Assembly (NCBI GenBank): GCA_030523325.1
Contig: JAUNIS010000010.1
Location: forward strand, 1-64,000
Origin: Phascolarctobacterium sp.
Lineage (GTDB): Bacteria; Bacillota; Negativicutes; Acidaminococcales; Acidaminococcaceae
Direction: 5' to 3'
Length of the DNA: 64,000 nucleotides
The first letter of the stretch is position 1. Each line of letters opens with the position of its first letter. The notes under the pieces are model-generated. The model searched no databases and was not told where the DNA came from. It saw nothing but the letters and a program-made list of their open reading frames with translations. Shown here piece by piece: positions 1 through 64,000 of this stretch. The translations under genes and the position numbers were made by a program.

Positions 1-75
1 ATAACTAATCATACTATGAATTTGCTTTTTCTGCAAAAGAAATTGCGTGATTTTACTACTTTTTTACAGTTTTTC

Positions 76-104
76 TTGTAATCTGAAAATCAATTTGCTA
101 AAAT
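76..104 (+). promoter_or_regulatory. Predicted promoter of xpt-pbuX
   Basis: TTGTAA and TAAAAT are separated by 17 bp, about 40 bp upstream of the xpt start. An SD (cggagg) follows near 131. No purine-riboswitch core is visible between promoter and start; the leader is only about 30 nt long. The same -35 and -10 hexamers with the same spacing occur before guaA. Confidence 0.6.
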
Positions 105-143
105 ATCGATAAGATTTTTTAAAATTAATTCGGAGGCGAAAAC

Positions 144-728
144 ATGAATGTATTAGAAGAACGTGTCTTAAAAGATGGCGTTGTTAAAGAAGGTAATGTT
201 CTCAAGGTTGACAGCTTTCTGAATCACCAATGTGATGTCGAATTGTTCGGAGAAATGGCAGACGAATGGGTAAGACGTTTTTCCGGTAAAAAAATTAATA
301 AAGTTTTGACTATTGAGGCATCTGGTATTGGGATGGCTTGTATTACAGCTCAAAAACTTCATTGCCCTGTAGTTTTTGCAAAAAAATCGAAAAGCATCAA
401 TATAGATGGTGATATGTATATCACCGAAGTCGAATCTTTTACTCACAAAGAAACGAATCAGGTTATTGTTTCCAAAAAATTTTTAGGTGAAGACGACCGC
501 GTTCTCATCATTGACGACTTCCTGGCTAATGGAGCTGCGCTCCAAGGTTTAATTTCCATCGTAAATCAAGCAGGCGGTCGTGTGGAAGGAATCGGCATCG
601 CTATCGAAAAAGGCTTCCAACCTGGCGGTAAATTTATTCGTAATCTTGGGTATCAATTAGAATCTTTGGTCATTGTTGACAGTATGGATTGGACAACTGG
701 TTCTATTGTATTACGCAAGCAGGACTGA
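144..728 (+). CDS. xpt: Xanthine phosphoribosyltransferase
   Basis: Converts xanthine plus PRPP to XMP in cytoplasmic purine salvage. The protein has 194 residues, the usual length for Xpt. It carries the type I phosphoribosyltransferase PRPP motif around residues 120-130 ([11 protein letters not shown]) and the Xpt-like N-terminus (LEERVLKDG...[10 protein letters not shown]). The start is fixed by an SD, cggaggcg, about 8 nt upstream. The permease gene follows 14 nt after the stop, the usual xpt-pbuX pairing, so uptake and conversion are probably co-expressed. The distinction from adenine PRTases rests on overall resemblance, not on a measured specificity. Confidence 0.93.
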
Positions 729-742
729 TACAAGGTAAACAA

Positions 743-2089
743 ATGAATGGCGAAAATAAAAGAAATGACGTTATATACCAATTAGACGGCAAGGTTCCTA
801 TTGACAAGGCAATTCCTTTCGGCTTGCAACATATTTTGGCAATGTTCGTGGCAAATATTGCTCCGATTATTCTCGTGGGCGGGGCCTCTAAGCTTGAGCA
901 AAATCAAATTGCTGCACTCATTCAAATTTCTATGATCGTAGCTGGTATCGGTACCTTGATTCAGCTCTATCCTATTTGGCGAATCGGTTCTGGTCTTCCT
1001 ATTGTTATGGGAATTAGCTTTACGTTCGTTTCAATTTCTAGCTTTATCGGTGCAACCTATGGTTACGAAGCACTTGTTGGCGCTGTTTTAGTAGGCGGTA
1101 TCATTGAAGGTCTTTTAGGTTTGTGCGCAAAATATTGGTTAAAATTTATTACGCCCATTGTTTCTGCATGTGTCGTAACTGCCATTGGTTTTTCCTTGTT
1201 AGGCGTGGGTGCTGCATCATTTGGTGGTGGGTTTGGAGTTCAGGACTTTGGTTCTGTTACCAATTGGATTCTCGGTACGATTACTCTTTTAACTTGTATT
1301 CTCTTTAATATTTTCGCGAAGGGCTTTTATAAACAGCTTTCCGTTTTAGTTGCTTTAGTTGTCGGTTTTATCGTAGCTGTTTTTATGGGCGTTGCAGATT
1401 TTAATCACGTTAAAGAGGTTCCTCTCATCGCACTCCCACAAATTCTTCCTTTTACACCTGAATTTAATCCTAGCGCAATTATTGCGATGACTTTAATTTT
1501 CTTTGTATCTGCAACGGAAACTGTTGGTGACACGTCGGCTGTTGCAGCAAGCGGTTTGAATCGGGACGTAACGCAAAAAGAACTATCTGGTTCTATCGCC
1601 GTAGATGGTTTTCTCTCTGTTTTCTCTTCTATATTTGGTTGCTTGCCCATCACTTCTTTTAGTCAAAACGTCGGTCTCGTTGCTATGACTCACGTAGTCA
1701 ATCGTTTTGCAATCGCTACTGGAGCTTTGATTATGATTGCGGCTGGTGTATTCCCAATTTTTGGCGCATTGCTCGCAACTCTTCCTGAAGCAGTTCTTGG
1801 TGGTTGCACAATCATGATGTTTGGCTCCATTGTTATCTCAGGCTTTCAGATGATGAGTAAATGTGGATACACGCAGCGTAATATGACAATTTCTGCCTTA
1901 TCTTTAGCAATTGGCTTGGGCTTTACTTCCATGCCGGAGATTTTCAATCTTTTCCCGCAAATGGTAAAAAATGTTTTCGCCGAAAATTGTGTGGCTGTTG
2001 TATTTGTAATCGCAATGATTCTCAACTTGATTCTTCCCGCTAATATGGAAGTGTTTGAGCCAGAGCAAGAAGAATTTAATCAAAAATAA
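743..2089 (+). CDS. pbuX: Xanthine/uracil permease family (NCS2) purine transporter
   Basis: Integral membrane nucleobase transporter, probably xanthine:cation symport. The 448-residue protein is almost entirely hydrophobic, with many predicted membrane segments and the NCS2-type stretch FVSATETVGDTSAVAASGLNR in the middle, followed by PITSFSQNVGL. The open frame extends upstream into xpt, but the ATG at 743 has an SD-like aaggt and avoids overlap, so it is preferred. Its position behind xpt supports xanthine as substrate. This is inference, since NCS2 proteins with uracil or other purine substrates look similar. Confidence 0.88.
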   Translation: MNGENKRNDVIYQLDGKVPIDKAIPFGLQHILAMFVANIAPIILVGGASKLEQNQIAALIQISMIVAGIGTLIQLYPIWRIGSGLPIVMGISFTFVSISSFIGATYGYEALVGAVLVGGIIEGLLGLCAKYWLKFITPIVSACVVTAIGFSLLGVGAASFGGGFGVQDFGSVTNWILGTITLLTCILFNIFAKGFYKQLSVLVALVVGFIVAVFMGVADFNHVKEVPLIALPQILPFTPEFNPSAIIAMTLIFFVSATETVGDTSAVAASGLNRDVTQKELSGSIAVDGFLSVFSSIFGCLPITSFSQNVGLVAMTHVVNRFAIATGALIMIAAGVFPIFGALLATLPEAVLGGCTIMMFGSIVISGFQMMSKCGYTQRNMTISALSLAIGLGFTSMPEIFNLFPQMVKNVFAENCVAVVFVIAMILNLILPANMEVFEPEQEEFNQK

Positions 2090-2105
2090 ATTGACAAAAA
2101 AATAA

Positions 2106-2152
2106 GCGCTGATACTCAAGACTTTTCGCTCAAGGTATCAGCGCTCTTTTTA
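2106..2152. terminator. Bidirectional intrinsic terminator between convergent pbuX and GNAT genes
   Basis: A perfect 10-bp stem (gcgctgatac / gtatcagcgc) has a T-rich tail on the plus side and a run of A on the left that becomes a U-tract for minus-strand transcripts. The stop codon of the minus-strand GNAT gene lies inside the right-hand tail. Confidence 0.9.
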
Positions 2153-2716
2153 TTTAATAATTTCTGGAAAAGGAATGAAGGTTTTTGCTTCGCTTGTATG
2201 CTCGCCTAGTTTTTTTTCCATCCAAACCAAATCGTACCACTCTTTAAATTTAAAACCGATGTCGTGAAAATGACAGCAGAGCTTGTAGCCAATTTTTTCG
2301 TGGAAGGCAATGCTTGCATTAGTCAAATGTGTATTATCAGGCTTTGCATAAGCGATACAGGCGTTAATGTCGAGAACGTTTTGCTTGATTAAATATTCTT
2401 CAAGCTTGGCGTACAAGGCTTTGCCATAACCGTGACCCTTGGCATCCGTGCGCAAATAGATGGAAGACTCCGTTGCCAAGGCAAAAGCTGCTCGCGGATG
2501 AAACTTTGATGCATAAGCATAGCCTAATATTTCTCCGTCATTTTCTAAAACTAAGTAGGGATAATTTTTCAAAGTATTTTCGATACGTCCGCGAAATTCT
2601 TCGACTGAGGGAACAACATATTCCATGGTAATTGCAGTTTCTTTGATGTAAGGAGCATAGATATTAAGTAGGGGCTCGGCATCATCCGGCGTAGCAATGC
2701 GAATAGAATAACTCAT
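2150..2716 (-). CDS. GNAT-family N-acetyltransferase (phosphinothricin acetyltransferase-like)
   Basis: Acetyl-CoA-dependent N-acetyltransferase of unknown substrate. The N-terminus (IRIATPDDAEPLLNIYAPYI) and length of 188 residues resemble the PAT/Bar/YncA branch. The acetyl-CoA pyrophosphate-binding motif is at about 92-99 (AKGHGYGK). The C-terminal 'HFHDIGFKFKEWYDLVWMEK' is also typical of that branch. It starts directly after the HD-protein stop codon on the same strand, so the two are probably translated from one message. Confidence 0.85.
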   Translation of the reverse strand: MSYSIRIATPDDAEPLLNIYAPYIKETAITMEYVVPSVEEFRGRIENTLKNYPYLVLENDGEILGYAYASKFHPRAAFALATESSIYLRTDAKGHGYGKALYAKLEEYLIKQNVLDINACIAYAKPDNTHLTNASIAFHEKIGYKLCCHFHDIGFKFKEWYDLVWMEKKLGEHTSEAKTFIPFPEIIK

Positions 2717-3217
2717 TTACTCTACCTCTAAAGCAAACATGGTTTTTAAGATGTGCTTACCGGTTTTTGTCTTGAAAATTTTTTCATAAACATTGATGAT
2801 TGCCTTTTGGCGTTCTTGATCCTCGTGCATGTTGACGAGGAAATCTGCTTCCACAAGGATTTGGTAATCTAACCCGTCGATGTTTGTATACGTGTGGTGA
2901 TGTCCAACCAAATAGCCGACGCGTTTAGCAACTGCCTCGCTGTATCCTGCTTCTAAGCACATAGCCTCAGCAACTGGCCAACCTTCTTTTTCTTGCAAGG
3001 GACCAAAGTGTTTCCCATATTTTTCATCGGCGATTTTAATGCCGACATCGTGAACTAAGGTGACTGCACGGATGATTTCCATTAACTCTTCTCCGACTTT
3101 TTCTTCTTCGGCAATTTTAATTGCAAAGCCGTGTACTTTTAAAAAGTGTTGAATGCGATGAGAGTTGCCTCCATCATGTGATAGCATTAAGTTAAAAAGT
3201 TTTAGTTCTTTGTTCAT
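2717..3217 (-). CDS. HD-domain phosphohydrolase-like protein
   Basis: Small cytoplasmic HD-superfamily protein, 166 residues from the start chosen here. Histidines at about 20 and 24 (SHRIQH) and the HD pair at 56-57 (LVHDVGI) form the metal-binding core; a later GHHH (about 101-104) adds ligands. The start ATG at 3217 is chosen because GAGGGG lies 6 nt upstream; the open frame extends 15 codons further. It resembles the HD gene at 10,869. The substrate is unknown; nucleotides are possible by family. Confidence 0.8.
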   Translation of the reverse strand: MNKELKLFNLMLSHDGGNSHRIQHFLKVHGFAIKIAEEEKVGEELMEIIRAVTLVHDVGIKIADEKYGKHFGPLQEKEGWPVAEAMCLEAGYSEAVAKRVGYLVGHHHTYTNIDGLDYQILVEADFLVNMHEDQERQKAIINVYEKIFKTKTGKHILKTMFALEVE

Positions 3218-3292
3218 TTTTCCCCTCGCAGTAAAATGTTGAGTCGAAAAAAAATTTCGCAATCGTTAGTTTGTTTTGCAAATCAGTAATTA

Positions 3293-3805
3293 TTAAAGAT
3301 AGGTGACGGTTTCCTCTAAAGGCTTGCGGCTAAAGTGATTGCCAAGAGGTCCAACGCCTTCTTTTGCGTAACCAAGGTCTAAGAACATAACAATTTCTTC
3401 GTTTTTCGGAAGACCCAAGGAAGCTGCCAAAACATCAGGATTAAAACGGTTTACCCAGCAATTGTCAACGTCAAGACTTGCTGCTGCAAGCATCATATGG
3501 GTTGCAACGATGGTTGCGTCTTCTTTGCCAGAGGTATATTGATCACCAGGATAGGTGAACATATTATTTTTGTCGAAGGCTACAACTATTACAGTAGAAG
3601 CACCATAGCGACAGGGAGTTTCTGCATCGATCTTCGCAAGTGCCTCGGCAGATTGCACAACATAAATGCGTTGTTCTTGAAAATTTTTTGCCGTAGGAGC
3701 AAGTCTGCCAGCTTCTAAGATAGCGTCAAGCTTTTCTTTTTCTACCGGTTTATCACTGTAATTTTTGCATGCGTATCTTTTAGCAGCCAATTCTAAAAAG
3801 TTCAT
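3293..3805 (-). CDS. Nitroreductase-family FMN oxidoreductase
   Basis: NAD(P)H-dependent flavoprotein fold. The N-terminus (RYACKNYSDKPVEKEKLDAILEAGRLAPTAKN) is the classic nitroreductase FMN-binding start, and the C-terminal 'LDLGYAKEGVGPLGNHFSRKPLEE' fits the family. The 170-residue length is at the short end. An AAGGAGG SD precedes the ATG. It follows azlD by 17 nt and probably belongs to the azlCD transcript. The physiological substrate cannot be read from the sequence. Confidence 0.85.
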   Translation of the reverse strand: MNFLELAAKRYACKNYSDKPVEKEKLDAILEAGRLAPTAKNFQEQRIYVVQSAEALAKIDAETPCRYGASTVIVVAFDKNNMFTYPGDQYTSGKEDATIVATHMMLAAASLDVDNCWVNRFNPDVLAASLGLPKNEEIVMFLDLGYAKEGVGPLGNHFSRKPLEETVTYL

Positions 3806-3822
3806 GACAATAAACCTCCTTA

Positions 3823-4125
3823 TTAAATAAACATTTCCAATATAAATACACTAACGCAGCAAGCAATTGCTACGTTGAAAAGGCTGAAGCCTTTTAAAGA
3901 AAGTATAATACCAACTACAAAAGCCAAAGAACCTGAATAAATGCTTTGAGTTCCTTTGATTATAGCGGGAAACGTCATTACTGCCAGTGTTACGTAGGGA
4001 ACGTAATGTAAAAAACTTTGGAAAAATTGATTCTTGATGGGTTTTCTTAGTAAAGTGAAAGGGAGCACTCGCACGAAATATGTTGCAGCCCACATTACGA
4101 AGATATAAATATATTTCTCATTCAT
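3823..4125 (-). CDS. azlD: Branched-chain amino acid exporter small subunit, AzlD family
   Basis: Small membrane protein of 100 residues with about four hydrophobic segments, matching AzlD. With AzlC it forms a LIV-E-type branched-chain amino acid exporter. The start overlaps the end of azlC by 4 nt, indicating translational coupling. Motifs such as FVRVLPFTLLRKPI near the N-terminus are characteristic. Confidence 0.85.
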   Translation of the reverse strand: MNEKYIYIFVMWAATYFVRVLPFTLLRKPIKNQFFQSFLHYVPYVTLAVMTFPAIIKGTQSIYSGSLAFVVGIILSLKGFSLFNVAIACCVSVFILEMFI

Positions 4126-4862
4126 GCTTCATCCTCCTCAATTGGCACAGGATACAAAATAGCTGCAATGCCTGCAATGATAATGGTGAGGATGATGATG
4201 CGCATGCCTTCCGAGATTTGGCTGATAACAGGAAGCACTGAGCACAAGTAACTTGCAATAAAAGAAATACCAACGACGCAGGCAATAATTTTATCTTTGC
4301 CGGCTGGTGTGATGATTACGGCAAGGAACATTCCGTAAAGAGCAACAGAAAAGGCACTGACGATATTCGCTGGCATAAGATTGCCGACCATCGCTCCGAG
4401 GGCAGTGCCTACGGCCCAAAGTGGACCAGCTACGAGACCAACACCAAAGGTATAGTATGGATTTAAGAATCCCGGTCGTGACATAGTAACCGCAAAAATT
4501 TCATCGGTGACCATGTCCGCCATAAAAAGTCTCATGAGCCAAGGAATATCCGGAGCTAAACGATTGCTTTCGGCACAGCCCATTAAAAGATAGCGGGCGT
4601 TAATAACAAGCATCATGATAACCATCTCAATATATGGCTCGTTGTTAATGATTACAGTATAGCCTGCGTATTGACCTGCGCTCGCTTTACAAAGAATTGA
4701 AGAGAGAAAGCCCTGAAAAGGAGTGAGACCAGCGTTATTAACAATGATACAAAGGGAAAAGGCAACCGCAAAATAACCCATGCCAATAGGAAAACCATCC
4801 TTCATGCCCTCGCGAAAGACACTCTTATTGGTGGGGTTGGAAAAAGAATATTTACCGTTCAT
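4122..4862 (-). CDS. azlC: Branched-chain amino acid exporter large subunit, AzlC family
   Basis: Membrane protein of 246 residues from the ATG at 4862. An AGGTGG SD lies 3 nt before it, and the 19 codons upstream are not supported. It has the AzlC/YgaZ signature start (FREGMKDGFPIGMGYFAVAFSLCI) and several hydrophobic helices. First gene of a leftward cluster azlC-azlD-nitroreductase-HD-GNAT. Role inferred from family: export of leucine, isoleucine and valine or analogues. Confidence 0.87.
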   Translation of the reverse strand: MNGKYSFSNPTNKSVFREGMKDGFPIGMGYFAVAFSLCIIVNNAGLTPFQGFLSSILCKASAGQYAGYTVIINNEPYIEMVIMMLVINARYLLMGCAESNRLAPDIPWLMRLFMADMVTDEIFAVTMSRPGFLNPYYTFGVGLVAGPLWAVGTALGAMVGNLMPANIVSAFSVALYGMFLAVIITPAGKDKIIACVVGISFIASYLCSVLPVISQISEGMRIIILTIIIAGIAAILYPVPIEEDEA

Positions 4863-4898
4863 AATCCACCTGAAGTATTTAGATTTCCCCTCAGATGA

Positions 4899-4927
4899 AT
4901 TGTAACACTTTTTCCTCATTAAAACAA
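4899..4927 (-). promoter_or_regulatory. Predicted promoter of the azlC cluster
   Basis: Read on the minus strand: TTGTTT, 17-bp spacer, TACAAT, about 37 bp upstream of the azlC start codon. It lies in the divergent gap with the HAD gene. Confidence 0.55.
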
Positions 4928-4941
4928 ACTATTTATCTATG

Positions 4942-4970
4942 TTTATTTGTTTTCAAAGATTTGTTATAAT
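4942..4970 (+). promoter_or_regulatory. Predicted extended -10 promoter of the HAD gene
   Basis: TATAAT is preceded by TG one base upstream (extended -10), with TTTATT 17 bp before it. It sits about 30 bp upstream of the chosen start. Confidence 0.5.
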
Positions 4971-5001
4971 AATTTTACCGATTATAGTAAAGGTGATGAA
5001 T

Positions 5002-5697
5002 GTGTACAAATATTTATTGTGGGATATAGACGGAACTATTCTTGACTTTAAAGCTTCGGAAAAAATTTCCATTAAGAGACTCTTTGAAAGATTTAAGCTT
5101 GGAGTATGCACTGATGAAATGCTCGCCGATTATTCAAGCATTAATGTTAGATATTGGGAGCTTTTGGAAAGAGGTGAGAAAACTAAGCCAGAAATTTTAG
5201 TCGGAAGGTTTATTGAGTTTTTCTCTAAATACGGGTTAGACATTTCTCTGGCGGGCGCGTTTGATCACGATTACCAAATAGAACTCGGTAAGTGTCCTGT
5301 GTTTACGAAAAACGCAAAGGATGTCCTTGCTGCTTGCCAGGGAAAATATCGACAAATTGGTGTCACTAATGGAACGAAGGTAGCTCAGACTGGCAAACTC
5401 GAAACATCCGGATTGATAAAAATTTTAGACGCGGTTTATATTTCGGAAGATCTTGGCGTAGAAAAACCTCACGTAGAATTTTTTGAGCATGTTTTTAAGT
5501 CAGAAGGAATTGCTGACAGGAATACAGCGCTTATCATTGGTGACTCTTTGACGAGTGATATGCAAGGTGGAATTAATTACGGCATTGACACTTGTTGGTT
5601 TAATCCTCAGCATAAAGAAAATAAAAAAAATCTTCAAATAACTTACGAAGTGGATGACTTACAAAAAATTTTAAATATTTTAGCAGCAAGGGGATAA
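5002..5697 (+). CDS. HAD-superfamily hydrolase, YjjG-type (pyrimidine 5'-nucleotidase-like)
   Basis: Cytoplasmic phosphatase with HAD motif I LLWDIDGT near the N-terminus (nucleophile D and acid/base D), motif II VTNG, and motifs III/IV GVEKPHVEFF and IIGDSLTSDMQGG. The GTG at 5002 is chosen because the SD AGGTG ends 6 nt before it, whereas the ATG at 4996 touches the SD. The 231-residue length fits the YjjG/PynA group, which removes phosphate from pyrimidine nucleotides. The substrate is inferred from family only. Confidence 0.82.
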   Translation: MYKYLLWDIDGTILDFKASEKISIKRLFERFKLGVCTDEMLADYSSINVRYWELLERGEKTKPEILVGRFIEFFSKYGLDISLAGAFDHDYQIELGKCPVFTKNAKDVLAACQGKYRQIGVTNGTKVAQTGKLETSGLIKILDAVYISEDLGVEKPHVEFFEHVFKSEGIADRNTALIIGDSLTSDMQGGINYGIDTCWFNPQHKENKKNLQITYEVDDLQKILNILAARG

Positions 5698-5734
5698 ATT
5701 AAACAAGTTTTTCCTGTTGAAAAAAATTTTTTAT

Positions 5735-5775
5735 GAAAGGATTATAAAATTTTTTTATAATCCTTTCAATTTTTA
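5735..5775 (+). terminator. Intrinsic terminator after the HAD gene
   Basis: A 12-bp AT-rich stem (gaaaggattata / tataatcctttc) is followed by aatttttacattttt. Confidence 0.65.
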
Positions 5776-5868
5776 CATTTTTGATGTATTATGTAAGATG
5801 GTATATGGTTTGTTAATGAGGGAGATTTAAGTTAAGAATAAGATTGTTCTTTAGAAGGAGGATATTCA

Positions 5869-6051
5869 ATGGCTCTGAAAGTAGTGACTAACCGTTGCAA
5901 GGGCTGCGGTATTTGTGCTTACTTCTGTCCCAAAAAAGTTTTAAAAGTAAACGAGATTGGTAAAGTTGAAGTAGTTGCAGAAGAAAATTGTATTAAATGT
6001 GGACAATGCGAAATGCGTTGCCCCGACTATGCTATTTTGTTAGATAAATAA
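5869..6051 (+). CDS. korD: 2-oxoacid:ferredoxin oxidoreductase delta subunit (2[4Fe-4S] ferredoxin)
   Basis: Sixty-residue ferredoxin with two complete CxxCxxCxxxC clusters: C10, 13, 16, 20 and C41, 44, 47, 51. First gene of a four-gene operon korD-korA-korB-korC; korA begins 14 nt after the stop. It relays electrons from the TPP/FeS core to free ferredoxin. Strong SD (aaggagg). The four-subunit order and the resemblance of the other subunits suggest a 2-oxoglutarate enzyme (KGOR/KorDABC), though branched-chain 2-oxoacids cannot be excluded. Confidence 0.9.
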   Translation: MALKVVTNRCKGCGICAYFCPKKVLKVNEIGKVEVVAEENCIKCGQCEMRCPDYAILLDK

Positions 6052-6065
6052 GGAGGAGTGAACGC

Positions 6066-7205
6066 ATGTCAAGAATCCTTTTGTTACAAGGTAACCAAGC
6101 GGTTGTTGAGGGTGCTATTGCAGCAGGCGTAAAATTTTACGGCGGCTATCCTATCACCCCTTCTACCGAAATCGCAGAACAATTAGCTCTGCGCCTGCCT
6201 CAAGTTGGTGGCAAGTTCATGCAAACTGAAGATGAAATTGCAGGCCTCGGCACTGTTATTGGTGCGTCTTTAGCTGGTAAAAAGGCTATGACTGCCACAA
6301 GTGGTCCTGGCTTCTCTTTGAAACAAGAAATGCTCGGCCTTGCTTGCTCGGCTGAGATTCCTTGTGTAATTGTTAACGTACAACGTGTGGGCCCGGCTAC
6401 CGGTCAACCTACCAGCCCGGCTCAAGGCGAGGTTATGCAAACTCGTTGGGGTACTCACGGTGACCATTGGTTAATTACCATCTCTCCGTCCAGCGTTCCC
6501 GAATGCTTTGATTTAACTTTACGTGCAGTTGCACTTTCTGAAAAATATCGTTGTCCGGTTATTCTTCTTATGGACGAAGTAATTGGTCATATGCGCGAAA
6601 AAATCGAACTGCCAGATAACTATGATGAAATTCCTCAAGCTGAACGTAAGGTTCCGACTTGTGCCGTAGAAGATTTTCTTGCTTACGGTTGTGAAGAAGG
6701 CTCCAAGGTTCCGGCAATGGCACCCTTTGGAACTGGTTATCGTTGGCATATGACCGGCCTTGTTCATGATGAAACAGGTTTCCCCAAGGGTACTGGTGCT
6801 GCAACTGTATCTGCTCAAGATCGTCTGCGCACTAAACTCGAAGATAATCTCGACGACATTGTTGAAGTAGAAAACTATCGTATGGAAGACGCAGAATTTG
6901 CAGTCGTTGCTTTTGGTGGTGCAGCTCGTACCGCTTACGAGGCAATTGATATGGCAAGAGCTGAGGGTCTCAAGGTAGGCTTCGTTCGTCCTATTACTAT
7001 CTGGCCTTTCGCTGAAAAACAAATGAAAGCTCTCGCTAATAAAGTTAAAGGCATCCTCGTACACGAGCTTAACTGCGGTCAATACGTAATCGAAGTTGAA
7101 CGTGCAGTTGCTGGTAAGGTTCCTGTAACTTTGTATGGTAAATATGATAACGAATCTGCAACTCCTGAAGAGTTACTTGCGGAAATCAAAAAAGCTATGG
7201 CTTAA
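6066..7205 (+). CDS. korA: 2-oxoacid:ferredoxin oxidoreductase alpha subunit
   Basis: A 379-residue subunit with the pyruvate:ferredoxin oxidoreductase domains that bind the TPP pyrimidine side. It starts LLQGNQAVVEGAIAAGVKFYGGYPITPSTEIAE and contains the conserved MQTEDEIAGLGTVIGASLAGKKAMTATSGPG segment. The C-terminal transketolase-like domain II begins around residue 270 (AEFAVVAFGGAARTAYEAI). It forms the catalytic heterodimer with the downstream beta subunit and oxidatively decarboxylates a 2-oxoacid to acyl-CoA with reduced ferredoxin, or the reverse in anaerobic anabolism. The gap to korB is 18 nt, with an SD. Confidence 0.92.
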   Translation: MSRILLLQGNQAVVEGAIAAGVKFYGGYPITPSTEIAEQLALRLPQVGGKFMQTEDEIAGLGTVIGASLAGKKAMTATSGPGFSLKQEMLGLACSAEIPCVIVNVQRVGPATGQPTSPAQGEVMQTRWGTHGDHWLITISPSSVPECFDLTLRAVALSEKYRCPVILLMDEVIGHMREKIELPDNYDEIPQAERKVPTCAVEDFLAYGCEEGSKVPAMAPFGTGYRWHMTGLVHDETGFPKGTGAATVSAQDRLRTKLEDNLDDIVEVENYRMEDAEFAVVAFGGAARTAYEAIDMARAEGLKVGFVRPITIWPFAEKQMKALANKVKGILVHELNCGQYVIEVERAVAGKVPVTLYGKYDNESATPEELLAEIKKAMA

Positions 7206-7223
7206 TGAGAGGAGAATTTTCTG

Positions 7224-8069
7224 ATGAGCGAAATGGAAAAATTAGTTGAAAAATATTTCCGTCCGGGTCGTCTGCCTCACATTTGGTGCCCGGGCTGTGG
7301 TAATGGCGTTATTACTGGCGCTATTGTAAAAGCAATTGATAAGCAAGGCCTTGCTAAAGACGATGTTGCTTTAATCTCCGGTATTGGTTGTTCTTCTCGT
7401 AGCTCCGGCTACCTTGACTTCAATACTGCAAATACTTTGCATGGTCGTGCCTTGACTATTGCAACTGGCGTAAAGATGGCTAACCCAGCTTTAAACGTAA
7501 TCGTTTGTTCTGGTGATGGTGACTGCACGGCAATTGGTGGTAACCATTTTATTCATGCTTGTCGTCGTAATATTAACATGACTCTCGTTGTATACAACAA
7601 CAGCATTTATGGTATGACTGGTGGTCAATACTCTCCTATGACTCCGAGAGGATCCAAGGCTACAACCGCGCCTTATTCCACGATCGAACCGAGCTTCAAT
7701 CTTTTAGATCTTGCTAAAGCAGCTGGTGCAACCTTTGTAGCTCGTGCAACTACTTACCACGTACCTGTTCTTGTTGATTGCATTGCTAAAGGTATTGCAC
7801 ATAATGGTTTCTCTGTTATTGAAGCCGTATCTGCTTGCCCGATTTCTTTCGGTCGTCAAAACAAAATGGGTGGCCCGGCTGAAATGATGGCTTGGCAAAG
7901 AGATCATGGTGTGATGGTCGCTGCTTGGAACAAGATGGATGAAGCAAAGCTTGGTGATGCAAAAGCACAAGGCAAGTTCCCCATTGGTGTTCTTTATGAA
8001 ACCAACGACGTTCCTGAATACACCGAGCAATATGATGAAATCATCAAACGTGCACAGGGGGGTAAATAA
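7224..8069 (+). CDS. korB: 2-oxoacid:ferredoxin oxidoreductase beta subunit (TPP-binding)
   Basis: A 281-residue subunit. TPP/Mg-binding motif GDGD at 97-100 continues to NNSIYGMTGGQ at about 125-135. The cysteines WCPGCGNG at 22-28 and C56 are those expected for the beta-subunit [4Fe-4S] cluster. Works with KorA. Codon use is biased toward a restricted set, as in the glycolytic genes of this window, suggesting high expression. Confidence 0.93.
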   Translation: MSEMEKLVEKYFRPGRLPHIWCPGCGNGVITGAIVKAIDKQGLAKDDVALISGIGCSSRSSGYLDFNTANTLHGRALTIATGVKMANPALNVIVCSGDGDCTAIGGNHFIHACRRNINMTLVVYNNSIYGMTGGQYSPMTPRGSKATTAPYSTIEPSFNLLDLAKAAGATFVARATTYHVPVLVDCIAKGIAHNGFSVIEAVSACPISFGRQNKMGGPAEMMAWQRDHGVMVAAWNKMDEAKLGDAKAQGKFPIGVLYETNDVPEYTEQYDEIIKRAQGGK

Positions 8070-8071
8070 TT

Positions 8072-8599
8072 ATGAAACAAAGCTTTCGTTTTTCTGGTAC
8101 TGGTGGTCAAGGCCTGATCACCGCTGGTATTATTTTAGCTGAAGCAGCTCTCCTGGACGACAAGTTGGCAGTTCAATCTCAATCCTATGGTCCTGAAGCT
8201 CGTGGCGGTTCTTCTAAAGCAGAAGCAATCATCTCCGACGAACCTATTTATTTTAGTCGTGTAACCCGCCCCGATCTGCTCCTCGTTATGAGCCAAGAAG
8301 CAGCTGATAAATTTACCAATGATTGCAACGAAAAAACTTTAGTAGTTACTGATACTCTCTTCGTTCAAGAAGTTCCTGGTAATTACGGCAAAAGAGTCGA
8401 TTTACCTATTACTCACACTGCTAATGAAGTTTGCGGCAAGTCTCTTTTCGCAAATATTGTTGCTCTTGGTGCAGTAGTTGGTTTAACTGGCTGCGTATCT
8501 GAAGAAGCTATTACTCAAGCTGTTCTTAATCGCGTACCGAAAGGAACCGAAGAGAAGAATAAGGCTGCTTTAAAGGCTGGTTTCGATTTAGTAAAATAA
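8072..8599 (+). CDS. korC: 2-oxoacid:ferredoxin oxidoreductase gamma subunit
   Basis: A 175-residue subunit with the N-terminal glycine-rich motif SGTGGQGLITAGIILAEAAL and the conserved SYGPEARGGSSKAEAIIS, which marks the CoA-proximal gamma domain. It starts 2 nt after the korB stop. Last gene of the operon; a short repeat element and then an intrinsic terminator follow. Confidence 0.92.
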   Translation: MKQSFRFSGTGGQGLITAGIILAEAALLDDKLAVQSQSYGPEARGGSSKAEAIISDEPIYFSRVTRPDLLLVMSQEAADKFTNDCNEKTLVVTDTLFVQEVPGNYGKRVDLPITHTANEVCGKSLFANIVALGAVVGLTGCVSEEAITQAVLNRVPKGTEEKNKAALKAGFDLVK

Positions 8600-8604
8600 T
8601 TTGC

Positions 8605-8662
8605 AAAAAAGTTCATAGCAGGTCTTTGTCTTGTCAGCATCTGACCTACCCTGAAAGTTTTA
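8605..8662 (+). repeat. Short copy of the GTTCATAGCAGG repeat family
   Basis: It begins 5 nt after the korC stop codon. It shares the exact 14-mer gttcatagcaggtc (8611-8624) with the copy at 18,313 and similar following bases (tttgtc...tgtcagc). The ends, aaaagttca and tgaaagtttt, are an imperfect inverted repeat, and AGGTC...GACCT can form an inner stem. The interior is shorter than in the prfB copies. Function unknown; see findings. Confidence 0.6.
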
Positions 8663-8687
8663 CGTAAAATGTTTAACACGTAATGAT

Positions 8688-8728
8688 AACGGGCTCTGAA
8701 ATTTTTTTCGGGGTCCGTTTTATTTTAA
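8688..8728 (+). terminator. Intrinsic terminator of the kor operon
   Basis: A 9-bp stem with two G-U pairs (aacgggctc / gggtccgtt) is followed by ttattttaag. Confidence 0.75.
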
Positions 8729-8735
8729 GATTTGC

Positions 8736-8764
8736 TTGAAAATTGTTGCGTATTCAAGTAGAAT
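8736..8764 (+). promoter_or_regulatory. Predicted promoter of the DUF1847 gene
   Basis: TTGAAA, 17-bp spacer, TAGAAT, about 55 bp upstream of the start codon. Confidence 0.6.
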
Positions 8765-8818
8765 TGATTACAAGGAGATTATTATATTTTTTAACGCGTG
8801 ATAGAAAGGAATAATATT

Positions 8819-9424
8819 ATGAAATGTAATTGTGCTAACTGCCCGACTCATGCTTGCTATACTAAGGGGGTAAATTGTACTGGTACTCCCCTTGAAGACG
8901 TGAAAGCAGCTTATACAGATGAAGAATTAAAAATTATGGAAGCAGCTGCTTATGTCGAAGGAACTTTTTACAGCAATATTTGTCGTTTGCAAGAGACGGC
9001 AGAATTTGCTCGTGCGATGGGATACAAAAAACTTGGTATGGCTTTTTGTATCGGTTTGTCTGAAGAAGCTCGTTTTATTGCCAAATATTTCGAAAAAGAA
9101 GGCTTTGAATTTTATAGTGTTTGCTGCAAGAATTGTTCTTTCCCCAAAAAGGAACTGGGATTAAAACAAGTTAATCCGGATAAGGAACATGAAGCTATGT
9201 GCAATCCTAAATTCCAAGCGAAATTTTTAAACGAGATCGGCACAGAGCTTTTCATCAGCTGTGGTCTTTGCGTTGGACATGACACAGTTTTCAATAAAAA
9301 TTGCGAGGGACCTGTTACTGCTCTTGTTGTAAAGGATCGCCTTTTGGGTCATAATCCGTTGGCAGCAATTTATAGCCGCTACTGGAAAAAGAAGTTTGGC
9401 ATTATGGATGAAGGAAAAGTTTAA
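8819..9424 (+). CDS. DUF1847 cysteine-rich probable metal-binding protein
   Basis: A 201-residue protein with a cysteine-dense N-terminus (C3, C5, C8, C13, C20) and further CC, C and SCGLCVGHD motifs. This pattern matches the DUF1847 family of anaerobes. The ATG at 8819 is used because aaagga lies before it; an in-frame GTG at 8798 has no SD. The cysteines suggest Fe-S or zinc binding, but no reaction is known for the family. It has its own promoter and stands alone between kor and the FKBP gene. Confidence 0.75.
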   Translation: MKCNCANCPTHACYTKGVNCTGTPLEDVKAAYTDEELKIMEAAAYVEGTFYSNICRLQETAEFARAMGYKKLGMAFCIGLSEEARFIAKYFEKEGFEFYSVCCKNCSFPKKELGLKQVNPDKEHEAMCNPKFQAKFLNEIGTELFISCGLCVGHDTVFNKNCEGPVTALVVKDRLLGHNPLAAIYSRYWKKKFGIMDEGKV

Positions 9425-9638
9425 ACCAATTAGCAATTGAGGAGAAAATTTGCTGAGCAGATTTTTTGATCTAAATAATTAAAAATGCAGAAAGAACGTA
9501 AGTTGCAAAAGAAAAATCAATTGTTGATAAAATTTGTGCTGAGATAAGCGCATAGAGATGTATCTGATGTAAGAGCAAAGGATGCTTTGTGTTTTGCATG
9601 TTACGTGATGAATGCGTTTTGTGAAGGAGAAAATTAAT

Positions 9639-10076
9639 ATGGCGATTACTGGTAAAAATGTTGGTAAAACTTTACGTTGCCACTATCAAGGAACTTTTAA
9701 CGATGGTACTCAATTTGATTCCTCCTACGATAGGGGTGAGCCTTTAGAATTTGAATGTGGTGCTGGCATGATGATTGCTGGCTTCGATGCAGCTGTTGCA
9801 GATATGGAGGTTGGCGAAATCAAAAATATTCATCTTCTTCCTGCAGAAGCTTATGGCGAAGCTGATCCGTCCCTCATCTTTACTATTCCTATGGAAAAAC
9901 TCCCTGGCTCGGAAGCTCTCGAAGTAAACCAAAGAGTAACCTTGACTAATGCTTATGGTCAACCTTTCCCTGTTACTGTTACTGCCAAAGATGATGTAAA
10001 CATTACCTTTGACGCAAATCACGCCATGGCAGGTAAAGAACTAAACTTTAAAATTGAATTGGTAGAAGTAATTTAA
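9639..10076 (+). CDS. FKBP-type peptidyl-prolyl cis-trans isomerase (SlyD-like)
   Basis: A 145-residue protein. The FKBP core carries the inserted-flap organisation of SlyD: GTFNDGTQFDSSYDRGEPLEF near 18-38, then GAGMMIAGFDAAVADMEVGE at 41-60 and AEAYGEADPSLI at 69-80. There is no histidine-rich metal tail, so only folding and isomerase functions are suggested. The start at 9639 follows gaaggag. The 214-bp gap upstream has no other supported gene; a weak TTGCAA...TAAAAT promoter-like pair lies near 9505-9535. Confidence 0.87.
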   Translation: MAITGKNVGKTLRCHYQGTFNDGTQFDSSYDRGEPLEFECGAGMMIAGFDAAVADMEVGEIKNIHLLPAEAYGEADPSLIFTIPMEKLPGSEALEVNQRVTLTNAYGQPFPVTVTAKDDVNITFDANHAMAGKELNFKIELVEVI

Positions 10077-10094
10077 TTCGCAAATTAATGACAA

Positions 10095-10125
10095 GGCTGT
10101 CGCAATCTTTGTGGCAGTCTTTTTA
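10095..10125 (+). terminator. Intrinsic terminator after the FKBP gene
   Basis: An 11-bp stem with three G-U pairs (ggctgtcgcaa / ttgtggcagtc), a 3-nt loop, then ttttattt. Confidence 0.8.
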
Positions 10126-10134
10126 TTTGCTTCC

Positions 10135-10163
10135 TTGAAGATATATGCAAATAATGATATAAT
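10135..10163 (+). promoter_or_regulatory. Predicted promoter of the toxin-antitoxin operon
   Basis: TTGAAG, 17-bp spacer, TATAAT. It ends about 25 bp before the antitoxin ATG, giving a very short leader. Confidence 0.65.
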
Positions 10164-10187
10164 TTTTGCATATCGGAGGTGCAAAAA
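10163..10187 (+). promoter_or_regulatory. Inverted repeat flanking the antitoxin SD (candidate operator or hairpin)
   Basis: TTTTTGCA and TGCAAAAA are perfect 8-bp complements around tatcggagg, so the SD lies in the loop. The repeat directly follows the -10 box. It could bind the antitoxin or antitoxin-toxin complex for autoregulation, or act in RNA by exposing the SD. Confidence 0.45.
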
Positions 10188-10454
10188 ATGCTTGATATCA
10201 GACCCAGTGCGGATTTAAGAAATAATTACAACGAAATTTCTAATATTTGCCATGAAACTCATGAGCCTATTTATATCACAAAAAACGGTAAAGGTGATCT
10301 CGTTATTATGAGTATTGAGGCATATGAAGGAATTTGTAATAAATTTGCCTTGTACGAATTGCTGAACGAAGGACTTGCTAATGAACGTAAGGGCGATGTA
10401 CGTGACTTTAACGAAGCCATGCAAGATATTAAGCAGGTGCTGGAGCATGTATAA
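10188..10454 (+). CDS. Type II antitoxin, Phd/YefM (RelB-like) family
   Basis: An 88-residue protein. The N-terminus (IRPSADLRNNYNEISNICHETHEPIYITKNGKGDLVIMSIEAYE) is the DNA-binding Phd/YefM fold, and the C-terminal part is the toxin-wrapping helix region. The ATG at 10,188 follows ggaggtg; the upstream GTG overlaps the SD and is rejected. The gene overlaps the toxin by 8 nt, the usual coupled arrangement. It neutralises the downstream toxin and probably represses its own promoter. Confidence 0.88.
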   Translation: MLDIRPSADLRNNYNEISNICHETHEPIYITKNGKGDLVIMSIEAYEGICNKFALYELLNEGLANERKGDVRDFNEAMQDIKQVLEHV

Positions 10455-10788
10455 AATTATTATCACGAAAACTGCAGAACAAGATATTTTAGCTTCTGTT
10501 TTATACATAGCTCACCAGTCGCAAAATAGAAAGGCTGCCGAGGATTTATACGGAGCAATTCTTGCTACAATTAATTCTTTATCTACTTATCCCTCAAGAT
10601 ACCCCGTGGTTAACGATTCTGTTTTAGCAAAGCATGGATTTAGAATTGTACCCATTAAGAATTATCTTGTCTTTTACATTGTTCGTGAAGAAACGCAAAC
10701 GATCGTGGTGGAAAGATTTCTCTACGCTAAACGAAACTGGGTGCAGCTTTTGTCAAGAAGTAACGCGCAAGAAACTTTTTACGAGTAA
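10447..10788 (+). CDS. Type II toxin, RelE/ParE family
   Basis: A 113-residue protein beginning YKIIITKTAEQDILASVLYIAHQ, with PSRYPVV, GFRIVPIKNYLVFYIV and a C-terminal RFLYAKRNW. This is the RelE/ParE fold pattern (helical hairpin plus central sheet). Whether it cleaves ribosome-bound mRNA (RelE) or targets gyrase (ParE) cannot be decided. The R-NYLVFY stretch is common to both. Translation is coupled to the antitoxin by an 8-nt overlap. Confidence 0.87.
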   Translation: MYKIIITKTAEQDILASVLYIAHQSQNRKAAEDLYGAILATINSLSTYPSRYPVVNDSVLAKHGFRIVPIKNYLVFYIVREETQTIVVERFLYAKRNWVQLLSRSNAQETFYE

Positions 10789-10868
10789 AGCACCGACGAA
10801 AGTGATATTCTTCATGAAAATAATGCAAAGTACGATGACAACGAACACTTGAAATAAAGAGGAATGTT

Positions 10869-11360
10869 ATGAATAACGAAACGGAACTTTTATTTAGAGT
10901 GCTTTGCTTTGAAGAGGGGCATCCAAGACGCACGCAGCATATTTTAAAAGTATATGCTCTCGCCAAGCTTCTTGGGGAAAAAGCAAAGCTTTCTGCACAA
11001 GAATTACAAATCTTACAAGCCGCCGCAATTTTGCACGACATTGCCATTAAATATTGCAAGGAACATTTTGATGGTGTATGCAATCAAGCCTTGCAAAAAC
11101 AAGTTGCCCCTATGCTCGTCCGTCAATTTTTAGAATTAGCGGATTATTCTCCAGAGTATATCCCTGTAGTTACTGAACTTGTTCTTAAGCATCATGATTA
11201 TGACGCTCCGAAAAATAAATTGCTTCAGTTTTTGATGGAAGCAGACTTAATAGTTAACTGTTACGAAGCGTTTCCTGATGAAGAAAAATTAACTAAAATT
11301 AAAACCATTTTTAAATCTCAAGCAGGCAAGGAATTGTTTAATCTTTGCGTCAATGAGTAA
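10869..11360 (+). CDS. HD-domain phosphohydrolase-like protein
   Basis: A 163-residue HD protein whose HD pair is at residues 56-57 (ILHDIAI), preceded by HPRRTQHILKVYA at 18-30 and followed by LKHHDY. The spacing matches the minus-strand HD protein at 2717-3217, so the two are paralogues. An SD (gagga) is 6 nt upstream. An 80-bp gap after the toxin gene contains nothing supported. Substrate unknown. Confidence 0.78.
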   Translation: MNNETELLFRVLCFEEGHPRRTQHILKVYALAKLLGEKAKLSAQELQILQAAAILHDIAIKYCKEHFDGVCNQALQKQVAPMLVRQFLELADYSPEYIPVVTELVLKHHDYDAPKNKLLQFLMEADLIVNCYEAFPDEEKLTKIKTIFKSQAGKELFNLCVNE

Positions 11361-11464
11361 AAATTAAAAAGTAAGGTTTAGTCTCAAGCAATTTAATTTG
11401 TAATTATAAAATTAAAAATAATTTAAAGAAAACAATAATAATTTTCCGTCGATATTTATCGTCG

Positions 11465-11493
11465 TTTACTCGTTGCTTGGAAAATGTTATAAT
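11465..11493 (+). promoter_or_regulatory. Predicted extended -10 promoter
   Basis: TTTACT, 17-bp spacer, TATAAT with TG one base upstream. A second TATAAT at 11,497 with TTGCTT 18 bp before it overlaps. Either can drive the prolyl-tRNA editing gene. Confidence 0.6.
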
Positions 11494-11551
11494 TTTTATA
11501 ATGTAAATAATTAAATCTTCCGTGAAAGATTGAGGGGTAAAAATAAATAAG

Positions 11552-12103
11552 ATGGACAAGATGCATTTAGTCAAGGGACGTCCGGAAAATATTTTGGGAA
11601 GACTAGAAAAAGAAATAAGGACATACGATTTGCTCGATAGTCTGGGAATTGAATATGAAAGAGTCGATCACGAGGCTGCAGAAACGATGGAGGCTTGTAA
11701 AGCCATAGATGAGGTGCTGGCACCTGCTGTTATTTGCAAAAATTTATTTTTGTGCAACTCTGCTAAAAGTAAATATTATTTACTGATGATTCCCAGCAGC
11801 AAAAGATTCGTCACAAAAGTTGTCTCGAAATTGCTCAATAGTTCGAGGCTTTCCTTTGGCGACGAAAAATTTATGGAAGAGTACTTGGATATTACACCTG
11901 GCTCTGTCAGTGTCATGGGTCTCATGAATGATAAAGATATTAAGGTGCAGCTTGTTGTTGATGAAGATGTATTAAAGCAAGTATGTTTTGGCTGTCATCC
12001 CTGTATCAACACATCAAGCATTCGCTTAAAGGTTAGCGATGTATTTGAAAAATTTGTGCCCGCAGTTAAGCATGATTATATTACTATTGCCATACCGGAT
12101 TAG
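11552..12103 (+). CDS. YbaK/ProXp-type aminoacyl-tRNA editing protein
   Basis: A 183-residue protein resembling the free-standing prolyl-tRNA editing domain (ProXp-ala/PrdX): YDLLDSLGIEYERVDHEAAETMEA near 24-47, a catalytic-type lysine in VICKNLFLCN, and the C-terminal HPCINTSSIRLK. It probably hydrolyses mischarged Ala-tRNAPro in the cytoplasm. The SD is tgagggg, at a longish 13-nt distance, so the start is slightly uncertain; an internal ATG at 11,561 is the alternative. Confidence 0.82.
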   Translation: MDKMHLVKGRPENILGRLEKEIRTYDLLDSLGIEYERVDHEAAETMEACKAIDEVLAPAVICKNLFLCNSAKSKYYLLMIPSSKRFVTKVVSKLLNSSRLSFGDEKFMEEYLDITPGSVSVMGLMNDKDIKVQLVVDEDVLKQVCFGCHPCINTSSIRLKVSDVFEKFVPAVKHDYITIAIPD

Positions 12104-12109
12104 TTAAGG

Positions 12110-12147
12110 ACAAGGAGATGTTTGCGATCACTCTCCTTGTTTTTATT
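12110..12147 (+). terminator. Intrinsic terminator
   Basis: A perfect 9-bp stem (acaaggaga / tctccttgt) followed by ttttatttta. Confidence 0.85.
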
Positions 12148-12205
12148 TTAAACAAAATTTGTTGATAATAAAAAATTAGGCTGCTTTTATCAATAATGAT
12201 TATTG

Positions 12206-12234
12206 TTTACGCAATAATTCGAAAGTGTTATAAT
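12206..12234 (+). promoter_or_regulatory. Predicted extended -10 promoter of the rubredoxin-glutamate synthase fusion
   Basis: TTTACG, 17-bp spacer, TATAAT with TG one base upstream, 76 bp before the start. Confidence 0.6.
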
Positions 12235-12310
12235 TAAAAGGGTAATAACCCATATGAATTTTGGCTCGTAAAATAATTTTCGTATCTTGAGTTTGATGGA
12301 GGAAAAATAA

Positions 12311-13726
12311 ATGGCTAAATACAAATGCAGCATTTGCGGTTATATTTATGATGAAGTAGTAGAAGGAAGCTTTGACAATTTAGAGGCTTGTCCTGTTTGC
12401 AAGCAAGACAAAAGCAAATTTGTTTTAATCGAAGAAGCTTCTCAAGAAGATAAACCAGTTCAAAAGGTTGAGGCAGTTTGTAATAATTGTGCAAAAAATG
12501 AGCTTGCATATGACCCGGCTTATTTGAGAGTTGACCCGGGCAATAGGTATATGGATGAAATTCACGAGATGGCTCTCACAGGCAAGAGCATTATTGGTGC
12601 TATGGGCACGCAAATGAAAATGCCCAACTGGGATGACATTCTCATTCTTGGTGCGCAGCTTAACCCGGCTCCGCTTTTGGATGAAGAACCAGTTATCACG
12701 ACTGTGGTTATCGGTAAAAATGCCAAGAAGCCTTTGATCGCCGAAAATCCAATTTTTGTTACGCACATGAGCTTTGGTGCGTTATCTAAAGAAACTAAAG
12801 AAGCTCTTGCCAAGGCTACGGCTATGTCCGGCAGTGTAGAAGAAAGCGGAGAAGGCGGTATTCTTCCTGAAGAAAGAGCTGCTGCTAAAAAATATATTTT
12901 TGAATATATTCCCAACAAATACAGTGTAACCAAAGAAAATTTGCAAAATTCAGATGCTATTGAAATTAAAATCGGGCAAGGCACAAAGCCTGGTATGGGC
13001 GGTCACCTGCCTGGAGAAAAGGTTACTCCTGAAATCGCTGCTATTCGTAACAAAGCTTTGGGGGAAGACATTCACAGTCCTTCAAAATTTCCTGACATTA
13101 ACACTAAGGAAGATTTAAAAGCTTTGGTTGATGAACTGCGAACTCTTTCTGATGGCAGACCTATCGGTATTAAGATTGCAGCTGGTCGTATTGAAAGAGA
13201 TTTAGAGTTCTGCGTATTTGCTGAGCCAGACTTCATCACTATCGATGGACGCGGCGGTGCAACTGGTGCAAGTCCCAAACTTTTGCGTGACTCCACAAGT
13301 GTGCCGACGATTTATGCTTTGTCTCGCGCTCGCAAATATTTAGACAGCGTCGGTGCAAGAGATATTGCTTTAATTATTACGGGTGGCTTGCGTGTATCTA
13401 GTGATTTTGCAAAAGCAATCGCTATGGGTGCAGATGCTGTTGCCATTGGTACAGCTGCTTTAATCGCAGCTGCTTGCCAACAATATCGTATTTGCGGTAC
13501 AGGAACTTGCCCGGTAGGTGTTGCAACCCAAGACAAGGAGCTGCGTGCAAGACTAAAAGTTGATGCGGCTGCACAAAGAGTTACCAACTTCTTAAATGTT
13601 TCCTTGGCAGAGCTGAGAACCTACGCAAGAATTACCGGTCACAAAAATTTGCATGATCTTTCTGTAAATGATTTGTGTACCATTAACCGTGAGATTAGTG
13701 AATTCACCGACATTCCTCACGCATAA
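12311..13726 (+). CDS. Rubredoxin domain fused to an FMN-binding glutamate-synthase-like domain
   Basis: A 471-residue protein. Residues 1-45 form a rubredoxin (CxxCGY at 6-11 and CPVC at 27-30, one Fe site). After a linker, residues 80-460 match the FMN/FeS synthase domain of glutamate synthase: MSFGALSKETKEAL, the SGEGG segment, GQGTKPGMGGHLPG and GRGGATGASPK. It includes the exact C-x5-C-x4-C [3Fe-4S] motif before PVGVATQD. No amidotransferase domain is present. In anaerobes such proteins probably make glutamate from 2-oxoglutarate with ammonia or a partner, with rubredoxin supplying electrons. The donor and true substrate are inference. Confidence 0.85.
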   Translation: MAKYKCSICGYIYDEVVEGSFDNLEACPVCKQDKSKFVLIEEASQEDKPVQKVEAVCNNCAKNELAYDPAYLRVDPGNRYMDEIHEMALTGKSIIGAMGTQMKMPNWDDILILGAQLNPAPLLDEEPVITTVVIGKNAKKPLIAENPIFVTHMSFGALSKETKEALAKATAMSGSVEESGEGGILPEERAAAKKYIFEYIPNKYSVTKENLQNSDAIEIKIGQGTKPGMGGHLPGEKVTPEIAAIRNKALGEDIHSPSKFPDINTKEDLKALVDELRTLSDGRPIGIKIAAGRIERDLEFCVFAEPDFITIDGRGGATGASPKLLRDSTSVPTIYALSRARKYLDSVGARDIALIITGGLRVSSDFAKAIAMGADAVAIGTAALIAAACQQYRICGTGTCPVGVATQDKELRARLKVDAAAQRVTNFLNVSLAELRTYARITGHKNLHDLSVNDLCTINREISEFTDIPHA

Positions 13727-13934
13727 AAAATGATAAAATGTTTAGTTACGTAAAAATAAAAAGTAAATTAAACGAGAAGATTTAAAACAATAATTGTTCA
13801 AACGTTACACTTTGTTCAAAGCATAATTGAATTTTTAAAAAATATTACAAATTTGCAGGATTTTTCAAAGAAATGGAGAAACCTTTAATCACAGAGATAG
13901 ATACTCTGAACCTTGAATGCAAGGAGGCATCATT

Positions 13935-14462
13935 ATGAACGTTATCGTAAAAGGCAGAAACATCGAAGTAACCCCGGCTTTGAAAGAGTACGTGGAAAAG
14001 AAAATTTCCAAGGTAGTAAAACAGTTTAAGGCAGTGGATGAGGTGGTAGCAGTTTTGAAAGTGGCGAAAGGTGACCACACGGTAGAGATTACCGTTCCTG
14101 CAAAAGGAATTCTTCTTAGAGCGCAAGAAACATCTAGAGATATGTATTCGTCCATCGACTTAGTTTGTGAAAAGATTGAACGTCAAATCCATAAATATAA
14201 AACTCGTCTTGCTAAAAGAAAATACAATAACTTTGCTGACCATGTAGAAATTTCCGAAGCACTTCCTGAAGATGACGATGTTGAAATTATTAAAAGCAAA
14301 AAATTTGCAATGCATCCTATGACTCCTGAAGAAGCAATTGTACAGATGAACCTCTTAGGTCACGATTTTTTCGTATTCTACGATCCTGATGAAGGCGCAA
14401 CATGTGTTGTATATCGTCGTAAAGACGGCAAGTATGGTTTGTTAACTCCTGAACTCAAATAA
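13935..14462 (+). CDS. hpf: Ribosome hibernation promoting factor, long form
   Basis: A 175-residue protein starting after aaggagg. The N-terminal S30AE/YfiA domain (about 1-100; NVIVKGRNIEVTPALKEYVEKK) binds the decoding region of the 30S subunit. The C-terminal domain (about 123-175; MHPMTPEEAIVQMNLLGHDFFVFYD) mediates dimerisation into 100S ribosomes. It has its own terminator and lies immediately upstream of secA, the usual order. The 208-bp region before it is AT-rich with no convincing promoter. Confidence 0.93.
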   Translation: MNVIVKGRNIEVTPALKEYVEKKISKVVKQFKAVDEVVAVLKVAKGDHTVEITVPAKGILLRAQETSRDMYSSIDLVCEKIERQIHKYKTRLAKRKYNNFADHVEISEALPEDDDVEIIKSKKFAMHPMTPEEAIVQMNLLGHDFFVFYDPDEGATCVVYRRKDGKYGLLTPELK

Positions 14463-14501
14463 GCTCGCAGTCATTAGATTGACACAAAATTAATATATAA
14501 T

Positions 14502-14536
14502 GAGAGTCTGACAATCGTCAGGCTCTCTTAATTTTT
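14502..14536 (+). terminator. Intrinsic terminator after hpf
   Basis: An 11-bp stem with one G-U pair (gagagtctgac / gtcaggctctc), a 4-nt loop, then ttaattttt. Confidence 0.88.
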
Positions 14537-14585
14537 GGAGAGAAAATTTTTCTTACATAAATGGAAGATTTTACTCTCTGATTTT

Positions 14586-14614
14586 TTGCTTTTCATTTTT
14601 ATTTCTGTTATAAT
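14586..14614 (+). promoter_or_regulatory. Predicted promoter of secA-prfB
   Basis: TTGCTT, 17-bp spacer, TATAAT with an extended -10 TG. It lies about 52 bp before the secA start. Confidence 0.7.
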
Positions 14615-14666
14615 GTATGATTAGGTGTATAGTCTTTTATACTCAATTTGATAAGGAGTTACCATT

Positions 14667-17150
14667 ATGCTCGAAGGACTTTTGAAAAAAATTTTTGGCG
14701 ATCCCAATGAAAAAGAATTAAAACAAATTCGCGTTATCGTAGATAAGATTAACAGCTTGGAAGATTCCATGCAAGCTTTAAGCTCTGGCAATTTAGCTGC
14801 TAAGACAAGAGATTTTCGCGTTCGCTTGGCTAAAGGCGAAACCTTGGATGATATTTTACCGGAAGCATTCGCAGTTGTTCGCGAAGCCTCTCGTCGTGTA
14901 ACTGGCATGCGTCATTTTGATGTGCAATTAATCGGTGGTGTTGTTCTCCATCGCGGTAAGATTGCTGAGATGCGTACCGGCGAAGGTAAAACTTTAGTTG
15001 CCACTCTGCCTGTTTATTTAAATGCATTAACAGGTAAGGGTGTCCATGTTGTAACTGTTAACGATTACCTAGCTACTCGTGATAGCCGTGATATGGGTCG
15101 CATTTACGAAGCTCTCGGTCTTACCGTTGGCCTTATAACCCATGAGATGAATTACGCACAACGTAAGCAAGCTTATGCTTGTGATGTTACTTATGGTACA
15201 AATAATGAATTTGGCTTTGACTATTTGCGTGACAACATGGTTACCAATGTTAACGAAATGGTTCAACGAGAGCTCAATTATTGTATCGTCGATGAAGTTG
15301 ACTCCATTTTAATCGATGAAGCTCGTACTCCGCTCATCATTTCTGGCCCGGGTGAAAAATCTACCGAGCTTTACCAAATCCTGGCACAAGTTGTTGCCAA
15401 TATGGAAGAGGGTGAGGACTACACGGTTGATGAAAAACAACGCCAAGTAGCTCCCACCGAAAAAGGTATTGCTAAGGCAGAAAAAATGCTGGGCATTAAA
15501 AATCTTTATGATAATGAGCATGGTATGGACTTCTCTCACCAAATCATGTGTGCTTTGAAAGCTAAATCCTTAATGCATCGCGATCGTGATTACGTTGTTA
15601 AAGATGGTCAAGTAATTATCGTCGACGAATTCACCGGTCGCCTCATGTTTGGTCGTCGTTTCTCTGAAGGCTTACATCAAGCTATCGAAGCAAAGGAAGG
15701 CGTTAAGGTTGAACGCGAAAGCCAAACCTTGGCAACTATTACTTTCCAAAATTATTTCCGTATGTATAATAAGCTTGCTGGTATGACTGGTACGGCTAAA
15801 ACAGAAGAGCAAGAATTTGAAAAAATTTATGGTCTCTCCGTTGTGGTTGTTCCTACTAACAAGCCGATGATTCGCAAGGATTCTCCTGACGTAATTTACA
15901 AAACGCGTATTGCTAAATATAAAGCTGCTGTTAACGAGATTTGTGAATGCAATGCTAAAGGTCAGCCTGTTCTCGTTGGTACAACTTCTATCGCTCAATC
16001 TGAGGAATTATCCGCTATGTTAAAACGTCGTGGCGTTCCTCATAATGTATTGAACGCAAAATATCATGAAAAGGAAGCTGAAATTATTGCCGATGCAGGT
16101 CAATTTGGTGCAGTAACCATTGCAACTAATATGGCTGGTCGTGGTACAGATATTGTTTTGGGCGAAGGCGTTCCCGAACTTGGGGGTCTGCATATCATTG
16201 GTACCGAGCGTCATGAAAGCCGTCGTATTGACAATCAATTGCGTGGTCGTTGTGCTCGTCAAGGCGACCCGGGTTCCTCCAAATTCTTCCTGTCCTTGGA
16301 AGACGACTTAATGCGTCTCTTTGGCTCCGACAATATCTCAGGCATTATGGATAAATTAGGTATGGACGATGACGAACCTATCGAACATAGCCTCGTTACT
16401 AAATCCATCGAGAATGCTCAAAAGAAGGTTGAAGCACGTAACTTTAGCATTCGTAAACACGTCCTTGAATATGACGATGTCATGAATCAACAACGTGAGG
16501 TTATTTACGCAGAACGTAAACAAATTCTCAACCAAGAAAATCTTTCCGGCAAAATTCACGAATTTATCGAAAAGGTTGTTCAACGCACCTTGGCAATGTA
16601 TGCTCCTGCCGAAGTTTATTCTGAGGATTGGGACCTCGCAGCCTTAATTAATTATGCTGAAGAATTCTTCGCATATCATGGACAAATCGATAAAGATTAC
16701 ATTTCCAATCTCTCTCGTGAAGAATTGGATGAATATTTGCATGCAGTTGCTCAAACCAACTATGATATTCGTGAACAAACCTTTGGCCCTGAAATTATGC
16801 GCGAATTAGAAAACCTTGTTATGCTCAAGGTTGTTGATAATCATTGGATGGAACACCTAGACGCTATGGATATGCTGCGTGAAGGTGTGGGCCTGCGTGC
16901 ATATGGTCAAAAGGATCCGCTCGTTGAATACAAGTTTGAAGCATACGACATGTTTGAAGCAATGCTTGAAGAAATTCAAGATGATGTTGTTCGTTACATT
17001 TATCGTGTCAACGTTGTTACCGAGCCCCAATATGAAGCTGGTGAAGAACTGCCGGCTCAAGAAGTTGAAGGCGATGTAACTGATGCAGAGCTTGCTGAAT
17101 CATCTGTGATTAATTCTGATGGTAATAGCAAGCAAAATTTTGAATTTTAA
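14667..17150 (+). CDS. secA: Preprotein translocase ATPase SecA
   Basis: An 827-residue motor ATPase that pushes preproteins through SecYEG. Walker A is TGEGKT at 104-109 and the DEVD box is at 209-212. The GRQDPGSSKF-like region ([11 protein letters not shown]) and the helical-wing/scaffold domains follow. The SD aaggag sets the ATG. The C-terminus after about residue 790 is acidic and ends KQNFEF. It lacks the CxCxGSGKKYKxCCG-type zinc/SecB-lipid-binding tail found in many SecA proteins. The reading frame is intact, so this is a short-tail form, not a pseudogene. Confidence 0.97.
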
Positions 17151-17181
17151 TTAAACTCACTTTAGAAAGGTTGTATTTATT

Positions 17182-18288
17182 TTGTTAATTGAAGAATTCA
17201 GACCAGAAATCAACAATTTACAAGCTAAATTAGCAGAGATGCGTACCTCTCTTGACATCGAAGTCAAGGAGGATCGCATTGCTGAATTGGAACATAAGAT
17301 GGGCGACCCAACCTTTTGGGACGATCCGGACAAAGCTCAAAAAATCGCTCAAGACGTTAATGCTCTCAAGGAAGAGGTTGAAGGCTTCCATGGTTTGAGC
17401 GCAGATGTTGACGACTTAGAAGCGCTGTGGGAAATGGCAAACGAGGAAAAGGACGAAGAACTTGTTCCTGAGATGGAAGAACTGCTTGCTAAATCTAAAG
17501 AAACTCTTGATCATTTGGAACTCGGTATGTTACTTTCCGGCGAATATGATGCAAATAATGCTATCATCACTCTCCATGCAGGTGCGGGCGGTACTGAAGC
17601 TCAAGACTGGACTAGTATGCTTTATCGTATGTTCACTCGTTTTGCAGAACAAAATGGTTTTACTGTTGAAGTCTTAGATTTTCTGCCTGGTGATGAGGCA
17701 GGTGTTAAGTCTGCCACCTTCCAAGTCAACGGTCACAACGCATATGGCTTCATGAAATCTGAAAAAGGCGTGCATCGTCTCGTAAGAATTTCTCCTTTTG
17801 ATGCCAATGCTCGTCGTCATACTTCTTTTGCAGCTGTTGATGTTATGCCAGAGCTTGATGACACTGTTGAAGTTAATCTGAACATGGCTGATGTTCGTGT
17901 TGATACTTATCGTGCATCTGGTGCAGGTGGACAACACGTCAACAAAACTTCATCCGCAGTACGCATGACTCATGAACCAACTGGCATTGTGGTTTCTTGT
18001 CAACAAGAACGCTCGCAAATTCAAAACCGTGAGAAATGCTTGCAGATGCTTCGCGCTAAATTGTGGGAATACGAAAAGGCTAAACAAGATGCTCTCGTCA
18101 GCGATATTGCTGGTGACTATCAAAACATCGAATGGGGCAGTCAAATTCGTTCCTACGTTTTCCAACCATATACCATGGTCAAGGACCACCGTACTAGCTG
18201 CGAAACCGGTAATATCGGTGCAGTTATGGATGGGGATTTGATGAAATTCGTCGAGGCATACTTACGCAGTCAGCAACGAAAAATATAG
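17182..18288 (+). CDS. prfB: Peptide chain release factor 2, without programmed frameshift
   Basis: Recognises UAA/UGA and triggers peptide release on the ribosome. The 368-residue protein has the SPF stop-recognition tripeptide at 204-206 and GGQ at 249-251. At the usual +1 frameshift position (codon 24-25) the sequence is CTT GAC in frame (17,251-17,256) and not CTT TGA C, so the autoregulatory UGA is absent. The start is TTG at 17,182 with agaaagg upstream, and no in-frame ATG precedes it. It lies 31 nt downstream of secA, probably on the same transcript. Confidence 0.94.
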   Translation: MLIEEFRPEINNLQAKLAEMRTSLDIEVKEDRIAELEHKMGDPTFWDDPDKAQKIAQDVNALKEEVEGFHGLSADVDDLEALWEMANEEKDEELVPEMEELLAKSKETLDHLELGMLLSGEYDANNAIITLHAGAGGTEAQDWTSMLYRMFTRFAEQNGFTVEVLDFLPGDEAGVKSATFQVNGHNAYGFMKSEKGVHRLVRISPFDANARRHTSFAAVDVMPELDDTVEVNLNMADVRVDTYRASGAGGQHVNKTSSAVRMTHEPTGIVVSCQQERSQIQNREKCLQMLRAKLWEYEKAKQDALVSDIAGDYQNIEWGSQIRSYVFQPYTMVKDHRTSCETGNIGAVMDGDLMKFVEAYLRSQQRKI

Positions 18289-18290
18289 GT

Positions 18291-18420
18291 ATTTACTTTT
18301 AAATTTCAAAAACGTTCATAGCAGGTCATCTGCTTTGTCGGCCTCGGTCGACGTACGCTTTATTTAGTACGACTCCCTCGGCCTCCTAGCAGCTAACCAA
18401 CTCTGAACGTTTTGAGTGGA
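18291..18420 (+). repeat. Tandem repeat copy 1 (130 bp) after prfB
   Basis: It begins 2 nt after the prfB stop and is repeated directly at 18,421. It contains a perfect 10-bp inverted repeat (aaaacgttca at 18,309 / tgaacgtttt at 18,404). Inside are an AGCAG/CTGCT hairpin and a CGTAC/GTACG hairpin. It shares a 14-mer with the element after korC. No ORF or transposase is present. Confidence 0.8.
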
Positions 18421-18540
18421 ATTTACTTTTAAATTTCAAAAACGTTCATAGCAGGCTATCTGCTTTGTCGGCCTCGGTCGACGTACGCTTTATTTAGTAC
18501 GAGTCCCTTGACCAACCAACTCTGAACGTTTTGAGTAAAA
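18421..18540 (+). repeat. Tandem repeat copy 2 (120 bp) after prfB
   Basis: Near-identical to copy 1 for its first 80 bp (TC/CT change in the first hairpin loop). It carries about 10 bp less in the right part. The flanking inverted repeat aaaacgttca / tgaacgtttt and both inner hairpins are retained, and a T-run follows at 18,542. The remaining 63 bp to the next gene are AT-rich with aattcataattcataatcc and an SD. Confidence 0.8.
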
Positions 18541-18603
18541 ATTTTTTTCGAACAATTCAATTCATAATTCATAATCCATATTTTTTTAGAAGGGTGAGCT
18601 TTC

Positions 18604-20682
18604 ATGAAGAGCCGTTATAATCCAATATTAATAGCGATTATTTTGCTTGGTTTTGTAGTTGCCATGATGTTAAATGTAACTCGTCACCAAGTGGAACAGA
18701 AAAATAATACCGTGGAAATGGCCATGGAATATGAAAATCTGCTCAGATTGGCTGCTTTAGAAGGTTTGCCAGAAGAAAAGGTCCTGAAAGATTTTAAGGC
18801 TGCGGGCATTAATTCGCTGATGATTTTTGACACGACCCTGCGTCGTTTGAGTTATAAAGGCGACCTTTTAGTGGCAACAGGTGAGGAACTCCGAGACAAA
18901 AAAGCTGCAGAAGTTTTTGCCAATGTTCCTGCTGATAAAATTGATAAGGATGCAGCTTTTATTTCTCCAGCTCAGGACGAAAATATTTACAATGACATTG
19001 TCGATGATTTAAGGCTTCGCTATGGAACAGAGCGTGTGGAAGAAGTATGTGCAAGTCCAAAAATTACTCGTGTCCTTGGTAGCACTGCAATTATTCCTGA
19101 TGATAAATATGACGAGCCCCTTGGTGTTTTGCAAGCACCCTTGGGTTTGCCTGCTCAGGATATGAAGAAGGTCAGTGCTCTTGGCTTTAATATTATCGTT
19201 CGTCCGCAAAACTATATTAATCCTACTCGAGAAAAAATTGACGCAGTCTTTAACCGTATCGAAAAAAGCGGTGTAAAGGTTCATGCCTTCATGCCTTGTG
19301 GCAAGGAATCCTTAGGTTATCCAAGTCAAATTGGTTACTTAGGACAAAAACTTAACGAAAAGAAGATGACTGTCATTGGTCTTGAGCATTACACTCAACT
19401 TCAATTTGCCAAAATCGATGGCTCCATTCCTTTGATGGAAGCAGTCAATTATAAAGTTGCTCGTTCTTATGTTATTGATGGCTTAGAGCAAAAGAAAATT
19501 TCTGTTGGCACTGCTTTGCATCGCTGGGCACTTACTGATGAGGAACGCAACATTCGTGTGAACTACGTGCGTCCTTTTTACCTACCAGTTGACGGCAAGC
19601 CTTTGGTGGAAACAAATCTTCAATATGTGCGTGATATCGTTCAAAATGTTAAGGCTCGTGGCTACGAAATTGGTGAAGCGGGAGTATTCTCTGCAAGTGA
19701 TGACTATGCTCCGTACTTCCCTAGCAAAATCAAATTTATTTTCATTGCTCTTGCTGTTGTAGCTGGCGGTGTTCTTTATCTTTCGCTTTTGCTCGATCTT
19801 TCAAGGAAAGTCGAGTTTGGTCTTTTGCTAGTACTAGGAATTGGAGCTTGCGCATTGCTCATGCTTGGACGCGGTCTTTTAACTCGTCAGCTGCTTGCTT
19901 TAGGCGCGGCTGTTATCTTCCCGGTTCTTTCTATGAACTTTATTTTTGATATCTGGGATAAGAACGAGACAAGTGATAACTCTTGCTTGAAAATTATTTT
20001 TAACGGACTTTGGCAATTAGCTTTAGCAATCGCTTTGTCCCTTGTTGGTGCGTCCTTCTTGTCAGGAATTTTAACTGACAGTCGTTTCCTATTAGAAATA
20101 GATATTTATCGTGGCGTTAAACTGACCTTTATTTTGCCGATAATTTTAGTGGCAATGCTTTTCATCAAACGTTACGATTTGTTAAACGTCAAAGATGGAA
20201 ATCTCGGTTTACTCGCTACTCGTTTAAATAGTTTGTTAGACACTGGTCTTACCTTTAAGCATGTGGCTGCACTTTTTGTGCTCTTATTCATCGCTTATTA
20301 TTTCGTAGGGCGCAGTGGTCATACGGGAGGCGTACCTGTGCCTGCCATTGAACTCAAGATGCGTGCTTTCCTTGAGCAGGTAATGTATGCCCGTCCTCGT
20401 GAAAAAGAATTTATGGTCGGTCATCCTATGTTCTTTATGGCAGTGATGTCCGTGTATAAACGTGCTCCTAAATTTTGTCAGTTTGTCTTAGTCTGTGCAG
20501 CCGTAATCGGTCAAGGCAGCTTAGTACAAACCTTCTGTCATATGCGTACGCCTGTTATTATGAGTTTTGTACGTGCTCTTGACGGTTATGTTGTCGGCAT
20601 TATCTTTGGCATTGTAGGTGTCATCGTCATGTCCATGCTCTTGCCTCTATTCGGCAAGCTGAAAAGGAGATATCTCGACTAA
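18604..20682 (+). CDS. DUF5693 membrane protein upstream of csaB
   Basis: A 692-residue protein. It has an N-terminal membrane segment (about 8-24), an extracytoplasmic part of roughly 350 residues, and a C-terminal half with about eight hydrophobic helices (from residue 378). The family has no known reaction but is regularly encoded just before csaB, which overlaps it here by one base (TAATG). This suggests a role in exporting or assembling the surface polymer pyruvylated by CsaB. The extracellular portion, with DGLEQKKISVG, resembles a beta/alpha-barrel-like fold only vaguely. Confidence 0.8.
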   Translation: MKSRYNPILIAIILLGFVVAMMLNVTRHQVEQKNNTVEMAMEYENLLRLAALEGLPEEKVLKDFKAAGINSLMIFDTTLRRLSYKGDLLVATGEELRDKKAAEVFANVPADKIDKDAAFISPAQDENIYNDIVDDLRLRYGTERVEEVCASPKITRVLGSTAIIPDDKYDEPLGVLQAPLGLPAQDMKKVSALGFNIIVRPQNYINPTREKIDAVFNRIEKSGVKVHAFMPCGKESLGYPSQIGYLGQKLNEKKMTVIGLEHYTQLQFAKIDGSIPLMEAVNYKVARSYVIDGLEQKKISVGTALHRWALTDEERNIRVNYVRPFYLPVDGKPLVETNLQYVRDIVQNVKARGYEIGEAGVFSASDDYAPYFPSKIKFIFIALAVVAGGVLYLSLLLDLSRKVEFGLLLVLGIGACALLMLGRGLLTRQLLALGAAVIFPVLSMNFIFDIWDKNETSDNSCLKIIFNGLWQLALAIALSLVGASFLSGILTDSRFLLEIDIYRGVKLTFILPIILVAMLFIKRYDLLNVKDGNLGLLATRLNSLLDTGLTFKHVAALFVLLFIAYYFVGRSGHTGGVPVPAIELKMRAFLEQVMYARPREKEFMVGHPMFFMAVMSVYKRAPKFCQFVLVCAAVIGQGSLVQTFCHMRTPVIMSFVRALDGYVVGIIFGIVGVIVMSMLLPLFGKLKRRYLD

Positions 20683-21761
20683 TGAGTAAAATCGTAATGT
20701 CCGGTTATTATGGATTTGCTAATGCCGGAGACGAAGCGATGCTTACTGCCATTATCAAGCTCTTGCGTAGCAAGGAAAAGGATGTTGAACTAACAGTCAT
20801 ATCCGGTAATCCTCATGAGACAAGCAAGAAGCATCATGTTAATAGCATTCATCGCTTTGCGTTTTTAGATATAATTTCTGCAATTAAAGATTGTGATTTG
20901 CTTTTGTCTGGTGGCGGGAGTCTTTTACAAGATGTCACAAGTAAAAGAAGCCTCCTGTATTATCTATTCATTATCTTTCTCGGCACCTTCTTCAATACTA
21001 AGGTCATGCTTTTTGCCCAAGGAATAGGACCCATTCATTCTGTATTTATGCGTAAGCTCACAAAATATATTTGTTCCAAGGCCGATTTAATTACCGTGCG
21101 TGACAAGGATTCTCTTTACGAAATCAAACGTATTGGTATTCCCGCGTCAAAAGTTGAGCTTACTGCTGATGCCGTGCTTACACTTCCTCGCGAGGGCAAG
21201 GGAGCAGGCGAAAATATTTTGCGTAGGGCAGGTATTCCCACTGATAAAATGCTTATCGCCATCGCCATCCGTAATTGGAAGGAAGACGATGCTTATCTTT
21301 TGGAGCTTGCTAAGGCGGCCGATGTTTTAGCTGGAGCACAGAACGCACACATTGTTCTCGTTCCCTTACAATACCCTGTGGATGTTGATGCTTGTGAACG
21401 CGTGGCTGATTACATGGCGGACAAATCTGTAGCCACGGTTTTGAATTGCAATTGCAATACCGAAGAATATTTAAGCCTGATGAGTAATTTTGATTTGCTT
21501 ATCGGTATGCGTCTTCATGCTTTAATTTTTGCTGCAGTTATGGGTGTGCCTTTTGTAGCTGTATCTTATGATCCGAAGATTGACGGCTTCGTCAAGGACG
21601 TTGAGGGAGTAAGTGCAGGAAAAATTTCTTCCTTGGAAGCCAAGGATATTATTTTTGCAGCTCACAAGGCAATGGCAGCTAAGCCTCACGATTGTCTAGA
21701 AAAACAACGCGAGCTTTCTAGGTCCAACGCAACAAAAGCTTTTTCTTTACTGAACAAATAA
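20682..21761 (+). CDS. csaB: Polysaccharide pyruvyl transferase CsaB
   Basis: A 359-residue cytoplasmic enzyme that adds ketal-linked pyruvate from PEP to a secondary cell-wall polymer, creating the ligand for SLH-domain surface proteins. The N-terminus (IVMSGYYGFANAGDEAMLTAIIKLL) and the C-terminal LIGMRLHALIFAAVMGVPFVAVSYDPK are diagnostic for CsaB. The start codon overlaps the stop of the DUF5693 gene, so translation is coupled. Presence of csaB suggests that SLH-type envelope proteins are anchored in this organism, consistent with a Negativicutes envelope. Confidence 0.93.
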   Translation: MSKIVMSGYYGFANAGDEAMLTAIIKLLRSKEKDVELTVISGNPHETSKKHHVNSIHRFAFLDIISAIKDCDLLLSGGGSLLQDVTSKRSLLYYLFIIFLGTFFNTKVMLFAQGIGPIHSVFMRKLTKYICSKADLITVRDKDSLYEIKRIGIPASKVELTADAVLTLPREGKGAGENILRRAGIPTDKMLIAIAIRNWKEDDAYLLELAKAADVLAGAQNAHIVLVPLQYPVDVDACERVADYMADKSVATVLNCNCNTEEYLSLMSNFDLLIGMRLHALIFAAVMGVPFVAVSYDPKIDGFVKDVEGVSAGKISSLEAKDIIFAAHKAMAAKPHDCLEKQRELSRSNATKAFSLLNK

Positions 21762-21762
21762 T

Positions 21763-21790
21763 AAGCAGCTTTTTCAGGCTGCTTAATTTT
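21763..21790 (+). terminator. Weak intrinsic terminator after csaB
   Basis: A 7-bp stem (aagcagc / gctgctt) followed by aattttac. Probably partial. Confidence 0.5.
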
Positions 21791-21825
21791 ACTATTATTA
21801 ATAGCGAGAAAGGAGATCTACGACA

Positions 21826-22512
21826 GTGTTAGTCATGGAAAATGTTAGCAAGGTTTATCCGGGTGGCTCCGTAGCCTTGCAAGACGTGAACGTACATATT
21901 GAACCAGGCGAGTTTGTGTTCTTAGTTGGTCCAAGTGGCGCTGGTAAATCTACCTTTATAAAATTATTATTTAGAGAAGTTTTACCTACAGAAGGTTCTA
22001 TTTATGTTGATGGCATTGATCTTTTAAATCTTAAGCACGAAGAGATTCCTTTCCTGCGCCGTAAGTTAGGAATCATCTTCCAGGATTATCGTCTCTTGCC
22101 CGATCGTACTGTATATGAAAACGTTGCTTTTGCTATGGAGGTTATCGAAACTCCTCGACGCAAAATTAAACGTACCGTTTTAAATGTGCTGGATCTTGTA
22201 GGCCTGCGTAGTCGTTCAAATTCTTACCCAAACGAATTGTCCGGTGGCGAGCAACAAAGAATTGCCATCGCTCGGGCCATCGTAAATAATCCACGTTTAG
22301 TAATTGCTGACGAACCGACTGGTAACCTCGATCCAGAGACCAGCTGGGAAATCATGCAAATCTTTAAAGAAATTAACGAGACTGGGACAACTATTATTAT
22401 GGCAACCCATGACAAGGACATTGTTGATGCTATGGGTAAGCGTGTAATTGCTATCGAGCATGGTAATATTGTCCGTGATGAAGCTAATGGGGTATATGGT
22501 TATGAGATTTAG
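21826..22512 (+). CDS. ftsE: Cell division ATP-binding protein FtsE
   Basis: A 228-residue ABC ATPase partner of FtsX. Walker A GPSGAGKS near 36-43, signature LSGGEQQR, Walker [12 protein letters not shown], and the FtsE-type [16 protein letters not shown]. The GTG at 21,826 is chosen, since AAAGGAG is 10 nt upstream; an ATG 9 nt later is too far from it. It overlaps ftsX by 11 nt. ATP hydrolysis by FtsE is transmitted through FtsX to periplasmic or extracellular murein hydrolases, one of which is encoded next. Confidence 0.95.
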
Positions 22513-23389
22513 TACGAAAGAATATTTTGTGCGGGAAACTTATAAATCTGTACGTCGTAACGGATTCATGAGCTTCGCATCTGTATCTACTGTCGCCGTT
22601 GCTTTATTAGTTCTCGGCATGTTCCTTCTGTTATTTTTGAACACGAATAACATGGCTAAGCATCTGGAAAGTCAAGTGCAAATTTCTGTTTACATGCAGG
22701 ATGCTGCAAACGATGCCGATTTAAATAACACCAAGGCAGCTATTACAAAGATGCCCGGCGTCGTTAAGGTAACTTATATCGACAAAAAAGCTGCTCTCAA
22801 ACGTTTTGAAGAGCGCTTGGGCGATCAAAAACAACTTTTAAATGCTTTGGGCAAGGATAATCCTTTCCCGAATTCTTTTGACGTACAGGTTGATAAGCCT
22901 GAGCGTATCAAAGAAGTAGCCCCACAAATTTCCAAGCTGCCGAAAATTGAAACAGCTAAATTCGGTCAAGAGATTCTAGAAAATCTTTTCCAACTGACGA
23001 GAATCTTACGTTTTGGTGGTGTTGTTTTAGTTTTCTTCCTAGCTATGGCAACTCTTTTCATTATTTCCAATACTATTCGCCTGACAGTTTTTGCTAGACG
23101 TAAGGAAGTAACGATTATGAAATATGTTGGCGCGACGGATTGGTTTATACGTTGGCCATTTCTCTTAGAAGGCATGAGTCTTGGTTTCATTGGTGCCGTC
23201 CTAGCATCAATTATCTTGGCTCTTATTTACAACAGTATGGTTGATAGAATTCATGGTACCTTGCAGTTCTTACCAATCCTCGGTGCTTCCCCTCTGCTTT
23301 GGTGGGTAAGCTTGGGATTATTAGTCGCTGGTACGGCGATTGGCGCACTTGGTTCTTTTATTTCTCTTCGCAAATTCTTGCGCGTTTAA
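22502..23389 (+). CDS. ftsX: Cell division membrane protein FtsX
   Basis: A 295-residue protein with an N-terminal membrane helix (about 20-45), an extracytoplasmic loop of about 120 residues that binds hydrolase activators, and three C-terminal helices. The start ATG lies inside the end of ftsE; the open frame extends further upstream but would overlap more. Forms FtsEX with the preceding gene. Confidence 0.94.
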   Translation: MRFSTKEYFVRETYKSVRRNGFMSFASVSTVAVALLVLGMFLLLFLNTNNMAKHLESQVQISVYMQDAANDADLNNTKAAITKMPGVVKVTYIDKKAALKRFEERLGDQKQLLNALGKDNPFPNSFDVQVDKPERIKEVAPQISKLPKIETAKFGQEILENLFQLTRILRFGGVVLVFFLAMATLFIISNTIRLTVFARRKEVTIMKYVGATDWFIRWPFLLEGMSLGFIGAVLASIILALIYNSMVDRIHGTLQFLPILGASPLLWWVSLGLLVAGTAIGALGSFISLRKFLRV

Positions 23390-23403
23390 TGGAGGCGACG
23401 AGT

Positions 23404-24558
23404 ATGTGGAAGAAAAAATTAGGAGCCTTGGGTTTGGCACTCATTTTCGCTGTAGCTCCTTTAAGTGCGGGCATTGGTCTTGCCGATGAAAGGTCGGACC
23501 TTGAAGCACAGAAGGCTAGTCACGAAGCTAACATGGCTCGCATGAAACAAAGGGAAGCAGCTGCTCGTGAAAAAGCTAACGCGGCAAGCGCAGCTATGAG
23601 CTCATTAAACTCGCAACTTAACGAACTTAATGCCGAAGCAAATATGCTTGCTAATAAAACAAATAAATTACAAGGCGCTATTAACGAAAACCAAGCAAAG
23701 ATTGCTGAAAAGCAAAAAGAAATGAATGCAAGGCTTGGTATATACAAAAAAAGATTGCGCGACATTTATATTAATGGTCAGGTCAATTATCTTGACGTGC
23801 TTTTAGGTGCAAAAGATTTTTCAGACTTTTCCACGCGGATGTTCCTTTTACAAAAGGTTGTTAAAGGGGATATTAATATGATGGACGCCATCAAAAAAAT
23901 TGCTGATGAATTAAACTCTCGTCAAGCAGCTCTTGACTCTGATATGCGTGACTTAAAAGCATCGAAGGCAGTTCTCGACGCAAAACGTTCTCGTGTACAA
24001 AAACTTCGCGAACAAAGAGCTGCTGCATTTAATGCAGCTGATGCCGAGGCAAAGCAAAGTCAAGAAGAATATGCTCGTGAACTGGCTGCTTCTGAAAATG
24101 TCGCAGCAATGTTGCGCAGCATGGAGGCGGCTGGGTCCTTGCCCGCAAGTAATAATGGTAGCGGCGGAGGTACTGGTCGGTTCATGTGGCCTTGCAGTGG
24201 CGTCATTACTTCTTATTACGGCTGGCGTATTCATCCGGTCTTTGGTACAAGAAAATATCATTCGGGTATGGATATTGGTGTGGATTATGGTACACCTATT
24301 CATGCGGCCGATTCCGGTACGGTTATTTGTGCTGGCTGGCTGGGAGGCTATGGTAATTGTGTTATGATTGATCATGGTGGTGGACTTGTTAGCTTGTACG
24401 GGCACAATCAAAGCTTGAATTGTAGTGAAGGACAATTCGTTAGCAAGGGAGCAGTTATTGCCTATGCAGGTTCAACTGGCTACAGTACTGGTCCCCACTG
24501 TCACTTTGAAGTTCGTTTACATGGCGAAGTAACTGAACCGCTTAATTATTTGCCTTAA
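23404..24558 (+). CDS. Murein hydrolase activator/M23 peptidase with coiled coil (EnvC/PcsB-like)
   Basis: A 384-residue exported protein. Signal peptide at about 1-26, a long coiled coil (about 28-240), then an M23/LytM domain with zinc ligands HxxxD at H286/D290 and HxH at H365/H367. An intact motif means it may be a real peptidase and not a degenerate activator. Start at 23,404 after ggagg (8-nt spacing). It follows ftsX by 14 nt, so it is the probable FtsEX-controlled septal peptidoglycan hydrolase. Confidence 0.92.
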   Translation: MWKKKLGALGLALIFAVAPLSAGIGLADERSDLEAQKASHEANMARMKQREAAAREKANAASAAMSSLNSQLNELNAEANMLANKTNKLQGAINENQAKIAEKQKEMNARLGIYKKRLRDIYINGQVNYLDVLLGAKDFSDFSTRMFLLQKVVKGDINMMDAIKKIADELNSRQAALDSDMRDLKASKAVLDAKRSRVQKLREQRAAAFNAADAEAKQSQEEYARELAASENVAAMLRSMEAAGSLPASNNGSGGGTGRFMWPCSGVITSYYGWRIHPVFGTRKYHSGMDIGVDYGTPIHAADSGTVICAGWLGGYGNCVMIDHGGGLVSLYGHNQSLNCSEGQFVSKGAVIAYAGSTGYSTGPHCHFEVRLHGEVTEPLNYLP

Positions 24559-24578
24559 TTTGAGGGAACGTAACAATA

Positions 24579-25727
24579 ATGAATAAATTAAAAGAATGGC
24601 TCGTGGCAGCTCTGCAGGTTATTTTTATCATTGTAGTTGTGCTTGCAACGGAATTTTATTTCGTGCAAAAATATACTGGCAGTGCAGGTAATCTGACAAG
24701 ACTGTTTAGAGTTATGAAGATAGTTGAAGATAGATACAATGGCGAAGTTGATAAGGACAAAATGTTCGAGGGCGCTATGAAAGGCCTGGTAAGTGCTGTT
24801 GGCGACCCTTATACTGTTTATCTTGATCAAAAAAGCTTTAAAAATTTATCCGAGGCAACACATGGTTCATTTGGTGGAGTTGGCATTGTCTTCGGTAAAC
24901 GTGAAGGCAAATACGTAGTTATCTCTGCTCTTGAAGATGGTCCGAGTGCAAAAGCTGGTGTTAAAGGCGGGGACGTTATTGTCAGCGTAGATGGTGAAGC
25001 AACTTCTTCTATGGATATGGAGCAGATTGCTACAAAAATTCGCGGCAAAATCGGGACCGAGGTAACTCTCGAGCTTAAGTACAAGGAGGAAGAGTCTCGA
25101 AAGATTCGTATCATTCGCAAGGAAATTAAAAATCCGTCGGTAGCTGGAAAATTGTTGGACGACACAAGCATTGGTTATATTCGCATCAGTATGTTTAACG
25201 AAAATACGGGAGAAGACTTCAAGAAGACTTACAAAGAGCTGGAAGACAAAGGAATGAAGGCAACACTATTAGATTTGCGAGGCAATCCAGGTGGTACATT
25301 GTCAGACGGTGTTGCTGTTGCAGGCATGCTTGTTCCTAAGGGACCGATTGTTTCTGTAACGGATAAACACGGTAAGACTTACACGGAAAATTCTACTCTA
25401 GAAAAAATAAAATATCCTTTAGCCATTCTTGTTGACGGAGGCACAGCAAGCGCAGCTGAGATTGTTTCGGGAGCAGTAAAGGATACAAAGTCTGGTAAAC
25501 TTTTTGGTGTAAAAACTTTTGGTAAGGGTAGCGTGCAATCCATAATTTATTTGGGAAAACAATCCGCTGTAAAGGTTACGACTGCGAAATATTACACTCC
25601 GTCAGGTGTTTCCATTCATAACAAGGGTATCGAGCCCGATGTAATCGTTGAGCTTCCTGAAAAGCCAACCTTTGACAATCAGCTTGACGCAGCAAAAAAA
25701 TATTTACTGGAAGAGCTTAATAAGTAA
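24579..25727 (+). CDS. ctpA: C-terminal processing peptidase (S41 family)
   Basis: A 382-residue membrane-anchored serine protease. N-terminal membrane segment at about 8-27, PDZ domain at about 95-180, catalytic S291 in GGTASAAEIVSGA and general base K316 in KTFGKGSVQS. It acts outside the cytoplasmic membrane, processing or degrading secreted and wall-linked proteins by their C-termini. Last gene of the DUF5693-csaB-ftsEX-M23-ctpA cluster; a strong terminator follows. Confidence 0.95.
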   Translation: MNKLKEWLVAALQVIFIIVVVLATEFYFVQKYTGSAGNLTRLFRVMKIVEDRYNGEVDKDKMFEGAMKGLVSAVGDPYTVYLDQKSFKNLSEATHGSFGGVGIVFGKREGKYVVISALEDGPSAKAGVKGGDVIVSVDGEATSSMDMEQIATKIRGKIGTEVTLELKYKEEESRKIRIIRKEIKNPSVAGKLLDDTSIGYIRISMFNENTGEDFKKTYKELEDKGMKATLLDLRGNPGGTLSDGVAVAGMLVPKGPIVSVTDKHGKTYTENSTLEKIKYPLAILVDGGTASAAEIVSGAVKDTKSGKLFGVKTFGKGSVQSIIYLGKQSAVKVTTAKYYTPSGVSIHNKGIEPDVIVELPEKPTFDNQLDAAKKYLLEELNK

Positions 25728-25732
25728 AAATA

Positions 25733-25775
25733 AAGCACAATCCATTTTTATGGTCGAATGGATTGTGCTTTTCGT
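25733..25775 (+). terminator. Strong intrinsic terminator after ctpA
   Basis: A perfect 14-bp stem (aagcacaatccatt / aatggattgtgctt) followed by ttcgtt. The stem itself is A/T-closed, so it may also work in the opposite direction. Confidence 0.85.
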
Positions 25776-25949
25776 TATGCACGTCATTTGCTCCTCATTT
25801 TGAATTATCATCTAGCATTGCTATAACGTAGCTTGATTATTTTTTTATAAATATATGGTCAAGCGAGAATTTTCTTTGTTGCTTGTGGTAAAATAGAAGC
25901 AAATAGAATTAGCATCAGTAAGAAAATATTAATGAAGGAGAAAATAAAA

Positions 25950-26411
25950 ATGCAATTACCCATCAAGGTTCTCTTCGTTTGTCACGGCAATATCTGTCGT
26001 TCTACCATGGCCCAGTGCGTATTTACACACATGGTTAAGGAAAGACATTTAGAAAATAATTTTTATATTGAGTCAGCTGCAACGAGCAGGGAGGAGATTG
26101 GCAATCCTCCTCACTATGGCACGGTAAATAAATTACGTGAAGTTGGAATTAAAGTCGTGCCTCATCACGCGACGCAAATGACGACGAGAGACTATCGCGA
26201 GTACGATTACCTCATAGGTATGGATAACGAAAACATTTGCAACATAAAGAGAATTGCAGGTGGCGATGAAAATCAAAAAATTTTCAAGCTTTTAAGCTTT
26301 GCGGGAATGTCTCGCGATGTTGCGGATCCTTGGTATACGGGAGACTTTGACCAAACGTATGAAGATGTTTGCGTGGGGCTTGAGGGATTCTTGAGGTATT
26401 TGGGATTATGA
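25950..26411 (+). CDS. Low-molecular-weight protein tyrosine phosphatase
   Basis: A 153-residue protein. Signature CHGNICRS places the nucleophile at C11 and the arginine at R17; the general acid is D126 in DPWY. The ATG at 25,950 follows gaaggag; an in-frame ATG at 25,932 precedes the SD and is rejected. No tyrosine kinase is adjacent, so the substrate is unknown. An extended -10 element (TGgTAAAAT at 25,886-25,894) may start the transcript. The stop overlaps the next gene by ATGA. Confidence 0.92.
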   Translation: MQLPIKVLFVCHGNICRSTMAQCVFTHMVKERHLENNFYIESAATSREEIGNPPHYGTVNKLREVGIKVVPHHATQMTTRDYREYDYLIGMDNENICNIKRIAGGDENQKIFKLLSFAGMSRDVADPWYTGDFDQTYEDVCVGLEGFLRYLGL

Positions 26412-26605
26412 AGAGAGAAAAGCTTGCTTGTAGTTGTAGAAAAATTTCTTACGGCGTGATTGAAGATGCCATCGTGAAAAAAGGTGCGAGAACATTTGCA
26501 GAGGTTCAAGAGCTGACAGGCTGCGGCAAGGCTTGTGGCAGATGTCAGGACTTTATCAAAATTTTAGTGCGTGATATTATCTGGGATTTGCCTGCAAATA
26601 AATGA
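26408..26605 (+). CDS. Bfd-like [2Fe-2S]-binding protein
   Basis: A 65-residue BFD-type domain. Cysteines at C8/C10 (CxC) and C43/C46 (CGRC) provide the four likely cluster ligands, with C39 nearby. Stand-alone Bfd-like proteins act as small ferredoxins, for example in bacterioferritin iron release. Translation is coupled to the phosphatase gene by a 4-nt overlap. The functional link between the two is not evident. Confidence 0.8.
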   Translation: MKREKLACSCRKISYGVIEDAIVKKGARTFAEVQELTGCGKACGRCQDFIKILVRDIIWDLPANK

Positions 26606-26643
26606 ATCGTGACAAAAGTGTAAAATGTGAACAAATTATTCAG

Positions 26644-26672
26644 TTGACACTTTATTTTATATACCATATACT
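26644..26672 (+). promoter_or_regulatory. Consensus promoter of the glycine cleavage operon
   Basis: TTGACA, 17-bp spacer, TATACT. Transcription would begin around 26,679, some 60 nt before the glycine aptamers. Confidence 0.85.
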
Positions 26673-26740
26673 AAAATGTATAGTAGGGGCGGTGTTTCTG
26701 TTTTTACTATCATTAAAATTAAATATTATTGGATGATGAT

Positions 26741-26875
26741 ATTGGGAGAGCTCATTTATAATGACACCGAAGGGGAAGCAAAAACTCTCAGGTTCCAGGA
26801 CCGATATCGGACAAACTCTGGAAAGCTGCGTCAAGCAGCACCGACGATGTTAATCTTTCAGGTAAAAGGACAGAG
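26741..26875 (+). promoter_or_regulatory. Tandem glycine riboswitch
   Basis: Aptamer 1 starts ggagag at 26,745 and contains acaccgaaggggaagca, aactctcaggt, and the aggacc...ggacaaactctgg closing part. Aptamer 2 continues with ctctggaaag, gcaccgacg, aatctttcaggt and aaaggacagagg. These conserved blocks and their tandem order are diagnostic of the gcvT-type glycine riboswitch. The 3' strand of aptamer 2 P1 overlaps the 5' arm of the following terminator. Glycine binding should therefore prevent termination and switch on the cleavage system. Confidence 0.93.
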
Positions 26876-26912
26876 GCGTTCTTTTAGGAATGCCTCTGTC
26901 CTATTTTATTTT
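26867..26912 (+). terminator. Expression-platform terminator of the glycine riboswitch
   Basis: An 11-bp stem (aggacagaggc / gcctctgtcct) with an extended inner stem, then attttattttg. The left arm is shared with the end of the second aptamer. Confidence 0.9.
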
Positions 26913-26948
26913 GAAAATTTTCATTGCATTTAAGAAAGGAAAATCATT

Positions 26949-28031
26949 ATGGATCAAAAAACACCTCTTTATGATGTTCATGTCGCTTCTGGCGGCAAAG
27001 TAGTTCCTTTTGCAGGTTTTCTGCTGCCGGTAGAATACAAAAGCTCTGGTATGATTAAGGAACACATGGCTGTACGTACCGCTTGCGGCCTGTTCGACGT
27101 TTCCCATATGGGCGAAATTATTTTAAGTGGTAAAGGTGCCTTGGCGTCCATTAACCATATCATGGCGAATGATTATACTTCCCTAAAGATTGGCAAGGTT
27201 CGTTATTCCCCGATGTGTAACGAAAATGGTGGCGTCGTTGATGACCTTATCATCTATCGTTTGGAAGAAGAAAAATATCTCGTAGTTGTCAATGCTTCTA
27301 ACATTGAAAAAGATGATGCTCATATTCGTGCTAATCTTTTACCTGACACCGAGATGGATAATATTTCTGCAAAAGTTGGTCAAGTAGCACTCCAAGGACC
27401 TAAATCTACTGAAATCATAAAAAAACTTATCGGCGATAAGGTTCCAACTGGTTACTACAGCTTTACCCCTGACTGCGAAATCGCTGGAGTTAATTGCTTA
27501 GTATCTCAAACTGGTTATACTGGCGAAGTTGGTTACGAAATTTATAGCTGTGCAAGTGAAATAGCTACCGTTTGGAATGCATTGATTGAGGCAGGCAAAG
27601 AAGAAGGACTCATTCCTTGTGGACTTGGCGCAAGAGATACTCTCCGCCTTGAAGCAGCAATGCCTCTCTATGGTCATGAGATGGATGACACGGTTTCTCC
27701 TTTAGAAACCGGTCTCGACTTTGGCGTAAAAATGAACAAGGCTGAATTCATCGGTAAGGAAGGCATTGAAAAAATTGGTCGCACTAGAACTCGCGTTGGT
27801 CTCAAGGTTACTGGCAGAGGTATCGTTCGTGAACATCAACATGTTTTCGTCGGCGATAAAGAAATCGGCCACACTACTTCCGGAACCTTCTGCACTTTCT
27901 TAGGTGGTGCTTATGCAATGGCACTCGTTGCAACTGGTTCTGTTAATGTTGGCGACAGCGTTGAAGTAGATGTACGCGGCCGCAAGATAACTTGCGAGGT
28001 TGTAGCCCTTCCGTTCTATAAACACCCCTAA
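26949..28031 (+). CDS. gcvT: Glycine cleavage system T protein (aminomethyltransferase)
   Basis: A 360-residue cytoplasmic enzyme. It releases ammonia from the aminomethyl-lipoyl H protein and transfers the methylene group to tetrahydrofolate. Typical features: TPLYDVHVASGGKVVPFAGFLLPVEY at the N-terminus, FDVSHMGEI, and LEAAMPLYGHEMDDTVSPLE. First gene of the riboswitch-controlled operon. A 155-bp AT-rich gap to gcvH contains a 7-bp hairpin (28,096-28,112) and a degenerate intergenic repeat. Confidence 0.95.
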   Translation: MDQKTPLYDVHVASGGKVVPFAGFLLPVEYKSSGMIKEHMAVRTACGLFDVSHMGEIILSGKGALASINHIMANDYTSLKIGKVRYSPMCNENGGVVDDLIIYRLEEEKYLVVVNASNIEKDDAHIRANLLPDTEMDNISAKVGQVALQGPKSTEIIKKLIGDKVPTGYYSFTPDCEIAGVNCLVSQTGYTGEVGYEIYSCASEIATVWNALIEAGKEEGLIPCGLGARDTLRLEAAMPLYGHEMDDTVSPLETGLDFGVKMNKAEFIGKEGIEKIGRTRTRVGLKVTGRGIVREHQHVFVGDKEIGHTTSGTFCTFLGGAYAMALVATGSVNVGDSVEVDVRGRKITCEVVALPFYKHP

Positions 28032-28186
28032 GGGTAATTCGGAATTGAAGGAGCAAGCCTGCGACCTGCGAATAAAAATAATTAGTAATTGTGGAATGAA
28101 GCTTCGCTTCATGATTAAAAACAAACATGCTTTGATACAAGAAAATTAAAAAAATTTTATATGTAAATAACAGGAGGAAAGCTATC

Positions 28187-28564
28187 ATGTTACCTAACGA
28201 TCTTAAATTTGCAAAATCTCACGAATGGGTTAAAGAACTTGGCGATGGCATCGTTGAAATCGGCTTGACCGACTTTGCACAAAATGCAATGGGCAGTCTC
28301 GTATTCGTAAACCTTCCGGAAGTTGGCGACTCTGTTGAAATCGAAGAAACCTTTGCCGATGTTGAATCTGTTAAAGCTGTATCTGATGTTTACAGCCCTG
28401 TATCTGGCGAAGTTATTGAAGTTAATGAAGAACTCCTCGATGCTCCAGAAAAAATTAACGAAGCTGCTTGGGATGCTTGGCTCATTCGCGTAAAAGTTTC
28501 TGAAGTTTCTAGCGAATTGATGGATGCTGCTGCTTACGAACAAGTTTGTGCTGAGGAGGCATAA
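28187..28564 (+). CDS. gcvH: Glycine cleavage system H protein (lipoyl carrier)
   Basis: A 125-residue carrier. The lipoyl attachment lysine is K63 in DVESVKAVSDVYSP. It shuttles the aminomethyl intermediate between the P, T and L proteins. SD ggaggaaag. One base separates its stop from the gcvPA start, so translation is coupled. A lipoate ligase for its modification is encoded in the same operon. Confidence 0.95.
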   Translation: MLPNDLKFAKSHEWVKELGDGIVEIGLTDFAQNAMGSLVFVNLPEVGDSVEIEETFADVESVKAVSDVYSPVSGEVIEVNEELLDAPEKINEAAWDAWLIRVKVSEVSSELMDAAAYEQVCAEEA

Positions 28565-28565
28565 T

Positions 28566-29873
28566 ATGTCTTATATTCCGAATACTCTTGAAGAAAGACA
28601 AGAGATGTTGGAATCGATGGGTCTAAAGTCAATGGACGAGCTTTTCGTAGATATTCCTGCTAGTATGCGTGCCAAGGAATTGAATATTGAAGCTGCGAAA
28701 AGCGAAATTGAAGTAAGACGTATAGTTGAAGGCTTGGCTAGCGAGAATAAAATTTATAAGTCTTGCTTCCGCGGAGCTGGTAGCTATGACCATTACATTC
28801 CTGCAATTGTCAAAACAGTAACCTCTAAAGAAGAATTTGTTACTGCCTATACTCCTTATCAAGCTGAAATCAGTCAAGGCGTATTGCAAAATATTTTTGA
28901 ATATCAAACCATGATGTGCGAGCTCACAGGCATGGACGTGTCTAATGCATCTGTTTATGATGGAGCAGTTGCTTGTGCAGAAGCTGTCTTTATGTGTCAA
29001 GAACGTAAACGTGCGACTGCAATTATAAGCGGCACTGTTAATCCTCAGGTGCAAGAGGTTGTTAAAACTTATTGCGCAAGCCGTAACGTTCCTGTAATTG
29101 TTGTTCCAGCAAAAGATGGTTTGACAGATCTTGAAGGCATCAAAGCAAATCTGACTAAAGAGACGGCTTGCGTTATTATGCAACAGCCTAACTTCTTCGG
29201 CAATCTTGAAGACGCCGATTCTTTCTGCGCAGCTGTTCACGAGGTTGGTGCAAAAGCAATTATGTCTGTTAATCCAATTTCCTTAGGTGCAATTAAAACT
29301 CCTGGTGAATGTGGCGCGGATATTGCTGTTGCCGAAGGTCAACCTCTTGGTATGCCTATGGCTTGGGGCGGTCCGTATCTTGGAATTATGACTGCAACTA
29401 GTGCGATGATGCGTAAACTTCCTGGCCGTATTGTTGGTGAAACAGTTGACCATGACGGTAGACGTGCTTTCGTACTTACTCTTCAAGCAAGAGAGCAACA
29501 TATTCGCAGAGAAAAAGCTTCTAGCAATATTTGTTCTAATGAAGCTCTCTGTGCTATGACAGCAGCCGTTTATCTGGCAGCTGTCGGACCCGAAGGACTC
29601 AAAAATTGTGCTAACCAATGCATGGCTAAGGCTCATTACGCAGCAAGTGAGCTGTGCAAAATTAATGGTATTAGCATGGCTTATGATACTCCCTTCTTCC
29701 ACGAATTTGTTACCAAGACTGATGCGAGTGAAAAAATTATCAAAGCACTTGACACACAAAATATTCTCGGTGGTCTGCCTATTGAAGGCGGCATCCTTTG
29801 GTGTGTAACCGAAAAACAATCGAAACAAGACATCGATGAAATGGTTGCAATCGTTAAGGAGGTGTGCGCATAA
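28566..29873 (+). CDS. gcvPA: Glycine dehydrogenase (decarboxylating) subunit 1
   Basis: A 435-residue N-terminal half of the P protein, two-subunit type as in Firmicutes. SYIPNTLEERQEMLESMGL at the start and GAGSYDHYIPAIV, FEYQTMMCELTGMDVSNASVYDG in the core are typical. It pairs with the PLP-bearing gcvPB. The ATG at 28,566 follows gaggag; the longer frame starts inside gcvH and is rejected. Overlaps gcvPB by one base. Confidence 0.95.
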   Translation: MSYIPNTLEERQEMLESMGLKSMDELFVDIPASMRAKELNIEAAKSEIEVRRIVEGLASENKIYKSCFRGAGSYDHYIPAIVKTVTSKEEFVTAYTPYQAEISQGVLQNIFEYQTMMCELTGMDVSNASVYDGAVACAEAVFMCQERKRATAIISGTVNPQVQEVVKTYCASRNVPVIVVPAKDGLTDLEGIKANLTKETACVIMQQPNFFGNLEDADSFCAAVHEVGAKAIMSVNPISLGAIKTPGECGADIAVAEGQPLGMPMAWGGPYLGIMTATSAMMRKLPGRIVGETVDHDGRRAFVLTLQAREQHIRREKASSNICSNEALCAMTAAVYLAAVGPEGLKNCANQCMAKAHYAASELCKINGISMAYDTPFFHEFVTKTDASEKIIKALDTQNILGGLPIEGGILWCVTEKQSKQDIDEMVAIVKEVCA

Positions 29874-31309
29874 TGAAACTTGTTTTTGAAAGAAGCAAGG
29901 CGGGAAGAGGCATGGATCTTTTTCCGGCATGTGACGTTCCTGCTTATGACCTTCCCGAAAATTTAAAACGCGTAGTTGCTCCTCGACTTCCAGAAATTAG
30001 TGAAATCGATCTTGGTCGTCATTATACAGAACTTGCAAAACAAACTCATGGTGTAAACGATGGCTTCTATCCATTGGGGTCTTGCACCATGAAATATAAT
30101 CCACGCATTAACGAAGAGATGTGTGCGTTGCCTGGCTTTACCAAGGTTCATCCTCTGCAAAGTGAAGCAAGCGTACAAGGATCCATTAAAGTTCTTGCTA
30201 AAGCTGAACAAATTCTCACGGAAATTACTGGTATGGATCGCATGACCTTCCAACCGGCAGCAGGTGCTCACGGAGAATATACTGGTCTGCTTCTTATTCG
30301 TGCTTATCATTTGGCTAATGGTAACACCGAGAGAACCAAAATTATTGTTCCCGACTCAGCACATGGAACTAATCCGGCGAGTGCAATTATGGCTGGCTTT
30401 AAGGTTGTAAATATTCCTTCCGCACCTGACGGATGCGTTGACATCGATGCTCTTCGCAAGGCTGTTGGCCCTGATACAGCTGGTCTCATGTTGACTAATC
30501 CTAATACAGTTGGTCTCTTCGATAGAAATATCGGTGAAATCACCAAGATAGTTCATGAAGCAGGCGGTCTGTGCTATTATGATGGCGCCAACTTAAATGC
30601 AGTTATGGGTATGGCTCGTCCCGGTGATATGGGCTTTGACTGCGTGCATATTAATTTACATAAAACCTTCTCCACTCCTCATGGAGGCGGTGGTCCTGGT
30701 TCTGGTCCCGTGGGCTGCAAGGAATTTCTTGCTAAATTCTTGCCAGGTGAAATGCCTGAAGAAAATAATGGTACTCTCACTATGGGTGTTCCCTCGGAGA
30801 GCTTTGGTCGTGTAAGAACCTTCAATGGAAACTTCCTTGTTGTTGTTCGCGCCCTGACTTATGTTTTATCCATGGGTAAAGAAGGGATTCCTGAAGCTTC
30901 TCAAAACGCAGTTCTTAATGCAAATTATCTCATGAATAAGCTTAAAGGAGCTTATGACATGGCCTTCGATAGAATTTGCATGCATGAATTCGTTATGACA
31001 TTGGATAAATTGCATCATGACAAGGGAGTTTCTGCTCTTGACGTTGCGAAACGTTTGCTTGATTTCGGTATTCATCCACCCACGATGTATTTCCCTCTCA
31101 TCGTTCACGAAGCTCTCATGGTTGAGCCCACTGAAACTGAATCCAAAGAAACATTGGATGAGGCTGCAGAAATTTTCTTGAAGATTATGGACGAAGCAAA
31201 CAATGCACCCGACGAAGTTCTTTCTTCCCCTCATGGCACACCCATCAGCCGTCCTGACGAAGTTAGAGCAGCTCGTACTCCAGTTCTCAAATATAATTTC
31301 GAAGCATGA
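29873..31309 (+). CDS. gcvPB: Glycine dehydrogenase (decarboxylating) subunit 2, PLP-binding
   Basis: A 478-residue C-terminal half of the P protein. K264 in HINLHKTFSTPHGGGGPG is the PLP lysine. GSCTMKYNPRINE near 65-77 is also diagnostic. It decarboxylates glycine and loads the aminomethyl group on GcvH. Start codon shared with the gcvPA stop (TAATG); the stop overlaps lplA (ATGA). Confidence 0.96.
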   Translation: MKLVFERSKAGRGMDLFPACDVPAYDLPENLKRVVAPRLPEISEIDLGRHYTELAKQTHGVNDGFYPLGSCTMKYNPRINEEMCALPGFTKVHPLQSEASVQGSIKVLAKAEQILTEITGMDRMTFQPAAGAHGEYTGLLLIRAYHLANGNTERTKIIVPDSAHGTNPASAIMAGFKVVNIPSAPDGCVDIDALRKAVGPDTAGLMLTNPNTVGLFDRNIGEITKIVHEAGGLCYYDGANLNAVMGMARPGDMGFDCVHINLHKTFSTPHGGGGPGSGPVGCKEFLAKFLPGEMPEENNGTLTMGVPSESFGRVRTFNGNFLVVVRALTYVLSMGKEGIPEASQNAVLNANYLMNKLKGAYDMAFDRICMHEFVMTLDKLHHDKGVSALDVAKRLLDFGIHPPTMYFPLIVHEALMVEPTETESKETLDEAAEIFLKIMDEANNAPDEVLSSPHGTPISRPDEVRAARTPVLKYNFEA

Positions 31310-32289
31310 TAAATTCTTTGACATACTTCGTGCAGTATGATCATGATCCCTACCTTAACTTGGCGCTCGAAGAATATTTCTTGCGTCACGTTCAGGTAGG
31401 GCAATGCATTTTATATCTCTGGCAAAATGAAAATACCATCGTCATTGGTAAGAATCAAAATGCTTGGAGTGAATGCAAGACGAGTGCCATTGAAAAAAAT
31501 AAGGGACGCGTCGCAAGACGTCTTTCAGGCGGCGGAGCTGTTTATCATGATCTTGGTAATCAAAATTTCACATTCCTGCTCAAAGAAAATGATTACGACG
31601 TAACAAGACAGACCAATATTATTTTGCATGCCCTTAGCTCTCTTGGAATAAAAGCCAAGCTCACAGGCAGAAACGATTTAACTATCGAAGGTAAAAAATT
31701 TTCTGGTCATGCTTACTATTCATCAGGCGGCAATGCTTATCATCATGGAACATTAATGGTGGACGTGGATGAAGAAAAGCTTTCTGCTTTCTTGAATGTT
31801 TCCAAGGCGAAGCTTGAGAAACGCAGTATTGCTTCTGTACGTAGTCGCGTGATAAATCTTAAAGATATTTTACCGGATCTTAATCTCACAAACTTACGCG
31901 AGGCACTCGTTAAATCTTTTGCCAAAGAGTACGGATTAGAAGCTAAGCTATTAGACAAAAATGAGATCGATATGGACGCAGTCCTTGCTCTGCGACAAAA
32001 ATATTCTGATTGGGATTTTATTTATGGCAGTAAGAATCGTTTCCCTGAAAAATTACAAGGAATATTTCCTTGGGGTGAGATTACTATCGATTACGTGGTT
32101 GATAAAGGACACATTAAAGACGTGGCTGTTTATTCGGATAGCTTGGATGCTGATTTAATTGCTTCCCTGCCAAAGCTTTTGAGGGGAACAAGATATGAAA
32201 TTGTTTCCTTGAACGAGAGCCTGTCGGTAATTAATGATGAGCAGATCAAAAATGATTTGCTAGATTTATTTAGCAAGGTGTTTTTATAG
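31306..32289 (+). CDS. lplA: Lipoate-protein ligase
   Basis: A 327-residue enzyme that activates lipoate with ATP and attaches it to lipoyl proteins, here most obviously GcvH. Catalytic-domain motifs: NENTIVIGKNQNAW, RRLSGGGAVYHDLGNQNF, GRNDLTIEGKKFSGHAYY. An accessory C-terminal domain is present (about 245-327). Coupled to gcvPB through a 4-nt overlap. Its presence implies use of external or recycled lipoate. Confidence 0.94.
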   Translation: MINSLTYFVQYDHDPYLNLALEEYFLRHVQVGQCILYLWQNENTIVIGKNQNAWSECKTSAIEKNKGRVARRLSGGGAVYHDLGNQNFTFLLKENDYDVTRQTNIILHALSSLGIKAKLTGRNDLTIEGKKFSGHAYYSSGGNAYHHGTLMVDVDEEKLSAFLNVSKAKLEKRSIASVRSRVINLKDILPDLNLTNLREALVKSFAKEYGLEAKLLDKNEIDMDAVLALRQKYSDWDFIYGSKNRFPEKLQGIFPWGEITIDYVVDKGHIKDVAVYSDSLDADLIASLPKLLRGTRYEIVSLNESLSVINDEQIKNDLLDLFSKVFL

Positions 32290-32298
32290 GAGAATTCT

Positions 32299-33693
32299 AT
32301 GAGTGAATTTGATGTTGTAGTAATTGGCGGTGGACCGGGCGGCTATGTGTGCGCTGCTGAATGCGCCAAATTAGGCAAGAAGACTGCTTTAATCGAAAAG
32401 AGTGATTTAGGAGGTACCTGCCTTAACAGGGGTTGCATTCCTACAAAGAGCCTGCTTCATGCAGCCGAGCTCTATAGTGAGATTTCACGTGGCGAAGAGT
32501 TTGGCGTACAGGCAGAAAATATTTTCATTGATTTTGCTAAACTTAAAGACAAAAAGAATGATGTCATCGTAACTCTTCGCTCAGGCGTTGAAGCAATGCT
32601 TAAAGCTGCAAAGGTTTCTGTAATAAAAGGCGAGGGCTTTGTCTTAGAATCTGGCAAGGTTTTAGTGAAAGCACTTGATGGCAGTGAAGCAACTATTTCC
32701 TGCAACGATATTGTTGTAGCAACTGGTTCTGTTCCTGCTCGTCCTCCCATTCCTGGTCTTGAGCTTCCTGGCGTTATGACTAGCGATGATATTTTAGAAA
32801 ATGTTCCTGCTCTTAAAAGCATCGTTATAATTGGTGGCGGGGTAATCGGTCTTGAATTTGCAACTTTATACTCCGAACTAGGTGCTAAGGTAACTGTTAT
32901 TGAAGGCTTGCCTAAAATTCTTGCGACGATGGACAAGGATATTAGCCAAAGTCTGACCGTGCAAATGAAAAAGCATGGTTTAGAAATTGTTACTGACGCA
33001 TTGGTTGGTAAGGTAGAACAAGCCGACGACGGACTGAGATGTATTTACGCAGTAAAAGGTGAGGTCAAGGAAGCTGTTGGCGAGGCAGTGCTTGTGGCTG
33101 TTGGTCGTCGTGTGGAACTGAATAAAGTTTTTGCAGAAGGTTTTATGCCTGAATGTGAACGTGGCCGAGCCGTCGTTAACGAGCAAATGCTTTCCTCTAT
33201 CCCTCATGTTTATGTAATCGGTGACGCAGCAGCTGGTTATCCGCAGCTCGCTCATGCGGCTTCGGCTCAAGGAGTCGTGGCTGCATGCGCAATTGCAGGA
33301 GCAGTATCGAAGATTAATTTAAATCTTGTGCCTGGTTGTGTTTATACTTCTCCTGAAATTGCATCCGTCGGTCTTACGGAAGCCGAGGCTAAGGAGCAGG
33401 GCATCAGCATTCACGTTGGTAAGGTTCCAACGACTGCCAACGGCAAGTCCATACTGACAAATCAAGAGCGTGGCTTCGTCAAAGTTTTGGCCGATGACTC
33501 AGGTAAAATTGTTGGCGCACAACTTTTTAGTGCAAGAGCTACCGATATGGTCGGTGAATTTGCTTTGGCAATTAACAGCGGTATGAATGAGGTTGATGCG
33601 TTAAGCATTATTCGTCCTCATCCAACCTTTGAAGAAATGCTTGGCGAAGCACTCGCCGTTTGCGTGCAAAAAGGTGCGAAAAAGAAAAAATAA
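32299..33693 (+). CDS. lpdA: Dihydrolipoyl dehydrogenase (L protein)
   Basis: A 464-residue FAD/NAD flavoprotein. FAD motif GGGPGGY at 10-16, redox disulfide C41/C46 in GGTCLNRGCIPTK, NAD motif IGGGVIGLEFATLYSELGAKVT, and the C-terminal HPTFEE with the active-site histidine. It reoxidises dihydrolipoyl-GcvH and completes the cleavage cycle. As the last gene of the glycine operon it is dedicated by context, though it could serve other lipoyl enzymes. Confidence 0.95.
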   Translation: MSEFDVVVIGGGPGGYVCAAECAKLGKKTALIEKSDLGGTCLNRGCIPTKSLLHAAELYSEISRGEEFGVQAENIFIDFAKLKDKKNDVIVTLRSGVEAMLKAAKVSVIKGEGFVLESGKVLVKALDGSEATISCNDIVVATGSVPARPPIPGLELPGVMTSDDILENVPALKSIVIIGGGVIGLEFATLYSELGAKVTVIEGLPKILATMDKDISQSLTVQMKKHGLEIVTDALVGKVEQADDGLRCIYAVKGEVKEAVGEAVLVAVGRRVELNKVFAEGFMPECERGRAVVNEQMLSSIPHVYVIGDAAAGYPQLAHAASAQGVVAACAIAGAVSKINLNLVPGCVYTSPEIASVGLTEAEAKEQGISIHVGKVPTTANGKSILTNQERGFVKVLADDSGKIVGAQLFSARATDMVGEFALAINSGMNEVDALSIIRPHPTFEEMLGEALAVCVQKGAKKKK

Positions 33694-33717
33694 TTTTTAA
33701 AAAGTTGTAAAATGAAA

Positions 33718-33763
33718 TACTGTCTTGGCAAAATATTTTATTTTGCGTGGCAGTGTTTTAAAA
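33718..33763 (+). terminator. Terminator after lpdA (first of two)
   Basis: actgtc + gcaaaata pair with tattttgc + gcagt across a small internal loop; gtttt follows. Confidence 0.7.
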
Positions 33764-33780
33764 AGTTAAGTTAGTTCTCC

Positions 33781-33838
33781 AAGGTATTGTCGTTTAAAAC
33801 ATTTATGACTTAGACGATGATACCTTTTATTTTTTTTA
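33781..33838 (+). terminator. Second terminator in tandem before guaA
   Basis: A 13-bp stem including two G-U pairs (aaggtattgtcgt / acgatgatacctt), a 20-nt loop, then ttttattttttttac. Confidence 0.75.
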
Positions 33839-33854
33839 CGTAAATATTTTTCTC

Positions 33855-33883
33855 TTGTAATTTCTTCATAAAAAAAGTAAAAT
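33855..33883 (+). promoter_or_regulatory. Predicted promoter of guaA
   Basis: TTGTAA, 17-bp spacer, TAAAAT: the same hexamers and spacing as the xpt promoter at 76-104. The leader of about 60 nt shows no riboswitch core. Confidence 0.6.
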
Positions 33884-33947
33884 AAAATACTATAGAGAGT
33901 TCCTAGTTTATAAAGAAATCAATTCATGAAACCGAGAGGAGAAAAAT

Positions 33948-35501
33948 ATGAGCGTAAAAGCCGAAGAAATGATTCTTGTAATTGACTTTGGTGGTCAATA
34001 CAATCAATTAATCGCAAGACGTGTGCGTGATAGCGGTGTCTATTGCGAGATCGTCTCTTATAAACACAACTTAGCCGATATTAAAGCCAAGAATCCGAAA
34101 GGAATTATTTTTACAGGCGGGCCTAATTCTGCATATCTACCCGATTCTCCTAATATTGACAAAGAAATTTATTCCTGGGGTATTCCTATTTTTGGTATTT
34201 GTTATGGCAGCCAAATGATGATGCATTCCTTGGGAGGCAATGTTTGCGAAGCTCCGGAGAGAGAATATGGCAAGACATTGGTTGATTTGGACAACACCAG
34301 CCCGCTCTTTAAGGGGTTGCCTGACAAAAATATCTGTTGGATGAGTCATAACGATTATATCGAAAAGCTGGCTCCTGGTTTTGAAATTATTGCTCATACT
34401 CCTGCTTGCCCTATTGCAGCTGTGCAAGACAAAGCTCGCAAGTTATACGCAGTACAATTCCATCCAGAAGTTCTTCATACCGAAAACGGCAAGCAAATCT
34501 TAAGCAATTTCGTTTACGAGGTTTGTGGTTGTGCCGGTACTTGGAAGATGGATTCCTTCGTGCAAGAAACAATTGCTAGCCTTAAGGAAAAAATAGGCGA
34601 TGGCAAGGTTCTTTGCGCATTATCTGGCGGTGTTGATTCTTCCGTTTGCGCAGCGGCTCTTGCGAAAGCAATTGGCAAGCAATTAACATGCGTTTTCGTT
34701 GACCATGGTCTCTTGCGCAAAAATGAAAAAGAAGAGGTTTGCGCTGTCTTTGGTGAAGGCGGTCAATTCGACATCAATTTTGTTTGCGTAGACGCACGTG
34801 AACATTTCTACGGTAAATTAAAAGGCGTTGTTGAACCAGAAAGAAAACGCAAAATTATCGGCGAAGAATTTATTCGCGTATTCGAAGCTGAAGCTAAAAA
34901 AATTGGTAAGGTTGATTATCTTGCTCAAGGTACGATTTATCCCGACGTTGTTGAATCTGGTTTAGGCGGTGAATCTGCAACCATTAAGAGTCATCATAAT
35001 GTCGGTGGCCTACCAGATTTTGTCGACTTCAAGGAAATCGTTGAGCCCTTGCGTGATCTTTTTAAGGACGAGGTTCGTCAAGCAGGTCGCGAGCTTGGTC
35101 TTCCTGAAGAACTTGTTATTCGTCAACCGTTCCCCGGTCCTGGTCTTGCAGTTCGCATTATTGGTGAGGTTAATCCTGAAAGCGTAAGCATCGTGCAAGA
35201 AGCCGATGCAATTTATCGCATGGAAGTTGACAAGCTTCCTTTCGAGCAAAGACCGAGCCAATATTTTGCGGCTTTAACTAACATGAGATCCGTTGGTGTT
35301 ATGGGTGACGGCAGAACTTACGATTACGCAATCGCTTTGCGTGCAGTAACTACTACTGACTTTATGACTGCTGAGGTTACACTTCTTCCTCAAGAAACAA
35401 TTTGTAACGCAGCTAATCGTATTGTTAACGAAGTGCCTCATGTAAATCGCGTCTTCTTCGATTACACAACTAAACCGCCTGCAACAATTGAATTCGAATA
35501 A
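33948..35501 (+). CDS. guaA: GMP synthase (glutamine-hydrolysing)
   Basis: A 517-residue bifunctional enzyme converting XMP to GMP. The N-terminal class I amidotransferase has the nucleophile C85 (GICYGSQ) and H172/E174. The ATP-pyrophosphatase P-loop is SGGVDS at 226-231, and the C-terminal dimerisation domain ends in [11 protein letters not shown]. Single-gene transcription unit with its own promoter and terminator. Functionally it completes the xanthine-to-GMP salvage route begun by xpt-pbuX. Confidence 0.97.
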
Positions 35502-35508
35502 AATTTTT

Positions 35509-35545
35509 AAGCACGAGCTTTTAAAAGGGCTCGTGCTTTTTATAT
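35509..35545 (+). terminator. Intrinsic terminator after guaA
   Basis: A perfect 10-bp stem (aagcacgagc / gctcgtgctt) followed by tttatatag. Confidence 0.9.
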
Positions 35546-35574
35546 AGTAAATAAAGAAGTTAATTAATAAAAAC

Positions 35575-35603
35575 TTGAATGAATTTTAATAATAAGATAT
35601 ACT
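35575..35603 (+). promoter_or_regulatory. Predicted promoter of the hybrid histidine kinase
   Basis: TTGAAT, 17-bp spacer, TATACT. The leader is about 145 nt and shows no recognised riboswitch; a small aaaga/tcttt hairpin is near 35,614. Confidence 0.65.
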
Positions 35604-35753
35604 TACACTACTAAAGATTTTTTGTCTTTGACGTGATAGTATGTTGGAGAGAAAAAACTTGTTCAGTTCAAATCAATTGATGTTGTGAAATTGCAAAAGA
35701 TAATTCGCGGAGAAAGAAAATTTTGTTGAACTGTTGAGAAAGAGGTAGCGAGA

Positions 35754-38700
35754 ATGAAATTTCCTGATATTTCCAAGCATTCAAGCGAAATCCTTGAGAA
35801 TGCAAATATCGGCCTATGGATTATAGAAGTAGAAGATGGCTGTGAGCCCCGCATGTATGCGGACGCAGCCATGAGAAAGCTTCTATATCTTGAAAAAGAA
35901 TTGTCTCCCGAGGATACATATAAAGCATGGTATGATAATATTCATCCGGATTATTACGACCTTGTGGCCGAGGCCGTTGGGAAGATGGATGCAGGTGAAC
36001 ACGCCGAGGTACAATATCCTTGGTACACACCTAGCGGCAAAGAAATTTACGTTCGTTGTGGAGGAGTTCGTGACAATGATTTCACCAAAGGCTTAAGGGT
36101 TGCTGGCTGTCATCAGGATGTTACTGAGCTCGTTCATTTTCAAAAGCAGGCCAAAGAACAATTCACTATTTCCGAAGTGCTCGTTCATTGTACGAGATTA
36201 TTATCCGAATGCAAAACTGCTAGCGAGGCAATTCATGGTATGCTTAAGGCAGTGGGTGAATATTATCAAGCTGACCGAGCTTATATCTTTGAGATTAATC
36301 CCAACCATACTCTTAGCAATACGTATGAATGGGCTGCGGATAAAATTTCCAAACAAATAGAAAATCTTCAGGACTTACCTTGGGAGGTTTGTGCTCATTG
36401 TTTTGAACGTTTTGAAAAAGACGGTGAGTTTTATATTACGTCCTTGTCAAAAGAATTCAAACCAGGTTCGTCCGACTATGATATTTTAAAGCCTCAAGGA
36501 ATTGAAAGCCTTATGGCAGCTCCTCTCCTTGTTGAAGGTAAGGCAGTCGGTTTTCTTGGCTTAGACAATCCCAAACTCCATACTGATGAATTTTTCTTAT
36601 TGCGTTCTGTCTCTGCCTATGCTTATGCAGAAATTTTATCACGTAAGCAATCTGACGAGGAGCATATGGTTCTTAATACGATACGCAGCCAATATATGAC
36701 GATGTATTACGCCGATATGTTGACAGATGAAATGCGTACCTATAAGACTGTAGGTGAATTCAGCGAGAAGTATGGAATTACTACAAGTTACTCTGAGTCA
36801 ATGGGTGGTTATATTCGAAATGATGTAGCGCCAAGTGATAGAGAACGTTGCCTTAAAATGATTGATCCAGCATATGTCATGGAGCGCTTCAAAACTGAGA
36901 ATGATTTTTCTTTCGTTATTGAAGACATTACTCTTGATAGAAAATTTATTGGTGAATTTACCTACATTAAAGCCAATGAAGAAGGAACGAAGGCAGTTAT
37001 CTGTGGTAGGGATATTACAGATGAGACTGAACGCAAGGCGGCTACAAGGAATTTAATCGATGCCCTTGTCTCCATCTATACGGATTTATTTGTCATTAAT
37101 CTTGATACAGGGCATTTTACAGCGCAACGACTGAATGAAAGCTTGGTAGAATATTTTGGCAATGTTTTCGCAGAGGGATATTATGATGACGCTATTAAGC
37201 TGTACGTGGAGAAATCAGTTGTTCCCGAGGATCGCAAATTGTTCGAACCCATTAGGACAGTTACTGCGTTAAGAGAGATTTTTAAGGAAAAGGACGGGTA
37301 CATCTTCAGGTTTAGACGTTTGAGAAACGACGTAGTTCATTATTATGAGTGTCAGCTTGTTAAACCCTCGGCCGAACGCAATGAGTTTGCTATGGGCTTT
37401 AGAAATATTGACGAGCAAGAGCTCGCTAGAGCGAGGACGCAAAAGCAATTGGAAATTGCCTACGCGGCAGCTGAGCAGGCTAACCGCGCGAAGACAACCT
37501 TCTTAAACAATATGTCCCATGATATTCGTACGCCTATGAACGCTATCATCGGTTTCACTTCACTTGCAGCTGCACACATTAATAATCCCGACCAAATGAA
37601 GGAATATTTGTCAAAGATTGCAACCTCCAGCAATCATTTGCTTTCTTTAATTAATGATGTGCTTGATATGAGCCGTATAGAAAGCGGCAAGGTGCAAATC
37701 GAAGAGAAGGAAGCCTCCTTGTCCGATATTATGCACGATATCAAGACGATTATCCAAGCGGATATAAATTCCAAGCAATTAGACCTGTTCATCGATACTA
37801 TGGACGTGGAAAACGAAATTGTTTATTGTGATAGACTGCGTCTTAACCAAGTGCTTTTGAATTTGCTTTCGAACGCTATGAAATTTACAAAACCTGGCGG
37901 TGCCGTTAGCGTAAGAATTATTCAAAAAGAACGTGCTCGTGAAAATCATGCGGCTTTTGAGTTCCGGGTTAAAGATACAGGCATTGGTATGAGCCCGGAA
38001 TTTGTTGAGCATGTCTTTGAAGCTTTCGAGCGTGAACGCACATCAACTGTCAGCGGTATTCAAGGAACTGGTCTTGGTATGGCTATCACTAAAAATATTG
38101 TCGACATGATGGGCGGCACTATTCGTGTAAAAAGTGAAAAAGGCAAGGGAACAGAATTTATTGTTTCCTTGATGCTACGTGTAAGTCCTCGCGATAATAA
38201 ACCAGTTATCATTCCTCAGCTTATGGGCCTTCGAGCTCTTGTGGCAGATGATAACTTTGATACATGCGCAAGCATTACGAAAATGTTGGATCAAATCGGT
38301 ATGCGTTCTGAGTGGACCACTTCTGGTAAGGAGGCAGTCCTGAGAGCTAGGCTTGCTCTTGAAAAGAACGACGAGTTTCATGCTTATATTATCGATTGGC
38401 TCATGCCTGACATGAACGGTATCGAAACCGTACGTCGTATTCGGCGCATAATCGGTGACGCTAAACCCATCATCGTTTTAACAGCTTATGATTGGAGCGA
38501 TGTGGAAGAAGAGGCTCTCGAGGCAGGTGTAACAGCCTTCTGCTCTAAACCAATTTTCTTGTCCGAGTTGCAAGAGGTTCTTTCTAGGCCATTTGTGGAG
38601 AAAAAAGAAGATTCTGCGCAAGAACACGAAAAGGATGGAGTATCTTTTGCAGGTCGTCGAATCGTTTTGGTTGAAGATAACGAGTTGAATCGTGAAATTG

Positions 38701-39032
38701 CTATTGAGATTTTAGAAGAAAGCGGGTTTGCTGTTGATACGGCTGAAGATGGAACCGAAGCAGTGAAGCTCATGCAGAACGCAAAGCCCGGTCAATACGA
38801 TTTAATTTTGATGGATATTCAAATGCCAATCATGAATGGTTATGAAGCAACTAAAAGGATTCGTAATCTTGATAATCCTAGTATTGCCAATATTCCCATT
38901 CTCGCTATGACGGCTGATGCTTTTGAAGAAGATAAAAAGCAAGCTTTGGATGTTGGTATGAACGGGCACATCGCAAAACCCATCAACATAAAAAAACTTT
39001 TCGAAGCAATTGCTGGGGTTTTGAATTTATAA
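35754..39032 (+). CDS. Large hybrid sensor histidine kinase with two receiver domains
   Basis: A 1092-residue protein with no predicted membrane segment. Order: PAS-like sensor (about 15-125), GAF-like (about 140-300), two more PAS-like regions (about 310-425 and 435-565), a short coiled coil, then HisKA with phospho-acceptor H589 (NMSHDIRTPMNAIIGF). The ATPase has N box LLNLLSNAMKF and G boxes DTGIGM and GTGLGMAIT. REC1 has D881 (IIDWLMPDMNG) and REC2 has D1021 (LMDIQMPIMNG). No HPt domain and no neighbouring regulator or output gene, so it is an orphan cytoplasmic sensor. Target unknown. Confidence 0.9.
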   Translation: MKFPDISKHSSEILENANIGLWIIEVEDGCEPRMYADAAMRKLLYLEKELSPEDTYKAWYDNIHPDYYDLVAEAVGKMDAGEHAEVQYPWYTPSGKEIYVRCGGVRDNDFTKGLRVAGCHQDVTELVHFQKQAKEQFTISEVLVHCTRLLSECKTASEAIHGMLKAVGEYYQADRAYIFEINPNHTLSNTYEWAADKISKQIENLQDLPWEVCAHCFERFEKDGEFYITSLSKEFKPGSSDYDILKPQGIESLMAAPLLVEGKAVGFLGLDNPKLHTDEFFLLRSVSAYAYAEILSRKQSDEEHMVLNTIRSQYMTMYYADMLTDEMRTYKTVGEFSEKYGITTSYSESMGGYIRNDVAPSDRERCLKMIDPAYVMERFKTENDFSFVIEDITLDRKFIGEFTYIKANEEGTKAVICGRDITDETERKAATRNLIDALVSIYTDLFVINLDTGHFTAQRLNESLVEYFGNVFAEGYYDDAIKLYVEKSVVPEDRKLFEPIRTVTALREIFKEKDGYIFRFRRLRNDVVHYYECQLVKPSAERNEFAMGFRNIDEQELARARTQKQLEIAYAAAEQANRAKTTFLNNMSHDIRTPMNAIIGFTSLAAAHINNPDQMKEYLSKIATSSNHLLSLINDVLDMSRIESGKVQIEEKEASLSDIMHDIKTIIQADINSKQLDLFIDTMDVENEIVYCDRLRLNQVLLNLLSNAMKFTKPGGAVSVRIIQKERARENHAAFEFRVKDTGIGMSPEFVEHVFEAFERERTSTVSGIQGTGLGMAITKNIVDMMGGTIRVKSEKGKGTEFIVSLMLRVSPRDNKPVIIPQLMGLRALVADDNFDTCASITKMLDQIGMRSEWTTSGKEAVLRARLALEKNDEFHAYIIDWLMPDMNGIETVRRIRRIIGDAKPIIVLTAYDWSDVEEEALEAGVTAFCSKPIFLSELQEVLSRPFVEKKEDSAQEHEKDGVSFAGRRIVLVEDNELNREIAIEILEESGFAVDTAEDGTEAVKLMQNAKPGQYDLILMDIQMPIMNGYEATKRIRNLDNPSIANIPILAMTADAFEEDKKQALDVGMNGHIAKPINIKKLFEAIAGVLNL

Positions 39033-39088
39033 TGCATGGGCAAAGCCTTGCGAAAACATCTGCCTTGATGTGATGTAATTTAAAATTA

Positions 39089-39121
39089 AAAGCACGAGCT
39101 CACAAGGTTCGTGCTTTTTTA
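39089..39121 (+). terminator. Intrinsic terminator after the kinase gene
   Basis: aagcacgag pairs with ttcgtgctt, followed by ttttt. It ends only a few bases before the -35 of the tyrS promoter. Confidence 0.8.
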
Positions 39122-39122
39122 T

Positions 39123-39151
39123 TTGACAAATATATAGATATTTGTTAGAAT
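39123..39151 (+). promoter_or_regulatory. Predicted promoter of tyrS
   Basis: TTGACA, 17-bp spacer, TAGAAT. The leader of about 120 nt contains the palindrome ggtgcttaagcacc (39,170-39,183) and the attenuator described below. Confidence 0.8.
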
Positions 39152-39201
39152 TTTTTGAGGAAATCGGACGGTGCTTAAGCACCTTGCAAGGCACACTTGT
39201 T

Positions 39202-39264
39202 ATGAGTTGTAGCTGGATGGACATTTATGGCCAGATAAGGTTTGACCTGTCTGGCTTTTATTAA
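39202..39264 (+). CDS. Possible leader peptide of tyrS
   Basis: A 20-codon frame (begins MSCSWMDIYG, ends SGFY) in the tyrS leader. Tyr codons are at positions 9 and 20, and the stop lies in the terminator U-tract. A weak SD (caagg) is 10 nt before the ATG. A ribosome paused at Tyr-9 (39,226-39,228) would cover the 5' arm of the terminator at 39,230-39,241. Translation is unproven. Confidence 0.35.
   Translation: MSCSWMDIYGQIRFDLSGFY
39229..39262 (+). terminator. Attenuator-type terminator immediately before the tyrS SD
   Basis: gccagataaggt pairs with acctgtctggc (11 bp, one bulged A, one G-U), with a 3-nt loop followed by ttttattaat. It lies between the promoter and the SD, so it must be read through for tyrS expression. 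No T-box sequence (AGGGTGG) is present. Confidence 0.75.
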
Positions 39265-39277
39265 TAGGAGGAAGACA

Positions 39278-40498
39278 ATGGGTATTTATGAAGAGCTGCA
39301 AGCGAGAGGTTTGATTGCGCAAGTAACTGACGAACCAGAGATTAAAGAACTTATCAATAACGGTGGTGCAAGATTTTATATTGGCTTCGATCCGACTGCC
39401 GATTCTTTACATGTTGGTCATTTTATGGCTCTTTGCTTGATGAAAAGATTGCAATTGGCTGGTAATAAACCTATCGTGCTTTTAGGTGGCGGCACTGGTT
39501 TTATTGGTGATCCTTCTGGTAGAACTGATATGCGTGCAATGATGAATGCAGATACAATAGCTCATAACTGTGAATGCTTCTTAAAACAAATCGGCAAGTT
39601 CATCGAGTTTGGTGAAGACAAAGCAATTGTTGTCAATAACGCTGATTGGCTTTTAGATTTAAAATATGTTGATTTGTTGCGCGAGGTTGGTGCTTGCTTT
39701 TCTGTAAATAATATGCTGAGAGCCGAATGCTACAAGCAAAGAATGGAAAGAGGCTTGAGCTTTTTCGAGTTTAACTATATGATTATGCAATCCTATGATT
39801 TCTATTATCTGCATCAACATTACGGCTGTAATATGCAATTTGGTGGCGATGATCAATGGAGTAATATGCTTGGCGGCACTGAACTCATTCGTAAGAAAAC
39901 CGGTGACGATGCTTATGCAATGACCATCACCCTGCTTTTGAATAGTGAAGGCAAGAAGATGGGTAAGACTGCTAAGGGTGCAGTATGGCTGAATCCTGAA
40001 AAAACAACTCCCTATGAATTCTATCAATACTGGCGCAATGTTGACGATGCCGATGTCATGAAATGCTTCCGCCTTTTAACCTTTGTTCCTCTTGATAAAA
40101 TTGTGGAGATGGAGACTTGGGACGGTTCGCGAATCAACGAAAAGAAAGAAATCCTTGCTTATGAGCTTACTACCATGATTCATGGCGAAGCAGAGGCTAA
40201 GAAGGCACAAGAAACTGCAAGAGCTCTCTTTAGCGGTAAGGGTGATGACGAAAACATGCCTACAACTATTATCGAAGAAGGTCAGCTTGTTGATGGCACT
40301 CTCGATATTATTTCCATTCTCGTTGCAACTAAGCTGACGAAAGGTCGCGGTGAGGCAAGAAGACTTATCGAACAAGGCGGCGTCTCTGTTGACGAAGAAA
40401 AAATCACCGATATTTATCAAAAATTTACTAAGGAACAACTTAGTGCTGGCATTAAGATTAAAAAAGGCAAAAAAGTTTTCCATAAAGTAACTATGTAA
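39278..40498 (+). CDS. tyrS: Tyrosyl-tRNA synthetase
   Basis: A 406-residue class I synthetase. HIGH-like HVGH at 45-48, KMSKS-like KMGKT at 227-231, and a C-terminal S4 RNA-binding domain (about 340-406). The chosen ATG at 39,278 follows aggagg; the 12 codons upstream overlap the attenuator and are rejected. Charges tRNATyr. Expression is probably controlled by the leader terminator. Confidence 0.96.
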   Translation: MGIYEELQARGLIAQVTDEPEIKELINNGGARFYIGFDPTADSLHVGHFMALCLMKRLQLAGNKPIVLLGGGTGFIGDPSGRTDMRAMMNADTIAHNCECFLKQIGKFIEFGEDKAIVVNNADWLLDLKYVDLLREVGACFSVNNMLRAECYKQRMERGLSFFEFNYMIMQSYDFYYLHQHYGCNMQFGGDDQWSNMLGGTELIRKKTGDDAYAMTITLLLNSEGKKMGKTAKGAVWLNPEKTTPYEFYQYWRNVDDADVMKCFRLLTFVPLDKIVEMETWDGSRINEKKEILAYELTTMIHGEAEAKKAQETARALFSGKGDDENMPTTIIEEGQLVDGTLDIISILVATKLTKGRGEARRLIEQGGVSVDEEKITDIYQKFTKEQLSAGIKIKKGKKVFHKVTM

Positions 40499-40512
40499 TT
40501 TTAACAAGTAGC

Positions 40513-40550
40513 AAAAAATCACGAACCTTTTAGGGCTCGTGATTTTTTGT
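40513..40550. terminator. Bidirectional terminator between convergent tyrS and cysE
   Basis: aaaaaatcacga / tcgtgattttttg form a long stem with A and T runs on either side, usable in both directions. Confidence 0.88.
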
Positions 40551-41471
40551 TTAATCGCGTTTTTGAATTTGCAGTTCAGGAACGTAAGGAGAAACTCTTG
40601 TGTTCTCTGGGATAGAGTAAGTAACGAAGGTGTTACCTGCGATGACGGAGTTTTTACCAATAATTGTTTCGCCGCCAAGAATTGTTGTGTTGGAATAAAT
40701 GACGACGTTGTCACCGATAGTAGGATGACGTTTCTTGCCTGAAAGCTCTTGACCCTTAATGGTGGAGAGAGCACCTAAGGTAACGCCTTGATAAAGCTTA
40801 ACGTGATTGCCAATCTCACAGGTTTCGCCGATTACGATGCCCGTTCCATGGTCGATGTGAAAATATTCGCCGATGACTGCACCTGGGTTAATATCAATAC
40901 CTGTTTTGCTGTGAGCAAATTCTGTCATGATGCGAGGGACGAAGGGAACATTTTCTTGATAAAGAATATGCGCGATTCTATAAACAAAAATTGCGTACAG
41001 ACCCGGATAAGAGAAGATAACATCCTCCAAGCTTTGAGCTGCAGGGTCACCATCAAAGAGAGCTTGCACATCTTTTAGCAACATTTTTTGTACCTTAGGA
41101 AGCTCTTCAAAAAATTTAAAGGTTGTCTTTTCGGCCATTTCTTCAATTTCTTTCAAGCTTGTAGCAATGGGTTCCCTGCCATTAGCAAGAAGCTTTTGAT
41201 TTTGAAACATGAAGGCAATACGAATTTGTTTATAAAGCTCTAAATAAATTCCTGCCAAGGTGTTGCCTGCAAAATTATCAAGAGAGACGTAGGCGATGTT
41301 TTCAGTTCCGAAAAAACCAGGGAACATGACGCGACGGATTTCGTTGATAATCTCGACAATGGCAGCTCGCTTAGGTAATTTCATACCGATGCCAAGCTCA
41401 AAAATGCCTTGCTCTTTATAATTTTCTTCTAAGAGCTTTGCGGTCTCGTTAATTCTATCTTTAATATTCAT
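40551..41471 (-). CDS. cysE: Serine O-acetyltransferase
   Basis: Makes O-acetylserine from serine and acetyl-CoA, the first step of cysteine synthesis. A 306-residue protein with the helical N-terminal domain (about 1-170) and a C-terminal left-handed beta-helix of hexapeptide repeats. The active-site region is FAHSKTGIDINPGAVIGEYFHIDHGTGIVIGETCEIG. The N-terminal domain is longer than in E. coli CysE, as in the SATase branch of anaerobes. It lies 12 nt downstream of cysK and is probably controlled by the same leader. Confidence 0.93.
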   Translation of the reverse strand: MNIKDRINETAKLLEENYKEQGIFELGIGMKLPKRAAIVEIINEIRRVMFPGFFGTENIAYVSLDNFAGNTLAGIYLELYKQIRIAFMFQNQKLLANGREPIATSLKEIEEMAEKTTFKFFEELPKVQKMLLKDVQALFDGDPAAQSLEDVIFSYPGLYAIFVYRIAHILYQENVPFVPRIMTEFAHSKTGIDINPGAVIGEYFHIDHGTGIVIGETCEIGNHVKLYQGVTLGALSTIKGQELSGKKRHPTIGDNVVIYSNTTILGGETIIGKNSVIAGNTFVTYSIPENTRVSPYVPELQIQKRD

Positions 41472-41483
41472 TGTCTTCCTCGC

Positions 41484-42419
41484 TTATTCTTCGACAAAAA
41501 GTGGAGTGGAGTAATAGCGATCGCCACTATCAGGCAATATTACGACGATGGTTTTGCCGGCATTTTCTTCTCGCTTAGCAAGCTCAATGCCTGCCGTCAG
41601 TGCTGCGCCAGAAGTAATGCCTACGAGAATGCCTTCTTGTTTTGCCAAAAGCTTAGCATTGCTGAAAGCTGCTTCGTTTTCAACGGCGATGATTTCGTCG
41701 TAGATTTTCGTATTCAAAAGTTTGGGAACAAAATTGGCTCCAATACCCTGGAGTTTATGAGGACCTGCGTATCCTTTGCTTAAAAGAGGAGAAGACGCTG
41801 GTTCAACGGCGATGATTTTTATGTTAGAATTTTTTGTTTTTAAGTATTCGCCTATGCCTGTGATTGTTCCGCCGGTACCAATGCCAGCAACTAAAAAATC
41901 TACTTGACCATCCGTATCTTGCCAAATCTCAGGACCGGTAGTTTGACGGTGAGCTTCGGCATTGGCTTGGTTTTCAAACTGCCCAGCAATGATGCTGTCA
42001 GGAATATTTTTTTGCAGCTCTTCTGCTTTAGCAACTGAACCAGCCATACCTTGAGCACCTGGGGTAAGAATAATCTCTGCGCCATAAGCTTTTAAGATGT
42101 TAATTCGTTCTACACTCATCGTATCTGGCATGGTAAGAATTAATTTGTAACTGCGAAAAGCACTGATAGATGCAAGACCAATACCCGTGTTGCCACTTGT
42201 TGGCTCGATGATAGTGGAGCCGGGCTTTAAGAAACCTTTAGCTTCCGCGTCCTCGATAATAAATTTCGCTGCACGGTCCTTAATGCTACCTGCAGGATTC
42301 AAATATTCAAGCTTTACTAAAAGTTTAGCCTTGAGACTTTGACTCTTTTCGATATTAGTAACCTCCATCAAAGGAGTGCGGCCGATAAATTCAGTAACAT
42401 TTCGGTAAATGTTTGCCAT
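41484..42419 (-). CDS. cysK: Cysteine synthase A (O-acetylserine sulfhydrylase)
   Basis: A 311-residue PLP enzyme that forms cysteine from O-acetylserine and sulfide. K47 in NPAGSIKDRA binds PLP; the substrate loop TSGNTG and GTGGTITGIGEYLK for phosphate binding are present. The ATG at 42,419 follows ggagg; the longer frame (25 extra codons) runs into the leader and is rejected. First structural gene of the cysK-cysE operon. Confidence 0.95.
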   Translation of the reverse strand: MANIYRNVTEFIGRTPLMEVTNIEKSQSLKAKLLVKLEYLNPAGSIKDRAAKFIIEDAEAKGFLKPGSTIIEPTSGNTGIGLASISAFRSYKLILTMPDTMSVERINILKAYGAEIILTPGAQGMAGSVAKAEELQKNIPDSIIAGQFENQANAEAHRQTTGPEIWQDTDGQVDFLVAGIGTGGTITGIGEYLKTKNSNIKIIAVEPASSPLLSKGYAGPHKLQGIGANFVPKLLNTKIYDEIIAVENEAAFSNAKLLAKQEGILVGITSGAALTAGIELAKREENAGKTIVVILPDSGDRYYSTPLFVEE

Positions 42420-42472
42420 GATAAATTCCTCCAAATAAATTATAAAATGAGCATAAATAATTAACAAAATTA

Positions 42473-42508
42473 AAAATAAAAAATCCGGGGGCAAATTTTA
42501 CTCCCGGA
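42473..42508 (-). terminator. Attenuator terminator in the cysK-cysE leader
   Basis: On the minus strand, TCCGGG and CCCGGA (with one extra G-U pair) form a stem with a loop of about 12 nt. The U-rich run TTTTTTATTTTTA follows. It lies about 50 nt before the cysK start, between promoter and SD. Confidence 0.88.
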
Positions 42509-42580
42509 ATAGAAATGTCGATTTTATATCAACAAGAAGGCGTGTCGAATAATTACGACTTGTCCTTTCACCCAGGAGTA
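42499..42580 (-). promoter_or_regulatory. Predicted antiterminator of the cys leader
   Basis: The RNA segment UACUCCUGGG (42,571-42,580, last codons of the leader peptide) can pair over 10 bp (eight Watson-Crick, two G-U) with UCCGGGAGUA (42,499-42,508). The latter includes the whole 5' arm of the terminator, so the two structures exclude each other. Confidence 0.65.
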
Positions 42581-42633
42581 GAACAGCGCATACAACACAA
42601 GCTACAATTTTGTTGACAAGTGGTTTTTTGCAT
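42568..42633 (-). CDS. Cysteine-rich leader peptide of the cysK-cysE operon
   Basis: A 21-codon frame with ATG at 42,633 and TGA at 42,568-42,570. It is preceded at 8-nt spacing by a strong SD, AAGGAG. Five of 21 residues are cysteine (positions 6, 10, 13, 14, 17; core TTCQQNCSLCCMRCSTPG), far above the usual frequency. It is the only open frame between the promoter and the attenuator. Ribosome stalling at the cysteine codons would leave the antiterminator arm (codons 18-21) free. Completing the peptide would cover it. Too short and too near the terminator to be an ordinary protein gene. Confidence 0.8.
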   Translation of the reverse strand: MQKTTCQQNCSLCCMRCSTPG

Positions 42634-42664
42634 GACTGTTGCTCCTTCCCGAATTATTGCTTTG

Positions 42665-42693
42665 AGTATACACCTGAAAATTTATGGAGTCAA
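42665..42693 (-). promoter_or_regulatory. Promoter of the cysK-cysE operon
   Basis: Minus strand: TTGACT, 17-bp spacer, TATACT. A transcript from about 42,658 carries the leader peptide and attenuator, a leader of about 240 nt. Confidence 0.8.
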
Positions 42694-42734
42694 CAAAAAT
42701 ATGTGTAAAGCTTTTAATAATCTTAACTAAAAAC

Positions 42735-42763
42735 TTGCACAAGAGAAGGATTTTCTATATAAT
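42735..42763 (+). promoter_or_regulatory. Promoter of brnQ
   Basis: TTGCAC, 17-bp spacer, TATAAT; divergent from the cysK promoter. The leader is only about 30 nt. Confidence 0.75.
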
Positions 42764-42800
42764 TTCAGTAATTGTTAAATGTTTTGTTGAGGTAGATGTT

Positions 42801-44144
42801 ATGAAAAAATCTTTGACAACTCGAGAAACGATTGCCATTACAAGTATGTTGTTTGGCATGTTTTTTGGAGCAGGAAACTTAATTTTTCCGGCTAAAGTTG
42901 GAATTGACGCAGGAGCCAATATGTGGCCTGCAATTTTTGGTGTGTGCGTGAGTGCTGTTGGGATTCCCATGCTTTCTATTGTAGCTCTTGGTTTGTCAAA
43001 ATCGAGCGGTCTTCAGGATATGGCAGATAGAGTTGGCAAGAAATATAGCATTATTTTTACGTCTTTGCTTTATTTAACCATTGGACCACTTTTTGCAGCA
43101 CCAAGATGTGCCAGCACATCCTTTGCCGTTGGGGCAGTTAATTTAATTAAGGGAGCCAACGAGCAAATTTTTTTAGCGCTCTTTTCCTTTCTTTTCTTTG
43201 CTGCAGTCCTTTATTTTTCTTTAAGGCCTGGCAAAATTATGAATTGGATCGGCAAATTTTTAAACCCGCTTTTTCTCGTATTCCTTGGTTTATTGGTTAT
43301 AGTTGGCTTGTTGAATCCTGTTAATTCTATCGAAAGCGTTAAACCTATTGCCGAATACAATACAACTGGTACAGCTTTCTTCAAGGGAGTTATAGAAGGA
43401 TACAATACTCTAGATGCAATTGCTGGACTTGCTTTTGGTATTCTTGTTATCGATGTTGTTAAAGCTCTTGGTGTCAAAGAACCAGAGGGCGTGGCTAAGG
43501 CTACGGCGAAAGCCGGAGTTTTTTCTTGCATCCTCATGGGCATCATTTATATTTTTATCACCCTCGTTTGCGCACAGAGTGCTGATATTTGTCAAAACGC
43601 GACGAACGGCGGTGCGATTCTCGGACTTATCGCTAATCATTATTTTAAAACTGCTGGTGCGATTATCATGACCTGCATCGTTACTCTTGCATGCTTAAAG
43701 ACTGCAATAGCTCTTTTGAGTAGTAATGCTAGAGCATTTGAACGGATGTTTCCGAGTGGACCTAATTATAATCAGTGGACCATTGGTTTCTGCATCATTT
43801 CCTTTATCATTGCTAATCTCGGCTTGACAACAATTGTTAAATGGTGTATCCCCGTGCTCATGTTCTTATATCCGCCGACAATTACTTTGATTCTTCTCGC
43901 GCTTTTTGAAAATTGTTTTGAAAAAAGCAAGAGCGTTTATGTTTGGACCACGGTGTTTACAATTTTTGTAGCCATCTTTGATCTCTTAGGAGTTGTAAAT
44001 GGTATGCTGCCCGGCATTGGTTGCGTAAGTGAAGCAGTTGCTTTTGCGAGTAAGGTTTTTCCACTCTACTCTCTTGGACTTGGTTGGGTTGTCCCCGCGG
44101 CAATTGGCTTTGCAATCGGATTGATTTTGAAAAAGAAAGCGTGA
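42801..44144 (+). CDS. brnQ: Branched-chain amino acid:cation symporter BrnQ
   Basis: A 447-residue membrane protein with about twelve hydrophobic segments. The N-terminal SMLFGMFFGAGNLIFPAKVG is the BrnQ/LIVCS signature. Imports leucine, isoleucine and valine with Na+ or H+. The ATG at 42,801 follows gaggt; the 39 codons upstream overlap the promoter and are rejected. A YeiH-family gene begins 6 nt after its stop. Confidence 0.93.
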   Translation: MKKSLTTRETIAITSMLFGMFFGAGNLIFPAKVGIDAGANMWPAIFGVCVSAVGIPMLSIVALGLSKSSGLQDMADRVGKKYSIIFTSLLYLTIGPLFAAPRCASTSFAVGAVNLIKGANEQIFLALFSFLFFAAVLYFSLRPGKIMNWIGKFLNPLFLVFLGLLVIVGLLNPVNSIESVKPIAEYNTTGTAFFKGVIEGYNTLDAIAGLAFGILVIDVVKALGVKEPEGVAKATAKAGVFSCILMGIIYIFITLVCAQSADICQNATNGGAILGLIANHYFKTAGAIIMTCIVTLACLKTAIALLSSNARAFERMFPSGPNYNQWTIGFCIISFIIANLGLTTIVKWCIPVLMFLYPPTITLILLALFENCFEKSKSVYVWTTVFTIFVAIFDLLGVVNGMLPGIGCVSEAVAFASKVFPLYSLGLGWVVPAAIGFAIGLILKKKA

Positions 44145-44150
44145 TTATTT

Positions 44151-45179
44151 ATGGATAAAATGTGGAAGGGTATTGGTCTTTGTCTTGTAATTGCAATTCC
44201 TTCTTGGTTTTTAGGAAAAATGTTTCCCATCATTGGTGGGGCAGTTATTGCAATTTTAGTTGGCATGCTGCTCGGTCAATTTATTAAAGATAAAAAACCT
44301 TTTGCCGATGGCATCAAATTTACCTCGAAAAAAATTCTTCAATGGGCAGTCATTCTTTTAGGCTTTGGTTTGAACCTGAATGTTATTTTAAAAACAGGTC
44401 AAGAATCCTTGCCCATCATCATCAGCACCATTGCGACTTCGCTCATTATTTCTTATGTGCTCTGTAAAGCCATGAATATTCCTGAAAAAATTTCTACGCT
44501 TGTAGGTGTTGGCTCCTCAATTTGTGGAGGCAGTGCGGTTGCCGCAGCCGCACCCGTAATCGATGCGGATGACGAAGAGGTTGCTCAAGCAATTTCCGTA
44601 ATCTTTTTCTTCAATGTTGTAGCAGCTCTTGTCTTTCCGACATTGGGCGTGCTTCTAGGTATGTCACACGCAAGTGGTTATGGGTTTGGCGTATTCGCGG
44701 GCACAGCAGTTAACGATACTTCATCTGTTACGGCTTGTGCCGCCTCTTGGGATAGTATGTGGAATCTAGGCGCAAGTACTCTAGACACGGCTGTCACCGT
44801 CAAGCTCACTCGAACTCTTGCAATCATTCCAATTTGTCTTGGCCTCTCGTACTTGCGTATGCAAGCTGTTAAAAAAGAAGGTGGCGCGAGTAAGTCGGTC
44901 GATGTCAAAGCAATCTTCCCTATGTTCATTCTTTATTTTGTTTTGGCAAGTGTCATCACAACCATTTGCACAAGCATGGGTGTAAGCGCTGATATTTTCG
45001 CTCCTATTAAAACTACGAGTAAATTTTTCATCGTTCTTGCTATGGCAGCTATTGGTCTAAATACCGACATTGTTAAATTAATTAAGTCAGGAGGCAAACC
45101 CATCGTCATGGGTTTCTGCTGTTGGGTTGGCATCACCGTCGTTAGTCTCGTGATGCAAAAATTCTTAGGAATTTGGTAA
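44151..45179 (+). CDS. YeiH-family (UPF0324) putative sulfate/organosulfonate exporter
   Basis: A 342-residue membrane protein with about nine to ten helices. Family motifs: [45 protein letters not shown] and [17 protein letters not shown]. The UPF0324/YeiH family is commonly annotated as a sulfate exporter; the actual substrate is not established. Close behind brnQ (6 nt), so co-transcribed. Confidence 0.85.
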
Positions 45180-45186
45180 AAAAATA

Positions 45187-45225
45187 TCCCGCTCTCAAAA
45201 AGTTCTTTTTGGGGCGGGAATTTTT
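45187..45225. terminator. Terminator between convergent YeiH and MerR genes
   Basis: tcccgc...aaaaa pairs with ttttt...gcggga; a T-run follows on the plus side and an A-run precedes on the left. Confidence 0.8.
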
Positions 45226-45268
45226 GTATTTACTTATTATCGTTTAGGAGGATATCCGCACTGAAAAA

Positions 45269-45661
45269 TCAGTCTGCTTTTCTTTCCCAAACTAATTCGC
45301 CGGTACGCACAGCTTCCTCGTAGCAGGAAATTTTATAATTTAGACGAGCGATTGTTTCGTCTAATTGTTTGTATTGAGCTACGAGTTCATTTCTTTGCTC
45401 GGTTAAAAGCTCTAAACGTTCTTGGAAGGTCGAGCTACCTTGCTGGTAAAGTTCTAAGTATCTAATAAGTCCATCCACAGCAAGACCGGCTGAGCGCATG
45501 CATTTAGCGTGCTCAACCCAGCTGATATCCTGTTGATTAAAATCACGCACGCCACTTGCATTACGATTAATAGGAGGAATGACTCCGACTTTTTCGTAAT
45601 AACGAATTGTATCAGCTGATATACCGTATCTTTCACTTACCTGTTTAATGCTTAAGCCCAT
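45269..45661 (-). CDS. MerR-family regulator (AdhR/NmlR-like)
   Basis: A 130-residue regulator. Winged-helix DNA-binding start IKQVSERYGISADTIRYYEKVGVI (about 5-28), a coiled-coil dimerisation helix (about 75-112). A single conserved-position cysteine, C54 in HAKCMRSAG, corresponds to the sensing cysteine of AdhR/NmlR-type regulators of aldehyde or electrophile stress. It follows the lipoprotein gene by 9 nt. A matching palindrome lies in the promoter of that gene, so autoregulation is likely. Confidence 0.87.
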   Translation of the reverse strand: MGLSIKQVSERYGISADTIRYYEKVGVIPPINRNASGVRDFNQQDISWVEHAKCMRSAGLAVDGLIRYLELYQQGSSTFQERLELLTEQRNELVAQYKQLDETIARLNYKISCYEEAVRTGELVWERKAD

Positions 45662-45670
45662 GGTGTCCTC

Positions 45671-46201
45671 CTATTTTTTGTTTCCTTTTGTTTTTTTATA
45701 TTCTTCAAGACGATTTTGAGTAATCAAAGTGCAGGTAATATTGCCGGGACCGAAGAGACCTTTAAGGTCGTGATTATCTTCCTTGCTCACGCGACCTAGT
45801 CTTGTGAAATTCCATTGGTTTTTGTCGTAATAAATTACGAAGCGACTACCTTGATAAAGAATGACATCGCCTTGATCGGTGCTGATTTCTTCATCGTTAC
45901 GAGGCAATGTAAAACCTAATTCGCCAACCTTTTCAAAATTACCAAAGTCATGCATGTCAATAGTAACATTCTTTGTTTCCAACATCTTTAGCAAGGCTGC
46001 AGAACTAGAGTTGCCCGTTAAATCTATTTTGATAATTTTCTTGCCCACGTCAGCATAGATGCTTTGACCTTGAGCTTGTGCATTTGTTTGTGTTGGTGCA
46101 GCCTGTTTTTCTTGCTTAGCTTCGCTCTTAGATGCACTGCCACAACCGACGCAACAAATAGTTAGCAGTAAAATAGTCATAATTAATAAACTTTTTTTCA
46201 T
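45671..46201 (-). CDS. Lipoprotein with cyclophilin-like fold domain
   Basis: A 176-residue exported lipoprotein. Signal peptide at about 1-19 with lipobox CVGC (lipidated C20), a Ser/Lys/Gln-rich linker to about 46, then a domain resembling cyclophilin-like-fold proteins: ALLKMLETKNVTIDMHDFGNFEKVGELGFTLPRNDEEISTDQGDVILYQGSRFVIYYDKNQWNF. Such domains have no shown isomerase activity. First gene of the lipoprotein-merR operon, which may respond to electrophiles. Confidence 0.78.
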   Translation of the reverse strand: MKKSLLIMTILLLTICCVGCGSASKSEAKQEKQAAPTQTNAQAQGQSIYADVGKKIIKIDLTGNSSSAALLKMLETKNVTIDMHDFGNFEKVGELGFTLPRNDEEISTDQGDVILYQGSRFVIYYDKNQWNFTRLGRVSKEDNHDLKGLFGPGNITCTLITQNRLEEYKKTKGNKK

Positions 46202-46226
46202 GGTTCAATCCTCCTCGTTTAAATCT

Positions 46227-46256
46227 ATTATATCCTTTGAGTTAACTCTAAGGCAA
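46227..46256 (-). promoter_or_regulatory. MerR-type promoter/operator of the lipoprotein-merR operon
   Basis: Minus strand: TTGCCT, 18-bp spacer, TATAAT. The spacer region holds CTTAGAGTTAACTCAAAG (46,235-46,252), an 18-bp palindrome with one mismatched pair. A palindrome between -35 and -10 is the usual site of MerR-family activators. Confidence 0.8.
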
Positions 46257-46261
46257 GAGGC

Positions 46262-46296
46262 GAAAATAAAAAAGTGCCCTCAAAAGAGAAGGCACT
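46262..46296 (-). terminator. Terminator after the M18 aminopeptidase gene
   Basis: Minus strand: AGTGCC / GGCACT stem, then TTTTTTATTTTC. It ends beside the -35 of the next operon. Confidence 0.8.
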
Positions 46297-46303
46297 CATT
46301 AGC

Positions 46304-47605
46304 TTAATAATTAATTTGAATTTCTGTGTTACTTTTTACATCAATATCAGCTGTGTAAAATTTTTGCAAAGCTTTAATCATCAGCTCCACGTCTTTTGTT
46401 CCAGCAGTTTCGTAGGCTGAATGCATGGCGAGCTGGGGCAGACCAACATCAACAGTATGCATACTCACTTGTGTATTAGCAAGATTACCCAAGGTGCTGC
46501 CACCAAGCATGTCGCTGCGATTCAAGAAGGTTTGCGAGGGTACGCCTGCTTCTTTACAAATTTCTCTAAACACGGAAGCACTGATGCCGTCGGAGGTATA
46601 TTTTTGATTGGCACTAAATTTTACAACAGGTCCGCTATTCATAAAGCAACGGTTTTCCTTGTCGCAGTATTCAGGATGATTAGGATGGAGAGCATGAGCA
46701 TTGTCTGCACTGATCATAAAGCTTTTAGCAATGGCTTGATAATATTCTTCTGCAGATTTTCCCAGGGCAGTGTTAATGCGTTTTAAAATATCAGCCAAGA
46801 ATGTTCCGTTAGCACCTTGCTTAGAAGTGCTGCCAACTTCCTCGTTGTCAAAGCAACAAGCAACATTGATACCATATTTGGACTCGGAGGAAGCAAAAGC
46901 TTCAAAGGAAGTAAAAGCGCATTCTAAGTCGTCAATTTTTGGAGAACCTATGAATTCGTTCTCATCGCCAAAAATTGAACCCGGCATGCGATTATAGAGA
47001 TATAAATCATGGGCGATGATGTCTTCGACCCTTACGTTTAAATTTTCAGCAATTAACTTCAGGAGCTTGCCTTCTTTATTGCCATTAGCAAAAAGGGGAA
47101 GCATATCAACTTGGTTATTAATAGCAAAACCTTTATTAATTTCGCGGTTAAAATGAATTGCTACGTTGGGTATGATGAGCAAGTCTCTGTCCATATTGAC
47201 GAGCGCCGCCTTAATTCCTTGTTCGGTGCGAACAAGCACTCGACCTGCGACGCTTAAGGGGCGATCAAACCAGGTGGAACAAATCATACCGCCATAAGCT
47301 TCAACGTTGAGCTTTGTGTAATCCTTGTCGGCACTATCAAAGCTAGATTTTAATTTGAAGGTGGGGCTATCGCTGTGACTGGCAACGAGCTGGTAGTGGT
47401 AATTACTTAAATTCTTGGCAAGAGCAAAGGCGATGATACTGCTTTGATTTCGAACGACAAAATATTTGCCACCATTTTTTAAGTTAAAGTTTTCCGTTTC
47501 ATTTAGTTCAACGAAACCGGCATTTTCTAATTTGTTTTGCAAATTTTGAACTGCATGGAACATGCTCGGACTGTTTTTGATAAAATTTAAAAATTGCGTA
47601 ACCAT
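46304..47605 (-). CDS. apeB: M18-family aminopeptidase
   Basis: A 433-residue zinc aminopeptidase. Metal-site and family motifs: VASHSDSPTFKLK (about 76-88), HDLYLYNR, SPKIDDLECAF, CFDNEEVGSTSKQGA, SADNAHALHPNHPE, and the C-terminal LPQLAMHSAYETAG. Cleaves N-terminal, typically acidic or neutral, residues from peptides in the cytoplasm. Single-gene unit. No clear promoter was found in the divergent gap. Confidence 0.93.
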   Translation of the reverse strand: MVTQFLNFIKNSPSMFHAVQNLQNKLENAGFVELNETENFNLKNGGKYFVVRNQSSIIAFALAKNLSNYHYQLVASHSDSPTFKLKSSFDSADKDYTKLNVEAYGGMICSTWFDRPLSVAGRVLVRTEQGIKAALVNMDRDLLIIPNVAIHFNREINKGFAINNQVDMLPLFANGNKEGKLLKLIAENLNVRVEDIIAHDLYLYNRMPGSIFGDENEFIGSPKIDDLECAFTSFEAFASSESKYGINVACCFDNEEVGSTSKQGANGTFLADILKRINTALGKSAEEYYQAIAKSFMISADNAHALHPNHPEYCDKENRCFMNSGPVVKFSANQKYTSDGISASVFREICKEAGVPSQTFLNRSDMLGGSTLGNLANTQVSMHTVDVGLPQLAMHSAYETAGTKDVELMIKALQKFYTADIDVKSNTEIQINY

Positions 47606-47675
47606 GTTTTCACTCCTTGGCTATGATGTTAAACATATTTTAACACAGACTGAGTCAAAAGGAGAAAAATTTCTT

Positions 47676-47704
47676 TTGCAAGTTAGGGGAAATTTTACTA
47701 TAAT
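47676..47704 (+). promoter_or_regulatory. Promoter of hydE
   Basis: TTGCAA, 17-bp spacer, TATAAT; 33 bp before the start codon. Confidence 0.75.
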
Positions 47705-47736
47705 TGAACCAATAAATCTTTAAATTTTGAGGCAGT

Positions 47737-48777
47737 ATGAAAGAACTTAGTGATTACATAAAAGTTTTACAAGAGAATAGCGATTTGCCTGATAAGGAGC
47801 TTGGCTTAGTTGTTGCAAGTGAAGAGGCCAATGTTTTGCTTGCACCAAGAGCTGACAGCGTTCGTCAAGAACATTATGGCAAGGACGTGTACGTACGTGG
47901 GCTGATTGAATTTACGAATTATTGTCGCAATAATTGTTATTATTGTGGTATACGTGCAGGTAATACTCAGGCTTTGCGATATCGTCTTACGCAAGAAGAA
48001 ATTCTTTCCTGTTGCGCTGAAGGATACGACCTGGGCTTTCGAACCTTTGTTTTACAGGGCGGGGAAGATTTGCATTTTAGTGACAAGGATATTTGCAGCC
48101 TTGTCACTGGCATTAAAGAAAAGCATCCCGATTGTGCTGTGACCCTGTCTGTCGGCGAAAAAGAGAGAGCGAGCTATAAGGCATATTTTGACGCTGGGGC
48201 CGACCGCTATTTGCTGCGGCATGAAACGGCTTGTGACACGCATTATAGAATGCTGCATCCGGAAAGTCTGAGCTTAGCTAATCGCAAGAGATGTCTTTGG
48301 GACCTTAAAGAAATTGGCTATCAAGTTGGCTCTGGCTTTATGGTTGGCTCGCCTTATCAATCAACGGAGAATTTAGTTGCAGATTTGCGTTTCTTGCAAG
48401 AGCTCGAGCCGGACATGATTGGTATAGGGCCATTTCTTAGTCACAAGGATACTCCGTTTAAGAATCAAGCAAATGGAAGCTTTACGCAAAGCATAAGATT
48501 AGTTTCCATACTGCGTTTAATGTTTCCTTACGCGCTTATACCCGCAACAACTGCCTTGGGAACAATTCATCCACAAGGCAGAGAGATGGGCATCAAGGCA
48601 GGAGCTAACGTCGTTATGCCAAACCTTTCTCCTTTGCGTGTACGCAAGCTTTACCAACTGTACGATAACAAAATTTCCACAGGCGAGGAATCGGCCCAAT
48701 GCATAGCAGATTTAAAAAAGCGAATGGAAGGCATTGGCTACAAGGTTGTCAGTGCAAGAGGCGACGTGAAGAGATGA
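47737..48777 (+). CDS. hydE: [FeFe]-hydrogenase H-cluster radical SAM maturase HydE
   Basis: A 346-residue radical SAM enzyme. The SAM cluster is C63-x3-C67-x2-C70 (CRNNCYYC). IGPFLSHKDTPFKNQANG and TTALGTIHPQGREMGIKAGANVVMPNLSP are HydE-like and distinguish it from biotin synthase. Builds part of the hydrogenase H-cluster dithiolate/cyanide site. No hydF, hydG or hydrogenase gene is in the window, so its partners must be elsewhere. Confidence 0.9.
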   Translation: MKELSDYIKVLQENSDLPDKELGLVVASEEANVLLAPRADSVRQEHYGKDVYVRGLIEFTNYCRNNCYYCGIRAGNTQALRYRLTQEEILSCCAEGYDLGFRTFVLQGGEDLHFSDKDICSLVTGIKEKHPDCAVTLSVGEKERASYKAYFDAGADRYLLRHETACDTHYRMLHPESLSLANRKRCLWDLKEIGYQVGSGFMVGSPYQSTENLVADLRFLQELEPDMIGIGPFLSHKDTPFKNQANGSFTQSIRLVSILRLMFPYALIPATTALGTIHPQGREMGIKAGANVVMPNLSPLRVRKLYQLYDNKISTGEESAQCIADLKKRMEGIGYKVVSARGDVKR

Positions 48778-48794
48778 ATTTTTTATGAGGGTAG

Positions 48795-49319
48795 ATGAAA
48801 ATGCAAATAATATGCGAAAAACTTGGAATCAAGAATACCTGCATTGATTTAGATTTTATGAATAAATATTTTAAATCCGATTTGTTAAAATCAGGCGGCG
48901 AAATTCCCGAGGGAGCATACAATGCGGATAATATGGAGTCAACGGTTGTTCCTTTTAGGAATGGTATTATGCTTGCAATAGCAGCTGGCCTTGCAGAAAG
49001 CAGATGCTTAGATGTGCTCGTGCTGGGTAATCATAGTGGTGACCATACGATTTATCCTGACTGTCGACCAAAATTTATTGCTGGCATTGAAGATGCGATT
49101 TTTCATGGAACTTCTAACAATGTGAAAGTGATTTCGCCGTTCTGTGATATTACTAAAACTGATATTGTTAAGCTTGGCAAGAAGCTTGGTGTAGATTTTT
49201 CCTTGACTTATTCTTGTTATAAAGGCGGGGAAAAGCATTGCGGGAAATGTGGAACCTGTCAAGAGAGAATAGAAGCATTTCATGACGCCAGGGTTAAAGA
49301 CCCTACAATCTACGAATAA
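48795..49319 (+). pseudogene. queC: 5'-truncated queC (7-cyano-7-deazaguanine synthase remnant)
   Basis: The 174-residue frame matches QueC from about residue 50 on: CEKLGIKNTCIDLDF, VVPFRNGIMLAIAAGLAE, and the zinc motif SCYKGGEKHCGKCGTC. The first 45-50 residues, which in QueC carry the ATP-pyrophosphatase loop SGGxDS, are missing. The sequence upstream is the intact end of hydE, so a deletion is likely and not a frameshift. An SD (gaggg) lies 9 nt before the ATG at 48,801, so a fragment could still be translated. Probably inactive alone; a new function cannot be excluded. Confidence 0.75.
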
Positions 49320-49333
49320 ACGCGGAGGGGCAA

Positions 49334-50530
49334 ATGATTACCAAATCTTTTATTGAATTTTTATATGAAGCAGCGCATATTCAACGTTGGAACGATCATA
49401 TTCGTCCTAATGGTTTCACTGAGCTCGACAAGCAAGCCCACAAGATGATGATTATGTACGTTCTCGCTCGTCATGAAGAGGATGATCATAATGCTAAATT
49501 AAATTGGCGCGTTTTGGTCGAGGGCGGCATTTACGAATTTTTGCATCGCAATATTATTACGGATATTAAGCCCCCGATTTTTCACGAGCTTATGCGCATT
49601 CACGGTGCGGAACTGAACGAATGGGTTTACAAGGAAATTCGTCGTCGCATTCCGGATATTAGCGAAGAATTTATGACAGGCATCAAAAATTATTTGGAGA
49701 AGCCGGAAGAACATAAATTAGAAAAGAAAATTCTTAGGGCAGCTCATTATCTTGCAACCCAATGGGAATTTGAAATAATTTACCATTTTAATCAGGGTAT
49801 TTACGGAGTAGAAGAAACGAAGCAAGCCATCAACAATGAAATAGAGGACCATTACGATTTATCTGGCGTACAAAAGTTGGCGCTTAAAGGCAAGACTTCG
49901 AAATTTGTGGATCTCATTGGCAAATTGCGTTTCCAAAAACGTTGGGCTCAGTCACCTCGCGTGCCTGAAACATCCGTTATGGGGCACGTGCTTATCGTAG
50001 CAATTATGGGATATTTCTGTGCTTTGGAGATGGGCGCATGTGATGAGCGCATTGTCGACGATTTTCTCTGTGGACTTTTTCATGATTTACCAGAGGTTTT
50101 AACTCGCGATATTATTTCACCAGTGAAACGCAGTGTGGAAGGCCTCGACGTTTTAATTAAAACCATCGAAGAGCGTCAGATTCACGATCAAATTCTTCCG
50201 CTTATTCCTGCAAACTGGCACAAGGACATCCTGTATTACACAATGAATGAATTTGCTAACAAGATTACTCTTGATGGTAAGGAGGTCGAGGTAAGCATCG
50301 AGGAGCTCAACAGTAAATATAACATGGACGGCTTCAAGGTTATCGATGGAGCCGTGCTTAAGGGCTGCGATAATTTGGCTGCCTTTGTGGAAGCATGGCT
50401 CAGTAAAAGATACGGCATTACGTCTCATCATTTGGAAGAGGCAATCGTTTCCATTAAAGCTCAATATAAAAATAAAATTGTCGGTGGCGTAAATTTTGGA
50501 CGCGTTTATGACGAGTTCGAGGATATTTGA
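49334..50530 (+). CDS. HD-domain protein with tandem YfbR-like halves
   Basis: A 398-residue protein. The C-terminal half has an HD signature (ETSVMGHVLIVAIMGYFC, then LFHDLPEVLTRDIISPVK) like YfbR 5'-nucleotidases. The N-terminal half (IQRWNDHIRPNGFTELDKQAHKMMIMYVLARHEEDDH) looks like a second, degenerate copy. Good SD (ggagggg). It follows the queC remnant by 14 nt. Its stop codon is part of the -35 box of the queT promoter. Substrate unknown; nucleotide dephosphorylation is the family-based guess. Confidence 0.8.
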   Translation: MITKSFIEFLYEAAHIQRWNDHIRPNGFTELDKQAHKMMIMYVLARHEEDDHNAKLNWRVLVEGGIYEFLHRNIITDIKPPIFHELMRIHGAELNEWVYKEIRRRIPDISEEFMTGIKNYLEKPEEHKLEKKILRAAHYLATQWEFEIIYHFNQGIYGVEETKQAINNEIEDHYDLSGVQKLALKGKTSKFVDLIGKLRFQKRWAQSPRVPETSVMGHVLIVAIMGYFCALEMGACDERIVDDFLCGLFHDLPEVLTRDIISPVKRSVEGLDVLIKTIEERQIHDQILPLIPANWHKDILYYTMNEFANKITLDGKEVEVSIEELNSKYNMDGFKVIDGAVLKGCDNLAAFVEAWLSKRYGITSHHLEEAIVSIKAQYKNKIVGGVNFGRVYDEFEDI

Positions 50531-50555
50531 CAACCATTTAACTTTGTTATATAAT
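50527..50555 (+). promoter_or_regulatory. Consensus promoter of queT-queF
   Basis: TTGACA, 17-bp spacer, TATAAT: a full match to the sigma-A consensus. The -35 hexamer contains the TGA stop of the HD gene. Confidence 0.88.
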
Positions 50556-50572
50556 TCTTACGTTATTTAACA

Positions 50573-50612
50573 AGACAGTTCGCGACCATCCTGTCTTTAA
50601 ACAAAACTACGG
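50573..50612 (+). promoter_or_regulatory. preQ1-I riboswitch aptamer
   Basis: P1 is agacag / ctgtct (50,573-50,578 and 50,591-50,596) with a 12-nt C-containing loop ttcgcgaccatc, followed by the A-rich tail tttaaacaaaactacgg that folds back as a pseudoknot. Size, loop and tail match preQ1-I aptamers such as the Thermoanaerobacter type. The downstream queT-queF genes confirm the ligand context. Confidence 0.85.
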
Positions 50613-50649
50613 ACCAACGCTTGAATAAAGCATTACTTTGTTATGCAAG

Positions 50650-50680
50650 GGTTTCGTCTGTGGGCGAAGCCTTTTTTATT
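50650..50680 (+). terminator. Terminator of the preQ1 riboswitch
   Basis: ggtttcgtc pairs with ggcgaagcc (9 bp, two G-U), followed by ttttttattt. It lies between aptamer and queT, so preQ1 binding should reduce queT-queF transcription. Confidence 0.85.
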
Positions 50681-50711
50681 TGCAAAGGGTCCTTTTATCT
50701 AGGAGGACAAA

Positions 50712-51206
50712 ATGAATAATAATCGTAAGCTTGCCATCTCAGCTATGGCTATCGCTCTCTATGTTGTTGTTATGATGTGTACCCAAAGCTTTGCCTTTGG
50801 TCAATATCAAGTACGCATTGCCACTTCTCTTTATGGTTTGAGCGCTCTCTTTCCCTTTTTGGTTGTTCCTATGGGCATTGCTAATGTGTTAAGCAATACA
50901 ATCATGGGTGGCTTGGGTATTTTAGATATGATTGGCGGTTTTATTGTCGGTATCCTTACCACAAGCCTTATTGTTTTTGGCAAAAAGCAAGGTTGTGGCA
51001 ATTGGATTATCGGTGTAGCCGTAACCTTCGTTCCAGGTCTTTTAGTACCTGTTTGGTTAAGCTATCTTTTAAATATTCCTTATCTCGTACTTGCTTCTTC
51101 TCTTTTAATTGGCCAATTTATTGCAGGTGTTGCAGGTGTGGCTCTTGTGACTGCGTTAGAAAAAGTTGGCGTCGGTAGTGTGATGTTCGTTGGAGGAAAC
51201 AAATAA
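50712..51206 (+). CDS. queT: Queuosine precursor ECF transporter S component QueT
   Basis: A 164-residue membrane protein with five to six hydrophobic segments. The N-terminus [44 protein letters not shown] is the QueT-type substrate-binding S component. It needs the shared ECF energising module encoded elsewhere. Under preQ1-riboswitch control, so it probably imports preQ0/preQ1 or queuine. Its stop overlaps the queF start (TAATG). Confidence 0.9.
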
Positions 51207-51706
51207 TGGCTTCTGGTCGCAGCAAGGAAGAACTTCAAGGCGTAAGTCTTTTAGGCAATAAAAATACTAAATACAAAAGCGATTATGCTCCTGAGGTTTT
51301 GGAGTCCTTTCAAAATAAGCATCCTGAAAATGATTATTGGGTAAAATTTAATTGTCCGGAATTTACAAGTCTTTGTCCCATGACTGGGCAGCCGGATTTT
51401 GCAACTATTTATATTTCCTACGTACCTGACCAAAAATTGGTGGAGTCCAAATCCCTCAAGCTGTATCTTTTCAGCTTTCGTAATCATGGTGACTTTCACG
51501 AAGATTGCGTGAATATTATCATGAAGGATTTGATCAAACTTTTAGAGCCAAAATACATCGAGGTCTGGGGAAAGTTTTTGCCCCGGGGTGGTTTATCCAT
51601 CGATCCCTTTGCGAATTATGGTAAAAGCGGAACCGAATGGGAAGCGGCTGCTAAAAAACGTCTTTTTATGCACGATATGTATCCGGAAATCGTTAACAAT
51701 CGTTAA
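51206..51706 (+). CDS. queF: NADPH-dependent preQ0 reductase QueF
   Basis: A 166-residue T-fold enzyme that reduces preQ0 to preQ1. [24 protein letters not shown] contains the catalytic cysteine of the unimodular QueF family, and the [24 protein letters not shown] stretch is the QueF NADPH motif. Coupled to queT. With queC truncated nearby, the imported precursor may be preQ0, which QueF would convert. Confidence 0.93.
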
Positions 51707-51712
51707 AGTCTT

Positions 51713-51752
51713 AAGTCTCTGTGAAAATTTTGCAGAGACTTTTAATTTTGCG
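51713..51752 (+). terminator. Terminator after queF
   Basis: A perfect 9-bp stem (aagtctctg / cagagactt) followed by ttaatttt. Confidence 0.85.
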
Positions 51753-52030
51753 ATTGTCTGTAAAAACTTTTTTCATTTACTCTCTGAACCTTGCGTTAAT
51801 AATTTTTTTCAGTATGCCCTCTGAATTTTGTCAAAACTTTTTATTCGGTACAGAAAAGTAGACTTGGCTAAAATTTTTTTGCATCGAAGCTTTATCATTT
51901 GTTCTTGTTTTTAATCCATCGAACGCACAGCTCGATTCCACAATTATCAATCATTAATTACAAATTATTAATCATAAAGCCGAGGTTTAGATTTCTTCAC
52001 TTATAACTCAGTCCATATCACTAAAAAACT
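51753..52030. other. AT-rich intergenic stretch without a recognisable gene
   Basis: No ORF with an SD and no known RNA motif was seen. It contains a degenerate intergenic sequence around 51,927-51,975 (tcgattccacaattatcaat...). On the opposite strand this resembles the gap between gcvT and gcvH. Confidence 0.5.
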
Positions 52031-52032
52031 GG

Positions 52033-52045
52033 GACGAAATTCGTC
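52033..52045 (+). promoter_or_regulatory. Candidate CggR operator upstream of the -35
   Basis: A perfect palindrome, gacgaaattcgtc, preceded by gg, giving GGGAC-N6-CGTCT. It ends 2 bp before the -35. Confidence 0.45.
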
Positions 52046-52047
52046 TC

Positions 52048-52077
52048 TTGTACTTTATTTATCTATTAGAGTATGCT
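52048..52077 (+). promoter_or_regulatory. Predicted promoter of the cggR glycolytic operon
   Basis: TTGTAC, 18-bp spacer, TATGCT, about 95 bp before cggR. Confidence 0.6.
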
Positions 52078-52119
52078 AAAATTAGAATGATGGAAATTTG
52101 ACTTTCCGTTTTCCCGATG

Positions 52120-52134
52120 ATGTCCGTGGGACAT
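52120..52134 (+). promoter_or_regulatory. Candidate second CggR operator in the leader
   Basis: ATGTCC-GTG-GGACAT, a perfect palindrome with GGAC/GTCC half-sites, located about 40 bp downstream of the -10. Confidence 0.5.
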
Positions 52135-52173
52135 TGAAGGTTCCTCGGTGGACAAGTTTTTGTTGAGGGGCTT

Positions 52174-54269
<2,096 letters not shown>

Positions 54270-54285
54270 TTAAGGAGAGATTTCC

Positions 54286-56211
54286 GTGGATAAAAAATCT
54301 TTACTAGATTTAGACGTTGCTGGCAAAAAGGTTCTCGTTCGTGTAGATTTTAATGTTCCCTTCGATGATGCTGGCAATATTTCTGACGACACTCGTGTTC
54401 GCGCATCCTTGCCGACTATTCAATATCTTTTAGACAACAAGGCTGCTGTAATTCTTATGGCTCACCTTGGTCGTCCTAAAGGACAAGTTAATCCTAAATA
54501 TTCATTAGCTCCTGTAGCCAAGCATTTAGGCAAGCTTTTGAAAAAACGCATTGCATTTGCTCCAGATTGCGTCGGTCCTGATGCAGAAGCAGCTGCTAAA
54601 GCATTGAAGCCCGGCAAAGTTTTAGTTCTGGAAAATCTTCGCTTCCACAAAGAAGAAGAAAAGAATGACATGGATTTTGCTGAAAAGCTTGCGTCCTTGG
54701 CTGAGCTTTATGTTAATGATGGCTTTGGTGTTTCTCACCGCGCTCATGCATCTGTAGAAGGTGTAACTCATTACCTTCCCTCTGCTGCTGGCTTCCTGCT
54801 TGAAAAAGAAATCGCTTTTGTTGGCAAAGCTGTAACTGAACCGACTCATCCTTTCGCTGCGATTATTGGTGGTGCAAAGGTTTCCGATAAAATTGGCGTT
54901 ATTAATAACCTCCTTGATAAGGTTGATACTTTAATTATTGGTGGTGGCATGGCTAATACTTTCTTGGTAGCTCAAGGCTATGCTCTTGGCAAATCTCTTG
55001 TCGAAGCAGATAAAGTTGAGCTTGCTAAAGAACTTATCGCTAAAGCTAAAGCCAATGGAGTTAACATGCTGCTTCCTACCGATTTAATTATGGCCGAAGC
55101 TTTTGCACCCGATGCAAAATTTGCCAATGAAAAGGTAGCTAAGCTTAACCAAGAGGCTATGGCTCTTGATATTGGCGAAGCAACTCGCACTGCTTATGCC
55201 AATGCTTTAAGTGATGCAAAGATGATCGTTTGGAATGGTCCTATGGGCGTATTCGAAATGGATGCTTTCTGCAAAGGCACAGAAGCAGTTGCTAAAGCAG
55301 TTGCAAAATCTCGTGCCGTTTCCATCGTCGGTGGTGGTGACAGTGTAGCTGCAATCGAAAAGCTTGGCCTTGCTTCAAAAATCTCCCACATCTCTACTGG
55401 TGGCGGTGCTTCTTTAGAATATCTTGAAGGCAAAGTATTACCTGGTGTAGCTGCTCTTGACGATTTGCGTGTTAAATTAATCGCAGGCAATTGGAAGATG
55501 CACAAAACTGTTGATGAAGCTCTCGAGCTTGCTGAGGGTCTTGTTGAAGAAACAAATGGTTCTACTAGCGAAATTTTAATCTTCCCGCCTTATACAGCAC
55601 TTGAATCTGTTGCTGCTGCAATTGACGGTAAGCATATCCATTACGGAGCTCAAGATTTGCACTGGGAAGATAAAGGTGCTTTCACGGGTGCCATTAGCGG
55701 TGCACAAATCGCTGATATTGGTTGCGAGTATGTTCTTGTTGGTCATAGCGAAAGACGTCACGTATTTTTTGATAATGAAAAGATTGTCGCTCAAAAACTT
55801 ATTGCAGCTTATCGCAATGGTTTAAAACCTATGCTCTGTGTTGGTGAAAACTTAGCAGAACGTGAAGCAGGCAGAACGGCTCGTATTATCAGCATGCAAT
55901 TAAAGAGCGCTCTTAACGTTATCAGTCCTGAACAAGCCGAAGACTTATCCATAGCTTACGAACCCGTTTGGGCTATCGGCTCAGGTAAGGCTGCAACTCC
56001 GGCTGATGCCCAAGAGGTTTGTCACCTTATTCGTGAAAAAGTCGCTAAGCTTATGAGTCCTGCTATTGCTCGTAAGATTCGCATCCTATATGGCGGCTCT
56101 GTTAACGAAAAGAATGCAGCATCCTTCAGCATTGGCGATATTGATGGTGTGCTCGTTGGTGGCGCAAGCCTCAAGGTTGATGCTTTTGCAGAAATTGCTC
56201 GTAGCTTCTAA
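54286..56211 (+). CDS. pgk-tpiA: Fused phosphoglycerate kinase-triosephosphate isomerase
   Basis: One 641-residue frame. Residues 1-392 are a complete PGK ([45 protein letters not shown]). Residues 394-641 are a complete TIM barrel with catalytic K404 (GNWKMHK), H487 (GHSERRH) and E559 ([12 protein letters not shown]). There is almost no linker: the usual TIM start MR is LR here, with a TTG codon lacking an SD. PGK-TIM fusions are known in Thermotoga and some other bacteria. Start is GTG with aaggaga. Both active sites look intact. Confidence 0.95.
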
Positions 56212-56217
56212 GATATT

Positions 56218-57732
56218 ATGAAACCTATATTATTAATGATTTTAGATGGTTGGGGAATTGCACCGGCAAGCGATACCAACGCCGCTGTTGTGGCAAAAAC
56301 TCCTCATCTTGACTCATACTTTAAAGATTATCCTAATACAACTCTCGAGGCCAGCGGTTTATCCGTTGGTCTTCCTGAGGGTCAAATCGGTAACTCCGAG
56401 GTTGGCCATCTAAATATTGGTTCAGGTCGCATTATTTACCAAAGTCTGACCCGTATTTCTAAAGCAATTGCCGACGGAGATTTTTTTGAAAATTCCGAGC
56501 TTTGTGCTTGCATGGATAAAGCGATAGCAATGGGTGGAGATCTGCATTTAGCAGGGCTCTTATCTGACGGCGGTGTGCATTCACACATCAACCACGTTAT
56601 CGCCCTTTTAGAAATGGCGAAGAAACGCGGCATCAAAAATGTTTTCCTCCATGCTTTTCTAGACGGACGTGATGTTCCTCCTAAAAGCGCCTTGATTTAC
56701 ATTGAGCAAATCGAAAAAGCCATGGAAGAGATTGGGCTTGGTAAAATTGCAGTCGTAAGTGGCAGATATTATGCAATGGATCGTGATAAACGTTGGGAAA
56801 GAGTTGAGAAAGCATACAATGCTATGACTCGCGCCCAAGCGGAAGTTTTTGCTAGTGCAACTCTTGGAATTGAAGCCAATTACGAAAAGGGTATTACTGA
56901 CGAATTCGTCGTACCCTTCGTAGTAGGAGGTGTGAATGGACAAGTCAAAGCTAACGACAGCATTATCTTCTTTAACTTCCGTCCTGATCGGGCTCGTCAA
57001 ATTACTCGCGCGTTAAACGATAAAGAATTTACTTATTTTGTTCGTGAACCAAAGGCTTTGCCGGTTAATTACTGTTGTATGGCTCAATATGATGCAACAA
57101 TAGACGCACCTATAGCCTTTCCGCCAGAAAGTTACGCCGATACATTGGGAGAGGTTTTAGCTAAAAATGGACTTCATCAGCTCCGCATTGCTGAAACTGA
57201 AAAATATGCTCACGTAACCTTCTTCTTTAATGGCGGTGTTGAAGAACCGAATAAGAATGAAGAAAGAATTCTCGTTCCTTCTCCGAAAGTTGCAACATAC
57301 GATTTACAACCGGAAATGAGCGCAGAAGAAGTAACACAAAAACTTCTTAGCGCAATTGACGAAGACAAATTTGAGGCCATCATTCTTAATTATGCTAATC
57401 CTGATATGATTGGTCACACTGGCATCATGTCGGCAGCAATTACTGCTATGGAAAAAATTGACGACTGCGTTTATCGTGTTGTGGAAAAAATTAAATCCAA
57501 GGGCGGTACGGTATGTATCACGGCAGACCATGGCAATATTGAACGTATGGCGGAACCCGATGGTGTTCCGAATACGGCGCATACAACAAACCCTGTTCCC
57601 TTCATTATCGTAAGTGATAAGCAATATAAATTGCATCAAGGCATTCTTGCAGATATTGCTCCTACAATGTTAGAGATTTTAGGAATAAATCAACCCGCTT
57701 TGATGACCGGACATAGTCTGATAGAAAAATAA
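56218..57732 (+). CDS. gpmI: 2,3-bisphosphoglycerate-independent phosphoglycerate mutase
   Basis: A 504-residue Mn-dependent enzyme interconverting 3- and 2-phosphoglycerate. The catalytic serine is S60 in GNSEVGHLNIGSGRI. Other motifs: HAFLDGRDVPPKSA, FFNFRPDRARQ and ITADHGNIERM. It starts 6 nt after the pgk-tpiA stop with only a weak SD, so translation probably depends on coupling. Confidence 0.95.
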   Translation: MKPILLMILDGWGIAPASDTNAAVVAKTPHLDSYFKDYPNTTLEASGLSVGLPEGQIGNSEVGHLNIGSGRIIYQSLTRISKAIADGDFFENSELCACMDKAIAMGGDLHLAGLLSDGGVHSHINHVIALLEMAKKRGIKNVFLHAFLDGRDVPPKSALIYIEQIEKAMEEIGLGKIAVVSGRYYAMDRDKRWERVEKAYNAMTRAQAEVFASATLGIEANYEKGITDEFVVPFVVGGVNGQVKANDSIIFFNFRPDRARQITRALNDKEFTYFVREPKALPVNYCCMAQYDATIDAPIAFPPESYADTLGEVLAKNGLHQLRIAETEKYAHVTFFFNGGVEEPNKNEERILVPSPKVATYDLQPEMSAEEVTQKLLSAIDEDKFEAIILNYANPDMIGHTGIMSAAITAMEKIDDCVYRVVEKIKSKGGTVCITADHGNIERMAEPDGVPNTAHTTNPVPFIIVSDKQYKLHQGILADIAPTMLEILGINQPALMTGHSLIEK

Positions 57733-57737
57733 TTTGA

Positions 57738-59033
<1,296 letters not shown>

Positions 59034-59079
59034 TTTTTGAAATAAAGTTTGGTCAACAAAATTTTATGAAAAACTTCAC

Positions 59080-59110
59080 ATAGAGGGGCCGTTTTTGTTG
59101 GTCCCTCTAT
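59080..59110 (+). other. Stable hairpin without U-tract after eno
   Basis: atagaggggcc / ggtccctctat (11 bp, one G-U) with the 9-nt loop gtttttgtt. No T-run follows. The loop can pair with aacaaaa at 59,055-59,061, so a pseudoknot is possible. It may be a 3' stabiliser or a factor-dependent signal. Confidence 0.5.
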
Positions 59111-59147
59111 CTGTCGTCAAGGAATGTAAAATATTTTACAAATTCTG

Positions 59148-59176
59148 TTGCTACTTGTACATCTTTGTGATAGAAT
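59148..59176 (+). promoter_or_regulatory. Predicted promoter of secG
   Basis: TTGCTA, 17-bp spacer, TAGAAT, about 35 bp before the start. Confidence 0.6.
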
Positions 59177-59211
59177 ACTGTGGTACTAAAAATATGAGGA
59201 GGTAAAGCTCT

Positions 59212-59442
59212 GTGATTGAAACTGTCTTGATTGTTCTCGAAGTTATCGTCTGCATTGCTCTAATTGCCGCAATCATGATGCAATCCGGCAAGGGTGGCGG
59301 TATGAGTGGTACTTTCGGTGGCAGTGACGGTGCTTTCTTCGGCAAAGGTAATGACTTAGACACTGTATTAGCAAAAGCTACTATTTGTTTAGGTACTGCG
59401 TTTGCTGTAATTACTTTAGCGCTGGCTAAAATCAACGCTTAA
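59212..59442 (+). CDS. secG: Protein translocase subunit SecG
   Basis: A 76-residue protein with two membrane helices (about 3-22 and 52-72) around the cytoplasmic SecG loop QSGKGGGMSGTFGGSDGAFFGK. Auxiliary part of the SecYEG channel, complementing secA in this window. GTG start after gaggaggt. Confidence 0.93.
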   Translation: MIETVLIVLEVIVCIALIAAIMMQSGKGGGMSGTFGGSDGAFFGKGNDLDTVLAKATICLGTAFAVITLALAKINA

Positions 59443-59519
59443 TTTCATCATGTTAAATGGAGCGTATAATCGCTCTTAAAGTTTTTCAATTTTTTATTTA
59501 GGAAAGGGGTTAGAGTTCT

Positions 59520-61499
59520 TTGGGTTCTTATTTAACCATCTCTATTGCCGTTGGTATTTTGGCTTTAGCAGTTGCTATGTTCCTGTCCAATTCCATTGGT
59601 AATGCAAGCGCTGGTAATGACCGCATGAAAGAAATTGCTGGTTATATCCATGAAGGCGCTATGGCTTTCTTGTACGCTGAGTACAAATATCTTGCTATTT
59701 TCGTATTAGTTGTTGCTGCAGTAATCGGTGTTTGCCTTTCTCCGCTCACAGCTGTATGCTTTGTATGTGGTGCAGTATTCTCTATCTGTGCTGGTTATCT
59801 TGGTATGACCGTTGCAACTAAAGCTAATGTTCGTACTGCTGCTGCCGCTCAAAAAGGTGGTATGCCGGAAGCTTTGAAAATTGCTTTCTCTGGCGGTGCT
59901 GTAATGGGCTTAGGTGTTGTTGGCCTCGGTATTGCAGGCGTTGCTATTGCTTACATGATTTTCCATGACGTTGATATCGTAACTGGTTTTGGTTTAGGTG
60001 CTTCTTCTATCGCACTCTTCGCTCGTGTAGGCGGTGGTATCTATACTAAAGCTGCTGACGTTGGTGCTGACCTTGTAGGTAAGGTTGAAGCTGGTATCCC
60101 TGAAGACGATCCGCGTAACCCGGCAACCATTGCCGATAACGTAGGCGACAACGTGGGCGACGTGGCTGGTATGGGCGCTGACTTGTTCGAATCCTATGTT
60201 GGTGCAATTATCTCTGCAATCACTCTTGGTGCTGTTGCATATAAAGGCGGCGAAGGCGTTATGTTCGTTTTCGTTCTTGCATTTATTGGTATCATCGCAT
60301 CCATCATTGGTATTCTTTTTGCTGCTAACAGCAAATCCACTAATCCTCAAGCTGCTCTTAACAACGGCACCTATGTTGGTGGTGCAATTGTTATCGCTGC
60401 ATCCGCTTGGTTGTCCAACACTATCTTCGGTGACTTGAATGCATTCTATGCAATTGCTTCTGGTTTGATCGTTGGTTTAGCAATCGGTAAAATTACCGAA
60501 GTTTATACTTCCGCTGATTATGATTCCGTAAAGAAAATCGCTCAATCCGCAGAAACTGGTCATGCAACCGTAATTATTTCCGGTCTTGCTGTTGGTATGT
60601 ATTCTACTTTCATTCCTATGATCTTAATCTGCATCGGCGTTCTTATTTCCTACAAATTCATGGGCCTCTTTGGTATTGCTCTTGCAGCAGTTGGTATGCT
60701 TTCTACTACTGGTTTAACTGTTGCAGTTGATGCTTATGGTCCTATCGCCGACAATGCTGGTGGTATCGCAGAAATGTCCGAGCTTCCTCCTGAAGTTCGT
60801 GAAATCACTGATACTCTTGACTCTGTTGGTAATACTACCGCTGCAATTGGTAAAGGCTTTGCAATCGGTTCTGCATCCCTGACCGCTCTTGCTCTGTTCA
60901 GCGCTTATGCTCATGTAGTTAATCTCAAAGCCATTGACGTTCTTAATCCTATGACATTGATTGGTCTCTTCATTGGTGCAACCCTTCCGTTCCTCTTTGG
61001 TGCAATGACCATGGAATCTGTAGGTAAAGCTGCTTACCAAATGGTTGAAGAAGTTCGTCGTCAATTCCGCGAAATTCCTGGCCTCTTAGATGGCACTGGT
61101 AAAGCCGATTACAAAAAATGCGTAGAAATTTCTACAACTGCAGCTCTCCACGAAATGGTAATGCCTGGTATCATGGCTATCGTAGCTCCCTTGGCTATTG
61201 GTCTTATCTTAGGACCTGAAGCTCTTGGCGGTTTGATTGCTGGTGCATTGGCTGCTGGCGTACTCTTGGCTATCATGATGGCTAATGCTGGCGGTGCTTG
61301 GGATAACTCCAAAAAATACATTGAATCCGGCGTACATGGTGGTAAAGGTTCTCCTTGCCACAAAGCAGCTGTAACCGGCGATACCGTTGGTGACCCGTTC
61401 AAAGATACTTCCGGACCTGCGATGAACATCTTAATTAAATTGATGACCATCGTAGCTTTGGTATTTGCTCCTTTGTTCGCTAAAGGCGGCTTATTCTAA
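59520..61499 (+). CDS. hppA: Membrane-bound ion-pumping pyrophosphatase, K+-dependent, Na+-type
   Basis: A 659-residue protein with about 16 helices that hydrolyses pyrophosphate and pumps cations. The catalytic motif EAGIPEDDPRNPATIADNVGDNVGD is intact. A441 in GNTTAAIGKG (where K+-independent enzymes have Lys) indicates K+ dependence. E224 in GADLFESY is the glutamate position of Na+-pumping members; H+-only enzymes have it one helix turn later. Ion specificity is inference from these residues. Start is TTG with ggaaagggg 10 nt before. Codon bias suggests high expression. Confidence 0.94.
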   Translation: MGSYLTISIAVGILALAVAMFLSNSIGNASAGNDRMKEIAGYIHEGAMAFLYAEYKYLAIFVLVVAAVIGVCLSPLTAVCFVCGAVFSICAGYLGMTVATKANVRTAAAAQKGGMPEALKIAFSGGAVMGLGVVGLGIAGVAIAYMIFHDVDIVTGFGLGASSIALFARVGGGIYTKAADVGADLVGKVEAGIPEDDPRNPATIADNVGDNVGDVAGMGADLFESYVGAIISAITLGAVAYKGGEGVMFVFVLAFIGIIASIIGILFAANSKSTNPQAALNNGTYVGGAIVIAASAWLSNTIFGDLNAFYAIASGLIVGLAIGKITEVYTSADYDSVKKIAQSAETGHATVIISGLAVGMYSTFIPMILICIGVLISYKFMGLFGIALAAVGMLSTTGLTVAVDAYGPIADNAGGIAEMSELPPEVREITDTLDSVGNTTAAIGKGFAIGSASLTALALFSAYAHVVNLKAIDVLNPMTLIGLFIGATLPFLFGAMTMESVGKAAYQMVEEVRRQFREIPGLLDGTGKADYKKCVEISTTAALHEMVMPGIMAIVAPLAIGLILGPEALGGLIAGALAAGVLLAIMMANAGGAWDNSKKYIESGVHGGKGSPCHKAAVTGDTVGDPFKDTSGPAMNILIKLMTIVALVFAPLFAKGGLF

Positions 61500-61510
61500 G
61501 AATAAAAATT

Positions 61511-61546
61511 GCGTCTGCTCTTGTATAAGAGCGGACGCTTTTTTTT
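61511..61546 (+). terminator. Strong terminator after hppA
   Basis: gcgtctgctc / gagcggacgc (10 bp, one G-U) followed by tttttttta. Confidence 0.92.
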
Positions 61547-61641
61547 ATTTGCTCGCAGACTTTTTAATTTTAAATTTACTCTTGATGATATATAATAATA
61601 TTAGTAAAAGTTTTGCCCATTGGCAATTTAGGGAGCGTATT

Positions 61642-62379
61642 ATGGAAATCATCAAGGGAGCCGAGAGTTATCGTCTCGAAGGAACAAATAAAAAAGCAGT
61701 GCTATTAATCCATGGTTACACGGGAACTCCTGACGAGATGCGTCCTTTAGGAGACTATTTGAACGAGCAAGGTTATACAGTTCTTTGTGAACGCTTGCCA
61801 GGTCATGGCACGAACGTAGAAGATTTAAAAAATACTACAGCTAAGGATTGGTTTTTAACAGTATATAAGGCTTGCGAAGAACTTTTGAGCGAGTTCGAAG
61901 ACGTTTATGTTTGCGGTTTATCCATGGGAGGTCTCTTAGCAATCAAAATTGCTGCGACTATGCCAGTAAAAAAGGCTGCCTTTCTCGCAACCCCCATCTT
62001 TTTACCTGATAAACGTGTTAAATTTTATCCAATTCTCAAATATTTTATTAAAGAACTTCCTAAGAGTAAAAAAAATTATGGTGAGATGATGAAGTACAAT
62101 CATTCCTATAATGTTTTGCCGACAAAGCCTTTAGGAAGTATGTTTGACTTGTTAGAAGAAGTAAAAAGTAAATTATTAAAGCGGATTACCATTCCGTCTA
62201 TTGTCTTTCAATCAAAAGTGGAGCATACAGTTGTGCCTGAGAGTGCTCAATATATTTACGATCATCTTGGAACTACAAAAAAAGAATTGCATTGGCTTTA
62301 TAATAGCGGGCATATCATAACCTTAGATAAAGAAAGACCGCAAGTTTTTGCTGAAATTCATAGATTTTTTCAAGAATAG
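61642..62379 (+). CDS. Alpha/beta-hydrolase carboxylesterase (Est30/monoglyceride lipase-like)
   Basis: A 245-residue cytoplasmic esterase. Oxyanion loop LLIHGYTGTPDEM, nucleophile elbow GLSMGG, and C-terminal catalytic histidine in NSGHIITLDKER. It resembles the Est30/YvaK carboxylesterases that lie between secG and rnr in Firmicutes. The ATG at 61,642 follows gggag; 59 upstream codons run into hppA and its terminator and are rejected. A TATAAT at 61,591 may be its -10, with a poor -35. Confidence 0.88.
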   Translation: MEIIKGAESYRLEGTNKKAVLLIHGYTGTPDEMRPLGDYLNEQGYTVLCERLPGHGTNVEDLKNTTAKDWFLTVYKACEELLSEFEDVYVCGLSMGGLLAIKIAATMPVKKAAFLATPIFLPDKRVKFYPILKYFIKELPKSKKNYGEMMKYNHSYNVLPTKPLGSMFDLLEEVKSKLLKRITIPSIVFQSKVEHTVVPESAQYIYDHLGTTKKELHWLYNSGHIITLDKERPQVFAEIHRFFQE

Positions 62380-62399
62380 GAATTTCTTGGAGGAGGAAA

Positions 62400-64000
62400 A
62401 TGTTAAGAAAAGATATTCATAATTTAATTTTAGATTTGCTCCATACAGGCAAAAAGCTCAGTGCTGAAGAAATTATGGAGAGCATGCCTTCCAGTACTGA
62501 TACAAAAACTGTTTGGGAAGAAATTTTGAGTATGGAAGAGTCATACGAAATCATGCGCACGAAACGACAGACTTACGTTTTACCAGAGAACGCGGGTTAT
62601 GTGGTTGGGCGCCTGCAACTTACGAGTAAGGGATTTGGTTTCGTGATTCCTGACAACAAGGGTGATAAGCCAGACATTTTTATCGGCCAACGCTTGCTCA
62701 ATAGTGGGATGAACGACGACCGCGTGCTGGTCCATGTTACTTCGGCTCCGTCAGATAAGAAGCCCGAGGGAGAAATCGTGCGCATTATTTCGCGTGCTAA
62801 TAGTAAAATTGTGGGCGTCTTTCACCAAAGCAAGGATTACGCTTTTGTAACTCCCAAAGACAACCACATTGGCAAAGATATTTACGTTATGCGTAAAAAT
62901 TTCAATGGCGCTAAGGATAATCAAGTAGTCGTTGTGGAAATAACGGTTTGGCCTGAGGGTGAATGCAAGGCAGAAGGCAAGGTGACCGAAATACTTGGCC
63001 GCGTAGGCGACGTAGGTCTTGAGATTCTTTCCATCATCAAGCAACACGACTTGCCTTTAGAATTTCCTAAAGAAGTTCTTGACGCAGCCAAAAGCATTCC
63101 CGAAAAGGTTCAAACATCCGAGCTCGATGGTCGTAGAGATTTGCGTGACTTACCAATCGTTACCGTTGATGGTGAAGATGCTAAAGATTTAGATGATGCT
63201 GTTTACGTAAAAAAAATTAACAATAACGACTACCTTTTGGGCGTTTACATTGCTGATGTATCCCATTACGTCGAAGAGGGAAGCATTATCGATAAAGAAG
63301 CATATGTTCGTGGTACCTCTGTTTACTTAGTTGACCGCGTACTCCCCATGCTTCCTGAAAGACTTTGCAACGGAATTTGCAGTTTGAATGCTGGTGTTGA
63401 TCGTCTTGCCATGAGCTGCGAGATGCATATTAACACTAATGGCACCATTACTTCTTACGAAATTTTTCCGTCCGTAATTCACGTGCGTCATCGCTTGAGC
63501 TACAATATTGTCCGTAATGTTTTAGCGGGCGATGAGGAACTTAGCAATAAATACGAAGATGTTGTGCCGATGATTAGTGTTATGGATGAGTTGCGTCAAA
63601 TACTTCATGCCAAGAGACATAAACGTGGTGCTGTGGATTTTAGTTTGCCGGAACAAAAGGTAATTCTAGATGAAAAGCTGCATCCTGTTCGCATCGAGCA
63701 AAGAATTCAAGGTGATGCAGAAAACTTAATCGAAGAATTTATGCTTGCTGCAAATGAAACTGTGGCTCACCATTTATATAAGAAGCATCGACCTTCTGTT
63801 TATCGTGTGCATGGACAGCCTAAGGCTGAGAAGATGCAAGATTTAGCAAAATTGCTGGCTAATTTTAACGTTAAATTTGCACCCCAAGAAGAAGTTAAGC
63901 CCAAAGAAATTCAAAAGGCAATTGAGGCTATGCATGGCAGAGTAGAAGAACGACTTGTGACAGCTGTTGCTTTAAGAAGCATGCAACAAGCTGTTTATCA
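62400..64000 (+). CDS. rnr: Ribonuclease R, 5' part (runs off the window)
   Basis: ATG at 62,400 after ggaggagg. The frame stays open to the window end (533 codons). An N-terminal winged-helix region (about 1-60) and cold-shock domains (KGFGFVIPDNKGDKPDIFI; DYAFVTPKDNHIGKDIYV) lead to the RNB catalytic domain. There DGEDAKDLDDAVYV carries the metal-binding aspartates, followed by YIADVSHYV and the downstream GDAENLIEEFMLAANE. 3'-5' exoribonuclease acting on structured RNA and, with tmRNA/SmpB, on stalled messages. The S1 domain lies beyond the window. Confidence 0.93.
   Translation, partial: MLRKDIHNLILDLLHTGKKLSAEEIMESMPSSTDTKTVWEEILSMEESYEIMRTKRQTYVLPENAGYVVGRLQLTSKGFGFVIPDNKGDKPDIFIGQRLLNSGMNDDRVLVHVTSAPSDKKPEGEIVRIISRANSKIVGVFHQSKDYAFVTPKDNHIGKDIYVMRKNFNGAKDNQVVVVEITVWPEGECKAEGKVTEILGRVGDVGLEILSIIKQHDLPLEFPKEVLDAAKSIPEKVQTSELDGRRDLRDLPIVTVDGEDAKDLDDAVYVKKINNNDYLLGVYIADVSHYVEEGSIIDKEAYVRGTSVYLVDRVLPMLPERLCNGICSLNAGVDRLAMSCEMHINTNGTITSYEIFPSVIHVRHRLSYNIVRNVLAGDEELSNKYEDVVPMISVMDELRQILHAKRHKRGAVDFSLPEQKVILDEKLHPVRIEQRIQGDAENLIEEFMLAANETVAHHLYKKHRPSVYRVHGQPKAEKMQDLAKLLANFNVKFAPQEEVKPKEIQKAIEAMHGRVEERLVTAVALRSMQQAVY

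Follow-up and report, generated by a model that had tools for sequence, protein, structure and literature searches.

A predicted cysteine-codon transcription attenuator ahead of cysK-cysE in a Phascolarctobacterium genome

We have identified, ahead of the cysK-cysE operon of a Phascolarctobacterium species (Negativicutes, Acidaminococcaceae), a leader that very probably acts as a ribosome-mediated (trp/his-type) transcription attenuator reading Cys-tRNA(Cys) through tandem Cys codons. The operon lies in the 64,000-nucleotide stretch of DNA analyzed here (the window), which is contig C32 of a 2.39-Mb draft genome. Cysteine genes of the Bacillota are usually described as being controlled by CymR, T-boxes or S-boxes. 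The mechanism itself is already known, from the trp and his operons and in cysteine versions from cysS of Rhodobacterales and from mycobacteria; what is new is the case in the window. The target of the leader, an operon for cysteine synthesis, counts in favor of a cysteine attenuator.

All of the leader elements sit on the minus strand between positions 42693 and 42473 and were checked base by base. The promoter, Shine-Dalgarno (SD) sequence, 21-codon Cys-containing ORF, 10-bp antiterminator and terminator proposed by the first-pass annotation, together with the two genes that follow, are all confirmed there. They are listed below in the order of transcription, with the corresponding features of G006, a metagenome-assembled Phascolarctobacterium genome from horse faeces (JAKSOJ010000082.1) that belongs to the same genus as the window.

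42665-42693, minus strand: promoter TTGACT-17-TATACT (promoter scan 10/12); hexamers and spacing identical in the G006 orthologue
42642-42647, minus strand: Shine-Dalgarno sequence AAGGAG of the leader ORF; conserved in G006; predicted to pair with the antiterminator arm in untranslated RNA (1:2)
42568-42633, minus strand: SD-preceded leader peptide ORF of 21 codons, MQKTTCQQNCSLCCMRCSTPG and stop; Cys at codons 6, 10, 13, 14 and 17
42618-42616, 42606-42604, 42597-42595, 42594-42592 and 42585-42583, minus strand: Cys codons of the leader ORF, all TGT
42571-42580, minus strand: region 2, the 5' arm of the antiterminator (UACUCCUGGG), in leader codons 18-21; G006 shares its first nine bases
42544-42559, minus strand: spacer hairpin GUCG-UAAUUAUU-CGAC between the antiterminator arms; retained in G006 with one G-C pair changed to G-U
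42516-42534, minus strand: second spacer hairpin UGUUGAU..AUCGACA; in the same place in G006 as UUGCUAA..UUGGCAA, with different pairs
42499-42508, minus strand: antiterminator 3' arm (region 3), UCCGGGAGUA, including the entire G+C part of the terminator 5' arm
42473-42508, minus strand: intrinsic terminator with its stem at 42508-42484 and a U-rich tail reaching 42473; CUCGGG..CCCGAG and UUUUUAUUUUUU in G006
41484-42419, minus strand: cysK, cysteine synthase A (TIGR01139, 432 bits; cut-off 351)
40551-41471, minus strand: cysE, coding for an EpsC/CysE-type serine O-acetyltransferase whose N-terminal part is long (TIGR01172 score of 161 bits, short of the 210.65 cut-off)
40512-40549, minus strand: terminator with a 16-pair stem, closing the cysK-cysE operon

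The two genes are separated by 12 bases. Region 2 is complementary to region 3 over 10 pairs, two of which are G-U, and the mutual exclusivity that had been claimed for antiterminator and terminator is borne out both by the overlap of region 3 with the terminator 5' arm and by folding. The 188-nt leader transcript folds more stably than its shuffled versions (z -3.6), as does its 3' half after the ORF (z -3.8). Among the 272 SD-preceded mini-ORFs of the window, the leader ORF has the highest Cys density of any longer than eight codons. The leader combines three hallmarks of a trp/his-type attenuator: a leader ORF, predicted to be translated, with clustered codons for the end product (five Cys, tandem at 13-14), an intrinsic terminator between leader and first gene (42484-42508 plus the U-run) at which termination is predicted, and an exclusive antiterminator whose 5' arm only a ribosome that has moved beyond the control codons would mask, as indicated by the shuffles and the computed switch of three leaders described below.

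We infer from this arrangement that the ORF is translated, that ribosomes stall within it, that transcription terminates in the cell and that cysteine is the signal. RNA polymerase would start at the conserved promoter and a ribosome would start on the leader. With ample charged tRNA(Cys) the ribosome would get beyond codons 13-14 and cover region 2 at codons 18-21, leaving region 3 to pair with region 4, and transcription would end some 55 nt short of the cysK start codon. With uncharged tRNA(Cys) the ribosome would stall with Cys10, Cys13 or Cys14 in its A site and its leading edge just short of region 2, which would then be free to pair with the emerging region 3 and allow read-through by the polymerase into cysK-cysE. 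In RNA that is not translated, pairing of the leader SD with region 2 may favor termination as the default state.

The behavior of the switch was modelled by folding only the RNA downstream of a ribosome footprint set at each codon. In all three leaders to which this was applied (the window leader, its G006 orthologue and a second, paralogous G006 leader) an A site at codons 10-14 gives the antiterminator and an A site from codon 16 onward gives the terminator. Setting the A site at codon 14 gives 8.6, 8.9 and 9.5 expected antiterminator pairs for window, orthologue and paralogue, respectively, and near zero for the terminator; from codon 16 the expected terminator pairs are 7.0, 6.7 and 6.0-7.0, with the paralogue remaining mixed at codon 16 and completing its switch at codon 17. 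The tandem Cys codons sit just ahead of this flip point. The model therefore predicts that Cys13 and Cys14, with Cys10, are the effective sensors and that Cys17 comes too late, which fits the loss of Cys17 in G006. The claim that a ribosome finishing the peptide masks the antiterminator arm and brings about termination agrees with the appearance of the terminator from codon 16. Stalling at the early Cys codons, also part of the first-pass annotation, stands for Cys13/14 with Cys10 but not for Cys6, where a stall has opposite outcomes depending on whether pairing across the ribosome is allowed in the model; Cys17 is both too late and not conserved. If the model permits pairs to form across the ribosome, the window leader switches sharply at codons 13-16 and is mixed at codons 9-12, and the G006 orthologue favors the terminator at nearly every codon. 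We judge such pairing of the leader SD with region 2 across a stalled ribosome to be unlikely.

Complementarity between ORF and arm of the observed extent was reached in 5 of 5000 dinucleotide shuffles for the window (one of these five in the right place), in 126 of 5000 for the orthologue and in 4 of 5000 for the paralogue. The competing structures are nearly isoenergetic in both orthologues (-27.1 and -26.5 kcal/mol in one, -29.4 and -29.6 kcal/mol in the other), as a switch would show. In free RNA the SD pairs with region 2 in both orthologues, with a mixed ensemble for the window, and the G006 paralogue favors the antiterminator.

Conservation in relatives, the absence of which had been named as refuting the proposal, was looked for, and the outcome does not refute it. 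Among six congeneric genomes only G006 carries the cysK-cysE unit (CysK 89% and CysE 87% identical), and a search with CysE of 84,980 species genomes gave no further relative above 65% identity over any segment. This sole other carrier keeps the peptide core, the arm and the terminator, along with the promoter, SD and spacer hairpins. Its leader, MMKNTCCQNCRLCCMMRFTPGQESKSF and stop, aligns with that of the window over codons 1-21 with no indel and 48 of 63 bases identical; codons 8-15 are nearly invariant (22 of 24 bases) and the surrounding codons vary. No base differs in Cys codons 6, 10, 13 and 14 or in the arm ACTCCTGG, and the core common to both peptides is CxxNCxLCCMxxxxTPG. The G006 ORF extends six codons beyond the arm, which would thus be left uncovered by a ribosome that has reached the stop codon. 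In a structure-based alignment the terminator stems, UCCGGG..CCCGGA in the window and CUCGGG..CCCGAG in G006, differ by two compensating pairs, a by-eye reading of two sequences; an ungapped MAFFT alignment shows these pairs as broken because it is out of register there. Support from covariation is thin because there is a single orthologue in the genomes searched. When 380 genomes of the class were searched with a peptide profile, only the window genome and G006 gave significant matches; those weaker matches that were inspected lacked an SD-led start or fell within other genes. Three matches to the peptide-core pattern in a search of the family (L034, L035 and L036) were rejected as chance since they lie inside or against other genes.

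Cys-run leaders also precede second cysK copies in both genomes. The second CysK of G006 is 68% identical to that of the window and has a different leader, MYRTSDKMSNMCCCRMLNSRTYQYGQVHSSTLCCACTCF and stop, in which UCCCGGACA directly follows the CCC run and shows perfect complementarity to the 5' side of a downstream terminator. In all three leaders (window, G006 orthologue and G006 paralogue) the tandem Cys codons end at codon 14 and the antiterminator arm starts at ORF nt 53-54. Since two cysK copies with different peptides share an identical geometry, spacing and not peptide sequence is the apparent constraint. The paralogue ORF (L068, on G006 contig C80) continues for 18 codons after the arm, and a second Cys cluster, STLCCACTCF, immediately precedes its stop codon. 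The second cysK of the window genome (L067 and L229; contig C61, 9968-12900) has a Cys-run leader as well, with the order leader (MKKLAYEFLKAKFYSGRMCCC and stop), cysK, an Rrf2-family remnant cut off after about 28 residues, iscS and iscU. For the leader peptides of these two paralogous cysK copies, a search of 63 genomes of the order yielded no convincing relatives, and a pattern search of the window genome for more Cys-run leaders gave nothing convincing.

This recurring geometry bears on two other ways of reading the ORF, both of which would place its function in the peptide. The ORF might encode a functional Cys-rich microprotein that binds a metal or a thiol, with a separate terminator that is unregulated or leaky; its core CxxNCxLCC is conserved between two species and such spacings are known in metal-binding peptides. 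We regard a microprotein as very unlikely given that the conserved TPG codons overlap the antiterminator arm, that Cys17 is not kept and that the paralogue has the same geometry with a different peptide (MYRTSDKMSNMCCCRMLNSR...). Additionally, there is no homologue beyond the pair in 380 genomes of the class and no NCBIfam match. Alternatively, the nascent peptide might arrest the ribosome in the manner of SecM, TnaC or Erm leaders and sense cysteine or another thiol directly instead of tRNA charging, in keeping with its Pro-Gly end and with conservation of the non-Cys residues Q8, N9, L12, M15, T19, P20 and G21. However, the RNA arm accounts for T19-P20-G21, the paralogue shows this geometry although the residues flanking its Cys codons are unrelated, and tandem Cys codons stand exactly where a codon-specific stall is required, all of which make a peptide-based arrest exceedingly improbable.

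Control of the operon by a known riboswitch or T-box-like element, with the small ORF incidental, has a probability that we consider close to negligible. T-boxes and S-boxes do precede other cysteine genes of the Negativicutes (L025, L075), but in the window the ORF and the pair of mutually exclusive arms occupy the leader space. No T-box covariance match to the leader was obtained with a tool that detected T-boxes in relatives, nor did the leader match the S-box model RF00162, which was found before another cysK (L075). A permissive Rfam search of the leader returned chance matches only, and a search of the window gave no family at threshold except a glycine riboswitch elsewhere. The latter is an ordinary aptamer at 26733-26813 on the plus strand, upstream of the glycine cleavage genes gcvT, gcvH and gcvP.

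The attenuator thus supported, which applies the trp/his logic to cysteine as the first-pass annotation had it, draws on ordered and exclusive parts, an orthologue, a paralogue of the same geometry and a computed switch. Like the trp, his, leu and thr attenuators of enteric bacteria, it has regulatory codons just upstream of region 2, exclusive 2:3 and 3:4 pairings, a candidate 1:2 pairing and an intrinsic terminator. It differs from them in that its codons are Cys, that region 1 is the leader SD itself and not peptide codons, and that two independent hairpins lie between regions 2 and 3. A 2020 study by Canestrari, cited in PMC13236596, is reportedly experimental work on mycobacterial polycysteine leaderless ORFs, going by its title. 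For uORFC-8-2, upstream of cysS in Rhodobacterales, attenuation by Cys-tRNA has been proposed on the basis of tandem Cys codons 14-15 and an intrinsic terminator (PMC8632094). The window leader works alike, with tandem Cys codons in a leader ORF followed by an intrinsic terminator, but is not a member of that family: it stands before cysK-cysE in a Negativicute and has no Rfam match, whereas uORFC-8-2 belongs to Alphaproteobacteria, targets Cys-tRNA synthetase and has its Cys codons in the first stem and not, as in the window, preceding the antiterminator arm (PMC8632094). Candidate cysteine leaders of Actinobacteria, preceding the cys operons of Mycobacterium and P. acnes and the cbs gene of Bifidobacterium, are likewise Cys-codon ORFs controlling cysteine genes; their Cys runs are near the stop codon and, with no conserved terminator, Rho was suggested (PMC1262725). 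The window leader differs from these in its SD initiation and its intrinsic terminator/antiterminator pair. Classical attenuation also occurs in some Bacillota, long seen as T-box territory, in the form of His leader-peptide attenuators whose target is histidine genes, and a survey reported none in Negativicutes (PMC9413887). A search confined to the open-access literature, with subscription journals outside its scope, found no cysteine attenuator in Negativicutes. The earlier statement that no attenuator of this layout had been described in that class holds to this extent, but the logic was already known for cysteine in other phyla.

Leaders with Cys codons are found before cysK across the family. 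SD-preceded mini-ORFs with Cys in the last four codons occur in 13 of 41 cysK upstream regions of the family, which come from related genomes and are non-independent, whereas 40 shuffle sets averaged 2.8 and never exceeded 6. Most of these ORFs end in Arg-Cys-stop, Arg-Cys-Cys or a similar sequence, with a nearly invariant CGA TGT and no obvious terminator, and they are very short and mostly 55-110 nt ahead of cysK (loci L007, L008, L009, L012, L014, L015, L025, L028, L069, L178, L180 and L181). For example, the peptides MKFSHHTRRC, MFNEDYVFRC and MHKGKRCCN are each followed directly by a stop codon. These leaders resemble those of Actinobacteria more than the window leader does. Outside cysK, genome-wide matches to the Arg-Cys-stop pattern are chiefly chance, and one good-looking match (L210) has no cysK downstream. 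Sequestration of the SD was modelled as a mechanism for these leaders and showed no consistent effect.

We tentatively propose, with slightly less than even confidence, that Cys-codon leaders are a family-wide and repeatedly remodelled form of cysK control in Acidaminococcaceae, comprising classical terminator attenuators at two Phascolarctobacterium cysK copies and a mechanistically distinct Arg-Cys-stop class (CGA TGT TGA) with no terminator. In the latter class, cysteine may be sensed at the stop codon or beside it through an undescribed mechanism, whether Rho-dependent, translational or based on stop-codon-proximal stalling. Just before cysK at locus L022 (genome G008), an ORF read as the end of an Rrf2-family regulator gene finishes with QKCRCCK and a stop, with the same CGATGT; it is possible that a full-length gene there closes with a Cys run of the leader kind. 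In other members of the class, an S-box or an element with no Rfam match stands before cysK, and in one genus of Acidaminococcaceae a T-box does. Eight loci of other Negativicutes families (L030, L031, L071, L072, L076, L077, L081 and L082) have a conserved GCTGATCAG-(n3-5)-CTGAAGGCYAAGG upstream of cysK, followed by a terminator-like partner CCTTRGCC and a T-run. This element, which has no Rfam match, is possibly an undescribed cis-regulatory RNA.

The leader of cysK-cysE adds, for a gut Negativicute, a compact, predicted example of cysteine attenuation coupled to translation. The prediction is precise to one codon, in that Cys14 should work and Cys17 should not, and the design recurs at two cysK copies with different peptides and identical geometry. 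The family-wide Arg-Cys-stop leaders are a more novel lead than the cysK-cysE attenuator itself.
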